From Falciphora oryzae (Eukaryota > Ascomycota > Sordariomycetes > Magnaporthales > Magnaporthaceae), in assembly GCA_000733355.1 (NCBI GenBank), contig JNVV01000018.1:534967-598966 (forward strand): a stretch of 64,000 nt of DNA, in the 5' to 3' direction. The notes under the pieces are model-generated. The model saw nothing but the letters and a program-made list of their open reading frames with translations. It was not told where the DNA came from and did no database searches. Of the stretch, positions 1 to 64,000 are shown piece after piece. The translations under genes were made by a program, and so were the position numbers. The stretch's first letter is position 1; every line of letters begins with the position of its first letter.

Positions 1-724
1 AGAGCCGACAAGTACAAGGCGGTGGCTCCGATCGAGAGCCTGGCTTGTTCTTCAGTCTGGCTGAAGCCCGGGTTTGATGCCTTCGCCGCGACACGCCGTT
101 GGACAAACGCCCTGGCGGCATGTTCGAGTTTGATCACGCGCTCGGGAAGCCACGCTAGAGTCGAGTTCCAGATCGTGGGGTTGAAGCTGTGATTGTCGCC
201 AAAGAAAATGTCGTTCCGGCTGAGGCTGCCGTCGTGTTCGATGACTGAGAGGTAGGAGGAGGCGGCCCGCCCAAGAGAATTAGTTACGCGAGTTAAAAGG
301 CAGGCCATCCCGAACGACGGATCTCTCACCATCGTGTTTGTTGATATCATCGAGGTGGAAGGTGTTGTTGTGGCCTGTAGTCGATATGGACAGGCCCGAT
401 GTGACCAAACCCTGGATGACGTCGCTTGCAAAGTTCAGTCCCTCCTCGACGGCCTTGAAGTATTGCTCAGCCGAGATGTTGAAGCCATCGCGGGGCAGGT
501 AACCGTGGTTTGCGAGCGCGTTCAGCGCCGGGCAGGGGCTGCGACCTGGAGAGTCAAATGTGTAAGATGGATGGCCCTGACAAGAGCTATCTGATTAATC
601 ATGTGAACTCACGGTCTCCTGGGCTAGGAGCCTCCCAAGGGTGGCGATCGAGGTTCAGCGGACATCCACCAGCGCTGCTGAGCCCGACCAAGAGGCTGGC
701 CGCAAAAAGGATAGTGCTCTTCAT
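1..724 (-). CDS. Secreted heme-thiolate peroxidase (chloroperoxidase / unspecific peroxygenase family), 3' end cut by window
   Basis: Exons in transcription order are 724-613, 545-330 and 244-1 (open at the window edge). Introns of 67 and 85 nt have GTGAGT and GTGAGA donors and CAG acceptors. About 190 residues are visible. A signal peptide (residues 1-18, MKSTILFAASLLVGLSSA) precedes the peroxidase domain. The proximal heme-ligand motif S-P-C-P-A-L-N is present with Cys42. It is followed by N-H-G-Y-L-P-R-D-G and an E-H-D motif (residues 112-114) that binds the structural metal. PCP followed by EHD is typical of short (group I) fungal peroxygenases. Proteins of this family use H2O2 for halogenation or oxygen transfer outside the cell. 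The catalytic acid and C-terminus lie beyond the window. A TATAAA on the minus strand at 845-850 is about 120 bp upstream. Halogenase versus peroxygenase activity cannot be decided here. Confidence 0.9.
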
Positions 725-2002
725 GCTCGGTGAAGTGATGGACTGATCAGTAGCTCTCGAAGTTATTCGGTTTGCCTCAGGTGTTCTGCCCTGGAGATGC
801 GTTCGGACCCTCACAAAGACAGAAAGGACCGGGCGGTTCTCTTGTTTATATGCCTTTCTCCCAGTCGAGAAACCCGCCCGCCCAACATCATCACCTCGAG
901 CTTCCCAGAGATTTGTCGTCGGGCTTCGGTGCAATTCTACGCCGTTTTCTCTTGCCCAAAATCCCCCTGCTTACGGCGGTGATGCCAGCCAACGCACAGC
1001 CATTGAGCTGACACATTGACTAAGTCGATTATGAAGCAGCGAATTTGGAATTCCCGTGGCTTTAGCTTCGAGGATCCACTGTCAGCTGTGGAGATAAAAG
1101 AGATCGGCACTTGTGCCAACCTGGAGCCGCAAGAGACCAATGCCAAAGCAGTCTGGCGTTACATGCTAGTCCACCCAGGTCAACGTAATTTACGAGGCTG
1201 GTGCGGGCGCAGTGCGTGAACTGTGATTATTTGGAAGGTCCATTGGCGGCTATCTGACTGCGCCCGAGTGGGCAGACACCAAGTCCAGCCTCCGGGCAGA
1301 CCTTTCACTCCGAGGGCATTTTGAACTTCAGAGTGCACCGTCTCAGCCGTCTTCCGTCTCCCGGTGGATCGTTAGTGCCAAGTTATCTCGTCCCGAGCCG
1401 AAATAGGGCACGTGCTGGCACTCATATCCTGCTGGATCAGGGTCTTCGTCCCGACTTTGTGGGCGGTGATCCCGGCACCGATGGGTCCCAAACAGGCGGC
1501 AGCTGAACATAGAGTCGTGGGTACGCGCAGGGGTTGCACTCGCCTCTGGCAGGCTCCACGGCTAAATTGACGTCAACCAAGGAATCGTGAGCTGTCAAGC
1601 CAATGAATACTCCCCCATGTTGCATGCACGCAAAGACAAGGTGACAGTGAAGCCTTTCGACAGTCGAAAACCAGGAACTCGCATATGCAAGATGCCGAGC
1701 TGGTGCTAGCTTGGAAGCGAATGGCCGCACGCCGCGCATGCGCGGTGTTACTTTGCATTGGTTCCTTGGAGCAAATATTGCTTCGTGGCTTCCCATTCCA
1801 CTTCGAATTTCCCCATAGGATCGTTTCATGCAGGAAAATATCTTGGCCTCTTTTCTTGCATCCAGATCCGCTTTGTGTCACGGATATATAAAGGGAGCCA
1901 GCGTTGCACAGAACCACTGCCACATATTATCACAGTATCTTCACCATATCCATCTTTCCAAAGGCCCGGTCAAGGCACCAGAGAATACCATAATCCCATA
2001 TC
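725..2002. other. Intergenic, divergent promoter region
   Basis: This stretch separates two genes transcribed away from each other. A minus-strand TATAAA lies at 845-850, serving the peroxidase gene. A plus-strand TATATAAA lies near 1885-1892, about 115 bp before the next start codon. Short open frames here lack a recognisable product or coding bias. Confidence 0.6.
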
Positions 2003-2673
2003 ATGGTCTCCGTCAAGTCTCTCCTGCTCCTCACAGCAGCCATTGCCCCCAGAATTGTCACGACGGCACCTGTGGAGGCTCCTGCTCCTCCTCTTGAGGC
2101 TTCCTCGGGTCTTGGTGCCGTTCCCAACACCGTCCTTGCACAGCTCACAGGAAGCCAGGATGACAGCGCCCTGAGCATGATCGAAGGAACGTACATCCAA
2201 TTTTGGAAGGATCCCAATTTCAGGGGCAAAACCATCAGCACCATTCTGGACAGAGGCACGAGGGGCTGCTGTAAGTTCACAAGGGCGGAACCTGGTTACG
2301 AAGAGCAACAACAGAGATGGGGGGCTTGACGTTGATGCCAGCAATACCATCACTGATTTGTCCCATGAAACTACAGACTCCTTTAAAGGCAGCCTCTGGG
2401 GCGAGTGGAACAACGCCATCTCATCGCTCAACATCCTGGATGGCGGGCCTTGCTGGCTCTACAAGTTCGTATACCGTCTCTTTTAGCCCTTCCCTGATTT
2501 TTCCATCATAATGATGAGGTTTCCGAACTATGATAATCCTGGCTGACATCAAACCCAGTGGTCTTGGCTGCAACGTCTCTTCAATCGGTCCTATTCAGAA
2601 AGGTAGTCCTATTCCGGACTTGGGTGTGTACGGCTGGGCAAAGAAAGCTGGCTCACTTAAATGCAGCACGTAG
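2003..2673 (+). CDS. Small secreted protein, unknown function
   Basis: Exons are 2003-2270, 2317-2464 and 2559-2673, giving 176 residues. Intron 1 (GTAAGT...CAGAG, 46 nt) and intron 2 (GTTCGT...CCCAG, 94 nt) are chosen because they alone keep one frame through to the stop; the intron 2 donor is weak. The start is the ATG 115 bp below a TATATAAA box. Residues 1-21 form a signal peptide. The mature part is non-repetitive and acidic. Cysteines fall in G-C-C, G-P-C-W, G-L-G-C-N and near the C-terminus (K-C-S-T). The order of aromatic/Gly segments resembles fungal small secreted proteins with a crystallin- or killer-like fold, but I recognise no named family. It is an effector-type or cell-surface candidate only by size and secretion. 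Confidence 0.7.
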
Positions 2674-2849
2674 AGGTTGGTGGATAGAGGACGGTGGGCG
2701 AACGCAGCCACCGTCATCAAAATGTACTCTAAAAAGTGCTATTGTGCCCGCCGGGTTTAGCGGCCCTCCCAATCGGGTATAGCGCGATTTGGACCATGTC
2801 AGCTTCTTACGGGAGATGTTGATAGGAACCTAGCTGTGGCATTTATCGG

Positions 2850-3525
2850 ACGTATCTACTTCGTCCGTGTTCCCGTCAGGACCCTCCCCCCTCCCGGTCG
2901 AGAGAATCCAGCCTCTCCCTTTGCCGACGCGCTGCTCTGGATTTCGGAAGCGTGCGTGGTTCGGTGCGCGGCAGCATCCCAGGCTTGTCGCCATCAGTTC
3001 CCCGTCGAAGCCATACGGTCGGTCTAGACAATGCAGCGCCAAAGTACGGAATGGTCCCCGTGTTTTGGCAGCTACTCCCGGAGGACGCGAACCTCTCTCG
3101 TTCGGAGTTTGGCCGTTTCCGGGGTAATGCCGACGCCCCAGGCAGGCGTCTCGGGCGGGTATGGAACCGCCGCCGTCCCCAAAGGCGCGTCGCCCTACGC
3201 CGCCCATCTCCCGCATCGTCTCGGCCGTCTCCCCGGCATCGCCATCTAGCCAGATGGCACGGCCCATGACGCCGTCGCTAACCCGTTGAACCTCGACCGC
3301 TTCGTGGACGTCATCATCCCCCTTGATGGCAACGGGATCACGCAGCACGTCACGGCCAACCCTCGCATTTCCGTGGCCAGCTGCGCCGATGGCCTCGGCC
3401 CCATCCTCCCCGCCGCCGATGTCGACCGTGGGAGTTGACATCCCAAGCTCCCGGATGGCGTGCCTCCGTCCATTACGCTGTTTGACGTCGGCACCCACAG
3501 CCACGATTTGTGCCGTCATCCGTAG
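2850..3525 (+). pseudogene. Decayed protein-coding relic with RIP-like stop codons
   Basis: The plus strand keeps a coding-like bias to C at third positions but no intact frame. One frame carries a protein-like stretch around 3022-3140 (containing P-V-F-W-Q-L-L-P-E-D). After a frame change near 3140 a second frame runs on to about 3523, interrupted by TAG near 3249 and TGA near 3436. Both stops sit where CAG and CGA would read smoothly, so both fit C-to-T change, the signature of repeat-induced point mutation or CpG decay. The minus strand has an uninterrupted 229-residue frame, but this looks like the antisense shadow of the biased plus strand. I could not identify the original family. Confidence 0.4.
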
Positions 3526-3670
3526 ATGAGAGCGCCGGCGACAGCCAGGCTTTGATGAGAATGTGGAGGGCTTGCTGTGTTACAACACATGGATGGAACA
3601 CCCGGACGTCAAAGGCAAGGCTGCCTTGGTGGCCATATATCATGTACATTGTAGTGCAGTTGCATTTGCA

Positions 3671-5092
3671 TCACTCACCAGCCACACCCATCGCGTTCAT
3701 CATCCAGCTGCGAAAAGGCCCCCCTACCCATTTGCACAGCTCGCGGAGCACGGTAAACAAACTGTACACCGATTCCAGGTTCTGGGTCCCTCCTATGTCG
3801 ATCGGACCGATAATGTCGATCTCCTCACCTCGATCGCATGCAAAGTAAAGACTCCACGTATGGCTATGGCTGAGGAGCAGCGGCAACGTGGTGATGCGGC
3901 CGGCTGGGCCAGGCAGAAGCTCAGAGATGCGACGGTGCCACGCAGCCGTCCAGATGCCGAGCTGCGATTTTCCTCCCGTGGCCGCAGCGAGGTTCTTAGT
4001 CTCGATACTAACTCCAATGGGCTTCATGGCGACCGGCTCGTAATTGGTCTGGTTGATCGTCTTGTGGCCGTCCCGTTGCTCGCCGACCACTTTCTTTACT
4101 GCTTTGGCGAAGGCCCGATCTGCCGGTTGCGGGTCGCGCAGATCAATAACAAACGCGTAGTCGACCATTTTGCCGCTGGTGGTGTCCTTCGTGTCGCCCG
4201 CCAGCGCGGGGAGCCACTGGTTGGCGATGGTCGCGCCCATGACCGGCTCACAAATGACCGAATCCGACGTGCACCGAGCCGTCAGGCTGAGCAGGGGAGA
4301 GTGCACCAGGTTGTTCCACGCCAGCTCGCCCCGGCCATCCGTGAGGGACTTTGCGGCGTCGGCCACAATCCGGCGCAAGTCATTGAATTGCCTCCGCGCT
4401 GAAATGTGTATGTCACCCAACTCGTCGTCGCAGTCGGCCCAGACAGCCAACTCCCGTGCGTCTTGCTCTTCTTCCGACCTGAACCAGCTGTCTGGCCAAT
4501 CCGGACCGTCGGCAACCTCGGCATGTATGACACGTCGCGCCGCCGCCGGTATGAAGCCCGCCTTATATTTTGTGATCCGTCTTAAACGTGTAAATAGCGG
4601 GTGGATATCGCAAGGCAGTTGCCCTAGGGCGTCCTCCGCAAGCGGCTTGAAGTCGACGGGCTTGTCGAGGAAGGTCAGGTCGAGGACGCGTTTCACTGGA
4701 CTGGTGGATCGACGGCCTGTGGAGCGGGACTGCCCGGAGGATTTGGATGCGGAGACGGAGGCCGAGGGACAGGATCGTGAGTGCGGCGCGTCGAATGATC
4801 GGAGGGGGATGGGGTCCCATGCCGGTGGCTGCTGCTGCTGTAGAAGCAGCAGCCGCTGAGCCTCGTCGGGCCTGCTCGCTGGTCTTGGAGTTTCGTCGTC
4901 GTCGTTCCCGCGGTTGGAAGCCCGTTTCCTCTTGGAAGGGGATGTCGACGGTGGGGTGGGTGGCATATCGTAGCGTCGTTTTTCCCGGTTGGAGACGAGA
5001 CGTTCTTGCTGGAATTCGCTCTCGTTGATCGAGCCTAGCCACGCGCAGACGCGGCATGAGCTACAGCAGAAGAGATCAGGTGTGCAGTCCAT
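3671..5092 (-). CDS. PD-(D/E)XK nuclease-like domain protein (fungal, PDDEXK_12 type)
   Basis: Single exon, 473 residues from the ATG at 5092; the frame stays open to 5197, so a longer N-terminus is possible. Residues 1-25 are Cys-rich. Residues 43-140 are disordered, with basic Ser/Pro and poly-Leu/Gln stretches. From about residue 190 a compact alpha/beta domain follows. It contains G-E-L-A-W-N-N (Glu near 256), V-D-Y-A-F-V-I-D-L (Asp near 311) and S-I-E-T-K-N (Glu364, Lys366). These match the E...D...ExK pattern of PD-(D/E)XK nuclease folds and the layout of a large fungal accessory family. Activity is not shown; many members are of unknown function. It lies upstream of a NACHT gene, with a retroelement remnant between them. 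Confidence 0.75.
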   Translation of the reverse strand: MDCTPDLFCCSSCRVCAWLGSINESEFQQERLVSNREKRRYDMPPTPPSTSPSKRKRASNRGNDDDETPRPASRPDEAQRLLLLQQQQPPAWDPIPLRSFDAPHSRSCPSASVSASKSSGQSRSTGRRSTSPVKRVLDLTFLDKPVDFKPLAEDALGQLPCDIHPLFTRLRRITKYKAGFIPAAARRVIHAEVADGPDWPDSWFRSEEEQDARELAVWADCDDELGDIHISARRQFNDLRRIVADAAKSLTDGRGELAWNNLVHSPLLSLTARCTSDSVICEPVMGATIANQWLPALAGDTKDTTSGKMVDYAFVIDLRDPQPADRAFAKAVKKVVGEQRDGHKTINQTNYEPVAMKPIGVSIETKNLAAATGGKSQLGIWTAAWHRRISELLPGPAGRITTLPLLLSHSHTWSLYFACDRGEEIDIIGPIDIGGTQNLESVYSLFTVLRELCKWVGGPFRSWMMNAMGVAGE

Positions 5093-5997
5093 GGTGGGAG
5101 AAAGGCGCTGGCAAGTTTGCATCGAACTTTTGATCGTCGCAAGGCGCGGCTGTTTTGTTGTTTTGGCGCTCGCCAGTTGGTTGGCCCGCTCGTTCATTGG
5201 TCCGTGCTCGCCCCCGCAAAAGCTGGTTGGCTGGCGGGTCTGTGCACGCTGAATAAAGTCACTGCGTTACAATCCCTCCTCATTGAACCTAGGACCAACA
5301 GTAGGCTCGTTGGTCCCCCGTATCTCCGGCCAGGCCCAGGGGGGGTCCCGAGGTCCCTTCCGCCACACCCGGCCTTACTCTTCTTCCGGCACGTTGCCGG
5401 CCGACAGCGTCCACTACCACCAACAGCAGCGCTTACAGCGCCCTGGCGTTTATTCGCCCTTTTTGCCGATTGCCCGCTCACCAACAAGGAGCGCCGGAAT
5501 GCGGCCTGAACTCCGTGTGCCTTGGGCTTGCCCCATGGTTTGATTCTGTTAGCCGCCTCGATAGCAACACGTAGCCTAGTGTAAAGCTTAGGTAGCGCTA
5601 GCACGTCGTATGCCCCTTGGGAGGCAGGGACTGGTAGATCCCGATTTTCCGACGTTAAATAAACTCACTCACTCACTCACTCACTCCTCATTGAACCTGG
5701 CTATTATCGCCTCAGGCACCCAAGCAGGGGCATGCCTACGCCTCCAGCCTGCCCCTCTTGCTGTTCATGTTCCCCTGTTCTTCCCTCTGTTGCATGCGAT
5801 GCAGGATTTGATTAGTCAAGTGCACGGACGTGTTGGGCAGGACGCGTTGCGGGCAAAATTTTGCGGAAAATCTGTCCAGGCGGGCATGGCGCATCATCAA
5901 TCAGACAAATCAATCAATCAATCCAATCAGATCAATTCATTCTCGTTACGCTGTGCAACACCCTCCGCCATCTGCAACCCCACACTGACACGCGGCG
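5093..5997. other. Intergenic region holding a retroelement remnant
   Basis: Besides the insertion at 5276-5698 described separately, I see no gene. A short AT-rich stretch with tandem AATC-type repeats (near 5905-5935) precedes the next start codon by about 60 bp. Confidence 0.6.
5276..5698 (+). mobile_element. 5'-truncated LINE-like insertion with target-site duplication
   Basis: A perfect 15-bp direct repeat, CTCCTCATTGAACCT, occurs at 5276-5290 and 5684-5698. The 393 bp between them end on the right in TTAAATAAACTCACTCAC and further ACTC units, a simple-sequence 3' tail placed directly before the second repeat. Target-site duplication of variable length plus a short-repeat tail is the hallmark of target-primed reverse transcription by non-LTR elements. 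The body has weak plus-strand coding character but no identifiable domain, consistent with heavy 5' truncation. The element lies between the nuclease-like and NACHT genes. Which LINE clade it came from cannot be told. Confidence 0.6.
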
Positions 5998-8785
5998 ATG
6001 GACCCCATCAGTGCGTTTTCCATCGCCGCAGGCGTCATCGCCTTTGTCGACTTTGGAGGCAAAATCATCTCCACCTTCTCCGACATTCGCCAATCGGATG
6101 ATGGTCTGCCCAGCCAATGGTCCGCCCTTGTGGCTGAGGTTCAAGAACTGTCAGGCCATGTGGCAGCCGCAAAGGGGACTATCTCGAGTCTCCGGGCACG
6201 CTATCCCAGGCAAGCCGCGGCGTTCGAACGTCTGGATGGAGATTGCGCCCTGGCCGCACAGGAGCTGCAGGCCTTGGTCAATGGCCTAGCGGCTTGCCCA
6301 GGCAAGGACTTGAAATCCCGAGCATCTCAGGCCATCGCATTCGCTCAGGGGCTTCAGAAGCGAGGCGAAGTCAAAGCCCTGGAGGGACGGTTCAGCAGCA
6401 TCCGGCAGCAAACACAGCTGAGCGTAATAATGTGCATCTGGTAATATTTCTGTCTCCTTCCCATGATATTTTGCAACCCTCAGGGTTGGTTTTTCCGTCT
6501 CGTGATATGACATCCTGACACTGCTGCTCTGTCTGCGACAACTACCCAGGGACGATGTTGTAGCACTCAGAAACCAACAAAAGGCGACGGCCACAGACAA
6601 CCAACCCGGTTTGAGAAGGTCCATCGACACCATTCAGTCCGGCGATGCGCCCATACGCCATGGACAGCAACAGCCGCCCATAGCCAGCCGAAAGATGATG
6701 GCTGATGTACTGTGGGAGTCAACGACGGCAGCGCTGGAATCCACCGGCCCCGTAACCTACATCCCGCAAAAGAGCCGCTCCACCAGGCGTCAAGCCCGGA
6801 ATGCACTCAAGGCCGTCCAACTCCGAATTCTAGAAGGCCTAGTGTTCGACGATATGGTGGCCCGCAAAAGCCAAATCCAGTCACCATTCCCCAAAACCTT
6901 CCAATGGCTTCTTGGAAGGAACCCTCCTGCGAGCGATGGGTCTTGTCTGCCACAGGAGAACCGGCCGACGGACTCCACGAGGTGGCTGGAAAGCACCAAG
7001 GATACCCCGTTTTGGATCACTGGCAAACCAGCCTCGGGAAAAAGTACTCTGATGAAGTTCATATGCACGGATCCAAGGGTGAAAGAGAGTCTTAGCATGT
7101 GGTCCGGACGCCTTCGACTTGTTGTATGCGACATCTACATATGGAACCCAGGACCCTCAATGCAAAAAAGCCAACTTGGCCTCCTGCGTACCATTCTCTA
7201 CCAGATCCTCCTCCAAGAGCCGGAGCTCTGTCATCACGCTGCCCCAAAACACTATCTATACTTCCAGCTCCCCGCCGAAGGTATCCCTGATCCCCCCGAG
7301 TGGACTGTTGATCAGCTTCGAGACGCCATCACTCGACTTGTGTCTGCTGTTCAGAACTCGCATCGCTTCGCCATTTTCATTGACGGTTTGGACGAATACG
7401 AAGGCAACCTGTCGGAGCTGGTAGAGTTCCTGAAAAGGCTATGCGAGGGTCCTGCCGTCAAACTCTGCGTTTCCAGTCGCCCTTGGAACGTTTTCAAAGA
7501 TGCTTTCGATACCTATCCATCCCTCAAAATGGAGCTTTTTACCAAACCAGACATCGAGGAGTACGTCCAGAAGCGAATCGCAGGGAGTCGGGCATTCCAG
7601 GAGCTTCGGTGTATCGATGCGTCGAGCGTAAAAGACCTCGAGTCTCAGATCGTCGAAAAAGCAGAAGCGATATTTCTCTGGGTTGTGTTGGTGGCAGAAA
7701 GCCTCTTGGTAACCGCCCAGGACGACAACAACCTTCAAACCATCTGGAAGGTTTTCGAAGCCTTGCCTCGTGGACTGGAGGAGCTTTACAGCTCGATGCG
7801 CCACCGGCTTCAGCAAGCAAGACTTGAGCAGGCGTCCAAGATGTACCAGCTTCTCTTCCAATGGAAAGCAATCAAAACCCTCGACGAAATGCACGCTATC
7901 GACTTTTGGGTGGCAGTGAGCGACGAGGACCCCACACAACCCAAAGAATATCCGACCGAAGCCGCAATAGCCAACATCAAACCTCTTCTTGAGCGACAGG
8001 TCGGAGGATGCACCGGAGGCATTCTTCAAATTTTGGTGAGCGGTCACCAATGGACCGTTGAGCTTCTTCATCGAACGGTGTATGACTGGCTGAACGACAT
8101 ATGGGCCACGATAATCGATGACGGGCCATCAGATTATGACCCGGGCATAGCCATTGCATCTGCTCTCGCCTCGAGATCCAGGTCAACGAACCGGGTCGAC
8201 GGTGTTGGAGATATCTTCCGCTTTGGGCGGACCTGTAATGAATCACCAGCGTCAAGGTCTGCACTACTTCGGATCGTTGACGGACTCAAGCCTGAAGACC
8301 TTAGAAATGCCCTATGGCGTCGAGTAGCCAGTTCGAGCAAGGAAAAGGCTATCTCACGGCTGTCCGACGGGGAACTTCGAGTGTTGGCAGCAATAGTCTA
8401 CGCTTGCGCACCGTATCTTGAAGCGAAGTTCGAAAGCGGTTCCCTGGTGGAGACCTTTGGGCTCGCCAAACCCCGCCTATTCGGGTGGCCAATATCACGC
8501 AAGAACAGACACCAGGAAGATCGGCTATCATTGACTCTGCGAGCCGTGTCGGACGCCCTGTATTGCGAGTTCACAACAGCGCAACACCTGCGTGTTCAAA
8601 CCATCAAGCTGCTTTTGAAAGTTCCATCGATTCCCAGAAAGGAAATTCTAGAAGAGGTCAGGCAATGTCAAGCTCGGATGACACAAGGAGCAGATGAATA
8701 CCGGAGAGAACTCCTGGAAATGGTAGAGGGAGGATCCTTCACGAAGTCATCTGAGCAACGCAGCGAACCTCGAGGCCGAAGGTAG
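5998..8785 (+). CDS. Fungal NLR-like STAND protein with NACHT domain
   Basis: Exons are 5998-6440 and 6550-8785 (intron 109 nt, GTAATA...CCCAG), giving 892 residues. Residues 1-150 form a helical N-terminal region beginning M-D-P-I-S-A-F-S-I-A-A-G-V-I-A-F. This is typical of the N-terminal domain that fungal STAND proteins carry before NACHT. The NACHT domain has Walker A G-K-P-A-S-G-K-S-T near residue 306, Walker B F-I-D-G-L-D-E-Y near 424, and a V-S-S-R-P-W sensor near 456. After it comes the helical region usual for this class (L-L-H-R-T-V-Y-D-W-L). No WD40, ankyrin or TPR repeats follow, so it is a repeat-less NLR. Relatives act in non-self recognition and heterokaryon incompatibility; that role here is inferred. 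Further 3' splicing at GTAGGT beside the stop is possible. Confidence 0.85.
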
Positions 8786-9184
8786 GTGTGTTTTGTCGGA
8801 CGCTGGATTATTGGCAACCTGATTAGGTTTTGCGATGCAGATAGGTTTTTATAGGCGTCGACGCAGGAAAGGAGTATCTTGAGCGCTCAACCTCGGGAAT
8901 CTCCACGACGATAAGGTATTTAGCGCTAGTAGGCCGACGAGAATTTAGCTCTCCTGGGCCTCAACGAAGAGCGACTACGCCAAGCATAGACCAATGAAAA
9001 GTAGGGCCGAAGAAAGCACCGGGATACAACGGAATGTTCAAGAGTTTTATTCGAGAAAGAATGAGAAACTGGTACTGAATTCGTCGCTAGACATGTCAGG
9101 AGGAATATTTTAAGTTCCCAATTTCCTTCGGTCGCTCATGGGGAACATCAGGGTCCCCCTTCAAAAATCGTCCTTAGACCAGTC
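8786..9184. other. Intergenic, convergent 3' region
   Basis: A moderately AT-rich stretch lies between the 3' ends of two convergent genes. No open frame or repeat of note was seen. Confidence 0.6.
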
Positions 9185-12100
9185 TTACTCGTCGCCGCCC
9201 TCGCCCTCGTCGAGCTCGAAAAGATACTTGCCAGAACCACCGTGGTCGACATACTTGTCGAAGCTGTTGCCCTCGCCCTCGAACTCGCCCATCAGCAGCT
9301 GCATGGCGTAACACTTGCTGACCTTGCCGTTGGTCACGCTGTACTCGACGTCCGGGCTCTCGAGCATCTCGACGCCCTTGACCGGATCAGCAGCCACAAA
9401 CAGCCTCGGCGAGCTGCCGTCAGCGTAGCCGCACATGATGAGGTAGAAGACCCTGTAGTCCGGGTCGACGGCGAGGTAGTAGTAGCCGTCCTCGGCGTTG
9501 AGGTCGTCGGGCGACAGCGCCACGGGGACGGCCTGCTTCGGGACGCTGGTCTCGTCCGACACCATGAGGCGCGAGACGCCGGCGGCGGCCATGGTGTTGG
9601 TGTAGTAGTGCATGAGGCGGGTGGCGCCGTCGGCGACGACGATGTCCTCGTAGGTCGCCCGCATCTCGGTGCAGTACTCGACGTCGGCGCTGAGGTCGAC
9701 GGCGTAGATAGCGCCGCTGCCGCACGAGATGAAGATCATGGAGCCGTCCCGGACGGTCAGCAGCGAGTACTCGTAGCCGTTGCTCGTGTTGTACGGCATG
9801 TTGGGCAGCGAGGCCGGCTCGTAGGTCAGGGTCGTGGCGTTGGACTTGACGGAGCTGGCCAGGTCCTCGACGGTACCGTTGGAGGGCGCGGCGGTGACGT
9901 TGCCGAACTTGGCGGCGGTGGCGCGGCGGAGCTGCGGGAAGGCGGTGTCGCGCTTCTCAAGGTTGGTATCTTCGCCTGAGCCGCTGGGCTCGGAGCCAGC
10001 ACCAGAGCCAGAGCCAGGCTCAGTGTTCGAGTTGTCGGCACCAGATCCGGAGCCGGAGTCCGCTCCTGATCCTGATCCTGATCCTGATCCAGCATCCGGG
10101 TCTTGGCCAGAGCCCGACCCGGAGCCGGAGCTAGTTCCAGCCTCGGGACCCTGGGTTTCCTCAGGGTCGGTGCCAGATCCAGCACCCGTTCCTGACCCAG
10201 AGCCTGGGCTTTCGGAGCCTGATCCACTGCCGGGGTTTTCCTCAAAGCCAGATCCCGTGCCCGGCCCAGAGCCCGGGTTCTCTTCGGAGCCAGAGCTGGG
10301 GCCAGTTCCAGTACCCGTTCCAGATCCGGAGCCCGAGCCCGCATCCGGGCGATCGGGAAGAGAGATGCATCCCCGCTTGAGAACCATATCTCCAGTGTCA
10401 TGGAGAGGCTTGCCAATCGTCTTACCGGCGGACCCAAGGAAAAGAACATTCCTCCAGCTGATCTGCGTGCGGATGCTCGTGCAGCTGTTGATCTCCTTGA
10501 AGCTAGCTGAGAAGGTGTTGGCCGGGGTCAGGCTGGCCGAGGCAGCGACTTGGGCGGTAGCCTTGATGGAGGGCTCGTCGATAATGCTGCTGTCGAGCTT
10601 GAAGCTGGGCACGGCGATACTTAGCTTGATACCGATGGGCGGACCAAGCTCGGCCGACAGGATGATCTCGCCCTCAGCCTGGAAAATGGGCTTGAACTGC
10701 GGGTCCCAGCCGGCCTTGTTGCTCTTGGACGAGTCGAGGAGGTCGAGCGTGACCCTGCAGCCCGCCAAGCCCATCTCGGCGCCGGCGAGCAGGCGGCCCT
10801 TGGCCAGGGCGGTGAAGCCGACGCGCACGCCGGCCTCGACCCAGGGGCCGATGGTGATGACGCCGAAGCTGAGGCCGGGCAGGCCGACGCGGAGGAGCGT
10901 GGTCTTGATGTTCTTCTCGTACCGGATCTGCGCGTCGACGCCGGACTTGAGCTTCATGCCGGCGTCGGCCTTGACGTCGACCGTGGCCGAGATGATGCCG
11001 GCGGGCAGCCAGGTGACCTTGCCGGTGAGGCTGATGGAGCCCGAGGCACCGCAGCCTACGCAGTAGACGTTCATGTAGCCCGACAGGCCCTCCTTGCCGG
11101 CGGCGACGGCGCTGGCGTCACTGAATGACTTGATGAGGATGGCATCGCCCCATGGCGACGCGACCTGCTTGGTGTCTCCGAGCAGCTTGTTGGCGGAAGA
11201 TCCCGAGTCGCCTAGGCCGGGCAGGCGGAAGGAGATGTCCTTGTTGAGCGTCGTTGTGGGGAGCTTGCCTCCGTTCGCAATCAGGATGATGGCCGAGGCA
11301 GGGTATGCGATCGGGGCCGTGGCCACCTTGACTAACGTCTTGACGAGCTTCTTGAGGAACTTGAAGCGCTTCTCATGAAGATGTTGGTCGTAAACTGCTA
11401 CCCCGTTCAGGTCCCTCTTTGCAACATCAACGCCGTCGAGATCCATGTCGGGCGCTATCATCTTGGCGGACTCATTTAAGCTGGCGCTGAGGCCGCCCGC
11501 ATCCCCGAGGTCGACGTCGAGATCGCCATCGAAGTAGTCGCCCAGGCACGCCGTGGGGAGGCCGTACTTGGTGTCGACGGGTGCCACGCACCCGTCGCTG
11601 GCTCCGAAGCTGCTCGTCGAGTTGCCATCGTCATCAGTGGTATAGGTGGAGTTGGAGCCAACCCGGCCGGTGGGGAAAGGCGCGCGAGAGGAGGTAGTCG
11701 TGCTGGCCCGCGAGAACGTTCCAGACGAAGAGGCAGCGCTTCCTCCCGAGCATCCGCTGGAAGATGTCGGAGAGGGAGCGAGCGTGGCGGACCGGACCGA
11801 TGTCGCGGAAGCCGTCGAGTCGCTGCTGGGCTTGGGTGCGCGGTTCGGCTCCCACCAGCCCCAGTTCGCCTCCGCCTTGTCCATCATGGTCTCGGGGTCC
11901 TTGAAGGAGCCCTTAACCGCGATGGTGAGTCCATTCTTGAAGTCAATGGCAGTGACGCTGAAAAAGCAGCGGTCACCGTTGGCAGCACCGGCGCACCCCT
12001 TGGCGGAGGCGATCAGGATGATGTTGGCGTCCCAAGTCTTGACGGCGCGGTCGTAGGCTGCCTTGCTGGAGAAGGAGACAGTGCAGCCCGTTGCCGTGCA

Positions 12101-12686
12101 GGCAACGCTGGTGACATGGCCGCAGTTGTCGAGGTTGACGGACGGGGCGCTGAAGTGGTAGGTGAGGAAGCCGAGGTAACCAGACTTGGTCGGGTCTGTG
12201 TTTGACGCCCGGGCCGGCCACCTCTGATCAAGAAGCATATCATGCGCATTTGCTCGGCATTTTCTGCCCAGTATCACTTACCTGATGAACCGTAGTACAG
12301 CTGGTTTCCGCTTCCGACGTCCACGGGAACGACGTTGCTGATTTTCGAGGTGTCTGTTCCTCCATGGACAGTGGGCTTGAGTTTGACGGCCTCTGATTCC
12401 TGCGAGAGAACAGGGCCCGACTTGCTACCCCACGGCGAAGACCCACTCCGTCCCGACGAAGAGGAAGACGAAGGCTTGGGCGCCATCGGGCGACCGAAGA
12501 TGTCCTCAGAGGGGCATTCCGGTTTTTTTTTTAGCAGGGCAGCCGCCTTGGGGCTGGGCGTAGACGGTGGTGACCTCGAAGCCACCCGGCTGTTCGATGG
12601 ACGAGTTCGCCCACTGTTGGACGGCCGGGACGGCAGCGACGCCAGAAGCCGCCCAAAAAAAGGGCGGCAGCGGCGGAGAAACGCAT
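9185..12686 (-). CDS. Large secreted DUF7029-type protein, reading frame broken by two homopolymer indels near the N-terminus
   Basis: The 3' exon 12195-9185 is intact (about 1,000 residues). It joins a 5' exon (12686-12282) through an 86-nt intron (GTAAGT...ACACAG). The 5' exon begins with a signal-peptide-like start (M-R-F-S-A-A-A-A-L) at 12686. The frame changes at a 7-nt homopolymer (12655-12661) and again at a 10-nt homopolymer (12533-12542); one base fewer in each gives one continuous frame. The first domain (S-V-N-L-D-N-C-G-H-V, later C-T-V-S-F-S) matches the fungal DUF7029 pattern. A Ser-rich linker and a second globular region (DUF7223-like) follow. Then comes a long Gly/Ser/Pro/Glu linker (9966-10351) and a C-terminal domain of about 240 residues. 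Likely an extracellular or wall protein; function unknown. Sequencing error is as likely as a real lesion. Confidence 0.7.
9966..10351 (-). repeat. Gly-Ser-rich coding repeat in the DUF7029-type gene
   Basis: Degenerate codon repeats (GGC/TCT/GGA/TCC types) encode about 125 residues of G-S-G-S units mixed with E-N-P, D-P-E-E and A-G. The stretch connects two globular regions and probably acts as a flexible linker. Confidence 0.8.
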
Positions 12687-14767
12687 GACAATGAGCGACG
12701 ACAAGGAAACAAAACAAGAAGTGAGTGACTGAGGGACAAAACCCTCGGAGAAATGGGGTGTGCAAAGGAGCGACTTGGACCGACTGTCTTGTGCGAGTGA
12801 AGGGAAGACGAAACATGGCAGTCAGAACGAAGGCATCGTGATGTTCTATATGATGCCATTCAGGAACATCAAGTGCTACCATCATCGGCTTCGGTGACGG
12901 AAAGCAAAGCGACCATGGTGGTCTGGAACCAGTGCATTCCCAATAGCGCCAAAAGTATTTCTAGGGCACTAGGGTATGCGATGTGGCTTGCTGAGCCAAG
13001 GGGTGTGGACGTCCAATTGGGTATGGCCGGAGCCTTAGATTTCAGCTTGAGCTCAGCTCGCCTTGGACCAGTGCGCTGTAAACGTTCGTTGAAGTGTGGG
13101 TGATAGTCTGCACCAACGCGCTCTGCACGCCGTGACAGGCGCACTCCAGAGCTCTGCGTTTGGTGAGAGGAGTTCTAGACACGTGCATTCTTGCGTGGCA
13201 GTACTGAGATTTTCGTGAAGCTATTCAGAGTCGGCATTTGCACTCTAACCTGTGGCCGTCTGCGATCTATGCCGCGCAAACCCGGAAAACTCGGGTGACA
13301 ACAATGATGTCTGGTGCTCCTGAATCGTCAGTCCGCAACCGCTGCCTGCAGAATTTGCAGGCGGTGACCCAGGAGCCAGGAAACCACCCCTGACTGGCAA
13401 AACGAACCATTCGATAGTATGCACTCCAGCTGGGCGCTTCAGACTTGGCAGACAGGGCATTCAGTAGCCTGGACGGCGACGCGGTGTTTGTGTACTCGCC
13501 AAAAATGATACTTCTGATCAGTGTACAAGACTGCAAACCGAAAACTGATCCACGGTCAGGTGGTGCACGCCCGTTTGTGCCCACGGCGCCGGAAGGTTGG
13601 GCCCTTCGATAGGAGGCTGATCAGGGAACGGCGCAACGCCACACTACATGGATATCGGATCGATATCGGGCCAGACCTGTGTGGACACGTGCTTGGCAGC
13701 CGCCGCCCTGCGCCGCAGACCAGGAACCCCAACCTTGTCTGACTGCTAGTGGCAAGACCCCGCGTGGGCGTGTGATGTGCGGCGTGGTCCCAGGCGCCAA
13801 GCTCGCTCATCAAACCGAGCAGGTCTCGGAACCGTCACGACACCAGACGACCGGTTTTCCGAGCCCCGGAAGCCGCGGACGGCCCGAGCTTCCTCCAGCG
13901 CCAAATTGATGTCTGTTGCCCATCTTCAGCATCCAAACAACCAAAGGCCTGGGCTGGGCTGGGCGCTGTCTACCCGATGCGCATTGCCCTTTTAGTCTTT
14001 CCTTCGTTTTAATCTTCCTACTCTCCGACCACCTGTCCCTGCAGGATGTCAGATTAGAGTTGACAGCAATCATCCAATTTATGCCTTCATGCCGCCCATG
14101 ATTGCAGATGGCGTTGAACATAACGGCACGCTTACCTGCCGCTCCGCTCCAGTGCACGCACCCCAATTGTTGGCCCCAAGTGGCAGGGACAAGATCCACA
14201 AGCCGCTGGCCCGTCCCCTGGCAGCTTTGACGGATGGGACGAAAGCCCACCGCCAAGTGTAACACTCAATCGAAGATCCGTGGCGAGCCGCCCAAGCGCC
14301 CTTAGCGATGTCGCATCGGCTCCATCCCTCCACGCCCCAAGGGGAAAACTCGATGGGCAATCATGGCATTCTCGAACAGCAATCCCCATGTTGATAGTCC
14401 CATCGAGGGCCCCTTTCGTGTTTCGACATTTCCGGGGGCGCTTTGCCGATGTTTGGTGGCCAAGATGACCGGTTCGCAGCTCCGTGGAGGCCGAAATGAC
14501 CATGATCGCCGCCTTGGGACCGCGGGGGACGCAAAACGCACGCACTCCCGGATGAATACAAAAGGATGGTTCCCTCTGTGGTTTTTTCTGTCGTCTGTTC
14601 CTGATCCTCATCCCACATCAAGCAGGTTCTCTCTCACTCTCTTCCACTTTACTTTCTTTTTTGAGTTGATCTCAACCTTTACCCAAGTTCTGTGAACTTT
14701 ACCATTCTCTTGTACCCTTTTCAAAAACCAACTTTTTATTTCGCTCCTTTACCTCTTAATCGTCAAA
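12687..14767. other. Intergenic, about 2.1 kb
   Basis: Only short open frames without coding bias are present on either strand. The final 150 bp before 14768 are C/T-rich, as often seen in fungal core promoters and 5' UTRs. Confidence 0.55.
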
Positions 14768-15418
14768 ATGAAGGTCACCACCTGCATCGCTATGCTCCTG
14801 GCTGCGGCCACCACCGCTGCTGCCCTGCCCATGCCGCAGCAGCAGAACGCCGGCAACACCAACGACGACTGTGCTCTTCAGAAGCGAGGCGGCAACACCC
14901 AAAACGCCCAAGGAAACCAGAACAACCAGAACCAGGGCAAACAGAAACAAAATCAGGGCAACCAGAATCAGAACCAGAACAACGGGGACAACCAGAACAA
15001 CCAGGGAGGCAACCAGAATAACCAGGGAGGCAACCAGAACAACCAGGGAGGCAACCAGAACAACGGGGGCAACCAGAACAACAACGGCGGCGGCAACAAC
15101 AACAACAACGGTGGCGGCGCCGGCGGAGCCGCCGACTTCGGCACGTGCAACCCGACCATCGAGTTCGCGCTGGGCCGGCCGGGCCGTAACGCGGACCAGG
15201 GCACCTTCCTGCCCGTGGACCCAGCGATCCTGCGCGGCCAGTCCGACGCCCTGAACCCCAGCATCATCATGAACCGCGTGTGCGACCAGCTCAACTCGCA
15301 GACCTGCGGCGCCAACCAGGCCGCCATCCAGCAGTGCCTGTCCGCCAAGGCCCAGACCGAGGCCGCCGGCACCAAGGACGCTACTACGGCCGACCTGTTC
15401 AACAGCCTCGTTCAGTAG
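14768..15418 (+). CDS. Secreted Asn/Gln/Gly-rich repeat protein
   Basis: Single exon, 216 residues. A signal peptide (residues 1-19, ending A-A-A-L-P) is followed by a short propeptide-like segment with a dibasic K-R at about residue 40, a possible Kex2 site. Residues 43-120 are almost entirely N, Q and G, built on tandem G-G-N-Q-N-N-Q units. A conserved-looking C-terminal domain of about 95 residues follows. It begins F-G-T-C-N-P-T-I-E-F and contains V-C-D-Q-L, Q-T-C-G and Q-C-L (four Cys in all). Such layouts occur in fungal wall or extracellular proteins, but I cannot name the C-terminal family. The Q/N tract has prion-like composition. An unusually long CT-rich leader precedes the start. 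Confidence 0.8.
   Translation: MKVTTCIAMLLAAATTAAALPMPQQQNAGNTNDDCALQKRGGNTQNAQGNQNNQNQGKQKQNQGNQNQNQNNGDNQNNQGGNQNNQGGNQNNQGGNQNNGGNQNNNGGGNNNNNGGGAGGAADFGTCNPTIEFALGRPGRNADQGTFLPVDPAILRGQSDALNPSIIMNRVCDQLNSQTCGANQAAIQQCLSAKAQTEAAGTKDATTADLFNSLVQ
14985..15110 (+). repeat. Tandem repeat encoding N-Q-N-N-Q-G-G units
   Basis: An in-frame 21-bp unit of the form AACCAGAACAACCAGGGAGG occurs several times with few changes and then decays into AAC/GGC runs. The array is a likely site of length variation between strains. Confidence 0.8.
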
Positions 15419-16944
15419 AGGATTGAAAGTTCCTGGTGTTGCGATGTTGTAGGATGGTATGATCGGGTTTTGTTGTGGCTCCCATCGGAGCTTGGTTTTG
15501 ATAATGTCAATGTTGGGAGTTGGGCGGGTTCAGCGTGTGCTGCTACGAGCTGGTTTGGAGTCACGCTTCTCGTGCCGTGACTCCATGATGGTGTATCATC
15601 ACTAAAGGGGTACAGAGGCTTTCAAAACTGTCTTTCTAGGGTCACGAGAGAGAAAGAAGACAGTTTGCGGTCGAGAGTATGGACCTTGTCTTTGTGTTGA
15701 TGGTAATGGTGGACTTCTTCCAAGTTGTCCCCGGGCTTGATACGAATAGTAGTCTTTTAGGTGTTTTCCATTGACGAAGATTATAAGAAAAAGAATTGCA
15801 AAAGATTACGTCCTCCTGTCCTTCCATTGTATTACTAGTCGTACTTCCAGCCGCTGTTTCTGGTGTCATCCAGACACAAATGGCACAGAAGAACAAGTGG
15901 GAAACACGAGGAAAAGAACGAAGGAGTCGGTGTGGTAGGTTCGGAAAGACGGGGTGCAGATGCTGCCTACCACCTAGGTACCCAATTAATCCGAGAAATT
16001 ACCGGCCAGAACCCCCAGCGGCAATGACGGATCTTGGTCCCCGCGGTGCAGAGGCATCGCGCATCTCGACGGAAGATGCACCCACGCACTGATTCGTGGA
16101 AGCGGCGACGGGAGGTCTTGGCACCGAGCCTGTTGCATAATGGTTCCTGCCATCCGCAGTGGCAGCTTGGTTCCGGAACGCCCCGTAAAACGCCATTCAG
16201 CCCCTGACCCATGGAGTTGACTCGTTCGGGACGTACCGGAATGGAATGTCGACTGCCAGTATGAACCAATGACGGCACGCTGCCAGCCGCCATGATACGA
16301 AACACAGCCAAGTGCAGAAAGACAGAGTAGCCCGAGAAACGGACGCAGAAACCAAGGGGCAGAAAACAAGTACGTCAATCATGTCGCCAACTTCGCAACA
16401 AGCCCGCGAAGGCAGGAGGTAGCAGGCCGCAGTGCCGTCGCACAGCCCCTTGCTCCCGAACACAACCGGCCCCTAGTGGCTGGCGTGGTCGGATCTGACT
16501 CTGCTTGGATCCCACCGCACTGCTAAAACCCTGGGGAAAAATTCGAAGAATTCCTAGAGCAAAGCAAGGGGAGTTGGATTAAGCTCGCGAGCAAGTTGAG
16601 ATGGAACGGGACATCCTAGCCCAGCGTTCGTCGTGCCTTCCGCACATCGATCTGCTGCTGGGGGCACCTTCCGCATTGGTGCGTTCTGCTAACACCCCTG
16701 TCACTTCCCGGCCGATTCCAGTGCATCTCAGCTTCCATTCTATGGATGGGACGTGCAGTCAATTCGTTTTCCTTCTATTGATGTCACCAAACGGGTTCTG
16801 GAGCGATCCAATTACCCAAATGCTCGACAATTTGCACGATGACTTGATTGGTGTAAAAGCTTCCTGCGCTTATTGGTTTGGCCCGACGCACCGGGCTGCC
16901 TGCTGCTCTCGCCAGCTGACTCCAGCCCTGCTCCCTCGCGCTGC
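15419..16944. other. Intergenic, convergent 3' regions
   Basis: Two convergent genes end on either side. Apart from short frames that are shadows or lack coding bias, nothing is recognisable. Confidence 0.55.
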
Positions 16945-18061
16945 TTACGCCAGCATTCCTGGCGTCCCAGTAATCCGTTCAAACTCGCCCATCAGGAACT
17001 CCCAGACCTTCTCCCGAACCCCTTCTTTCCGCAGCCGCGCAAGCACGTTGTCAACCGACAGCGGTCCGTTGTCGTTTTTGGAGCCGATCGAGTACACGCC
17101 GCTCCCAGGCACTCCATCCGTGCCCCGGGCGACCCCCCACTTCACGCCGTCCGCCTTGCCGGTGTCGCGCGGAGGGTACATGTTGCTGGTGGCCATGAAG
17201 ACGTGCCGCTCCCCGCTCTCGGCGTCGGGAATGCATAGCAGAGGTGCCAACACGCCCATCCCGACGTTCAGCAGCACGGCGAAGACTCCAGTCATGTCCC
17301 TGGTGATGTTGGAACGCACGAGCCCGGGGTAGCCATGGATGAAGGAGACGTTCGGCGCCTGTCGGGCCATCTCTTCCAGGGTGAGCGTGGTCATGGACAT
17401 CATCTGGTTCCGCACCGCTATCGACAGGGGACGTTTGCATCCAATGTCGTTCAGGTCGACCTCGCCCTCGTGGTTTGCCGCCAGGACAGTCACAACGCGC
17501 TGGAGGCCATTGGCGGCCTGGAGTTGCGGCAGCAGATTTCCGATGAAGCGCATGCGCGCGTAAAACCCCAGGGCAAAGGATCGATTGAGCCCCTCGCTCG
17601 TTTCTATCCCGCATGCTTGTCTTAGCCTCGATTATCACCTCGAGTCACTCCCGGTCACAGCCTTTAAATATGTGGAAGGCAAGGCTCAAATGACACGGAA
17701 ATTGCTTACCAGGCTTCATGTTCAGGCTCCCGATGCTCAGGAACAGGAGGTTGATCGCCTTCTCCTTTTCCCTGAGCTGACGACACACATCGTCGACGTT
17801 CTTGATCAGGCTCGCGTCCGTCGAGATGAAGAAGTACTGCCCTTCCGGATTCAGTCGCTTGCACTCTGCCATGATCCGGTCAGCCGCGCTTTGGGATCGG
17901 CCAACCAGGTAAATCTTGGGCTGGCGGGCGTGCTTGGCCAAGGCGAGGACGCTGTATTCGCCTATCCCGCTGGTGCCGCCGGGGAAGACAGCAACCAGCC
18001 CCGGCGGCAGCTCGCTCGCGATGCGGCCATTTGACTCGGTGACGTCAGAGAGCTTGACCAT
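16945..18061 (-). CDS. Short-chain dehydrogenase/reductase
   Basis: Exons are 18061-17710 and 17603-16945 (intron 106 nt, GTAAGC...GATAG), giving 336 residues. The Rossmann nucleotide motif is G-G-T-S-G-I-G near residue 28, where T-G-x-x-x-G-I-G is usual. L-V-G-R-S-Q follows the second strand. The expected Tyr motif falls just after the splice junction as F-Y-A-R-M-R-F, that is Y-x-x-x-R instead of Y-x-x-x-K. This variant is common in a fungal SDR subgroup often found near polyketide synthase genes, but no such synthase is in the window. A minus-strand TATATAAG near 18169-18177 lies about 110 bp upstream. Substrate unknown. Confidence 0.8.
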
Positions 18062-19957
18062 GATGACAACGCCTCGTCTGATCGGTTATTGCTGGTGTTT
18101 GTGGCGGTGTTGTAAAATCGTTGGATCCAGCACCTCCATTCATGGCCGCCCGGTCTCCATGCCCAACTTATATACCTACCTACATATTGATCATAGAATC
18201 CAGCAAAGCAGCACCTCATCCCCATTTCTCTCGCCGGTGTAGCACGTTTGTTCGTCGGATATTGCGGGCTAAATCCGGCCGGACCTGCGACCCCCATACA
18301 ACAATACCTGCCCCAATTTGGCGAAAGCAGGCGGGGCGGGGCCGACACCTCCCGTAATCACAAATCATGGTCGGGATTGCGCCGATTCCGACGGCATTCG
18401 TGTTATTCAACAACCCGACACAAGGACGTATTGGAAATTCACACTTCTAGCTGGCTTTGCCCCCGTTGAGGATGGCAGTGGTGGTTGTGACGATCCTGCA
18501 ATCGTCTAGGTACCAATTGATACATTTTCTGTGGCAGAATGCGTCGCGCACCCAGAGCCGCTGCACCAGCCCGGTGTTAGGGAAGCAATAAACCCCTGCC
18601 AGTGCGATCGCTGTGTAACGGGGACAATTATTCCAGCGCAGCTAGCCCACCTGCACTCGACCTGGTTCGCTATACTATTGAAATCGAAAGAATGACATCC
18701 CTCCAAGCTTGACTAGAGTTTGAGAGGTTGCTTACTGGATAGGTCCCGACATATACTAAGATACCCCAGGATTCTTGGCTTAGATGGCAGGTTGCGTAGA
18801 TCCATCTACCCAGAATTTCCCTGTCGGACCCGATAGGACGGATGCGCGATCGAGGAAGTCTAAGGCATCTTGGCATCAGCCTCCTGTGAGCTTTTTTGGA
18901 GCAGGCCAGGGAAAGATAAGCACGCATGAAGTGCACCGAGAATCCGTGCATCCGTGATGGAGATCGAGGAGTAATGCAGTTTCTAACTGGACCGAGTCCA
19001 CCTGCATGTCCGAGGCTGAAGAAGGGGATTCTGCCCTGTTGACAATGCGTGGCGGATTGAACCGTGACAACATTATCACGATCTCGATACGCTGGCCGCA
19101 GAAGAAACGCCGGGCCGGAGCCAAAAAAGGTGCTTACTCTGGGCACGACGCAGCCAAACCCGACGCGAAGACACGCGCATGGCGCCCAGCACCACGAATA
19201 GAGCCGAGTCTCAAGTTGCTGGCCCTACAGAGTGTAGCCTGGCAGGTAGCTTTAATCGCCTGGCATACGCCCGCAGCACCTTGCAACCGACACCACAAGC
19301 ATACAAAATGTTCAAATGGAAACACAGTTCGGGTGGCTGGTGATAGAACGCCTGGCCGAGGCCTGCGACCTTCGAGGCGTGGCGCATGCCAAGTGTGGAT
19401 CTCGGCCTCCAAGCTTGGGGATCCCCTGTGAGACGCGCCTACGGTGCGGTCAGTCGCAGCCGGCAGCGCTGCAAATGCTCAGCCTCACAGGCGCCAAGAC
19501 GTCCTAACCGCACCGAATCACTGGTGGCCGACAGCCGCAGCCGCCCCAAATTTGGCCGTAGTAATCAGCAAGATGGCGATCGATCCTGGCCCGCCTCCTC
19601 CCAAAGCGTACTGTACGCCGACAGCGACCCAAGGCCGGCGCAGTCGATGGATCCGGGGAATTACCACAGGAAGCATGTCCGGGAGCCTGGCGATACCGTC
19701 AGCAGAGATAGAAAAAGATGGATATACTTAAGCGCTGGAGAACGGCCTCGAGGTGGTGGTGTTGGCGATTGTTCAGAACACAAGAACCTTCACGATTTCC
19801 ATTGCGCTTCTTTCCAGAATCTCCTGGAGGCAAGCACACAGCGGTTCACCTCGACAAAGAGACCCGCCATCTAAACATCACTGTCTAACGACGACAGAAG
19901 AAGCACACTATTACACAAAACACCTCCATACTGACATTTTTCTCTCACCGCAGCACA
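18062..19957. other. Intergenic, divergent promoter region of about 1.9 kb
   Basis: It separates the minus-strand SDR from the plus-strand SUR7-type gene. A minus-strand TATA box lies near 18169-18177. Otherwise there are only short unbiased frames. Confidence 0.55.
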
Positions 19958-21160
19958 ATGGATTCTGATTTCCGCAAGCCGCACATGGCTATCCGCCATC
20001 GGCCCCACCTCTTCGGCAGGCTCCTCCACGTCCTCGCCCTCCTCCTCCTAGGCCTTACTTTCTTCCTCTTCATTCTGGTCTGTGTGTCGGGAACCTGGAT
20101 CCAGAAGGAGGACAAGAAGTGGCGCCTGGCTCTTGCCAACTTTTCCATGGTCGAGGTGAGTATTGGTGATCTCCCTTCTTGCGATATCCGTCGAAGTGTG
20201 CTAACCCTTCTCTTTTAGTTCGACGGCGTCATCCCCAAGCCCAACACCAAGGATGAGTTCAGCGTCAAGATGCACCTCACCCTGGCCAGCTTCGGCTGGG
20301 AGTACCTGAACGCGACCAAGAAGGAGATGCAGGCCGGCATCGTGTACCAAGGGTTCGCGCAGACGCTCAAGTTCCCCGACCACATCCGCGACGTGGCCAA
20401 GCGCCTGGACCTGCCCTCGTCCGACTACGACTGCCTGCACCCGAACCGCGGCACTTGCAACAACGCCTTCTTCAACAAGTTTAAGGACGTCAAGGAGCTG
20501 ACCTTTGTGACGTGGGTCCAGTGGGTCATTGTTCTGCTCGGCCTGCTCTTCCTGCTCATCGTGTTCATCAAGGACGTGCTCATCACGTTCAAGAAGAGCT
20601 GGATGAAGTGCCACTGCTGCTTCCTGTCGTCGCTCTGCCCCAACCCCAAGGGCAGCGTCGAGGAGAACGCTACCCTCCCGCCCTCGTTCTGGGACGGCCT
20701 GCGCCTGTACTGGTACGCGACTGGCTTCGTCTACATGTTCATCGTGTCGCTCATCCTCACCATCCGGAGCAAGTCCATCGTCGAGGAGCTCAAGAAGAAG
20801 AACGTGCCCAACGCCAGGACGAGCGACGTGTTCCTGGTCCTGATCTGGTTCGGCACCGTCTGCATGTTCTTCACGGTCGTGTGCATGGGCGTCAGCAAGC
20901 TCTGCAACCGCGGCCGCGAGAAGCAGGCCTACGCCGAGGCCAGCTCGGCCGACAGGGCGCACCAGCACCACAACCAGCTCCCCGCCGGCGCGCCCGTCCC
21001 GCAGCACCAGGAGCCGTACCCGGCCTACATGCCGCCTGAGCCCAGCCTGCCGTCGCAGGCGCCGCACCCGGCCAACGCGGGCGGGTTCAATGATGTCAAC
21101 ATCACCACCCCGCCCACCTACGCGGGCAAGTCTGCCGAGAACCCTTACGAGAAGTCGTAA
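19958..21160 (+). CDS. SUR7/PalI-family plasma membrane protein
   Basis: Exons are 19958-20155 and 20219-21160 (intron 63 nt, GTGAGT...TTTTAG), giving 379 residues. There are four membrane segments: about residues 20-43, then W-V-I-V-L-L-G-L-L-F-L-L-I-V-F, a third in Y-A-T-G-F-V-Y-M-F-I-V-S-L, and a fourth in V-F-L-V-L-I-W-F-G-T-V-C-M-F-F. The large loop after segment 1 has a W-x-x-x-x-x-x-x-W context and a Cys pair (Y-D-C-L...G-T-C-N). This fits the SUR7/PalI family, which sits in eisosome-associated membrane domains or acts in pH sensing. The cytoplasmic C-terminal tail is rich in His, Pro and Gln. Assignment to Sur7 or PalI subgroup is not certain. Confidence 0.8.
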
Positions 21161-21859
21161 GGGTTTTCCTACAGGCCAGGAAAGAATGTCTGCTGATGTC
21201 GCGGGTGTGCGCGGCGGGCGGACGAATTGCATGATGGCACGGAAGCAACCCACGGCCTCCTGAGCATCAATTGAGGTGGGATTTTGCGATTGTGAGACGA
21301 GAAGCAAGGGACACAGATTGGCTTTGGTATTTTCCTCTTTGGGGGCGCGGCATCTGGTCATCGGAGCAACGGTTTAACTTTTTGGGTTTTCGCATGGCGG
21401 CATTTGCACGGGTTTAGCGATTGCACGGCGTTTGGATGGGATTGCTGGCGCAGAAAAAGGGGCGCTGGTAGGGCTGATGAAGCTCTAGCACTTTTCATGT
21501 CACTACTTCTTTTTTTTTTTTTCCTTTTTGTCGCTATTCTCCCTTGGTTTTCCCATGAGATACATAGCCAACGCAACAATTTGGCATACCTCGCGCACGA
21601 AATACTGACTTGAAGCATCGCTGGATAGATGATATTCGGAAGGAGGAGACCCCCTTGCATATGCCAACCTGGATACAGTAAGCGTGCAGTCAGGCACTGC
21701 CACAGGGAACATCCTTCACCCATCAGCCTGTCACCATAAGAACCTTAAATGCGACGGGCGTCCTTGAATCTTTGACACCTGCCAGGGCTGCATTAGGCGA
21801 GCCTGGCGGGTACGACATGAGCACACCTGATACAACGTCGGTGACATTGGTTGCTACGA

Positions 21860-21894
<35 letters not shown>

Positions 21895-21977
21895 TTGGCG
21901 CATCGTGGCTAAGGTTATTAAATCGCTAGATAAGTGGTGTCAACAACAAAAAGGTGCACCTTCTACGACATCTCAAA
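21161..21977. other. Intergenic, convergent; contains long poly(A) tract
   Basis: This is the convergent 3' region of the SUR7-type and FAD oxidase genes. It holds a 32-nt A run and a 13-nt T run (about 21520-21532). No gene seen. Confidence 0.6.
21861..21892 (+). repeat. Poly(A) tract, 32 nt
   Basis: An uninterrupted run of 32 A lies between GCTACGAC and GGTTGGCG. It is the longest homopolymer in the window. Confidence 0.95.
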
Positions 21978-23915
21978 CTATTTGTGCCTGCAGGGCTTCC
22001 CGCCCTTGTGCGCAATGGGCGCGTAGAAGCTGAACTTGTCGGTCGGGTCGTACTTGTCCTTGAGCGCGGCCAGCTTCGCGACGCGCGCCGCGTCCCCGTA
22101 GAACTGCCCCTCCTCCTCGTCGCCGTAGCCGTAGTTGACGTACGCGGCCGCCCTGCCGGCCCTCCCGCTTCCCGCCTGCAGCATGTCGCGCAGCCTGTTG
22201 CCGAGCTCCTTGCCCTTCGCCTCGACGTCGGTGCCGGGCGCGGGGCGGTACTGGATCAGCGGGGCGTTGAGCAGGCGGCGGTCGCGGTGGGCAAAGGCGG
22301 TCGTGGACGCGTCGACGGCCTGCAGCCCCTGGACCGGATAGCCCTCGAACATGAAGATGGAGCCGTGGAAGGGCGAGTCGGAGGGCCCGACGGCGGCGGC
22401 GTAGGTCGCGTAGGCGTCGGCCATGACGGACGGGTTGTACTCGTCCAGGTAGATAGGGAAGCGCGGGTTGGCCAGGCCGTCCTTCTGGCAGGGGGGCGAC
22501 GATAGCGCCACGCCGGCCCAGCCCGAGACCTGCAGGTAGTCGCCCGTCTGCGGAATCGCGACCAGGGGCCCGATGTCGTGGAATGGCTTGGTGAACTCGG
22601 GGCTGACGACCTTGACGCCCTGCTGGATGATGTAGAAGATGATGATGGGCTAGAGATAGTGTAAGTCAAATTGACCCGACACGAGAGAAGATGGGTCAGG
22701 TCACGGAGAATAGCTTACGTTATTGGGGTCCAGCGACGCATCGTTGAGCCAGTACGACCAGTTGATCAGGTCCCTGGACTGGGTGCCGTTCTTGAGCAGG
22801 TGCTCGTTGGCGGCCCTGTAGACGGCCTCGACCTTGTCGCCGCTGAAGATGTGCGTCTCGATGGCCCAGTCGCGCGAGATGACGTCGTAGATCTTGACGT
22901 CGACGGAAGTGACGATGCCGAAGTTGTGCCCCGCACCCTTGAGCGCGTAGAAGAGGTCCGTGTTCTGGCCCTTGTCGGCCGTCACGGCGCGGCCGTCGGC
23001 CAGCACCACGTCGAACGACAGGATGTTGTCGGCCACCAGGCCGTAGTAGCCCTGCAGCCAGCCGTGGCCGCCGCCGAGGGCGGGGCCCATCATGCTGACG
23101 CACTCGCAGGTGCCAGTCACTATTGGTTCGGTTGCGTGGTTAGCGAGGTCAGCCAACGGTCTCGACTCTCTCTGGCACATCGGGTGGCCGCAGCTTCTGC
23201 TTTACCGAGCGGGCAGGGATGTGGTGCGTGGGGGTGTGTGCAGCAGCAACTACTGACCGGTTTGCTTATCCGCCGCCCACAGCGCGTCGATGAGGTCCTT
23301 GGACCTGACACCGCCACCGACCTTGGCTGTGTTGCCATCTGCGGCAATCTCGACGCTGTTGAGCGACCTGATGTCGATCTCAATGCCGTGGTCCATCCTG
23401 CCCAGGGTCGTGAGGGTGCCGTGGGCCGTGTTGGTGGCCAGGAAGGGTAGCTGCTTCTCGTTTGCAAACTTGACCTGAACCGCGCGCCGAAACCAAAAAA
23501 AAAAAAAAAAAAAAAAACATGTCAGATTTCGCATTTTTCGTATGACCAATAGCGCGGGATGCCTAGGCGAGAAAAGAAATGAAAAAAAAAAGCAAAGAAC
23601 CGATAAAGTGTCAGCAAAGGGAAGGTTTTGACGAACCGTAGCAGCAACATCCTGCTGGCTCCCGGGCACGACGACGGCGCTGAACTTGGGCGGGGACAGG
23701 TTGGACCACCGCGTAGTCCGGGCGACGAACTCGGTCGAGCCGGGGAAGAGGATCTGTGCTTCGGCAGACAGGCTGGCGCCCAGCTCCCCGATGTCGTCGC
23801 TCCGGGGGCAGAAGCCCGAGGAGCAGGCACTGCTGCGGGGGACGCTCAGGGACGCGACGGCGGTGGCCAGGACTGCCACGGCGCCAAGGGCTCCAGCGAA
23901 GCCGGGCGAACGCAT
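21978..23915 (-). CDS. Secreted FAD-linked oxidase (VAO/BBE-like)
   Basis: Exons are 23915-23637, 23474-23258, 23119-22719 and 22649-21978, giving 522 residues. All introns have GT...AG ends; intron 1 contains a 23-nt A run on the plus strand. A hydrophobic signal sequence starts at residue 1 (M-R-S-P-G-F-A-G-A-L-G-A-V-A-V). An upstream in-frame extension with a poly-His/Thr tract was rejected as 5' UTR. The FAD-binding domain shows V-V-P-G-S-Q-Q-D-V-A-A-T-V, N-T-A-H-G-T and G-P-A-L-G-G-G-H-G-W-L-Q-G. Cysteines in G-T-C-E-C-V are positioned for a flavin link. The C-terminus ends in the BBE-like N-Y-G-Y-G-D...L-K-D-K-Y-D-P-T-D-K-F. These enzymes oxidise alcohols, sugars or alkaloid-type substrates with O2; substrate unknown. 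Confidence 0.88.
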
Positions 23916-26450
23916 CTTGTCAAGAAGGGTGGCAGGCCGTGCGGCGGCGGCGGTGGTGGTAGTGGTGGTGGTGGTGTCCTGCAGCGGCTTCGTGGGAGTG
24001 GGAGGGTGGTGGTGGTGGTGGTCCCGTTCTTCCTTTTTCTCGCTATCTGAAGCGTGCACGGTAGGAGAGAGCGCGGAGCTGACCATGGGAAGACTGCTAC
24101 CGCTGCTGCTATTTGCTTTTCCTCTGCGCCTTGGCGGCCCTGATCCTTGGGGTTGGTCGGTGAAGAAGCAAGGAAGGGCGGCACAGCATGGCACGGGGGT
24201 TGGCAGCGAGGGCACATTTTATTACGTTCCTTCTGGGGCATCCGCACTGACGAGCAGGACCCGGGATGAAGATGCGCCCACCCCATGGCAATGGTTACCG
24301 CCCAGCCTCTCGGCGAGGCTCCATCTCTGCAAGTTCGACAAGCAGCAGAAAAGGGGTTAGAGTCCCAATATTGGCAGCCCAGCAGCAGCAGCAGCAGCAG
24401 CACACACACAAGCAGCCAAATCCCCGCTCCCTGCCCGCAAAACGGGGCGTCGCGTGGGAACACACCTTCGCCCGCAAGGTCGCCATGCAGCAGCGGGCGT
24501 CCGCCGCGTGGTGTGGTGGTGACCTTGCCTGATCCGCGTAATAGCGTGCTCGCTTTCCCTGTGGGGTGAGGGTGTATTGGGCGGGGAGGGGACAGGCCCC
24601 CGTTCGGATATGACTCGCCCTCCTGGGGCTGCTTCTCCGCCCGGCGCGCGATTCTCCAGCGGGCCGCTGGATGGCTGGGTCCAGGAGGGGACGCGGGCGC
24701 AAGGCGAAGAAAACAGGGGGCCTATGGCCGGAGCCAGAGAGAGGGCTGTGGCCGCATGCTGCCGGGTGTCCTTGGCTCCTTGCTCCCCGGTGCATGTCGA
24801 CGGCTAGATTCCCCATCTGGCTCGCTAGATGGACGGGGTGGGTGAGCTAATCGCACGTAATCAATATTTGCTTGAGCCGGTGGCGTTTGGGCGCTCGATC
24901 CTGCAACCCACCTTCATGTTGGTGCACGTTTGGGGGGTGACGAGGGGCTGGAGATATTGGCGTTTTTGCGAGAGATGGTGGAATGCGGCAGCGGAGATCC
25001 TGTTCGCCGGCGCAGCCTCCCGCAGATATATTTACTCCTTTCTCCCGGGGAAGCTGGAAGGAACGCGCTAGTGGCAGCGCCAGACGACTTGTCACCCTGC
25101 TTAGCTAGGACGACCCTTGGCCCTCGCAGACCGAGACCGAGACAGATATGTGTGCTCGTCGCCCTCTCAATTCTGTGTCGACAGGTCGCGCGCTTCCTAT
25201 CACATCTTCTTTTTTTTCTTCGCCCCCTACACCGTGTTTTATTATCTATTTCCGAGCCTTCCTGACCCTCCTTTTTTTTTTTTTTTTCCGCCCCTGCTGG
25301 CCCATTCCCGTCTCTGATCCTTCTTTTCATTTTATTCGCCTCTTGCCAATAATCCTTCCCAGAACAATCTCTCCTTGCGATTCTGTTGCAGCCACATTCG
25401 ATAGCCCACGGGAAAACCTCGGTGTGTAGGACCCAGGTCTGACGAGTCTTTTTTGTCTCGGTGGTCTGAGAAGGCGGCCGAGGCTTTTTTTTTTTTTTTT
25501 TTTCAGTTCCGTGGGCCAGGGTAACATCGCCTAGACTGTTGGCTTCCATGGCATCCAAGCCGGACCAACGACCTCGTTCGGGCGGGCCCGGCACAGCACG
25601 GTGCCGTGCCGGCAGACGGGACAAATGACAGGGCCTCTTGCTGCCCGGTTTCGTTCTGTCTCCTCCATCCAGCGGTCCATCGAACCACCTTCCACACAGT
25701 TTTGTTGCGTCCAATTTTACACGCGAGCTCCGAACCGCTTGGCACAAGAAAAAATATCCACTACATGCATAACCGTTACATACATTCACCCTGCTGCCGT
25801 ATTGCTGGGTACACAGGCTGGTGGGGGCACAAGCTAGCTGTGCGTGACCGGACCGCCGCCAGGCTGGACGAAATTCTCGTAGAATCAGCCCCCGGAGACA
25901 CACTCCGCGCTGCGTGCCGACTCTGTTTCGCCCGGTGGCTACCCGTCGTCGGCCGGTCAGGGGTGGATGGCGACGCCCAGAACGTCCAGGGGCACCAGTG
26001 CCCTGCCTCGCGGGAAGCCCAGACCAAACACCCTACACAAACCCTGCTTCCAAGCTGAGAAGTGATATATGGGGTGGAGAAGGAACGAGATCAAACCCTG
26101 CGCCTTGCCCCCTCCCGTTTGTCAACACCTGGAACGGGAGGAGAGCTGATTTTTGTCCTACGCATGCGCCCTCTCCCTCCTCTTCTATGCCGATGTAAAC
26201 GGAAGCCTGCTCCCAACCTTTCCAATGGCGCTGCCCACGCGCCGAAAAGCAACGGCAAAAGCCAGCGAGCACACATCTGAATAAATTCCCGTCCCTGCCC
26301 AGCCGCCGATCCAAGTCCGAGCTTCCCGTCTCTCCACAACGGGCCGGTCGAAGGTTAAATTCTCTAATTCTCCTCTGCCTGCCGATCAGCCACTTCAGGA
26401 TAACGGCGACACACACGGATCTTAAAACGTCAACGTTGCTGCAGCCAGCC
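23916..26450. other. Intergenic, divergent region of about 2.5 kb
   Basis: It separates the minus-strand FAD oxidase from the plus-strand rhodopsin-like gene. It contains a short (AGC)n run near 24380-24400, T runs at 25272-25287 (16 nt) and 25485-25503 (19 nt), and long CT-rich stretches. No supported gene; long frames on the minus strand (for example 24914-25903) are low-complexity and interrupted by homopolymers. Confidence 0.55.
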
Positions 26451-28346
26451 ATGTCGGGCAGCGACGGCAGCGCCGCCATGGACCCCGCGGCCCAGGCGGC
26501 AGCCATCGCCGCGGCCGAGGCCGCCTTCCACTCGTTCACCATCGAGCTCTTCACCCTCTTCAGCATCGGGGTCCTGAGCACGGTGCTGAGGACGTACGCC
26601 CGGATCAAGAAGGTCGGGTTCACGAACCTCGCCGCCGACGACTTCTTGGTCTGGCTTGGACTGGTGCGTTTTTTTTTTTTTCCTCGTTTGCTTGCTGGCG
26701 CCTGCAAGCCCCCCTTTTTGGCCCCATTGGCGCTCCAGGGTAGGAAATCCCGACAAAAAAACACAAAGCTGACGGCGGGATGCCATTTTGATGCTAGTGT
26801 TGCTATGCTACGCAAGCGAGCCTGGGATACAGCATAGGCAACCTTGCCCAGGGGCTCGCCAACAACGGCATGACGGACGAGCAGCGCATGCGGATCGATG
26901 TCAACAGCAAGGAGCACGAGCTGAGGTGAGAGCGAGCCGGGAATTCCCTTTTTTTTTTTTTTTTTTCTTGGAACAAACGCGGCGTGCCCTCTCCAAGAGG
27001 GATGCAATAGCTAACTAATAGTTTCTTCGACTTGCTAGGGTTCTCGGTTCCCAGATCCAGGTCGCTGGCTGGACTGTGTACTCGATGCTCATCTGGTGCT
27101 TCAAGCTGTCCATGCTATTTTTCTATGTCAGGTTGACGGTACGCAATTTCCCCCGCATGCGAATGGCCCCCTTTATGGCGCAGAATCCTTCTCGACTCCT
27201 GAAGACTGACCACGTCGGTGCTGTCGACAATAGGAAGGACTCGGTCGAGCGTACCGCATGCGCGTGTGGTTCGGGTTTGGCCTGGTGCTTGCCACATTCC
27301 TGAGCACCATCCTGACCATCTTTCTGGGGTGCCGCCCATTCAACCACTACTGGCAAGTCACTCCCAACCCCGGCAGTAAGTCACTCCGCAATACTCCCAT
27401 CGCAGCTGTGCCGCCCCCTGCCTTGTTTTCCTCCGGTTGACAATACTCCACGCCGCGCTAGACCACTGCCAACCTGCCCTGTCCGACCCTATCGTCTGGT
27501 CGTCGTTCGCCGCCAATGTGTCGACCGACATCTACCTCATCCTCATCCCGCTGGATCTGCTCTGGAGCTCCACGCTCAAGCTCTACCAGAAGATTGCCTC
27601 TACCATTGTCCTCGGGACCGGCATTTTCGTGCTCGTCTGTGCCATCCTGAAGACCATCTACGTTTTAGTGGTATGTATTGGTCCATCCTCTCCGCAACAC
27701 TCCTCTCGCCGCGTCGCCAAAGCCCTCCTGACCCTTTCCCTCACTCTAGGACCCCGTCAATGGCGCCCAGCTAGCAGGCCAGTGGGGCACGCGCGAGGCC
27801 TTCACGTGCGTCATCACGACCAACCTGCCCATGGTCTTCCCGCTGCTGCGTCAGTGGTTCGGCCCTCTCCTGCCAAGCTTCCTCCGCTCGAGCCGCTACA
27901 CGAGCGGCAGCGCAAAGAAGTACAAGACCCCGACCGGCTTCCGCACCATCGGCGGCGGCGACGGCAAGGGCGGCGTCGGCGGCGGCAGCGGCAGCGCGCG
28001 GACGGTCAAGAAGAGGAAGGGCGCCAGCCGGCTCTCATCCAACCCGATCGAGAGCAACATCACCTTCACCGAGAGCGAGGAGCGCATGATGGGCGGCGCC
28101 GGCGCCGGCGGCGAGGTCAAGCTGCAGCGCCTCAGCAAGGTGGCGGCGGCTGCCGCGGGTGGCGGCGGTGGTAATCTCGCTGGCGTGTACCCGCCGACCA
28201 CCAGGACGGTGACGGTCAACGAGAGGGAGGACGACGCGGCGCTGCCGCCGGGCAACAACATCGTCGTGTCGAGCGAGGTCGAGGTCACATCGGACCGGGC
28301 CAGCCACGGCGAGCAGCGGCCGCAGCGGCCACACGAGACGTGGTAG
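26451..28346 (+). CDS. Fungal rhodopsin-like integral membrane protein (PTH11-related type)
   Basis: Six exons: 26451-26663, 26798-26925, 27039-27138, 27234-27375, 27462-27670, 27750-28346; 462 residues. All introns are GT...AG. Two contain T runs of 13 and 18 nt. An alternative in-frame start at M10 is possible. Seven hydrophobic segments cover roughly residues 25-310. Family signatures include D-D-F-L-V-W-L-G-L, G-N-L-A-Q-G, F-K-L-S-M-L-F-F-Y-V-R-L, G-C-R-P-F-N-H-Y-W, N-H-C-Q-P-A and T-N-L-P-M-V-F-P-L. They match the fungal rhodopsin domain family that includes PTH11-like receptors, without an N-terminal CFEM domain. The cytoplasmic tail of about 150 residues is Gly/Lys/Arg-rich and disordered. 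Role in sensing is inferred. Confidence 0.88.
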
Positions 28347-29855
28347 CGCTGCTGCCGTCTTGATCCCGGCTGTGCCCCTTGTTTTCCGAGTTCCAGCGGC
28401 TCCGACAGAGCTGTTTGGGGGTGATTTGAGATGTACTATTATCTTTTGTCCCAGCGTTACACTTGACCATCTTGTGAACGTGTAGTGACCTCCTTATACC
28501 TGATGGGGGTCTCCTAGCCAGAGCTAAATCTTTACCGATGGCGATAGTGCCCTTTGGAAATGCGCGGCTGACAGGAAAAACGTTGTTTACTCCTGCCTGC
28601 GCGCCTTTTTCGGGGCTCGAATTACCACTGGCTCCCACGACATCGCCGGAGACCGCGGATGGTGCATCGAGGCATCCCATCCCACCGCTCAGTGCTAATG
28701 CGATTCCCAAGCACCCAAGGTGCCAAGGGACCAAATGTCCTGAGAGCCGGCACCTGCCACCAGGCGAAGCGAGCTGGCTTTTGGCGCCACCGTCCAATCA
28801 CCGTCAGCACAGAGGGATAGCCCGCACAAATATATGGGGCTTCAAAACGGCGCCGTGGCGCAGCGACCGGGCGTTCAACTACCGGAGGCTTGGGTTGATT
28901 TTAAATCCATCAAATGCCCGGTCAGCGCGAAACCAAACCGCCGGAACTGCCCTTTTTTCTCCAACATGCACGACAAGCTCGACGCAATTAATTGTCACCG
29001 CCGGGGGAATTGTTTAACCGATAGAGTCGCTTAAGCTTGCATGCTGTGAGCAGCCGTGTTTATCGAGCGAACGATAACCCGAGCTCACAGCCCACGAACC
29101 GCCTTTTGCGTGACGGCCACTTGGTTGAAGGCATTCCCAGCTGCCGTGCGGCGATGAGTAATTGGGCGTGCAGACCCTACACCCATCCACACACGAGGCA
29201 GCTGGCACCAAAGCTTACGGGGTTTATTGCGTCGCCACGACGTCTTGGTGAAGCCTCTGGCACGTGTTATTTATTATGTCTTCCGGGACGTCTCTCAGGG
29301 ACCTTGCGCAACAACGCCACTCTGACCCAGACAGGCCCAAGTTTCCCCGGCATCGAACCCGCCGATTTTTGATCGGATGTGGCCCCGTTCTTTCTTAATG
29401 ATTCCAGCGGCTTCTTCCCAACCGATCAACCACAAAAGAAAGCCCGGGCTGGACGAGACGGAGCCCAGGCGGGCTTTCTTTCTCCCCAGCAGATCCATCA
29501 ATATTCCCACATTACTCAAGCACTCCACGCCTCTCGTCGATGCGGTTGGTAATGCTTCACGGTGGAGAGCTTCTTACTAATGGTGGCCTCGATACTTGGC
29601 GTTGCCGTGTAATCCCCAATTCCACACCTAGGTGGAGGTGGACCTAACGGATGATGTCAGGTTGATGGCAAAAAAATACATGCTGTTATACATGTTGCAA
29701 ACATTGGGACGAAAAGGGTCTCGAGATGGCTCGGTGTATAAAGCCGCACCAGGTCCCCCGACCAAGCCCGGCAGGTTGTTCTAACGGGCCCGCAACAAAG
29801 CCTATCACCGAGCAGAAAAACGCACTCGAGCATCCCCCGCGGGCATCAGACGAAA
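28347..29855. other. Intergenic, about 1.5 kb
   Basis: No gene was recognised. A TATAAA at about 29736-29741 lies 115 bp before the next start codon and probably serves the MDR gene. Confidence 0.55.
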
Positions 29856-31077
29856 ATGGCTTCCCGAACGAACGACCAGTGGATCGTCAACGGCACGGAG
29901 AAGGGCTTCGACGAGCTCGAGTACCGGAAGAACGTTGGCGTTCCCAATGTCGGCGACGGCGACGTCCTCGTCCGCCTGCACGGCGCATCGCTCAACTACC
30001 GTGACCTGATCATTCCCAAGGTATGTTCAGATCGGCAACAAGATCCCCGGAAAGCAGAGACAAAACATCCCTAGTACTAAACAAACCCCCCGCGAAAAAA
30101 AAAAAAAAAACAGGGCATGTACCCCTTCCCCCTCGACCTCCCCGTCGTCCCCGCCTCGGACGGCGCAGGCGAGGTGGTCGAGGTCGGCCCCCGCGTGACG
30201 CGCTTCAAGCCGGGCGACCGCGTCGTCACGCTCTTCAACCAGGGCCACCAGTTCGGCTCCCTGACGCCCGCGGCCGCGCAGACGGGGCTGGGCGGCGTCG
30301 TGCACGGCGCCCTGCGGCGCTGGGGCGTCTTCCCGGAGAACGGGCTGGTGCGCGCCCCGTCCAACCTCGACGACCTCGAGGCCGCGACGCTGCCCTGCGC
30401 CGCCCTGACGAGCTGGAACGCCCTGTACGGCCTGCGGCCCGTGAAGCCCGGCGACGTCGTGCTCGTCCAGGGCACCGGCGGCGTCAGCGTGTTCGCGCTG
30501 CAGTTCGCCAAGGCGGCGGGCGCCACCGTCATCGCGACCACGTCTTCGGAGGAGAAGGTGGAGATGGTCAAGAAGCTCGGCGCCGACCACGTCATCAACT
30601 ACAGGGAGGACCCCAACTGGGGCGAGACGGCGCGGGCGCTGACCAGGGACGGCGCGGGCGTGGACCACGTCGTCGAGGTTGGCGGGGTCGGCACGTTCGA
30701 GCAGAGCCTCAAGGCCGTCAAGTTCGAGGGCATCATCAGCGTCATCGGGTTCCTGAGCGGCGCCGAGGGCGACAAGTTCCCGCCCGCAATCGAGTCGCTG
30801 GTCCGCATCTGCACCATCAGGGGCCTGCTGGTCGGGTCCCGGGCCATGATGGAGGACATGGTGGCCGCCATCGAGGCCAACGACATCCACCCCGTCCTCG
30901 ACAAGAAGGTCTTCACGCTGGACCAGGTGCGGGAGGCGTACGAGCACATGGTAAGCCTTGTCTGATTGCCTCGTGCTTTCTTCTCTCTAACAAAGATACC
31001 TGACACTGACTTTACCCTTTACCCATCTGCAGTGGGCGCAATCGCATTTTGGTAAAGTGGCCATCAAGATCGAGTGA
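29856..31077 (+). CDS. Zinc-free medium-chain dehydrogenase/reductase (alcohol dehydrogenase-like, NAD(P)-dependent)
   Basis: Exons are 29856-30020, 30114-30950 and 31033-31077, giving 348 residues. Intron 1 ends in a 16-nt A run directly before CAG. The GroES-like N-terminal half has L-H-G-A-S-L-N-Y-R-D and P-A-S-D-G-A-G-E-V. The catalytic zinc Cys and the structural four-Cys loop of classical ADHs are absent. The Rossmann half carries V-Q-G-T-G-G-V-S near residue 174 and G-A-D-H-V-I-N-Y. The C-terminus, H-F-G-K-V-A-I-K, is typical of quinone oxidoreductase-like fungal MDRs. A general oxidoreductase role is expected; substrate unknown. Confidence 0.9.
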
Positions 31078-31414
31078 ATAGGTTTCCATAGTGTGTTCCC
31101 TTAATTATTATGAGTCCGAGAAGGAAATGCAACTTCCAACGTGCCTGGCAGCAACTGGAGTCAGGGCATTGCGCTGTTGTTTGACAAAACACAGCAATCT
31201 AATCTTCTGGTTATTGTTGGCTTGTGTCCAAGAGTTCTTTTGCCCTGAGATACGGATAGAGAAGTTAAGATCATGTCAGCCAGGTCGAACCAACATCTGA
31301 AGGGCCGCTCAGGAAGCAATGGGGATTTACTTGGAACCGAGGAGGACAGGGTGGGTCGTGAGATGGAAATTCCACAGAGGATCAACAATGCGTTTAATTC
31401 AACGTCTCAGATAC
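31078..31414. other. Intergenic, convergent 3' region
   Basis: A short spacer between the 3' ends of the MDR gene and the DUF7730 gene. Nothing of note. Confidence 0.6.
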
Positions 31415-32646
31415 TCAATTCTGCGAAGTAAATCGCAAGTGGCTGATCCTGTTGATGTACTGCATCCAATTGTTGGTGCGCTTACTTCTCGTGAACTCAA
31501 ACGGCAGCTTCTCGCGCGGGATGTCCTCGAGGTACGTCCCAGGCAGTCCGCGTTCCTCGGGCTCGTAGGGGAGAAGGGGCACATCGACGATGAACTCGCC
31601 CGTCGGCCTCTCGACCTTCATGAGCCGCGCGAAGAAGCGGTTCTCGTAGACGCGCCTGTGCCAGGGCCGCAGGTCGCTCGAGTCGAGCCAGATGTGCAGG
31701 TCGCGCAGCCCGCCGCCGCCGCCGGTGGCGACGTCCTTGGAGCTGGCGCGCACCAGCGCGTCGCACAGGCGCTGCCAGGGGTTGTCGTCGGCCGTCACGG
31801 GGTCGGGGCGGCCCTTTATGACGGCCTTCTCGCCGCCCCCGGGGCCGAAGTAGAGCTCTGTCAGGAGCGGAGTGACACGCAGGCTGATCTCCAACGAACG
31901 GCAGGGCAGGCCCGAGCGCAGCCGGGAGGTGACAAAGGAGGCGGCCTGCTCGGTGTCGGTCAGGTGGAAGGTGACTGTGTCGTAGATGGACTCGGAGCAC
32001 TCCAGGTACCTGACGAATGTAAGGGTTAGGGGTTAAAAGCCAATGGTGGGGTTCGGAACGCGACTAACAGGCGCTTGCAAGCCAACATGAGAGGCATGAA
32101 CGGCGACCATGCGGATGAGCAGCAGTCGGGATCTTTGCAAACATCGTCGGTGCTCTTCTTGGTATTCCCTCCGGACTGCTCGCTCTGGTCGGCCTGCTCA
32201 GCCTGGCCGGCCTGCTGAGCCTGGCCGGCCTGCTGAGCCTGCTCCTTCACCTTCTTCAGGTGCTGCTGGCAGGGCCAGTGGATGTTCCAGTCGGTCATGA
32301 GGCCCCTGTCCCAGGACACGGCCTCGCCGCCTCCGCCGCGGCAGGCGGCATGGAAGCCCTCCTTGGACCCGCGGGTCGGCTTGGGGCCGAAGTCGTCGTC
32401 GTTTAGCAGGCATGGGAAGTGGGCCATGCCCCTGCCATGGGGCTCGCGATACAAGTGCTGGCGCTGGCCGTCGAGGCGCCAGGTCTCGGCGTAGATCATC
32501 TTTCGGACCTCGAGCGGTAGCGACGTGAAGAAGCGCGAGAGCGCCTGCGAGTCGGCCGATTCAGCCATGCAGGCCCTGTCGGGGAATGCAGGCGCCGAGT
32601 CGATGGCGGTGGAGGGCGCTGCGTCGGTCGTCATTTCCGTATCCAT
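31415..32646 (-). CDS. DUF7730 / F-box-like domain protein
   Basis: Exons are 32646-32069 and 32009-31415 (intron 59 nt, GTTAGT...GTCAG), giving 390 residues. The N-terminal motif F-F-T-S-L-P-L-E-V-R-K-M-I-Y-A-E is the F-box-like start typical of fungal DUF7730 proteins. A basic segment follows, then a disordered Gln/Ala repeat (Q-A-G-Q-A-Q-Q-A-G-Q-A-E-Q-A-D-Q). Next come M-L-A-C-K-R-L-Y-L-E-C-S-E-S-I-Y and F-H-L-T-D, the usual core of the family. No signal peptide. Function of the family is not established; the motif hints at a role in protein turnover but this is unproven. Confidence 0.8.
32190..32250 (-). repeat. Short tandem repeat encoding Q-A-G-Q-A-Q/E units
   Basis: A unit of about 18 bp (GGCCTGCTGAGCCTGGCC type on the plus strand) is repeated three to four times inside the coding region. 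Confidence 0.75.
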
Positions 32647-33097
32647 TCTGGGCGGGTTGCAGCGAGACTCCCTGTATTTTGCGGATACTTTTTTGACGGA
32701 TTGTGTCGAGATTTCTGTCGGGACAACCTAGACTCCAATATCTAGCATTTAGAAGAAAGACAAGCTGGAAGAAGCTTGGAGGCGGCACGCTCGGTCGAGC
32801 TATGTGCGGGCTGATTTGCTGTTGCCTGCCAGCAGCCTGTGTCGTCACCTTGGCGCTTCCTCCCCGCAGGAATGTGGGGGCTGGAGCTAGCTGTGGTTGG
32901 TGGACGGCCGTGGCGGTTGGTTGTGAATGTTGTGGGGCCCGGCCATTCAGCGCAGACAACCAACTATGCGTTGTTCTACCTCACAGCATGCTCCAGCCTG
33001 CGTGCCCGCGCAGTGAGCCGAGCAGCCGAGCCCCTCCCCTCGCTTGTCCCTTTGCAACGATTACCTCCAGCGCGCAACAAATCATAATGTGCTTATG
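32647..33097. other. Intergenic spacer
   Basis: It separates the start of the DUF7730 gene from the 3' end of the next minus-strand gene. No feature seen. Confidence 0.6.
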
Positions 33098-34660
33098 TTA
33101 CTTCCGATCGGCCAGCCGCCACATCTTGTCGAACCGGTTTTCCGGGTCGTACCTCGCCTTGAGCTCCCGCAAACGCGCCGCGTTAGGCCCAAACGCCCCC
33201 TCGGCGCTGATTGGCTGGTCCAGGTAGTTCCCATACAGATACTGTGACTCCTCGCCGTTGCTGCCATTCGTCCCGTTCGCCTGATTGCGCTCCGGGAGGT
33301 ACATCTTCTCTGAGATGAAATCGGCGAGCTCCTTCTTGAAGCGGCGCACCTCGGCGTCCTTGGACGCATCCGTCCAGTTCATCACCAGCCCCACGTTGTA
33401 GTACCGCCCCCTGTTGGAGTGCGCCATGGCCGTGGCCGGGACCGAGCAGGCCTTGGCGAAGGGGAAGATCTCGAACCCGAGCACGGTGTTGCGCAGGTCC
33501 TGCGCCCCGCCCGACCCGGCCAGCTCGCCGTCCACGTACGCAAAGAACTTGTCGGCCGCCGCCACGAACGCCCCCGCGTCGATGGGCGCCGTCAGGTGCG
33601 CAACGCCGTGCTGCCACCGCGCCCCGTGCTCCATGAAGTCGTCGAACTGCCGGTTGACCTTCCGGTACGGCATCTCGGCTGCCGCGTTGAGCACTGGCCC
33701 TAACGCCAGCAGCGCCGCGAAAAAGCGCGCGCCCTCGGCCGCCGTGCCGTTGTGGAACACGTACATGGACACGGCCTTGATGCGCTCTCCGTTCGGCGCA
33801 GGCGGCGCGTACCCTGGCGCCAGCATGATGGCCTGGTTGCCGTCCTCGATCTTGAGGTGCTCGTTGACGGCCCCGATGACCTCGACCGCGCGTTCGAACG
33901 GGAACGAGAGGACGCCGCTCCAGACGTTACCTTGCGGGAAGACGCGGCTGGTGAAGCGGGTGGCGACGCCGAAACTGGTGCCGGCACCGCGCACGGCCCA
34001 GAACAGATCCTCATCGCCGCCCTCCTCGTCGGACGCCACCACGACGCGGCCGTCGGCGAGCACCATCTCGACCGAAACGAGGCAGTCTATGGTCAGGCCG
34101 GCACGGCCTGACAGCCACCCGAAGCCGCCGCCGAGGACCAGGCCGCCGACGCCCGTGTGCGCGACCGTGCCTCCCGGCGTCGCGAGGCCGTGCTCCCACG
34201 CCGCGTCGTCGACATCGGACCAGAGGCAGCCGCCCTCGAAGGTGATAGTCTGCGCCGCCGCGTCGACCGAGACGCCACGCATGCGCCGCAGGTCGATCAC
34301 GGCGCCCTCGGGCCCCATGGACGACGTGGACGAGGTCGCGTGCCCGCCGCCGCAGACGTTGAAGGGGATCGAGCTCGAGGTGAGCAGGGTCACCGCCTTG
34401 CTGACCTCCTCAGTTGTTCTAGGGAGGACCACCGCCCCCTGTTTGGCGCGGACAGGGTTTAATCAGCCGCAGCACAAGATGTTGTCAAAGGGAGCACACC
34501 GGTCCCTATTGTATAACGGAAAAATGGTAAGACAAACCGCCCGCTTGACGCACACGGCGCTCCACCGCTTGATGACATCTTCGTAGCCGTCATCTCCCGG
34601 CAGGAGGACACCCCCAGGGAAGGCTTTCTTGAGTGACTCGAAACTCGCCGTAGTCGCCAT
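33098..34660 (-). CDS. BBE-like FAD-dependent oxidoreductase
   Basis: Exons are 34660-34538 and 34438-33098 (intron 99 nt, GTTTGT...AACAG), giving 487 residues. The FAD-binding PCMH domain contains C-G-G-G-H-A-T with the His expected to bind FAD covalently. V-I-D-L-R-R-M and P-G-G-T-V-A-H-T-G-V-G-G-L-V-L-G-G-G-F-G follow. At the second flavin-link position Val replaces Cys, so a single covalent bond is expected. The C-terminal BBE segment has L-Y-G-N-Y-L-D...L-K-A-R-Y-D-P-E-N-R-F. No signal peptide is present, unlike the other FAD oxidase in the window, so it is probably intracellular. A minus-strand TATATAA at about 34738-34745 lies about 80 bp upstream. Relatives include fungal 6-hydroxynicotine-oxidase-like enzymes; substrate unknown. 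Confidence 0.88.
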
Positions 34661-35954
34661 TATGAACGCACTAGAGTGGCACTTCCGTACATAGTGTGCT
34701 TCTTGTCCCGCCCCTCGATACTGTGGGGCCGGCCCTCGTTATATAGGGGGATCGGGACACCGGCCTCCCGACCCCATCCCGCTGCAGCCGACCTCGGCCC
34801 ACTCGCCATTGCAAACGAATCAAGCTCCGGTGAACCGCTTGCCAAGACAGCGAAACCTGGCCCACACATGTTACATATCCCGAGGTTTCCTCTCGCGGGA
34901 GCTGAAGTCATGACATGTCCTCTAGGCCGTGTCGCGTGGGGCGAAATATGCAGGCTATTCCAAAGGAGGTCGTATACGGAGCCAGGCAAGCGCCGACAGT
35001 CTCCGCTTTCCTCCCTGACCTGCCTATCGCCGAGGTGGAACAAGCGATTACTCAGTCGACCCGTCTGGCTTCCCCCTCCGCCATCACTTTGCACCCTTTC
35101 TGTGATGTGTATGATCACTACTCCTCCTCGTGTTCACTAAACATCGGTACCTAGGTTCGAACAGCCAAGGCCAGACCATGCTTGATGATGTCACTTCGCA
35201 ATAATCAAACCCCGACCGGTGGGGATTTTAGAGGAGCGGTCTGGGATGATACCCAAAAGGCACAAATACCCTCCGAGGTCGCCGGGGCAGTGCCGTGCGA
35301 GGATCAAAGGTGACATTGCGTGTAACTCGGAAGACGCTGGAAACAAAGGGGGCCTGGGTAAAGCAACACTGTAATCCTTCGACGCAGTAGCATCCGTTTC
35401 TTTTTCCTTTCCAGGGTGTGTCGCTAACGGATCCTCGAAACCTGTTCGAGTGCGTCTATTAACTAAGCGCAAGTATTCACCGCGAGGCAAAGCATCGTTG
35501 AACACGGGCCTGCATGCTTGCAGCTAAATCTAGACTGGGAGGTTATTTTGACTTTATGCACTGCCTTTTCCCTTTAGTATTTCCGCCGCTGTTATTCTTT
35601 TCGACTCCGTAAATCAGCCGGGCCTTTCTACGTGGTCATTTCCCACCTTTTGTTGAACCCCGCCCCGGGTTTCGAGCTTTTCATGCATGTGTTCAATCGC
35701 AAATTCTGCTTCTGAAAGGTTGTCCTTTTGATATCTCTATATCCATCCGCCAATTATTGCTGCCCTCTAATCCCAAATATGTTCTTGTCACTGGCCCAGC
35801 AGGACACTGAACCTGCTTGGGAGACACGGTACTCCCATTGCCCCGCCCGCTCCTTCTATCCGGAAACACAAGGAAAACTACCTACCCTACTCTATAGAAC
35901 TAGCGGTATACCTCAGGCAATCATTAGACTGCTCACGGCGCGGGTGATACCAAA
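34661..35954. other. Intergenic, about 1.3 kb
   Basis: It lies upstream of the BBE gene and downstream of ALG9. A minus-strand TATA box lies at about 34738-34745. No gene recognised. Confidence 0.55.
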
Positions 35955-37851
35955 TCACCGCTTCTGCCTCAGCAAGCAATGGCGACCCCACTTGCGCCGG
36001 TACCGCTCCGGCACCATCTCCCAGCCCGGCACCCACAGTGCCCGGGCGAGGAAATTGGTCTTGTTTGCGTCCATAAAGGGGACGCACTTGACCACCTCCC
36101 AGTGATCCTCGTCCGCAATGTAGTCGGGCTCGTTCGGCGGCAGCAACTCTGGTTGCCCCACGTGGTGGCTGTACTGCGTGTCCACCAGGAAGTCACATGT
36201 GCGGAGCTCGACATACTTGCCCATGTCCTCCTCGTTGCGATCGTTCATGCCGCTCGGAGTGAGCCACGTGCCGCCCCAGACGCCAAAGCCAATACGGGCT
36301 TCGGAGAACTCCCCGGGTAGTAGGCCGCGGAACTCGGACCGGACAAACTTGGCGTGCATCTCGCGAGGCAGGAAGTACGATGTCGGGAAGCGGTACCACT
36401 CCTTGCCGAAGCACACGAAGTCCCCGTTGCCTCCCAGCGGCTTTTCACCAGCAGTACCCACAGCTAGGGGTTTGTAGATCTGGAGGGGAGCAGAGTAGGC
36501 CGAGTGGATGCCCAGAATGCGAGCCAGAGACACATCGAGTGAGAGGATAACGCCAAAGGCGAGCAAGGCGAGTTTGATCTTGGCGGGGATCATGCCAATC
36601 AGCTTGTTGGGGTTTGCGTTTCCCAAGGCCGTGACCAGAATGTGGAAGGATATGGCGGCATTCAGGGCCAGGAATGGGTACGCGGGATACATGAAGCGCT
36701 CCTCCTTGTGCGGCTGTAGGGTGAAGATGGCTAGCCACATATAGAAGGGAGTCATGAAAACGAGAGAGCGCATCCCGGACCGGAAGTCGTGGCCGGAGGG
36801 AACGATGAGGCCGCGGATGACGAAGAGTGGAAGCGAGAGGAGCGCGAGAACGAGCCAGATGTTGAAGTTCAACGCGAGATTCTTGAAGTAGAAGGTCCAT
36901 GGCTCAGTGCCATAGAGGTTTGGACCTCCGCTCGAGGAGAAGATGTTGTACTTGACGATATTCCAAGGCACAATTTCGAACTTCCGGTAAAAGAAAGCGT
37001 TGATGGCGGTATCAAAGACCTGCGGAAAGACGATGGTACGGTGGTTAGTTCAGCCCCCGAAATAGCACACAGTTCAATAGATGCCCACTTACGACGAGAA
37101 GTAGCGCAGCAACGACGCCCCTGCCAACCCGGACAAAACACTCGAACTTCCGCTCGCCATCGGCGAAAAAGGCGAAGAAGATGTCCTCAGCCACGAAAGG
37201 CGCGCACAGGGCGGCAGCGAAAGGCCAACCGATGACGCCGCCGAGGGCGAACCAGAAGATGCCCTGAGACGTCTTCAGTCCGCCCCGCCAGTGCACAAAG
37301 GCGGCAGCCCCCAGCATGGACGCATACATGGCGAAGCTCGAGGGTAGGTAGGCGGTGGCGGCGTGGAAGTTGCCGGGGCTCGTGGCAAGGGCCAGGATGA
37401 ACCAGGTGCCAGTGCGAGGGGAGATGGTCAGGCTGACGGCCCTGTACATCAAGGTCTGGCAGAGGGCGCAGACGAAGGCCATGACGTAGCGGACGAAGTA
37501 GAACTCGCCGACCTTGGTGGACTGGGGCAGGATGCGGCGCAGGTTGGCCACGACGGCGTGGAGCGAGACGTACAGCCAGCTGCGGATCGAGAAGTCGGGA
37601 GAGTACTCCCAGGTCTGCAGGCCGTAGCCATGGCTGAGGTAGTGCGTGGGCTCCCAGTAGTTGAAGGTCTCGTCGCAGTCTTGAATAGGGGCGAAGAGGG
37701 CCGACACGAGGTTCGCGACGAGGAAAATGTAGAAGGCCGAAATCGGCTCGATCGCGTACGGGCTTGGCGGGGTCCTGGTGGACACGCAGGGAGATGATGT
37801 CAGTTCATTCCTTCGCTTGCTGGTGCCGGGCAGCGCAAGGGCCGCGGCCAA
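35955..37851 (-). CDS. ALG9: ALG9, dolichyl-P-Man:Man6/Man8GlcNAc2-PP-Dol alpha-1,2-mannosyltransferase (GT22)
   Basis: Exons are 37851-37093 and 37019-35955 (intron 73 nt, GTAAGT...CCGCAG), giving 607 residues. The luminal loop after membrane segment 1 has D-C-D-E-T-F-N-Y-W-E-P (residues 58-68), the GT22 signature with catalytic acidic residues. F-E-I-V-P-W-N-I-V-K-Y-N-I-F and E-P-W-T-F-Y follow, then F-M-T-P-F-Y-M-W and H-K-E-E-R-F-M-Y-P. About ten hydrophobic segments follow one another. The enzyme adds two alpha-1,2-mannoses to the lipid-linked N-glycan precursor in the ER lumen. Length fits fungal ALG9. It shares a 572-bp divergent promoter with NAF1. Confidence 0.93.
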
Positions 37852-38423
37852 GGGAGAGGCGGGTGGCTGAATGTGCGCCTACTTCTTCTTCGCGTGGGAG
37901 GCTTCCGGGTGGACAAACTCCTTGCGTTTTGGCGCTTCTTTTGGAGGCATCGTGGGCGTGCAATGGGGAGCGACTCAGTCGGTCTTGGGCCTTGGACACA
38001 GGTGCGCCTGGAAAAAGAGGCGCCAGATTTCCAAAGCTCGAGATGGACAGCTCCAGGGGGTTGCAGGGGTGGGAAGTTGCCGCTGGACGTTTATTGGAGA
38101 ATTATAGATCCTGTGGGGGTCATTGGTGCGGACAGAAAAGGGTCCCCGCATAGAATTTCTTATCTTATCGCAGCCAAAAGCGAGGAGAAAAAAAAAGATT
38201 CAATGGCGGAAGGCGCGTCCCATGTTTGGGTCGTCCAGTCCTTGCTGTCGAACAGAATTGCAGATTAGGATATTCAACCTGCCCACCCTTCGAGCGACAG
38301 GATCAAGTTAAAAATTTTCCTACGCGACGGTGTCCTCGAAAAGCAGACTTCCCGCGACTCCTTCGCGCCGATACATCTCAACCCCCGACGCTCGAATTCC
38401 TCCGGTCCGCTATTTTTATCGCC
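37852..38423. promoter_or_regulatory. Divergent promoter between ALG9 and NAF1
   Basis: The 572 bp between two start codons facing away from each other have no clear TATA box on either side, as expected for housekeeping genes. Short frames inside have no coding support. Confidence 0.6.
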
Positions 38424-40484
38424 ATGTCGGGCGGGTTCGTCATTCCCGGGCTTGGCCATGCGAAGCCGAACGAGAAGTTGCCGGCAAACAGTTTTGCCCC
38501 AGATGTCCTAGCTGCCGCCGCAAGCTTGGGGCATAGAGCCACAACTCAAGAGGCCGCTGCCACCACGACACCTTCGGGACCGACAGGCGACCAGTCGGAT
38601 AAGGGTGCAGTTCAAGATATGGATACATCAGGAGCAGGACAGGTGCTGGGGAAAGATGCAAAGACCGGTTATTTGGACGCTATGGATGTGGATCAGATGA
38701 CGGAGGCGTCCACGACCACCGTTACGGAGCCGGTTGCCGTGGCCGGGTCTACAACGAGCGAGGCAACGACCGTCACCGAGACCGCTGGTGACGCTTCCGA
38801 TTCTCATACTACAGATGCCCTCGACGCAGCCATTCTCGCGATGGCGCGGCCAAACGGTGAGGCACACGGACACGCCGCAACGGTCCCAGGCACCTCTCAA
38901 CCAGAAGAGCAGCCAACTGGACAACCGTCCGCCGAGCAACAAGGAGCGGGTGCTGAATGGGAGGCTGACTCCTCGCCGTATGAGTCTTCCAGTGATTCAA
39001 GCAGCTCGGATGACTCAGATGACGACTCGGACGTTGAGGTTATGGGCCTCGACGAGACTGTCAGGATGCTGATGGCGGGTGCGGATGGCTCCGACGACGA
39101 GGGCGACGGTGGCGACAAGGCTGGCAAAGGCGCCCAGGTGCGCAGCAAGAACGAGTTGCCCGACTGGATCCCGCCTAAACCGGAGGCTCTCGCCGGTGAT
39201 GCTGTGATCGAGCAGCTGGGCACCGTTACCACGATTGTGGGAACGCAGATCCTCATCACCTCGGGTGAGGATGGCGAGGAGAAGGTGCTGGATATTGAGA
39301 CGCCTGTGTGTCGCGCCGATAGGTCTGTGATCGCAGCCATCGCCGACGTGATTGGCAATGTGCTCCAGCCAATGTACATCCTCAGATTCGCTACACCCGA
39401 GGAAGTGGCGAAGGAGGAACTCAAGACCGGGGATGTGCTTTACTACCCGCCGGGTCGGGCCCAGGTTGTGCTGACGCGCCCCCTTCGCAGCCAAAAGGGC
39501 TACGACGCCAGCAACTTGCACGACGAGGAGCTGCCGACGGAGGAGATGGAGTTTTCGGACGACGAGCGCGAGCAGGCGCACAAGCGTGAGCTCAAGCTGA
39601 AGAAGCGCGGCAACCGTGGCCGCGGCGGCAGTGGTGCTGGTGGTGGTAATCCGAGAGACGGCGGCCGTCCCGGTTCCTCGGCTAGCGCCATGACCGGCGC
39701 GGGCGACGTGGGCCTCAAGTACGATGACGACGACGACGACGATGGGCCGTACAAGCCTTTGACGAGGCCTGCTAACTTTGGGATGGGCGCGCCGCCATCG
39801 CGCGAGGAGACGCTCGCGACCGGTCACAGGCCGCCTTTCAACCATGGCCACCGGGGAAATAGGGATCACTTCCGCGGTGGCGGACGTGGAGGCAACCGTG
39901 GCGGACGAGGCGGGTTCCGCGGAGGAAGGGGTGGTGGCGGTGGCTTCTCCGACGGACACTCCCAGCGCCAGCAGCCTCGTTTCCAGCACCAGCAACAGTC
40001 TCAGTCGCAGCAACATCAATCCCAGCAGCAGCATCAACCTCAGCAGCAGCATCAACCTCAGCAGCAGCATCAACCTCAGCGGCAGCACCAACCTCAGCAG
40101 CAGCAACAGGCGCCGCAGCCGACGCCGGGCGCACCTCAGTGGAACTTTCCTCCTCCGCCACCGTTGCCGTTCGCGCCGCCTCAGACGGCACAGCCTGGTG
40201 CGGCCCCGTTCGCCTTCCCGACATTCCCTCAGCCGTCCAATGCATATGGAGTGCCCGCACCTGTAGCCACTGGGCAATTTCCTCCCCCGCCTATCCCACC
40301 CCCCGTTGCGGGCCAGCCTCCAGCGAACTGGCAGGCGATGAGTGTGCTTTACGCTAATCCGACTTTCGTCCGGGCGCTGAGGGACGCCGCGCAAATTCAG
40401 CAGCAGCAGCAACAACAGCAGCAGCAGGGCCAGGGTCAAGGTCAAGGTCAAGGTCAGCCGTACAATCAGCCGGGTTGGGAATAG
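38424..40484 (+). CDS. NAF1: H/ACA snoRNP assembly factor NAF1
   Basis: Single exon, 686 residues from the ATG at 38424 (M-S-G-G-F-V-I-P-G-L). The frame is open upstream, but that part lacks coding character. Residues 1-200 are acidic and disordered, with a Ser/Asp-rich stretch before D-V-E-V-M-G-L-D-E-T. The Gar1-like core follows I-P-P-K-P-E-A-L (about 250-350): G-T-V-T-T-I-V, I-G-N-V-L-Q-P-M-Y, G-D-V-L-Y-Y-P-P. A basic K-K-R-G-N-R-G-R-G-G block, an RGG-rich segment and a long Gln/Pro/His-rich tail follow. NAF1 brings Cbf5-containing H/ACA particles together in the nucleus and is later replaced by Gar1. Confidence 0.92.
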   Translation: MSGGFVIPGLGHAKPNEKLPANSFAPDVLAAAASLGHRATTQEAAATTTPSGPTGDQSDKGAVQDMDTSGAGQVLGKDAKTGYLDAMDVDQMTEASTTTVTEPVAVAGSTTSEATTVTETAGDASDSHTTDALDAAILAMARPNGEAHGHAATVPGTSQPEEQPTGQPSAEQQGAGAEWEADSSPYESSSDSSSSDDSDDDSDVEVMGLDETVRMLMAGADGSDDEGDGGDKAGKGAQVRSKNELPDWIPPKPEALAGDAVIEQLGTVTTIVGTQILITSGEDGEEKVLDIETPVCRADRSVIAAIADVIGNVLQPMYILRFATPEEVAKEELKTGDVLYYPPGRAQVVLTRPLRSQKGYDASNLHDEELPTEEMEFSDDEREQAHKRELKLKKRGNRGRGGSGAGGGNPRDGGRPGSSASAMTGAGDVGLKYDDDDDDDGPYKPLTRPANFGMGAPPSREETLATGHRPPFNHGHRGNRDHFRGGGRGGNRGGRGGFRGGRGGGGGFSDGHSQRQQPRFQHQQQSQSQQHQSQQQHQPQQQHQPQQQHQPQRQHQPQQQQQAPQPTPGAPQWNFPPPPPLPFAPPQTAQPGAAPFAFPTFPQPSNAYGVPAPVATGQFPPPPIPPPVAGQPPANWQAMSVLYANPTFVRALRDAAQIQQQQQQQQQQGQGQGQGQGQPYNQPGWE
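39975..40115 (+). repeat. Tandem repeat encoding H-Q-P-Q-Q-Q units in NAF1
   Basis: An 18-bp unit (CATCAACCTCAGCAGCAG) is repeated about five times with minor changes. It encodes part of the disordered tail. A second short Q run follows near 40399-40427. Confidence 0.85.
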
Positions 40485-43400
40485 AATCACCAGTAAAGAG
40501 GAAGAGGAACAACCCTGGCTGTCGAGTGTGAATATTGAGAGTCGGAACTATCGAACTCTTGAATTGCAGGCACGGGAAGGATTCTGGATTTCTGCACGCT
40601 GGGATAGCGTGAAGATACCCATGTTGGAAACCACTACGCAAGTGATCCCGCGGATTGTGGCGTCGTGGCGGGGCTTTTGTTGCTTCATATTGCCCCTGGC
40701 CTCGCACCATACTCATTCCGCTGCGACGTGGCTGAATCGCCCGTCTTGCACGTCTTGTGATCGATCACAGGACTAAACGCGTTGTGTTGATGAGGTGTCT
40801 CCAGAGGCGTATCTAGTATGGCAAGGATGAACTCATCCCGTCGCCTGCGCGTATCGCGCGCCCAGCCTCCTAGAATCTCGTGGAGATTCCACGAACATCG
40901 CCATGACTGTAAGGTTACCGTGTCAGTCGTGTTACCCTTCAAGATCGTTGCTTTTGTGCCCTTTTGGTTCCTCTGTCTTGATTCATGTGTCTTGGCAAGC
41001 CTGGCTCCTGCGTCCTTGCTCATAATGTGAATGATACGCAGCTACCCCAACTACTCCCCGACCTCGCTACCTCTTTGCCGAAGGTCCCGGCGGCGATCAC
41101 TGTACAGATTCTGTCGTCATCGCAATTCACTTCTCTCGCTTTTGATCCGGGCAAACGGCCTTGTCGATGTCTCATGTATGGCAATCACGTCTGCATTTGG
41201 TGTTTGGCATTCATCAAGTCAGTGCTGGTGGGGTTGTGTCCAGGGTGCCGGCCACCAGCTTTTCGCTTCTCTCTCACGCTTTCACCTGATCTGCATTCGT
41301 CGCGAGTCGGCATCTGCAAAGTCGTGTCCGGGTCGGCGTGATCAGAGCGAGAAGGTCAGTGTGCTCCGCGGCGGGACGCGCGCAAGAGGGTTCGGACGAC
41401 GATCGTCATCTGATAGCACCGTTGGCGCGTTTCAGAATGGCGGCTGCGCGGGAAGAGCGGGAGTTGTTTGGTTGGCAGCTCGGGCCTGGCTGGCCGAAGC
41501 AGGCAAATGATTGGCGCCGAGGAAAACGAAACGAAACTGGAAGTGGCAGTCAGTTCAATCACTGTGTGATTGTGTTTTCTCCGGCACACAGTGGCCGATC
41601 ATTTTGTGAACAGGCCCGACTCGAGCGAGGCAAAAGTAGGGCTTTCCATCATTGTTTTCTTGGCTTTCTTCCATTGCGAGGGGCGGCGGGCTGGGGGAGC
41701 TTTGGGCATCGAAAAAGTCCCGCCGCCAGCCCGCAGTCAAGATTCGATATTCGGGCTCACCAAAACCAAACCCAATAGATTGATTGCGTGCAGTTCGCCT
41801 AGGTAGACCCTCGACCAGTCCCCAGAAAACCAAAGGTGCCATTCGGGAGCAAAGAAGACACACGAAAAAAAAAAAAAAAAAAAAAAAAAAAACATGGGCG
41901 AAGTCGATCAATAAACCCACCGAGGTGGTCGAGCAACCGTGCTGGTCTCCGTTTTCGTGCAGCCTTCGGCCTCCAGTCCCAGCCCCCCTCCAGCCTTTTT
42001 CAGCTGGGTGATCGCCAGGTCCTGCCCAAGCGTCTGGGCACAGCCGGGGAAGTGAGCCTAGTTGTGAAGGTGAAGCCATTTGTGAAAACCGCGGAGACGA
42101 CATTGAAGAGCACAAGCAGCGACTGCCGCAAAAACCAAACGGGCGCGATGAGCACACGGCAACCACCAACACAGACGCACAAGGTGAGGTGATGGGAGAC
42201 GAGGGGGAGGACGACGAAAGCGGCGGCACCCCTGTCAACCACAATCTCGCTTATTGGGCCGACGTAATACTGTGCCACCGGCGGGTATCCACCCTGCCTG
42301 ATCCGGCCAATTAGACAACGTGTGCCCCTGGAAATGGTGCCGAGAAGAAAAGCTCCCCGCCCGATCCCCGGCGGGCCTCCAGGGCGCAGCACGAGGGGCT
42401 CGGATCTGCAAGGAACAATCCGACGGCCCAGTCTGCCCAACAGCCGTGTGCCGGGTCGCAGGCGGCACGACGATTGGCCTCGGACAGCGTTTGCGGCTTT
42501 TTGAAACTGTTTGCCATCGGCTGTGTAGGCACTCAAGTTTTTGACTGGATACAGGCCTCCTCCCGTGTGATGTCGTGGTTCCTGTCTTTGCGATCCCACG
42601 GTCGGGTAGTATTGATGCTCGGGGAGACCGTTACCCAGTCAGTCAAATTGCCCACGATTTGGCGACAGTGATTTCCCTCAGTTTGGTGGTGCCAGCTTAG
42701 GCGGCGGGTTGTATCCATTTCTGAGCCAGTGTTCAAATGAGGAAAATGAACAAAATGGCGTGGGGCAGCGCGAGCGGTCATCCCTGTACATCTTTGCACG
42801 ATACTTTTAGCAACCCCCTGCGCGTGGTGGCACTGTGCGCCCGTCGCTGCCTGTGCTGTGCCTGCCCTGCCCCTTGCAGCACACATGGACGCAAGCTCAA
42901 TTGGGAGCAACACGCGCACAACCTACCTAGCCGTGGGCTGGGATGTGGGTGTGGACCCCTGGTCCCGGTGGACCGTTCGAGCTTGGCCGTCTGCCTCCTG
43001 CGACTGCAAGAACGTCTCCCAGCCAGTCGCTCCCGCCTTCTTTCTTCTTCTTCACACTCGCTCCCACCCCAGGCGACTGCCATTGTTGTCCGTGTGCGGC
43101 ATCATTGCGAGCAGCTCGTGGTAGATTTTCCCTTTCTACCGTCCATTCTCTTTCAAAGTCTGCTCTCGCCAGCAGCCACTGGGTTATTTCGGTTTCCCTT
43201 TCATTCCTTTTTTGTTTGTGCAAACAAACAATCATCTGCGGTGTTGACGCCGAATCCAGAAGCGTTGTCACTCGCCACACTCTTTTTAGGCGAACTTTTT
43301 GAGACGTCGGCGTCCAGCATTCCTGTTCTTAGGCACATACCACAATACCCGCGAGTTTTTGTTTGCGACCGACTTCGATCCGATAGATATCTGTCTCGCA

Positions 43401-43485
43401 CAACCGAGCGCCACATCGCGACCAAAACATCACTGTCGATTAGCCCGCATTCCAGTGAGAGAACGAACAGACGAGCATTTCCAAA
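40485..43485. other. Intergenic, about 3 kb, the longest gene-free stretch
   Basis: Several open frames of 100-265 residues overlap on both strands, none with a domain or steady coding bias. A 28-nt A run lies at 41865-41892. The last 400 bp are C/T-rich and probably form the 5' UTR of the SH3 membrane protein gene; a non-coding transcript cannot be excluded. Confidence 0.5.
41865..41892 (+). repeat. Poly(A) tract, 28 nt
   Basis: An A run flanked by ACACACG on the left and CATGGG on the right. The same flanks surround the tract at 49589. Confidence 0.95.
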
Positions 43486-45049
43486 ATGCACAACAACAGG
43501 CACATGCAGCGCCACAGGCTGCACCGTGAGCTGAAGAGGACAGTCGCGGAGGAAGTGATTGTCCAGTTGGACAAGAGGCAAAACGGGTGGGACCGGTTCA
43601 CCGACGGCTTCAAGAGCGTCATCTCCGATATCAAGGCCCCTTTCGCTGCCCCCAAGACCAGCGAAACGCCTTCGCCGACTCGAGGCTCAGCTCCTACCCA
43701 ACGTCCGCAGCCAAAAGATGAGGACGATGACGATGATGATGCCAAGGTGACCAAGCCGGCCCCAAAGCCCACCACAACGCCCGCACCGGCCCAGAAGACT
43801 CCAACAACACTCAACAGGGCCGTCACATCCTCGAGCGTTCAACAACGGTCCAGTGTTGGTCTGCCGGCATCGGTTGTGCCTACGGCCACCAATGACCCCC
43901 TTCCTGAGACCGGTCTGGCGTTTGCGACCGACAAGCCAACGCTGTCGTCTGTGCCGCTTGATACCCCCACCACCTCTCTCTCCCCCGCCCAGACCTCGGC
44001 TGCCGCCGCCGCCGCGGACGCGCAGAGGGCCGAGCAGGAGGCGAACAGCACCGCAGCCAAGGCTGGAATCGCCTTTGGCGTTATCGGTGGTGTCCTTGTT
44101 GTGTTTATGGTCATCTGGTTCATCATCAAGCAGCGCAAGGATCAACTGGAGCGCCAGCGCCTCGACGACGAGCGCTTCAACGACGAGAAGTTCAACCGTG
44201 AATTTGCCAGCCAGAGCTCCTCTAACGCACCCGTCGCGCCCCTCGCCGCTGGTGCCATCGCAACCGACAGACCCAGAACCGGCAACAGCAACGAAGAGAA
44301 ACAGCTTCCTGTCTTCCCCAAGAACACCGACAACGCATGGGAAAGGCCAACAACCGGCAATAGCACGCACCCGTCCAACCCCTTTGGAAACCACGCCGAG
44401 ACCCTTGACCGCCCTGTCAGCCCGCTCTCTGATATCGGCGTCGCTACGAGCACAGCTCCCGTTTCGCCCGTCCTGAGTGGCGCTGTCCCTGCCGCTGCCG
44501 TCGTTGGGGGCGCCATTGCTGGTGCGGCTGCTGCAGGCGCTCTCACGCGGAAGGCATCGCTGCGAAAGGATCTCCCCCGCCCGCCTGACCTGACGCTCGA
44601 CACCCCCGCGGCTGTTCCCATGGCGGCGCAGCAGCCTGGTGCCTCATCGCCCGGTGGCGCTGCCATCGCCGCCGCCGGTGGACCACCCACTTCTGCCGTT
44701 CACCGCGTCCAGCTCGACTTCCAGCCCACGATGGAGGATGAGCTGGAGCTCAAGGCCGGAGAGCTAGTCCGGCTACTGTTTGAATATGACGACGGCTGGG
44801 TAAGTTCACTGTTTCGGCCCTGGAGGAATATCTGGGTGAAAGAATCATCACGTCCCTTGCTAACACTATCTCCAGGCTCTGTGCATCCGTCTCGACCGCT
44901 CCAAGCAGGGCGTTGTGCCGAGGACTTGCCTCTCAGCCCGCCCCGTCAAGCCCCGTCCCGGTCCCGGGAGGCCAGGACCGCAACAACAACCCATGAGCCG
45001 CGGCCCAGGCTCCATCGAGCGCAAGCCCGTCCCAGGCCAGGCTTACTGA
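43486..45049 (+). CDS. Single-pass membrane protein with C-terminal SH3 domain
   Basis: Exons are 43486-44799 and 44876-45049 (intron 76 nt, GTAAGT...CTCCAG), giving 495 residues. The N-terminus is His/Arg-rich with a dibasic K-R at 30-31. A long Thr/Pro/Ser-rich presumably extracellular region follows (with an Asp run near 80). One membrane segment lies at about 193-216 (A-G-I-A-F-G-V-I-G-G-V-L-V-V-F). Then come charged R-Q-R-L-D-D-E-R-F repeats, a disordered Ala/Pro-rich region, and an SH3 domain at 405-475. The SH3 core is H-R-V-Q-L-D-F-Q-P, E-L-E-L-K-A-G-E-L-V and D-D-G-W-A-L-C-I-R, split by the intron. The layout matches fungal wall-stress or polarity-linked SH3 membrane proteins; no specific role is known. 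Confidence 0.85.
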
Positions 45050-46372
45050 AGTCATCCAATCGATTGGAGAGAAGAAGCATGGGCCTACCGGGGGACCCTA
45101 TCAAACAAATAGAGGCACCTCAACCTCATCCCCGGCTGGACAGTTCTTTCTTGCTCCAGCAAGCCGCGCCCCTTGGAGGCCTTGCTGGTGTCCCGTTCTT
45201 TGGATCATGATAAATACCTCCTTTCCTTGATGACTTTCTCTGGCCATTCTTTTTTTGTCATACCCCCTCTTTTGGTTTTTGGTTTTCCTCTATCTTTCGA
45301 ATCTTGACACTCATTCAAAACCTCTTTCGTTGTCCAAAGCCAACAGCCTCCCCCTCCTCAATTGTGTGTTCTCTTGACTACGATCGTTTGTGTGTGGGGT
45401 ATGTGTCTGCTTGTGTGGCGGATCTTTTCGTTCTTGTCCATACTTGTCCATCTACATTTTTTGAGCGATCTGCTAGATATAACCGTCTCCGTAGCAACCC
45501 ACACGAGGCAGCGTTTGGCCTCGGAGGGCCTTGTAACACCACATTTATCCGTGCCTTTCTCTTGTATCCTTGTGTATGCGTGATTATCAATGGTTGAAGT
45601 TTGCGTCCAAATTCGCGACCATGCAGCCGGGGGACATCCCTTTCCCCGTCGCACATGAACACACCCAGGCGCCTATTTTATATACCTTGGCGAGGTAGCC
45701 GTAGATGGCGCTTGGTGGCTTTTCTAAGAGAGGGGCGATACGTGAGGCCCTGCGGAGCGCTGTTTTAGACGATGCGCCGCCAATCCCAGTGTGTGTGCCC
45801 CACACCTCCTTTGCGGGATGGCCTCACCTAACATGAACCAGACGGTTGCCCGCATCACGCCTGGCGTCGTGGACAGCCGCAGCCCCCTGAACCGACACTA
45901 GGAAAACAAGCGCGAACGAAGTCTGGCGCGAGGAGCGATGCGGGATTCGCAAAGAAACGATCGAAAATGCTGCCGATTGCATTCGACAATAACTGCCGGG
46001 GCAGAACCGGATGCAGCTCGAACAAAGGCAGCAGGCCAGGCTTGATTCGGCAGCTCTGACTGGATTATTCTGCATGCGGAAACATGAGGTCAGCAGGCAG
46101 CAGCCACCCCAATGGCGGCAATGCCAGACAAAGAAGACATATAAAACACCAGGAGCAGGCGCTTAATCAGGAAAAGCTTACTCCTTAAACAATGCGCATC
46201 GACTGGCTGGTAGTCCACGAGAATGCCGGATCCGGGGCGCCAGCGACGGCAGTCCGCCACACAAAATGTGGTCGTCTTGCTCGGCCGAGGGGCGGGCGAC
46301 GAGCCCCTGCCGCCTCACCCGCAAGAGCAAGAACACACACCAACCCAGTCTCCGACAGAAACAGACATCACG
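45050..46372. other. Intergenic, about 1.3 kb
   Basis: No gene seen. A TATAAAA near 46140 precedes RCC1. Two upstream ATGs (46192 in another frame, 46223 in frame) lie between it and the chosen start. Confidence 0.55.
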
Positions 46373-48214
46373 ATGCCGATGATCAGAGCGACCAAGCGCA
46401 AGTCCGCGGCCGGCAGCGCTTCTAGAAGGAACAGCGCCGTGTCCGCGGCCGCCCCGGCTCCGGCCCGCATCCTGCCAGTTCGCGCCGCCAGGGCCGCAAG
46501 GGCTGCTGCTGCTGCTGCTCCCGCAGCGGTGACGCCTGCCAAGAAGAAGAAGAAAGCAAAGCCGGCCGCTGCCGCAGCTCCTCCCAAGAAGAGGGCGCCG
46601 CGGACCGCCGTCGCCGCAGCTCCGCCAATCAACGGCATCCCCTCGCAGCCCCTCGACGTGTACACGTTCGGCGGCGGCGGCAGCGGCGAGCTTGGGCTGG
46701 GGGCCGACGCGCCCCTCGCCGGCGACTCGGAGAGCGTGATCCGGCTCAAGCGGCCGCTGCTGAACCCCGTGCTTGCGGACATGGCGGCTGCTAACGCGGA
46801 CGACGCCGTGGTGCAGGTCTCCGTCGGCGGCATGCACTGCGCCGCCGTGACGGCGGTCGGGCGCGTCGTGACGTGGGGGGTTAACGACACGGGCGCTTTG
46901 GGCAGGGAGACGGGTGCCGGCGGTGGCGAGGAGGATGATGATAACGAGTTTGGGCTCAATAAGCTGGAGAGCACGCCGACTGTCATTCCGGATGACAGGT
47001 TCGGACCTGCGCCTGTGCCTAGGTTCGCTCAGGTTGCTGCTACCGATAGTGCCACCTTTGCGCTCACTGAGGACGGTAATGTCTGGGGATGGGGAACTTT
47101 CAGGGTAAGGAAGCCAGTCTAGATTCCACACGGTCACATAGGTATGCACAAAGACCAAAGCTAACCCCTTTTCCAGGACCAAAACGGCACCTTCGGCTTC
47201 CTCAAGTCCTCCCTCGTCGACAAGCCCAACCCCACAGACGATGACAAGATCCAGCTCACCCCCGTCCGCATCCCCGGCCTGCCCGCCAACAAAATAACCT
47301 CCATCTCCGCCGGCTCGGACCACGTGCTCGCCCTGACCTCGACCGGCGACCTGTACGCCTGGGGCGGGTCCGGCGCGCACAACGAGCTCGGCCGCCGCCT
47401 GGGCTCGGCGCGCGGCAACTCGCGCTACGAGTGCCTGACCCCGCAACACGTCGCGCTCCCCCGCACGCGGCGCGGCCGCCCCAAAGCCGCGGCCATCTTC
47501 GCGGGGCGGCACCACAGCTTCGTGCTGACGGAGGCGGGCAAGCTGCTCGCCTGGGGCGCAAACAACTACGCGCAGACGGGCATCGCGCCGTCCGAGGTGG
47601 AGCTGAAGCAGACGGGCGCCGAGCCGACGGTCGTCACGCCCACGCCGGTGCCGGGGCTTGACGGGGAGGGCGATGCTGCCACGGTCGTGCATGTGGCTGG
47701 CGGGAGTCACCATAGCGTCGCGTGCGCGAGGGATGGTAGTGTGCTGTTCTGGGGCAGGTGCGAGGACGGGCAGGCGGGGATGGACACGGCCGCGCTGCCG
47801 GGTGCGGATGTGGAGATGAGCGCTGCGGGCAATGTGAGGAGTGTTAGGGTGCCGACTGTTGTGCCTGGTGAGTCTTTGCTTTCATGCTTTTCTCTTCTTC
47901 CGCCCGTCTTTATCTTTGCCATCACATGCTTCGTTTGCCAGAGGACACGTCGGGTGCTAACACGACAAAACACAGGTATCACCGCGGTGCACGTCGCGGC
48001 AGGGTCAGACTGCACCTTCGCCGTCGCCGACGACGGCCACGTCCACGCTTGGGGTTACTCGGAGGGCTACCGCACCGGCCTGGGCACCGAGAACACGGCC
48101 GACCGGCCCAGGGAGATCGAGAGAGACGCCAACAAGGCCCTTTTGACCGCCAAGGTCTTCGAAACGGTCGAGCCCGGCGGGCAGTTCACCGTCATTACTG
48201 GGCCATCACCTTGA
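46373..48214 (+). CDS. RCC1-type Ran guanine nucleotide exchange factor
   Basis: Exons are 46373-47104, 47177-47867 and 47976-48214, giving 553 residues. The start was chosen because the basic N-terminus (R-A-T-K-R-K-S, then K-K-K-K-K-A-K-P) is typical; an in-frame ATG at 46223 would add 50 residues. About seven propeller repeats are visible by their W-G signatures: V-Y-T-F-G-G-G-G-S-G-E-L-G-L-G, V-V-T-W-G-V-N-D-T-G-A-L-G-R, V-W-G-W-G-T-F-R, L-Y-A-W-G-G-S-G-A-H-N-E-L-G, L-L-A-W-G-A-N-N-Y-A-Q-T-G, V-L-F-W-G-R-C-E-D-G-Q-A-G and V-H-A-W-G-Y-S. The H-N-E-L-G repeat and overall length fit the nuclear RanGEF (Pim1/Srm1 of yeasts) rather than a generic RCC1-repeat protein. Confidence 0.9.
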
Positions 48215-48564
48215 TGTGCTATTTTTCCTTCCTTTCCTGTTTACTCGCTTTACTTGTATGCTTATCATGTTGGTTTTGGGATTTCTTTCATTTACTTAGA
48301 TAGTTGGATACCTCTCCGTAACTCGATTGCTCTTTGTCACTTGTCACTTTAACCGTCGGCGCTTCCGGTGATCATCCATATCAGCACACCAAACGGTATT
48401 ATTTTCTGCCCAAGTGACGTGCTGGGGACCCTAGAGTATGTACAACAAGGAGACAGTCGTCCTCAAAGACCCTTTTTTTTCTAAACCACTTCTTCCCGAC
48501 CACGGTAGTGATCTATGAAATCCAACCCCCAAAACCCGGCGTTTGCTCTAGGGCCGCCTCCAAA
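48215..48564. other. Intergenic, convergent 3' region
   Basis: A T-rich 3' flank of RCC1 meets the 3' end of the next minus-strand gene. Nothing else seen. Confidence 0.6.
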
Positions 48565-48947
48565 TTAGTGGCACTGCGAGTTGAACTTGTCGATGTCGCC
48601 GTAGCAGCCCTTGTGGCAAAAGACGCCGGTCGATTTGAGCTCGACCCACTGCGCCGGGCCCGACGACATGCGGACGGTCTCGATGAGGGTGTTCCACTCC
48701 CTCCCCTCGCACGTGTCGGACCTCCCGCACACGGCCTTGGCGATGTCGCTCTGGGACCACTTGAAGTCTGCGAGGGGGGAGTCAGCAAAAAGAACCAAGC
48801 TCTGGGGGGCGGAGAGAAGAGCACACAACAAGGGGACAAAGGGGCACACGTACTGCGGCTGTTGACGAGGTTGTGCCCGCAGGAGAGGAGCCGCTCGGCC
48901 GACACGCAGGCGGCGGTAGCGAGGAGGGCGGCGGCGGAGGATTTCAT
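48565..48947 (-). CDS. Small secreted cysteine-rich protein (98 residues)
   Basis: Exons are 48947-48854 and 48767-48565 (intron 86 nt, GTACGT...CGCAG), giving 98 residues. A signal peptide (residues 1-17, M-K-S-S-A-A-A-L-L-A-T-A-A-C-V-S-A) is followed by a mature chain of about 80 residues. It carries six cysteines in L-S-C-G-H, V-C-G-R-S-D-T-C, F-C-H-K-G-C and Q-C-H, enough for three disulphides. A minus-strand TATAAG lies near 49133-49138, about 190 bp upstream. Size, secretion and Cys content are those of fungal effector-like or antimicrobial proteins; no named family recognised. Confidence 0.8.
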
Positions 48948-49938
48948 TTTGAGGTTTTGGTGGAGCGGAGGCTGCTTGAGGACTGTTGCAGGGCTGTAGG
49001 TGGGTTGGTCGAGGTGGTGGTGGTTGCGTGGAAGGTTTGTGAGTTTGCTGATTGTATGGAAGGCTTGTAGGCTTGCTGAGTGATGCTGGATGAAGATCTG
49101 GAACGACGGAAGGGAGGACACATCTGTGGCGTCTTATACCCGTAGACCTTGAAGAATCCGAGATGCCATCTTCAAAAGCTGCCCACGCAGCTGCCTACCT
49201 CGGCGTTGCTGCACAGGTGTTGAGTCGGCGAAGCCGATCTGTTGGCGCTGCTGGCGACGACAACATCGTCGTCGGGCTTGTCAGAGCTGCACGCGATGCA
49301 TGCGATCGGGGCTGGGACTGGGGACGTCTGCGAGGCCTATGCGACTTTCAGCACTCAAACATCACGACCGATTTCCCTACTACTGGCGAGAACCGAAGAC
49401 GCAGTGGAATCGGAACCACAAAGGCTGGACTAATGCGGAAATGCGTGCTGACGGCCGGCGGTTCGCGAAAGCAGAAGGCCAGCTGAAGGATGGGGCCCAA
49501 CATCGCCGACCACGTAAGCAGGGCATGTCCGACTGGATGGGGCCGACGCAGACCGCCTGCTTGGCATGATACCTTCAATATACACACGAAAAAAAAAAAA
49601 AAAAAAACATGGGAATGAAGAAGAAAAAAGGGGATGTTTTTGGTGGTGCAAACCACTCTGTCGACCTACCCGCCCCTCCAGCGCCAAGCATCGAGGCCAG
49701 CAGGTACTTCGACAGACGCCGAATCGCTCTGGGTCGCCCGCGGGTCATTAGCTGGAAGCCCTTGGCACTCACGTCTCCAAAGGCTGTGGCTAGCAGGTGT
49801 TCCACATGTAACGTTTTGTTTATTTTCTGAATTTTCTTGCTGTTCTACGCATCTGTCACGACGCTCTATTCCATCAGATAGACGTCGGCCTCGAGGGCAC
49901 GGGTGTTGATCTACGGCATGCATGATTAGTTCCACAGC
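48948..49938. other. Intergenic, about 1 kb
   Basis: It contains the minus-strand TATA-like box near 49133-49138 and a 19-nt A run at 49589-49607. No gene seen. Confidence 0.55.
49589..49607 (+). repeat. Poly(A) tract, 19 nt
   Basis: Flanked by ACACACG and CATGGG, identical to the flanks of the tract at 41865-41892. Confidence 0.95.
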
Positions 49939-51618
49939 TTAGGTACCCAGAACGTCCATAGGGGGAAACAAAAACGCTGGGGGACCCACGGTCTTGGGGC
50001 TGATGTTCTTGATGTCGGCAATGCCCGCCTGGGCAGCGTCGTGCGCAATCTCCGCCTTGAGGATCTGGATGGCCTTGGTGACGCCGGGAAGCTTGTAGCA
50101 GTTTGCGTACATGAAACTGTTCACCAGAGCAGAGATTTCATCATCTTGTCAGCATCGGATCCAGCAAAGTGGTGGTCATAACCCATATCGACGGGAGAAG
50201 AAGAAAAAAAAACACATACGGCCGGCCCAGCCCAACGGCCTTGACGCCCAGCGCGAGCAGCTTGAGGACGTCGCTGCCGTAGCGGACGCCGCTGTCGGCC
50301 AGAACCTCGACCTTGTCAAAGACCTCGGGCGCGTTGCGGCGGATCTCGTACGCGATCTCGAGCGGCGACGGCGAGTACTCGAGCTGCCGTCCGCCGTGGT
50401 TGGACAGGTAGATGGCCTTGACGCCCCGCTGGACCGCCTCGAGCGCGTCCTCGACCGTCGTGATGCCCTTGAGCACGATTGGCAGGCTCGTGTGCTTCTT
50501 CATCTCCTCGTAGATGTCCCACTGGTGACGGCAGCGTGCCGCATGTGTTAGCTATAGTTAAGGGGCGGGTGTGAACCGGGGGAGATGTGGGAAGCTTACG
50601 GTCAGAGCAGAGGTCACCGAGTTGCTGCAGGGGGAGCGGGAGTTTGGTTAGCTAGTTAGACCCAGGGGCTCGTTAAAGAAGTGGTTGCAGCAAAAAGGGC
50701 CACATACGCATTGGTCGTGTCGTATCGCGCAGCGCGGTGCCGGGTCGAGTCGGCGGGCGCATCGATGGTCCAGACGATGGCCTTCGCGCCAGCCGCCTCG
50801 GCGCGGCGGATCTGGTCCCAGGTCACGGACAGGTTGGCGTTGGTGTACATCTGCTGGAACGTGACCTGTGGTCCGTTCAGAGTGCCGTTGCGGTGCTTGG
50901 CCTCGCCGATCTGCTCGATAGACTTTGACGCGTACAGGGCCGCCTGGGGTAGGAGAGCTTGGGTCAGCTGGCTGAGATACTCCTTTCCACGCTCGTGATA
51001 GAAGTGAAACTGTTTCTTACGACGTAGAGGATGTTCTCGTTGGCCGAGGCGTCGACAAAGTTGAGCTCGGCCCGGTCAGGGTCTCCGTACGCGCCGCGCG
51101 CGGCGGGTGCGATGAAGAACGGGGCGCTGAAGTTGTAGCCGAGAATAGTTGTCCTATTAGGTCACATGCTTGTAAGCGACATGCTCGTTTTCGTGAACAT
51201 TCTACGTGGCTAGTAGACACCCACGGGAGCGTCTCGTTCACACGGGTAACATCGCTGAGTTGCCGGGGCCGGAACTTGGCCTTGCCCCAGATCTCGAGAT
51301 TGTTCCGGTAGCCTGTAGTGATCTGTTGTGTCAGCAAAGCCGGCCGGAACCATGTCGCTGGACTCAGACCGAAGACTCACTCCACTCGCCAGCGGCAGCG
51401 ACCCTGTAAAAGGCGTACTGCTGGTTGGTCAGGGACTGGCGCGCGGCCCACTCGAAGTCGGGAATGCCGCGCATGTCCTTGAGCAGCGGCTGGGTGCCCT
51501 TGGTGTAGTTCGTGCTGAAGAGGTAGTCCTCGAGGCCCGTGTCGGGCTCGTTGAGGAAGGGCCTCTCCGCCAGGACGGCGGCCGCCAGGGAGGCGAGCGC
51601 GGCGAGCGAGGTCTTCAT
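49939..51618 (-). CDS. Secreted FMN-dependent 2-hydroxyacid dehydrogenase/oxidase
   Basis: Seven exons: 51618-51381, 51312-51225, 51153-51021, 50943-50708, 50624-50600 (only 25 nt), 50521-50220 and 50116-49939; 399 residues with consistent phases throughout. A signal peptide (M-K-T-S-L-A-A-L-A-S-L-A-A-A-V-L-A) replaces the cytochrome b5 domain of lactate dehydrogenase relatives. The TIM-barrel flavoenzyme core has F-F-I-A-P-A-A-R-G, W-T-I-D-A-P, V-L-K-G-I, the catalytic S-N-H-G-G-R-Q-L-E, A-D-S-G-V-R-Y-G-S-D-V and G-L-G-R-P. Expected reaction: oxidation of an L-2-hydroxyacid with FMN, with O2 giving H2O2 if it is an oxidase. A minus-strand TATAAAA lies near 51802-51808. Upstream lies the CBM1 repeat-precursor gene. 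Confidence 0.9.
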
Positions 51619-53436
51619 TGTGACGGCGGTTGTTCTTGGCACCTCGGCAGCAGGGGTTCTCGGGGGCAGGAGACACCTAATACACGGAGCGGCCCGGCGG
51701 CGGTCCTAGCGAGCTGACGGCAGGAAAGGAGTGACTGCGGTAGCGCTGGATGACGGTAATCCTACATCACCGCGTCGTCCGCGCTCGCCGGGCCCCCGCG
51801 CTTTTATACCACCTTGGATATGGGGGAAAAAAATCTTGACGGGGATCCACCGGTCCATAGTCGATGCTCCGGCGCTGGCAAGTTCTGACACAAGTAATTT
51901 CAACGGTGACGACAGTCCTCGTCGATGGGGCTGCCGACCTTGTTTGGCGGCGGCGTCATGTCGCAATGCGAAATGCCGCTAGTTGCCCTGTCTCAACCAC
52001 CCCCTCGGTTGGGGTTACCCTGGAAAAGTGATCTCAATCAGAAGGTGGCATCCGACACGGGGCCGTTGTGGGGTTCGCCTCCTCGCGAGCGAGATCGAGA
52101 GTGCGAATCGGTCTTCTTCCCGTGGGTATGTGTTGGTGTGCAAGAGGGACTTTTGGGGGAAAGGAAATGACTGCTGCGATAAACTTAAGCGGATCCTGGT
52201 TTGCGTATAAAAGGCCCAGCGACGCTCCGGAATCGGCTCGGCGGATGGTCTTGTTGAAGCAGTTCGCGATATCGTGGTCGTCTCCATCAACGCGTGGAGT
52301 CCTGGCGGGTCATTCCGGCTGGCATTGCATCAGTCGCTCCCGGAGGCAACTGCCGAGGAACTTGCCCACCCAGGAGACAATATCTGACCACGTGCGCGCA
52401 ACAAGAGTTGAGCAGTTGGGGTGGTGGCCAGTGGACCAATGCGCCAACCAAAACCGTCAAATCTTCCTGGCTATGGCCGGACGGGCGGGTGGTGAGGGTG
52501 CTCCTTGGCGTTAGTCCGACCAATCAGTCACAAGGAAGGTTTACAGCACCGATACTGGGAGAGGGCCGAGACCGACTTGGGGGACGGCGCAGTCTCAGGT
52601 ACTCGAGAGCCCGACCTCAGCTCTTGATATAGCCTGATCTTCCAGTTCAGATAATCCAAAGCACTTGCATGGTTATCCTAGCCGGGAGCGGTTCTCGACA
52701 GGCTGTCATGACTACGAAATGGGTCAGGAAGAACGCCGTTTGGACCGTGAGGGTTGCATGTTTTAGCGACGGGTGTCATCGGGTCCTTGACCGAGCCAAT
52801 GACAACGAGACCTTTCCCTGCAGTCAATATAAATACAGACTCGAGTCCTGTTATTTGTCCCGCCCGGTTGGGTGCTTGTCACTTTGCCGGCTCGCTTGCG
52901 TCCTAGCCGGACCAGAAAACCGACGACAGCTTCTATTTTAATCCACCAGACGCGAGGAGGTTGCCCGTTATGGCTCGCCATGCAAAAATGCGCTTCCAAT
53001 CGCAATCCATCCTATTCCGCCTTGGTACGAGGCTGTGTACCTCGATCTGGGCATATCTGGGCCGATAAGCATCTGGGAACAGCCAGACGGTCGCTTGACG
53101 GTCGACGCGCTTTAATTTACTGGGCACCAATACGCATCGAGGTAGATATTGACCCGTAAAGTGCTGGGCCCATTCACAAAGCTGGACATAGAAGCCCAAG
53201 CACTTGGATATTGTCTTGCCTGCGACCGGATTCCGATCCGTCCTACCCTGCAATGCGCCAGCCCTGGCCTGGACTGGGATGCTAGATCGGTCCGCTCCCT
53301 GTACAACTGGCTATATCTAGATCTTTCTGCGCATCCTTTCCTCCTGAGTAGGCCTACTTGCTTCGTTCATCTTGTCCTCGCCGTCACCGGAGCCCTGAAA
53401 CAGTGATATCGAGATCCTTCTCAACAACGCGGCAGG
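51619..53436. other. Intergenic, divergent promoter region of about 1.8 kb
   Basis: It separates the FMN enzyme (minus) from the CBM1 repeat gene (plus). TATA-like sites are a minus-strand TATAAAA near 51802 and plus-strand TATAAAA near 52206 and TATAAAT near 52829. The plus-strand sites are 600-1,200 bp from the start, so a long leader or an unseen short transcript is possible. No coding gene was supported. Confidence 0.5.
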
Positions 53437-54985
53437 ATGCGCGCAACCTCGCATCTCCAGGCCTTGGCCGTGCTGGCCTCGGGGGTGTCAGCCCAGTGGC
53501 AGTCCACATGGGGACAGTGTGAGAAAGCCACCCCGTTCTCTCGCTAAGCTGCTAGGGCTTTCACCTAACTGACGGATATTTAGGTGGCGGTCAGGCCTAC
53601 ACTGGAATTGCTCGATGTCCCCCAGGCACGTTCTGTAACTATGGAAAGTAAGGACCCCGTCTGCCCTTGGAGCCACCTTGTGGAATTTCCCTGAAAAGAT
53701 AGAAGCGCTCCTGACCGGCCTCGAAAATCCAACCAGCCCCTGGTACTCTCAGTGCATACCCCCCGAGCAGCCGCAGCCGCAGCCGGGCGTGCCCGACTCG
53801 CCCATCATCACCGAGACGGTCACGACCATCTTCACCATCGTTCCCGGCCCGGACCCGGTCCTGGTCACGACCTTCTACAGCTTTCTTACGCCCGGCCCCA
53901 CGACGACCGCCAGGCAGAGCTACACCGTCATCGACGGTACCACCTGGATCATTGTCCCTGGCCACCGCAAGCGGACCCCCGCGACCGGGCAGCTGCTGGC
54001 GCGCGTCCCGGAGCCCACGGCCCCGGCGCACCTTTCTCCGGCGGCCGTTGCCGCGGAGGAGAAGAAGCGCGATGTGGATCGCGAGCCGGTCTACGATGCG
54101 CCGCTGGCCCCGGGGTTCGTCCGGGTTGTAGAGGCCGTCGAGAAGCGCGACGTCGACCGGCCGCCCGTGCCCGACTCTCCCCTTGCGGCTGGATTCGTTC
54201 GAACGGTGCCGGTCGCGAAGTCGGAAGTCGAGAGGCGGGACGTCGACCGCCCACCCGTGCCCGACGCGCCTCTCGCTCCCGGCTTCGCCAGGGCCGTGGA
54301 GGGTGGTGGCACGGCGGGCAAGAGTAAACGCGACGTCGATCGCGCACCGGTTTACGACGCGCCCCTCGCTCCCGGCTTCGTCCGGACCGCAGAGGTCGTT
54401 GAGAAGCGCGACGTTGACAGGCCGCCCGTGCCGGACTCTCCTCTTGCGGCGGGGTTTGTCCGAACGGCGCCGGCGGTGGCAGAGTTATCGGTTGAGAGGC
54501 GTGACGTCGGCCGCCCGCCCGTTTACGACGCACCGCTCGCGGCAGGGTTCGTCCGGGCGGCCCCTGATGTCGTCGAGAAGCGCGACGTGGACCGGCCGGC
54601 TGTGTACGACTCGCCCCTCGCGACTGACTTTGTCCGCACCGCACCCACGACAGTTAAAAAGCGTGATGTGGACCGTCCAGCCGTGTACGACTCTCCCCTC
54701 GAGGCCGGCTTCGTCCGCAAAGCGCCCAGCAAGGCGGAGGTCGGGAAGCGCGACGTGGACCGGCCGGCCGTCTACGACTCGCCACTGGATGCAAGCTTCG
54801 TCCGGACTGCTGCCCCGCTGATCGAGAAGCGCGACGTCGACCGCCCTCCTGTCTACGATGCTCCCCTTGCTGCGGGCTTTGTCCGGGAGGCGAAGCCGGG
54901 GAAGCGCGATGTCGACCGTCCGCCGGTTTACGACGCTCCCCTCGCGAGGGACTTTGAGCGGAAGGTGGGCCTGGTGCAGAGTTAA
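53437..54985 (+). CDS. Secreted CBM1 protein with eleven dibasic-bounded repeats (Kex2-processed repeat-protein candidate)
   Basis: Exons are 53437-53518, 53584-53647 and 53737-54985 (GTGAGA...TTTAG; GTAAGG...ACCAG), giving 464 residues. A signal peptide (1-19) is followed by a complete fungal cellulose-binding module, residues 20-55. It has Cys at 28, 39, 45 and 55 and the planar aromatic trio W25, W51, Y52. A Pro/Thr-rich linker follows with a dibasic K-R. From about residue 163 eleven units follow, each opened by KR (nine) or RR (two). The consensus is D-V-D-R-P-P-V-Y-D-A-P-L-A-A-G-F-V-R, then a variable 5-13 residue spacer often ending V-E before the next dibasic. Tyr is replaced by Pro in units 2, 3 and 5. 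Codons differ between units while residues stay fixed. This is the design of KEP precursors cut by Kex2 in the Golgi. Whether peptides are released, and what they do, is unknown. Confidence 0.85.
54064..54960 (+). repeat. Eleven-unit peptide-encoding tandem repeat
   Basis: Units of about 72-93 bp encode a KR/RR site, an 18-residue conserved core and a variable spacer. Synonymous differences are frequent (GAC/GAT, GTC/GTG/GTT, CGG/CGC/CGT/AGG), so the array is old and the peptide sequence, not the DNA, is kept. Confidence 0.9.
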
Positions 54986-55256
54986 TTGGCGTGTTGGAGT
55001 GTGTGCAGGCTGGTATTTCAGGGGCGGTGGAGGGCCAAATGGGGGATTTGGAAGGCTGCAGGCGTTGTTTTGCGAAGAAGCCTGTTGCGAGAAGACCTCG
55101 GATCTACTTGAATTCTTTGCCGACAGGGCATCTTTTGTAATAGGAGCTTCTTGATATCGTTGGTACTTGCTACAATTAGCCGCCCAAGGATGGGTGGGGC
55201 ACTCCCGATCTCCAGAAATACTCCTGAACCTCGACCCCAAGCAGGAACACTTCCCA

Positions 55257-57061
55257 TCAAAGAGTGTACCTGAAGTTAGGGTGGCGATGACCCAGGCGGT
55301 GGGCGTCAGGCTGCAGTAGCCGGTCGTTCCTGTCCCCACTCTCCCTCTTCTTGTTTTCCCAGCGGAGATAGCCCATGGTGACAATGGTGAGGATGAGGGT
55401 GAGGACGAGGGCGCCTAGGCTGACGGAGTGGCCAAGGCGGTAGTGGGGCCTGCGTGCACGGTTAGCGATACTCTCCAATGGAAGGATAGCTATTGGGCCA
55501 ACTTACATGTCCCGGGCGAGGTAGACAAAGGTGCCGATAAAGGCGGAGCAGTTGGCTAGCGAGATGATGACGCCGACACCTGTGGCACGCACATAATGCG
55601 GTGCGAGATTGTTGGACGCCCAGCCCTGAAAGAGCAACTTGTTAGCAAACTTGGTGACCACGATAGTCGTAAAGACAGGATGTAGTTGCAAGGGTAAACT
55701 AGGGAATGGTGTGCAGGATCTCACCATCATAAGCGCGGAGCACTGAAAGACACCCAGTCCAATGAAGAAGGTTCCAGCGTATTTTACCGGGTTCTGGTCC
55801 GAAACCAAAAGCATGATGTACCCAAAGATGCCCAGAAGAGATCCGCCGGCGATAAAGGGGCCGCGGACCTTGGTCTTGTCGGAGAGGTACGAGCAGACGA
55901 TGACGGATATGAAGCCGGTGACGTTGGGCGGCGCAGTAAGCAGCTGTGCGTGCGTCGCCTGGTATCCCATACCGGAGATGATGGACGGGAGGAAGAGGGA
56001 AAAGCTGTACAGGGGCACGAGCAGGCAGAACCACAGCAGGGACAGCAGGTAGGTCTGGGGCGCTAAGAGGGCCATCTTGACCCAGTGCCAGTTGAACTTT
56101 TCGTCGTCGACGTCGATGCTGCTGGAGCCGCCGGCGTCCATGCGCATGCGGCGCAGGGCGTGGTCGCGCTCCTCCTCGGTCAGGAAGCGCGACTCGGCCG
56201 GGGTGTTTGGCATGAAGAAGAAGCAGAGGATCCCAAAGACGACCGTAATGGCGCCCTCGACTAGAGAAAGGGGCGGGGGAGGACCTGTTAGCCGTCTGCT
56301 GCTAGACGAATCTGGGTTACTATGATGCCAACGCACTGAAGAAAATCCACGGCCAGCGGTTGTAGCCGCCGTACGAGATGCGGCCGAGCCCCGAGGCGAG
56401 CAGGCCGCCAAAGGCGCCGGACAGCGGGGCGGCCGAGTAGAAGAGGCCGCAGCGCAGGACCATCTGGTGGCGGCGGTAGAACATGGCGAGGTAGATGATG
56501 ACGCCGCCGAGGATGCCGCCCTCGAACAGGCCGAGCAGGACGCGGCAGGCGACGAGGGCCGGGAAGGTCTTGACGAAGCCGGTGCAGGTGCAGACGAGGC
56601 CCCAGGCGGTGATGAGGGCGGGCAGGTAGATGCCGGCCCTCACGCGCTTGATGACCCAGTTGCTGGGCACGTCGACGGCGATGTAGGGCGCGTAGAAGAC
56701 GAGGAGCGCGACGTTGAAGTCGGTGCCTGTCTCAATGCCCAGGTCTGTGGTCAGGCCGTCGATCTTGGCGTTGCCGATGTTGCTGCGGTCGATAAAGGAG
56801 AAGAGCCTAGACGAAGGGGCTGCTGTTAGCTGGCTCCTTTTTTTTTTTTTTCTGGCGAAGCTAGCTGTGGGATATAGAGGAGCAGCAGACTCACCAGATG
56901 CCGAACAAGAAGGGGAGAATGTGCAGGTCAAACTTGCGATCCAGTCTCTTGTCGATGGCCGGATCGAACTCCCCGTGCTCGTTGCCTGCTTTCTCGAGGG
57001 CCACATCTTTGGCCGAGGTTCGATCGGCCTCGGCCACTTGCGGAGACTCCTCTGACTTCAT
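55257..57061 (-). CDS. MFS transporter, anion:cation symporter (allantoate/nicotinate permease-like) type
   Basis: Five exons: 57061-56895, 56806-56337, 56260-55725, 55625-55507, 55449-55257; 494 residues. Intron 1 holds a 14-nt T run. The cytoplasmic N-terminus ends in K-R-L-D-R-K-F-D-L-H-I-L-P, the usual entry to segment 1 in Dal5/Tna1-like proteins. F-I-D-R-S-N-I-G-N-A and D-V-P-S-N-W-V-I-K-R-V follow, with W-G-L-V-C-T-C-T-G and F-E-G-G-I-L-G-G-V in the N half. The C half has W-A-S-N-N-L-A-P-H-Y-V-R-A-T and I-G-T-F-V-Y-L. It should be a plasma-membrane importer of organic anions; substrate unknown. It is convergent with the CBM1 repeat gene (271 bp apart). Confidence 0.9.
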
Positions 57062-58091
57062 GATGGGATGCTGAAACTGGTCCTCTGGAGCTGCTGACTG
57101 GCACTCTCGCGTGTGCTGTTCTCTTGCTTGTCCAGCCGCAGCCTACCAGGCTCTACCCTCGACCGTAAGGGGAACCAGAACAGATAGCAGCGGTGCAGAA
57201 ACGGGCCAAGGAGAGGGCAGCGCGCCCATGGCCTTTTTGTGGCGGGCGGGCGGGTCACCACCCAACAAAAAAGCCTTCCCGTCCGCTATCCACTCTCGGG
57301 GATGCAACGTCGGCACGCATTCTCAAGGGGAGCCGGGGCACGCTGGGGCCGCCCAAGACGCGAAGGAAGTCCACGGGGAGCGCATGCGGGGTAGAGTATT
57401 GATATGGAAGATGGGGGTGTGCATGCGGCTGTCCAAGCCGGGTCGCCCACCCAACCACAACCTATCCTCGCCCTGACCACGAACCCTCCCTGTGGAGTCG
57501 AGCTCCGGAGTCAGCAATCATTGCAGCCGCCGAGCCCCATTCTTGCCGCGACCAGGGCGAGGCCGGCGGACCAGGTGGAGGGAGGGAGGAGGCGACGGTT
57601 GTTTGTCAGCATTTGCTGGTGAGGGATTTGAGTAGTAGAAGTTGGAGGAGGGCTCAGAAAAGAAGAAATCCAACTGCCGGTCTAAAGCTGCCGACAGGAA
57701 TCTCCGAGGAGGCCCAGCCGGCCCCGCTCTGCGAGTGCCCCAACTCCAGCCCCAGGTTGCAGTGCACAGCTCGCTGTCTCCGCCAGCACGCAATGGATAC
57801 GGGCTAGATACTTGTTCACCAGGAGATAAGACTTTCACGTTGTGTGCGCCAGTCCATGCGAGAGCAGATTATTGATCTTTTGTCATTGCTTTCCATGCAA
57901 TTAATTCCATTCTTTGCACAGTAATTGTAACCTAGCGGGCGGCAAGAGCTGCGACCGCCACGAATCAAGTGGGGAACGAAAATTTGGAGAAGCCTGGCGG
58001 GCGTTCAACACCGCAAAGGAGAAGTAATCAACTTTCTGCCTCCCCATTGCCTCTTTCCTATTGCCTTAGGTCCCTAGCCGCCCTGAATCAT
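57062..58091. other. Intergenic, about 1 kb
   Basis: Upstream of the MFS gene and downstream of the SDR gene, both on the minus strand. Nothing recognised. Confidence 0.55.
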
Positions 58092-59312
58092 CTAATCACC
58101 CAGGGGATACGCGTGCAGGATCTGGCCGTGGTAAAGCGTCGCGTCCTTGGACGCCAGGAACACGAAACTCGGCGCGATCTCGCTCGGCTGCCCGACGCGG
58201 CTGAGCCCGGACTGCTTGCCGAAGCCCTCCATCTGCTCGGCCGGCCTCGACGCCGGCTGCAGCGGCGTGTGCACGGGGCCCGGCGCGACCGCGTTGACCC
58301 GGATGCCGCGCGGCATGAGCTGCTTGGACAGCGCGTACGTGAAGGACGCGACGGCGCCCTTGGTGGCCGCGTAGTCGACCATGGACCCCGTGCCGCGGAA
58401 CGCCACCGTCGACGTCGTGTTGATGATGGACCCGCCCTTCTCCATGTGCGGGACCGAGAACTTGGTGACGGCGAACATCTGGATGATGTTGCTCTGGAAC
58501 ATGCTCTGCACGTCGTCGAGGTCGATGTCCTCGATCTTGTCGCACATGACCTGCTTGGACGCGTTGTTGACCAGCACGTGGATCTTGCCGTACTTGTCGA
58601 CGTGCGCCTGCACCGCCTTCTGGCACGTCGGGTTGTCCATCAGGTTGCCCGCGAACAGGAGGCACTGCCGGCCCTCCTTCTCGACCAGCCTCTTGGTCTC
58701 GCGCGCGTCCTCCTCCTCCTCGGGCAGGTACACTATGGTGACGTCGGCGCCCTCGCGCGCAAACAGGACGGCGGTTGACCGACCAATTCCAGAGCTTGGG
58801 GAGAATATGCCGTATTAGCTGCCTGGGTCGGACAAGACACGTGAGGTGCGGCATAAGGGGTGGTGGGCTAGTTGGGCGCTTACTCTCCACCCGTGATGAA
58901 GGCCTTGACGCCCTCCAGCTTGTTGGCCGCGCGGTACTCTTGGAACTCGTTCTTGCCCTCGAGCTTAGTGGGCTCGCTGGTGGGCTTCATGTCCTTCTCG
59001 AGTCTATGTCTGGGGTGTCAGCTGACTGGTCTTCCAGGGCGAGGCCGGCGTGCGCTCTCAAGGGTGGACAGCATACCCCGGCAGGTTCTGGGCCTGCGAG
59101 TCCTTGATGGGCTGGAAGGTGCCATCTTTTCCGCCCTGGGCCGACATTTTCCTTGTGATCGGGGTTGTAGATATGGGTCTTGTTGCCGCCTTTAAAGTTA
59201 GGGAGTGCTGACATGGGTTCGTGATGCTCTGGTGCTTCACGGTCGATGGTCGAGAGATTGTTGCAGATATCGAACCTCGAAAAGCAGACAGAAGACCAGA
59301 TTTAAGCCGCAT
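58092..59312 (-). CDS. Short-chain dehydrogenase (glucose/ribitol dehydrogenase-like) with apparent mitochondrial presequence
   Basis: Exons are 59312-59077, 59003-58884 and 58794-58092, giving 352 residues from the first ATG or 297 from the in-frame ATG at 59147. The first 55 residues are rich in Arg, Ser, Thr and Lys with no acidic residue, as in a mitochondrial targeting sequence. The second start (M-S-A-Q-G-G-K-D-G) matches the usual cytosolic form. The Rossmann motif is T-G-G-D-S-G-I-G-R, then N-N-A-S-K. S-T-V-A-F-R-G and Y-A-A-T-K-G-A give the Ser-Tyr-Lys centre, followed by N-A-V-A-P-G-P-V-H-T-P. Relatives reduce small carbonyls or oxidise sugars with NAD(P). Two starts may produce both mitochondrial and cytosolic forms. 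Confidence 0.88.
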
Positions 59313-59813
59313 TTTGTTCCCGAGGAAGCACAGAAAACCTCAGGACCCTTTCCGCCCCTCGAATGAATTGGGTTTAAAAGAAAACGACGTGATGTCATTT
59401 TTCCGTCGTCGCGCCTTCCACTCGGCCCCGTTGCGTACTGGAGCTCAAACCGGCGCGGCTTCGAGATCCATGACGTCTTCCTCACCCCCACCTTCTCGAC
59501 AATCGACGCGGTCGTACCCGCGTCACAATGATAGAAAATTGATGCCGAACTGACCTTCTAACGGGAGTACCTGTTTGATCATGGTTTCTCCCTTCGTGTG
59601 TCAATTTTGCATCTAGAACCGGACACTGGTGGAAAAACGCGAGCAGTAAATTTCTATCAACCTTCTCGATGCCCTGCTCCCGTTCGTATCCAATCCAATG
59701 CCTAACCCTTACCATGCAATGTACCTAACCAATACGCCAAAACGCCTGAAAACATAGAGGCACTCGCCTGAAAACAATCCCGCACAAAAACCCCGCCCAG
59801 CGGTCCCAGGCAC
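59313..59813. other. Intergenic
   Basis: Short spacer upstream of the SDR start and downstream of the next minus-strand gene. No feature seen. Confidence 0.55.
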
Positions 59814-62190
59814 TCAGGGTTGAGCACCCTTCCCCCGGCTTCTGGTGTTGCCCGCGGGCCCATCTATCGGCGGCGGTGCAGGCTTGGGTGTTTGACCTTT
59901 TGCACTCCCGTCTCCGGCGGCGCCGCCTCCACCCCCGCCCTTGCCGCCGCTCCCACCCTTGGTGTCGCCGCCGCCCCTGCCACCGTTGCCGCTGCCGCCC
60001 TTAGTGTCACTGCCGCCTTTGGTGTCGCCCTTGCCTCCGCTGCCGCCCTTGCCATCGTTCCCGCCCTCAGCGCTGCTCCCGCCCCCGGCGCCGCCCCGGC
60101 CCGATGGCGCCCAGCCATAGAACTTGCCTGCAGCCTTCCACTGTTTGCATTTCGTGAGTATAAATTCCGACGTTAGCTTCTCCGCCAAACTGTCCGCCAT
60201 GAACTCCAGGCTCACTGCGCCGAACCCTTTGTTCAAAATCTCGTCGCGTTCCGGCGGGACTCCAGCAGCTCCCAGCTTGCTTGGCGTATCGGGGTAGTCG
60301 TTGATATTCATGTCCTTCAACTTTTTGTCGGGATCGTCCACCTCGACCTGTGGCTTCTTCGGCGCCGGGGGCGCATTCGGATCCTGGGGTGTGTTGGGCT
60401 GGCCGAGCTGCGTCGGATTCCAGGCGCCCCCTCGTCCGGAGCCTGAGGCGTCGGTCTGGTCGGTCTTCCCGGACTGTGTGGACCCGCGGACGTTCTGTCC
60501 TGTCTTCCTCCCTCCCTCGAAAGGGTTGTTGAGCGGCACGTTGACAACCCCGTCAGCGCTGCCCGCGGAGCCGGGCCTACCCTCACGCGGAGGGTTAGCA
60601 GGAGTAGAGGGGGCCATCTGAGATCCTGCAGCCTGAGGCTTGAGCAACTGGTACGACGGGGACCAGGACGGGATGCCGTCCTTGGTAAAGTCGTCGACTG
60701 GGTCCGCCACCTCGTTGTCGTCCTCTTCCGTTTCGGCCATTTTGTGGATGGGATCATCGGCTCGGATCTTCAGGAGCTCGGCGCGGATCTTCTGGAGCTC
60801 AGTACGGGCCTCATTAGGATCAGTGTGCTAGGAGCGTCATTGTTGGCGCCCCTTTCTTCTGGAACTTGTTCACAAACTTGGGCCCCCACTCTTCTAGCCA
60901 TGCTGTAGTTTTTTTGAGGAAGATAATAAGTTAGCTCGATACAGATTGATACTGGCGGGCAAAGATTCGACTGCGTAGCTGGGTCTGTAATTACCTATCG
61001 TTTTTGCAAGGGATCGTCGGGACTGAAGCATGAGCATTTCTTCCCATGCTGTGGAAAAATGCAGCTTTTGATACGTGATAGATTTATCTTTCACCCTGTT
61101 GTCCTCAATCGTTTCCCTAAGCAGAAGTTAGCCTTCAATCTTTCATAAGTGCGCATTAACGGACCGGAAATGGGCTTTAAAGCTCACAGGTGTATCGAGA
61201 TTCGTGATGCTTGATCGTTGAAATAGCCACTGATAATTGGGTCGACCATCTAAGCCAGAAATAAAAACAGATTAGCTATAATTAGTAATCGCCCAGCACA
61301 TTTTTAACGCCTACAGGGAGCCAACGAAAGTTCGGCGCCGGTAACGTTGCAACAATCAAAAGGGTAACTTACATATTCGAGGGCAAAAATGGTGTGTTTG
61401 ATAGCAAAAAACGCCTTCCTTGCTGTGACTTCTTCCTTCACCTGGTCGTCCATGAACTTTTTCGTTCTCATTCCCTTTGTAACGGGCGACCAGATCCTAA
61501 AAGATGATATCTTTAGCCGTGCTTGGAAATAGGTTAGATATAAGGTAGAGGTGATGAGGATGCGGCTACTTTTCCTTGACTCCGTTTGTGAACTTATCTA
61601 AGAGGACAAGCTCGTTCCTGTGGTGCTTGCTGTTGGGAAAGGAGAGCGAGAGGATGTCCATAGGCTGGCCTGAGATCTGACCCAGCGTTATCGGCTTGGA
61701 CGTTGGCCCCCAAGTCGCGTCCATGAAACCGCAAAAGTTGATCGCTCCTTCCCCCGTCTTTGGGTTGAGAAGGGCCTCCCTTTTGCCGTACGCCTCGCGA
61801 GGGCTCGAGGTGAAGGTAGGGTCAGGCAGATTCTGTATCTTCCCCAGAAATCCATTGTTGGAGAAGACGAGCTGGTATTCCAGGATATGCTCGCTAGCGT
61901 AGTTGTCGGTTGTTCCCTTTTCCGGAGAATTGAGCCGCCCGAACCGGAAGTCCGAGTCTATATTCCAGGCTACAGGCGCGTATGCGATAGGCTTCTTAAG
62001 ATCGCCTGAGCTAGGGTATGAAAATGCTGGGGTCGGAAACTTGCCTCAGACCTGGAACTTGGGGCTCTTATTGCGGGCAAGAAGTCGAGAGGCCACGTAC
62101 TGCTCGTTCGGGCTTGTAGTAATAGGGAGACAGCGGACGAGGACGGTGAAGGGTAATAAAAGCAACGAGAATATGGCGGCTTTTGGCCAT
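59814..62190 (-). pseudogene. Multi-exon secreted-type protein gene, damaged at the N-terminus
   Basis: Exons are 62190-61570, 61496-61373, 61249-61188, 61116-60995, 60902-60874 and 60827-59814. The fifth intron is only 46 nt and uncertain. The ATG at 62190 opens a frame that lacks a signal peptide. One A fewer in an AAAA run just after it would give a good signal peptide and join the downstream frame. In that frame a TGA at 62048-62046 sits where CGA would read through. After it, about 600 codons are open. The middle part (S-E-H-I-L-E-Y-Q-L, N-F-C-G-F-M-D) recalls the region after GH18 in killer-toxin-like (subgroup C) chitinases, without a chitinase domain. The C-terminal third is Gly/Lys/Asp-rich and disordered. 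Either a recent pseudogene or a gene hit by sequence errors. Confidence 0.5.
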
Positions 62191-63375
62191 CTTGAAGAGC
62201 GGGGTGAAAGTAGTAGAGGTGAAGAGTAAAGTGGATGTAGAGCAAATGCCGTTGAGATAGGTGGGCTGCGGAGATGAGTGTCGAGCTTGAGAAGGTGTGG
62301 ATGTGTGAGGTACAGACAGCAGCAGAGGATCAAGAGGACGGCATGGAAGCGGTTAATATAATCGATACTTCCCAGATGCCATAGGGTGCTAGGGACTTAA
62401 CCTTGTCGTCCATTACCCCTGTTCCAACACCGTTCCGCTGAGAACGCCATCAAACTCCCTCTCTGGTCCGCAAGGCCCCCCTGGCCTGAGAGGCACAGTA
62501 CGCCAACAAACAAGCTCGAGGAGGTAGTCCTAGTAAGCTGGGCTATCGGATTCCATCTGTTGGTTTGTTCTGGAGGAACAAAAATAGAGGAACTTCTCTA
62601 ATTAGGTATCGGGTAAAATTCAGCCGGTGCCGCAGCGCCAGTGTTGGCTCCATGGAGTGCTGTGATATCATATCCGGCTTAGTTCCACGACCTTAGTTCC
62701 AGTGGCTGTGAAATGGCCAATAATGACAACATAAACGCATCTGAAGGGCACGGGCACTTGGGGGGTGGTGTGGGCAGTCGTGTGGTTGGTTGGCCCAGGC
62801 TGATGCCCGATAGGTTCCCTAGCATGGAGCCGTGTGGCTCGTCCCATGAGGACAGCAGGTACCAGTCAGCATCTAATAACATACCGTGGTGTTGGTGAAC
62901 CAACAACCCGCCCTCACGAAGCAACAACCTCTTTTCACGCCTCTACTCCAGAATTACTGCTCCGGCCCAACTAATTACGGAAATTGAGCGGGCCGAGCAC
63001 TGGTGTGGATGGACAGTTGAGACACTAGGCCGGGTGTGGCAGGAGAGGGGAAAATGCTCAACTCGGTGCCCCAGCTGCCAGACTGGATTGTGCAGTCCAA
63101 ATTCGACTTGGTGGAAGCATGCGGGACTAAAAATGTCAACCCCATGTCGGTAATTACAGCTTTTGAGCGCCCCTACGACAGCTCCCCCTTCCTGCACGCC
63201 AAGCGCACTGCCAATGTACCGCCTCCACGTTGCCTGCAATTTTCCTCGCACTCAAGTCTGCACTTATTCTCGCAATTCCATCAGCTCCATTGACGCATCT
63301 AGCTAACGACGCTGTCCAACGCACAGATCCCCCCAAGATTCTCGGCTTCCAGCTCCCACATCGACGACAGCGCAA
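62191..63375. other. Intergenic, divergent region of about 1.2 kb
   Basis: It separates the damaged minus-strand gene from the plus-strand gene at the window end. Nothing recognised apart from short frames. Confidence 0.55.
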
Positions 63376-64000
63376 ATGCACAAATCTCTTGAGTCGCTTG
63401 TAGACTCCTGGCAGATAGACTCTCAAGCAGACTCGCCTCTCTTCAACGGCACGATCCCGGCTGAGATCCGCCTCGAAATTTTCCGCTACGCCCTGACGCC
63501 TTATACCTCGATTTACGAGAGGGAGGACGACTACATCCGCCCCCTTCCCCATAACCCTGCCGACCCCTTCTATCCCAATGATCCTGGCGACTACTTGGAT
63601 GAGTACTGGATTCACGATTTCCGCACGCGAAGCGGCCACGATAACAATGTGGACTCGGATCTCCCCGTTGACCTCGGCGAATTGCGCAGCATCGCTCGGC
63701 TGACTCCATTTGGCGACAACGAGCTGTCTTGGTGCCGGCCCGGCTACCGCGGCCGTCCCGTCCTCTCAACCAACCTGCTCGCCTCGTGTCGCCGCACTTT
63801 CGTCGAGGCGCGCCCGTTCTGCTTCCAGAGCGAACGCTGCTGGTGGTGGTGGGCGGGGCCGTGGCACCCATTCCCCCGCCAGCTCGACATCGAGTTCGAC
63901 TCGTGGCGCTGGTGCCCACCGGGCGTCGCGGGGAGGGCGTTGGACGCCTGGTCGCGCGAAAGGGTTGAGTGGGAGCAGAGATTCCGGAGCGCGCGCATCT
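63376..64000 (+). CDS. F-box/DUF7730-like protein, 3' end cut by window
   Basis: The frame opens at the ATG at 63376 and stays open to the window edge (208 complete codons). L-F-N-G-T-I-P-A-E-I-R-L-E-I-F-R-Y-A-L is the F-box-like start of a widespread fungal family. L-L-A-S-C-R-R-T-F-V-E-A-R-P-F fits the second conserved motif (leucine, Cys-Arg-Arg, Tyr/Phe-x-E). A Trp-rich stretch (C-W-W-W-W-A-G-P-W) and strong C-ending codon use support a real gene. Function unknown. It is related in type to the DUF7730 gene at 31415-32646 but clearly not a recent copy. Confidence 0.75.
   Translation, partial: MHKSLESLVDSWQIDSQADSPLFNGTIPAEIRLEIFRYALTPYTSIYEREDDYIRPLPHNPADPFYPNDPGDYLDEYWIHDFRTRSGHDNNVDSDLPVDLGELRSIARLTPFGDNELSWCRPGYRGRPVLSTNLLASCRRTFVEARPFCFQSERCWWWWAGPWHPFPRQLDIEFDSWRWCPPGVAGRALDAWSRERVEWEQRFRSARI

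Follow-up and report, generated by a model that had tools for sequence, protein, structure and literature searches.

A gene of the fungus Falciphora oryzae encodes a putative secreted protein in which a cellulose-binding module (CBM1) is followed by a long array of short repeats bounded by pairs of basic residues. The question raised by this locus is what such a precursor delivers and whether the module travels with the repeats. A Kex2-processed repeat protein (KEP) precursor that encodes a cellulose-binding module ties the peptide product to the plant wall. The gene is located on the plus strand at 53437-54985 of the window, i.e. the whole 64,000-nt stretch analysed (assembly GCA_000733355.1, contig JNVV01000018.1, here C18, positions 534,967-598,966 of the forward strand). 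We consider it fairly probable (about 0.66) that the gene encodes a KEP precursor with an N-terminal CBM1 which would be parted from the peptides. The spliced translation, with predicted splice sites, runs through 3 exons from the ATG at 53437 to the TAA at 54985 and yields a 464-aa product with the following features.

53437..53518 (+) exon 1: start, signal-like N-terminus (residues 1-19, putative signal peptide by eye) and start of the CBM1; spliced translation
53519..53583 (+) intron 1: 65 nt, GT-AG, predicted
53584..53647 (+) exon 2: middle of the CBM1; spliced translation
53648..53736 (+) intron 2: 89 nt, GT-AG, predicted
53737..54985 (+) exon 3: end of the CBM1, linker, Kex2-type site, 11 repeat units and stop
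53494..53755 (+) CBM1 module: residues ~20-55, both introns inside; PF00734 and PDB matches
53756..53968 (+) Pro/Thr-rich linker: residues 56-126; spliced translation
53969..53974 (+) KR127-128 (HRKR, then T): Kex2-type site between the CBM1 and the repeats
53975..54064 (+) spacer of 30 residues (129-158) before unit 1
54065..54142 (+) unit 1 (KR, core and spacer)
54143..54232 (+) unit 2
54233..54325 (+) unit 3 (RR)
54326..54403 (+) unit 4
54404..54496 (+) unit 5
54497..54577 (+) unit 6 (RR)
54578..54658 (+) unit 7
54659..54745 (+) unit 8
54746..54826 (+) unit 9
54827..54901 (+) unit 10
54902..54982 (+) unit 11: C-terminal, without a closing KR or RR, end of the core diverged

Residues 25-52 matched PF00734 in a Pfam scan with 31.7 bits (cut-off 20.6). 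In a gap-free alignment to PDB entries 4bmf and 1cbh, the spacing of the four Cys is the same, and W, W and Y stand at the positions where 1cbh has three Tyr. Aromatic residues of this kind bind cellulose (PMC3532174). The first-pass annotation had described a complete CBM1 with four Cys and three binding aromatics, and this description holds: the Pfam score above the cut-off, the four Cys and the three binding-face aromatics place the module in the CBM1 class, and cellulose binding is predicted. The genome contains 19 other CBM1 exon matches. No KR-repeat array was found in the CBM1 frame at the 15 of these loci judged by pattern (that is, all except L006, L022, L024 and L025), where introns could hide one. 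Ten further repeat-like frames were flagged in the 19 loci, and the five inspected were all Arg-rich.

The eleven KR- or RR-bounded units of the first-pass annotation were recovered in full. Each starts with [KR]R followed by DV, nine with KR and two (units 3 and 6) with RR, and the unit starts are at residues 159, 185, 215, 246, 272, 303, 330, 357, 386, 413 and 438. The units are 25-31 residues long including the dibasic pair and, counted whole, make up 66% of the protein. They consist of an 18-residue core with the motif DVDRxxV[YP]D[AS]PL and a spacer of 5-11 residues; the cores comprise ten distinct peptide sequences and eleven distinct DNA sequences. That RR heads units 3 and 6 is consistent with duplication of a three-unit block. 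Units 1-2-3 and 4-5-6 compared in register showed 34 differences and the five other block pairings 36-53, so that one off-register pairing was nearly equal (36 vs 34). The in-register pairs had a pS of 0.56 and a pN of 0.05, and the array looks old rather than recently expanded.

An 18-residue core kept at the peptide level despite many synonymous differences had also been noted, together with the suggestion that the substitution ratio be computed across the units, and the computed ratio agrees with this observation. The mean pairwise core differences at codon positions 1, 2 and 3 were 2.9, 2.0 and 9.9 (11 cores, 18 codons), and pS was 0.66 (dS ~1.6) and pN 0.13, which gives a pN/pS of 0.197 (codon bootstrap 0.097-0.322) for conservation measured among the units of one gene. 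By this measure, the units are evidently under purifying selection, with synonymous change near saturation. When the six frames were compared with the dibasic codons included, pN/pS was 0.20 in the coding frame, 0.29 in one reverse frame and at least 1.5 in the other four. The plus strand was therefore chosen because the CBM1, the splice sites and the repeat phase fix it, which pN/pS alone does not, and we regard the predicted gene and its architecture on this strand as genuine.

Neutral star-tree simulations, which ignore concerted evolution and shared descent, were run 1000 times at each of four settings (10, 15, 20 and 25 changes per unit). The dibasic sites are kept in all 11 units, whereas the simulated maximum over the four sets of runs was 10; in the 20-residue stretch of pair plus core ten residues are invariant, as against at most four in the simulations. 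These settings were lenient, because matching the third-position divergence takes about 30 changes. Given the high K/R content, the total of 12 [KR]R pairs is not extreme (mean 5.4 and maximum 15 in 20,000 shuffles), but 11 of the 12 occupy the equal position within each unit. It is thus the phase of the pairs, not their number, that exceeds chance. The unit analysis and the simulations together support the earlier proposal, made from the bare sequence, of a precursor with an N-terminal CBM1 and Kex2-type repeats.

According to PMC8528282, the sites favoured by Kex2 have Lys at P2, Arg at P1 and an aliphatic residue such as Leu at P4; a wider P4 list in that paper also includes Ala and Pro. 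In the array, Val or Ile occupies P4 (the second residue ahead of the dibasic pair) at 8 of the 11 sites, encoded by three codons, as compared to Val, Ile or Leu at 10 of the 59 other positions of ten spacers (Fisher p 0.0005, for units that share descent). By the wider list (L, I, V, A, P), the counts were 9/11 vs 32/59 and the difference was not significant (p 0.11). The outcome depends on the list. As the units are related by descent, neither the P4 nor the KR counts are independent trials, and P4 is supporting evidence only. P4 is Glu in unit 1 and Lys in unit 4. The P1' residue is Asp in all 11 units; in Pichia, Asp ranked with the P1' residues that gave better luciferase secretion (PMC3777899). 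The genome yielded one P-domain match. The gene concerned has both a Peptidase_S8 and a P_proprotein domain, and by this domain composition a kexin gene is present.

The twelfth [KR]R site, HRKR128, which the first-pass annotation overlooked, lies between the CBM1 and unit 1. Its P4 is His, which is not aliphatic, and its cutting may therefore be partial; judged from their P4 residues, incomplete Kex2 cutting may concern HRKR128, unit 1 and unit 4. If HRKR128 is used in the Golgi, the CBM1 is freed before secretion and cannot ferry the peptides to cellulose. This site alone decides whether the N-terminal domain of the KEP is a pro-region, a separate product or an anchor, and its cleavage is the weakest link of the explanation that we prefer.

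The relatives and surroundings of the gene were searched as well. In a set of ~5.8 billion proteins, the whole-protein query gave two matches at E <=0.001 among 7,997 scored candidates, covering 8% and 10% and with CBM1 in their Pfam lists, and the query with residues 60-464 gave none at E <=10 among 7,995; both queries score the top sharers of five-residue words within length limits and can miss distant relatives. Residues 52-131 gave no match at E <=10 among 19 candidates. Within the same genome, the repeats occur in one place (of two candidates) and the linker had one further match (C80:17761-17910, E 1.2e-4). The DNA of the whole gene matched the same place over 88 bp at 78% identity (C80:17738-17825; L030, L031, L034) with a frame-breaking insertion. 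In the 20 kb beside it, the best tblastn hits to the repeats (E 0.064) and to the CBM1 (E 0.99) were taken as chance, and C80:17738-17825 is apparently a linker relic without a convincing trace of the CBM1 or of a unit.

The nearest Pfam-matched neighbour is an MFS transporter on the opposite strand at 55506-57057, where we infer that two open stretches, one of them matching MFS_1, form one gene. No open stretch of at least 170 codons occurs between 49194 and 53639, and ~4 kb upstream of the CBM1 gene (49194-53436) are therefore free of one. Farther away in the window, a protein with a PDDEXK_12 nuclease-superfamily domain (182 bits) is encoded at 3674-5266 (-), a NACHT-type NTPase (NPHP3_N match, 72.8 bits) at 6506-8782 (+) and a 1030-codon open stretch with DUF7029 above and DUF7223 just below the cut-off at 9188-12277 (-); tandem repeats rich in CAG/AAC with periods of 12-24 bp are located at 14927-15118. 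NACHT-type NTPases occur in fungal NLR-like proteins. On another contig, four UstYa exon matches are clustered at C65:188069-191078, a possible separate RiPP locus.

According to the explanation that we prefer, Kex2 would act in the late Golgi after signal removal and cut at R128 and behind the dibasic pair of each unit, and Kex1 would trim the basic ends. Two kinds of products would be secreted: a free CBM1-linker protein of ~106 residues and eleven acidic, linear peptides, each 23-29 residues long, which comprise ten core types and probably undergo no modification beyond trimming. Their calculated masses are ~11.5 kDa for the CBM1-linker protein before glycosylation and ~2.44-2.98 kDa for the units. 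Instead of a carrier, the CBM1 would be a separate co-product or a pro-region for folding or export. The peptides would most likely act outside the cell, at the wall surface or in signalling.

Foremost among the alternatives, and itself unlikely, is an intact structural protein of the wall, in which the basic pairs would belong to a repeat of the extensin or Pir type and stay uncut; the first-pass annotation had considered such a wall-bound protein. The repeats are Pro-rich, and Extensin_1 (PF02095) matched the protein with 61.7 bits. A structure predicted for exon 3 alone from the single sequence had very low confidence (mean pLDDT 34.8), hinted at possible strands in the linker and showed no fold in the repeats, which would suit a protein of this kind, as would the lack of a significant P4 preference by the wide residue list. 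However, the Extensin_1 score is below the cut-off of 105 and the match is probably due to composition (Cin1_N was also below its cut-off in the protein scan, 17.1 vs 27 bits), and the conservation of all 11 dibasic sites, although the spacers vary from 5 to 11 residues, weakens the idea of an intact protein. Next comes the reading, rather improbable to us, that HRKR128 is poorly cut and that the CBM1 tethers the repeat chain, or a portion of it, to cellulose of the plant wall, where the eleven peptides would be freed at the dibasic sites by Kex2-like or other proteases. The complete CBM1 with its aromatic positions filled speaks for such a tether, and so do His and Glu as the P4 residues of R128 and unit 1, in place of the preferred aliphatic ones (PMC8528282). 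Against it stands an RKR site placed exactly between the CBM1 and the repeats. Moreover, yeast Kex2 resides predominantly in the late trans-Golgi network (PMC8528282), and Golgi Kex2 would part the CBM1 from the peptides before secretion. The earlier proposal of delivery to cellulose before or during peptide release is weakened for this reason, and delivery would require that HRKR128 remain uncut.

A precursor of the dikaritin type, with the cores cyclised by UstYa (DUF3328) enzymes to a RiPP, is much less probable than either of these. Tyr adjoins Asp in 8 of the 11 cores and DUF3328 genes are located near 22% of KEP genes (PMC7329392); UstYa enzymes encoded elsewhere in the genome could also act in trans. 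Yet Pro replaces Tyr in units 2, 3 and 5, none of the 13 UstYa exon matches of the genome lies on contig C18, and none was found in the 30 open stretches scanned of the 89 in the window. Because no UstYa match is on the contig, we favour linear peptides over cyclic RiPPs, with the proviso that the contig ends ~29 kb downstream of the gene and that side is only partly visible (its last 300 bases contain no telomere array). A decaying or non-functional gene, whose repeats would be a by-product of DNA duplication, has next to no probability in our opinion. No homologue was found among the scored candidates of the protein searches and the frame-broken linker relic exists elsewhere in the genome, whereas the frame here is open, pN/pS is low and ten positions are invariant despite the near-saturated synonymous change.

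In its repeats, the protein agrees with the published definitions of KEPs. KEPs were defined by at least three tandem repeats, each of at least 8 and at most 100 aa, between KR, KK, RK or RR, by a SignalP signal peptide and by a 40-residue-seed repeat score > 0.6 (PMC7329392), or by at least four KR/RR fragments, at least three of them alike, with motifs making up at least 15% of a protein which is not membrane-bound according to TMHMM (PMC6339444). The protein described here has 11 tandem units within the published length range and 12 [KR]R sites, its share of repeat units being counted directly and not by the Fimo pipeline of the latter paper. Like the KEPs of both studies, it has at least three similar peptides between KR or RR, a signal-like N-terminus and a kexin in the genome, whereas its core motif is absent from the conserved motifs in PMC6339444. 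A KEP without relatives is ordinary, since 2560 of 7878 KEPs, found in 1345 of 1461 strains, stand alone without homologues (PMC7329392).

The ascomycete alpha-pheromone signature, the STE13 dipeptide XA or XP after the Kex2 site, was absent, as all 11 units start with DV; alpha-pheromones need not all carry XA or XP. The description of these dipeptides as the alpha-pheromone signature is that of PMC6339444. What KEP peptides do is for the most part unknown, and knock-outs of genes for linear KEP peptides had no phenotype in axenic culture (PMC9769878).

The first-pass annotation had known of no well-described class starting with a CBM1. This holds in the main texts of PMC7329392, PMC6339444 and PMC9769878, where term counts gave no mention of CBM1 (one 'cbm' is a strain name), and literature searches found no CBM1 KEP in the titles and abstract starts listed and no match to four peptide strings of this protein. 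The supplementary tables of the KEP papers may already include a CBM1 KEP. KEPs with other surface domains are in print. Types S-6 and G-7 are annotated with Chitin_bind_1 and Hydrophobin_2, respectively (PMC7329392). S-6 from Neocallimastix and Piromyces resembles our protein in having a carbohydrate-binding module (Table 2 of that paper) but differs in that the module is chitin-binding and the phylum another one. Similarly, Hum3 of Ustilago maydis combines repeats between putative Kex2 motifs with a surface domain, which is however a hydrophobin placed after the repeats, and the Kex2-separated repeats of Rep1 give wall-surface peptides, ten of them of 35-53 residues, which form fibrils on the hyphae; unlike here, the repeats of these two proteins are amphipathic and the organism is a basidiomycete (PMC4617103). 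A Coprinopsis cinerea GH128 precursor unites a Kex2 peptide, detected as pyro-QSEPKPTN, with a carbohydrate-active domain, although this is a C-terminal glycosidase and there is no eleven-unit array (PMC9769878).

From the side of the module, CBM1 proteins without a catalytic domain are alike in having a non-enzymatic partner. The partners named in PMC3532174 are chitin-binding, CBM4, lectin, DUF and BNR, with no class of repeat peptides, and we infer that a repeat chain without a Pfam domain would be hidden among the single-CBM1 proteins of that study. The architecture is probably known in kind, as a KEP, and its N-terminal CBM1 is an unusual front end that would be cut off too.
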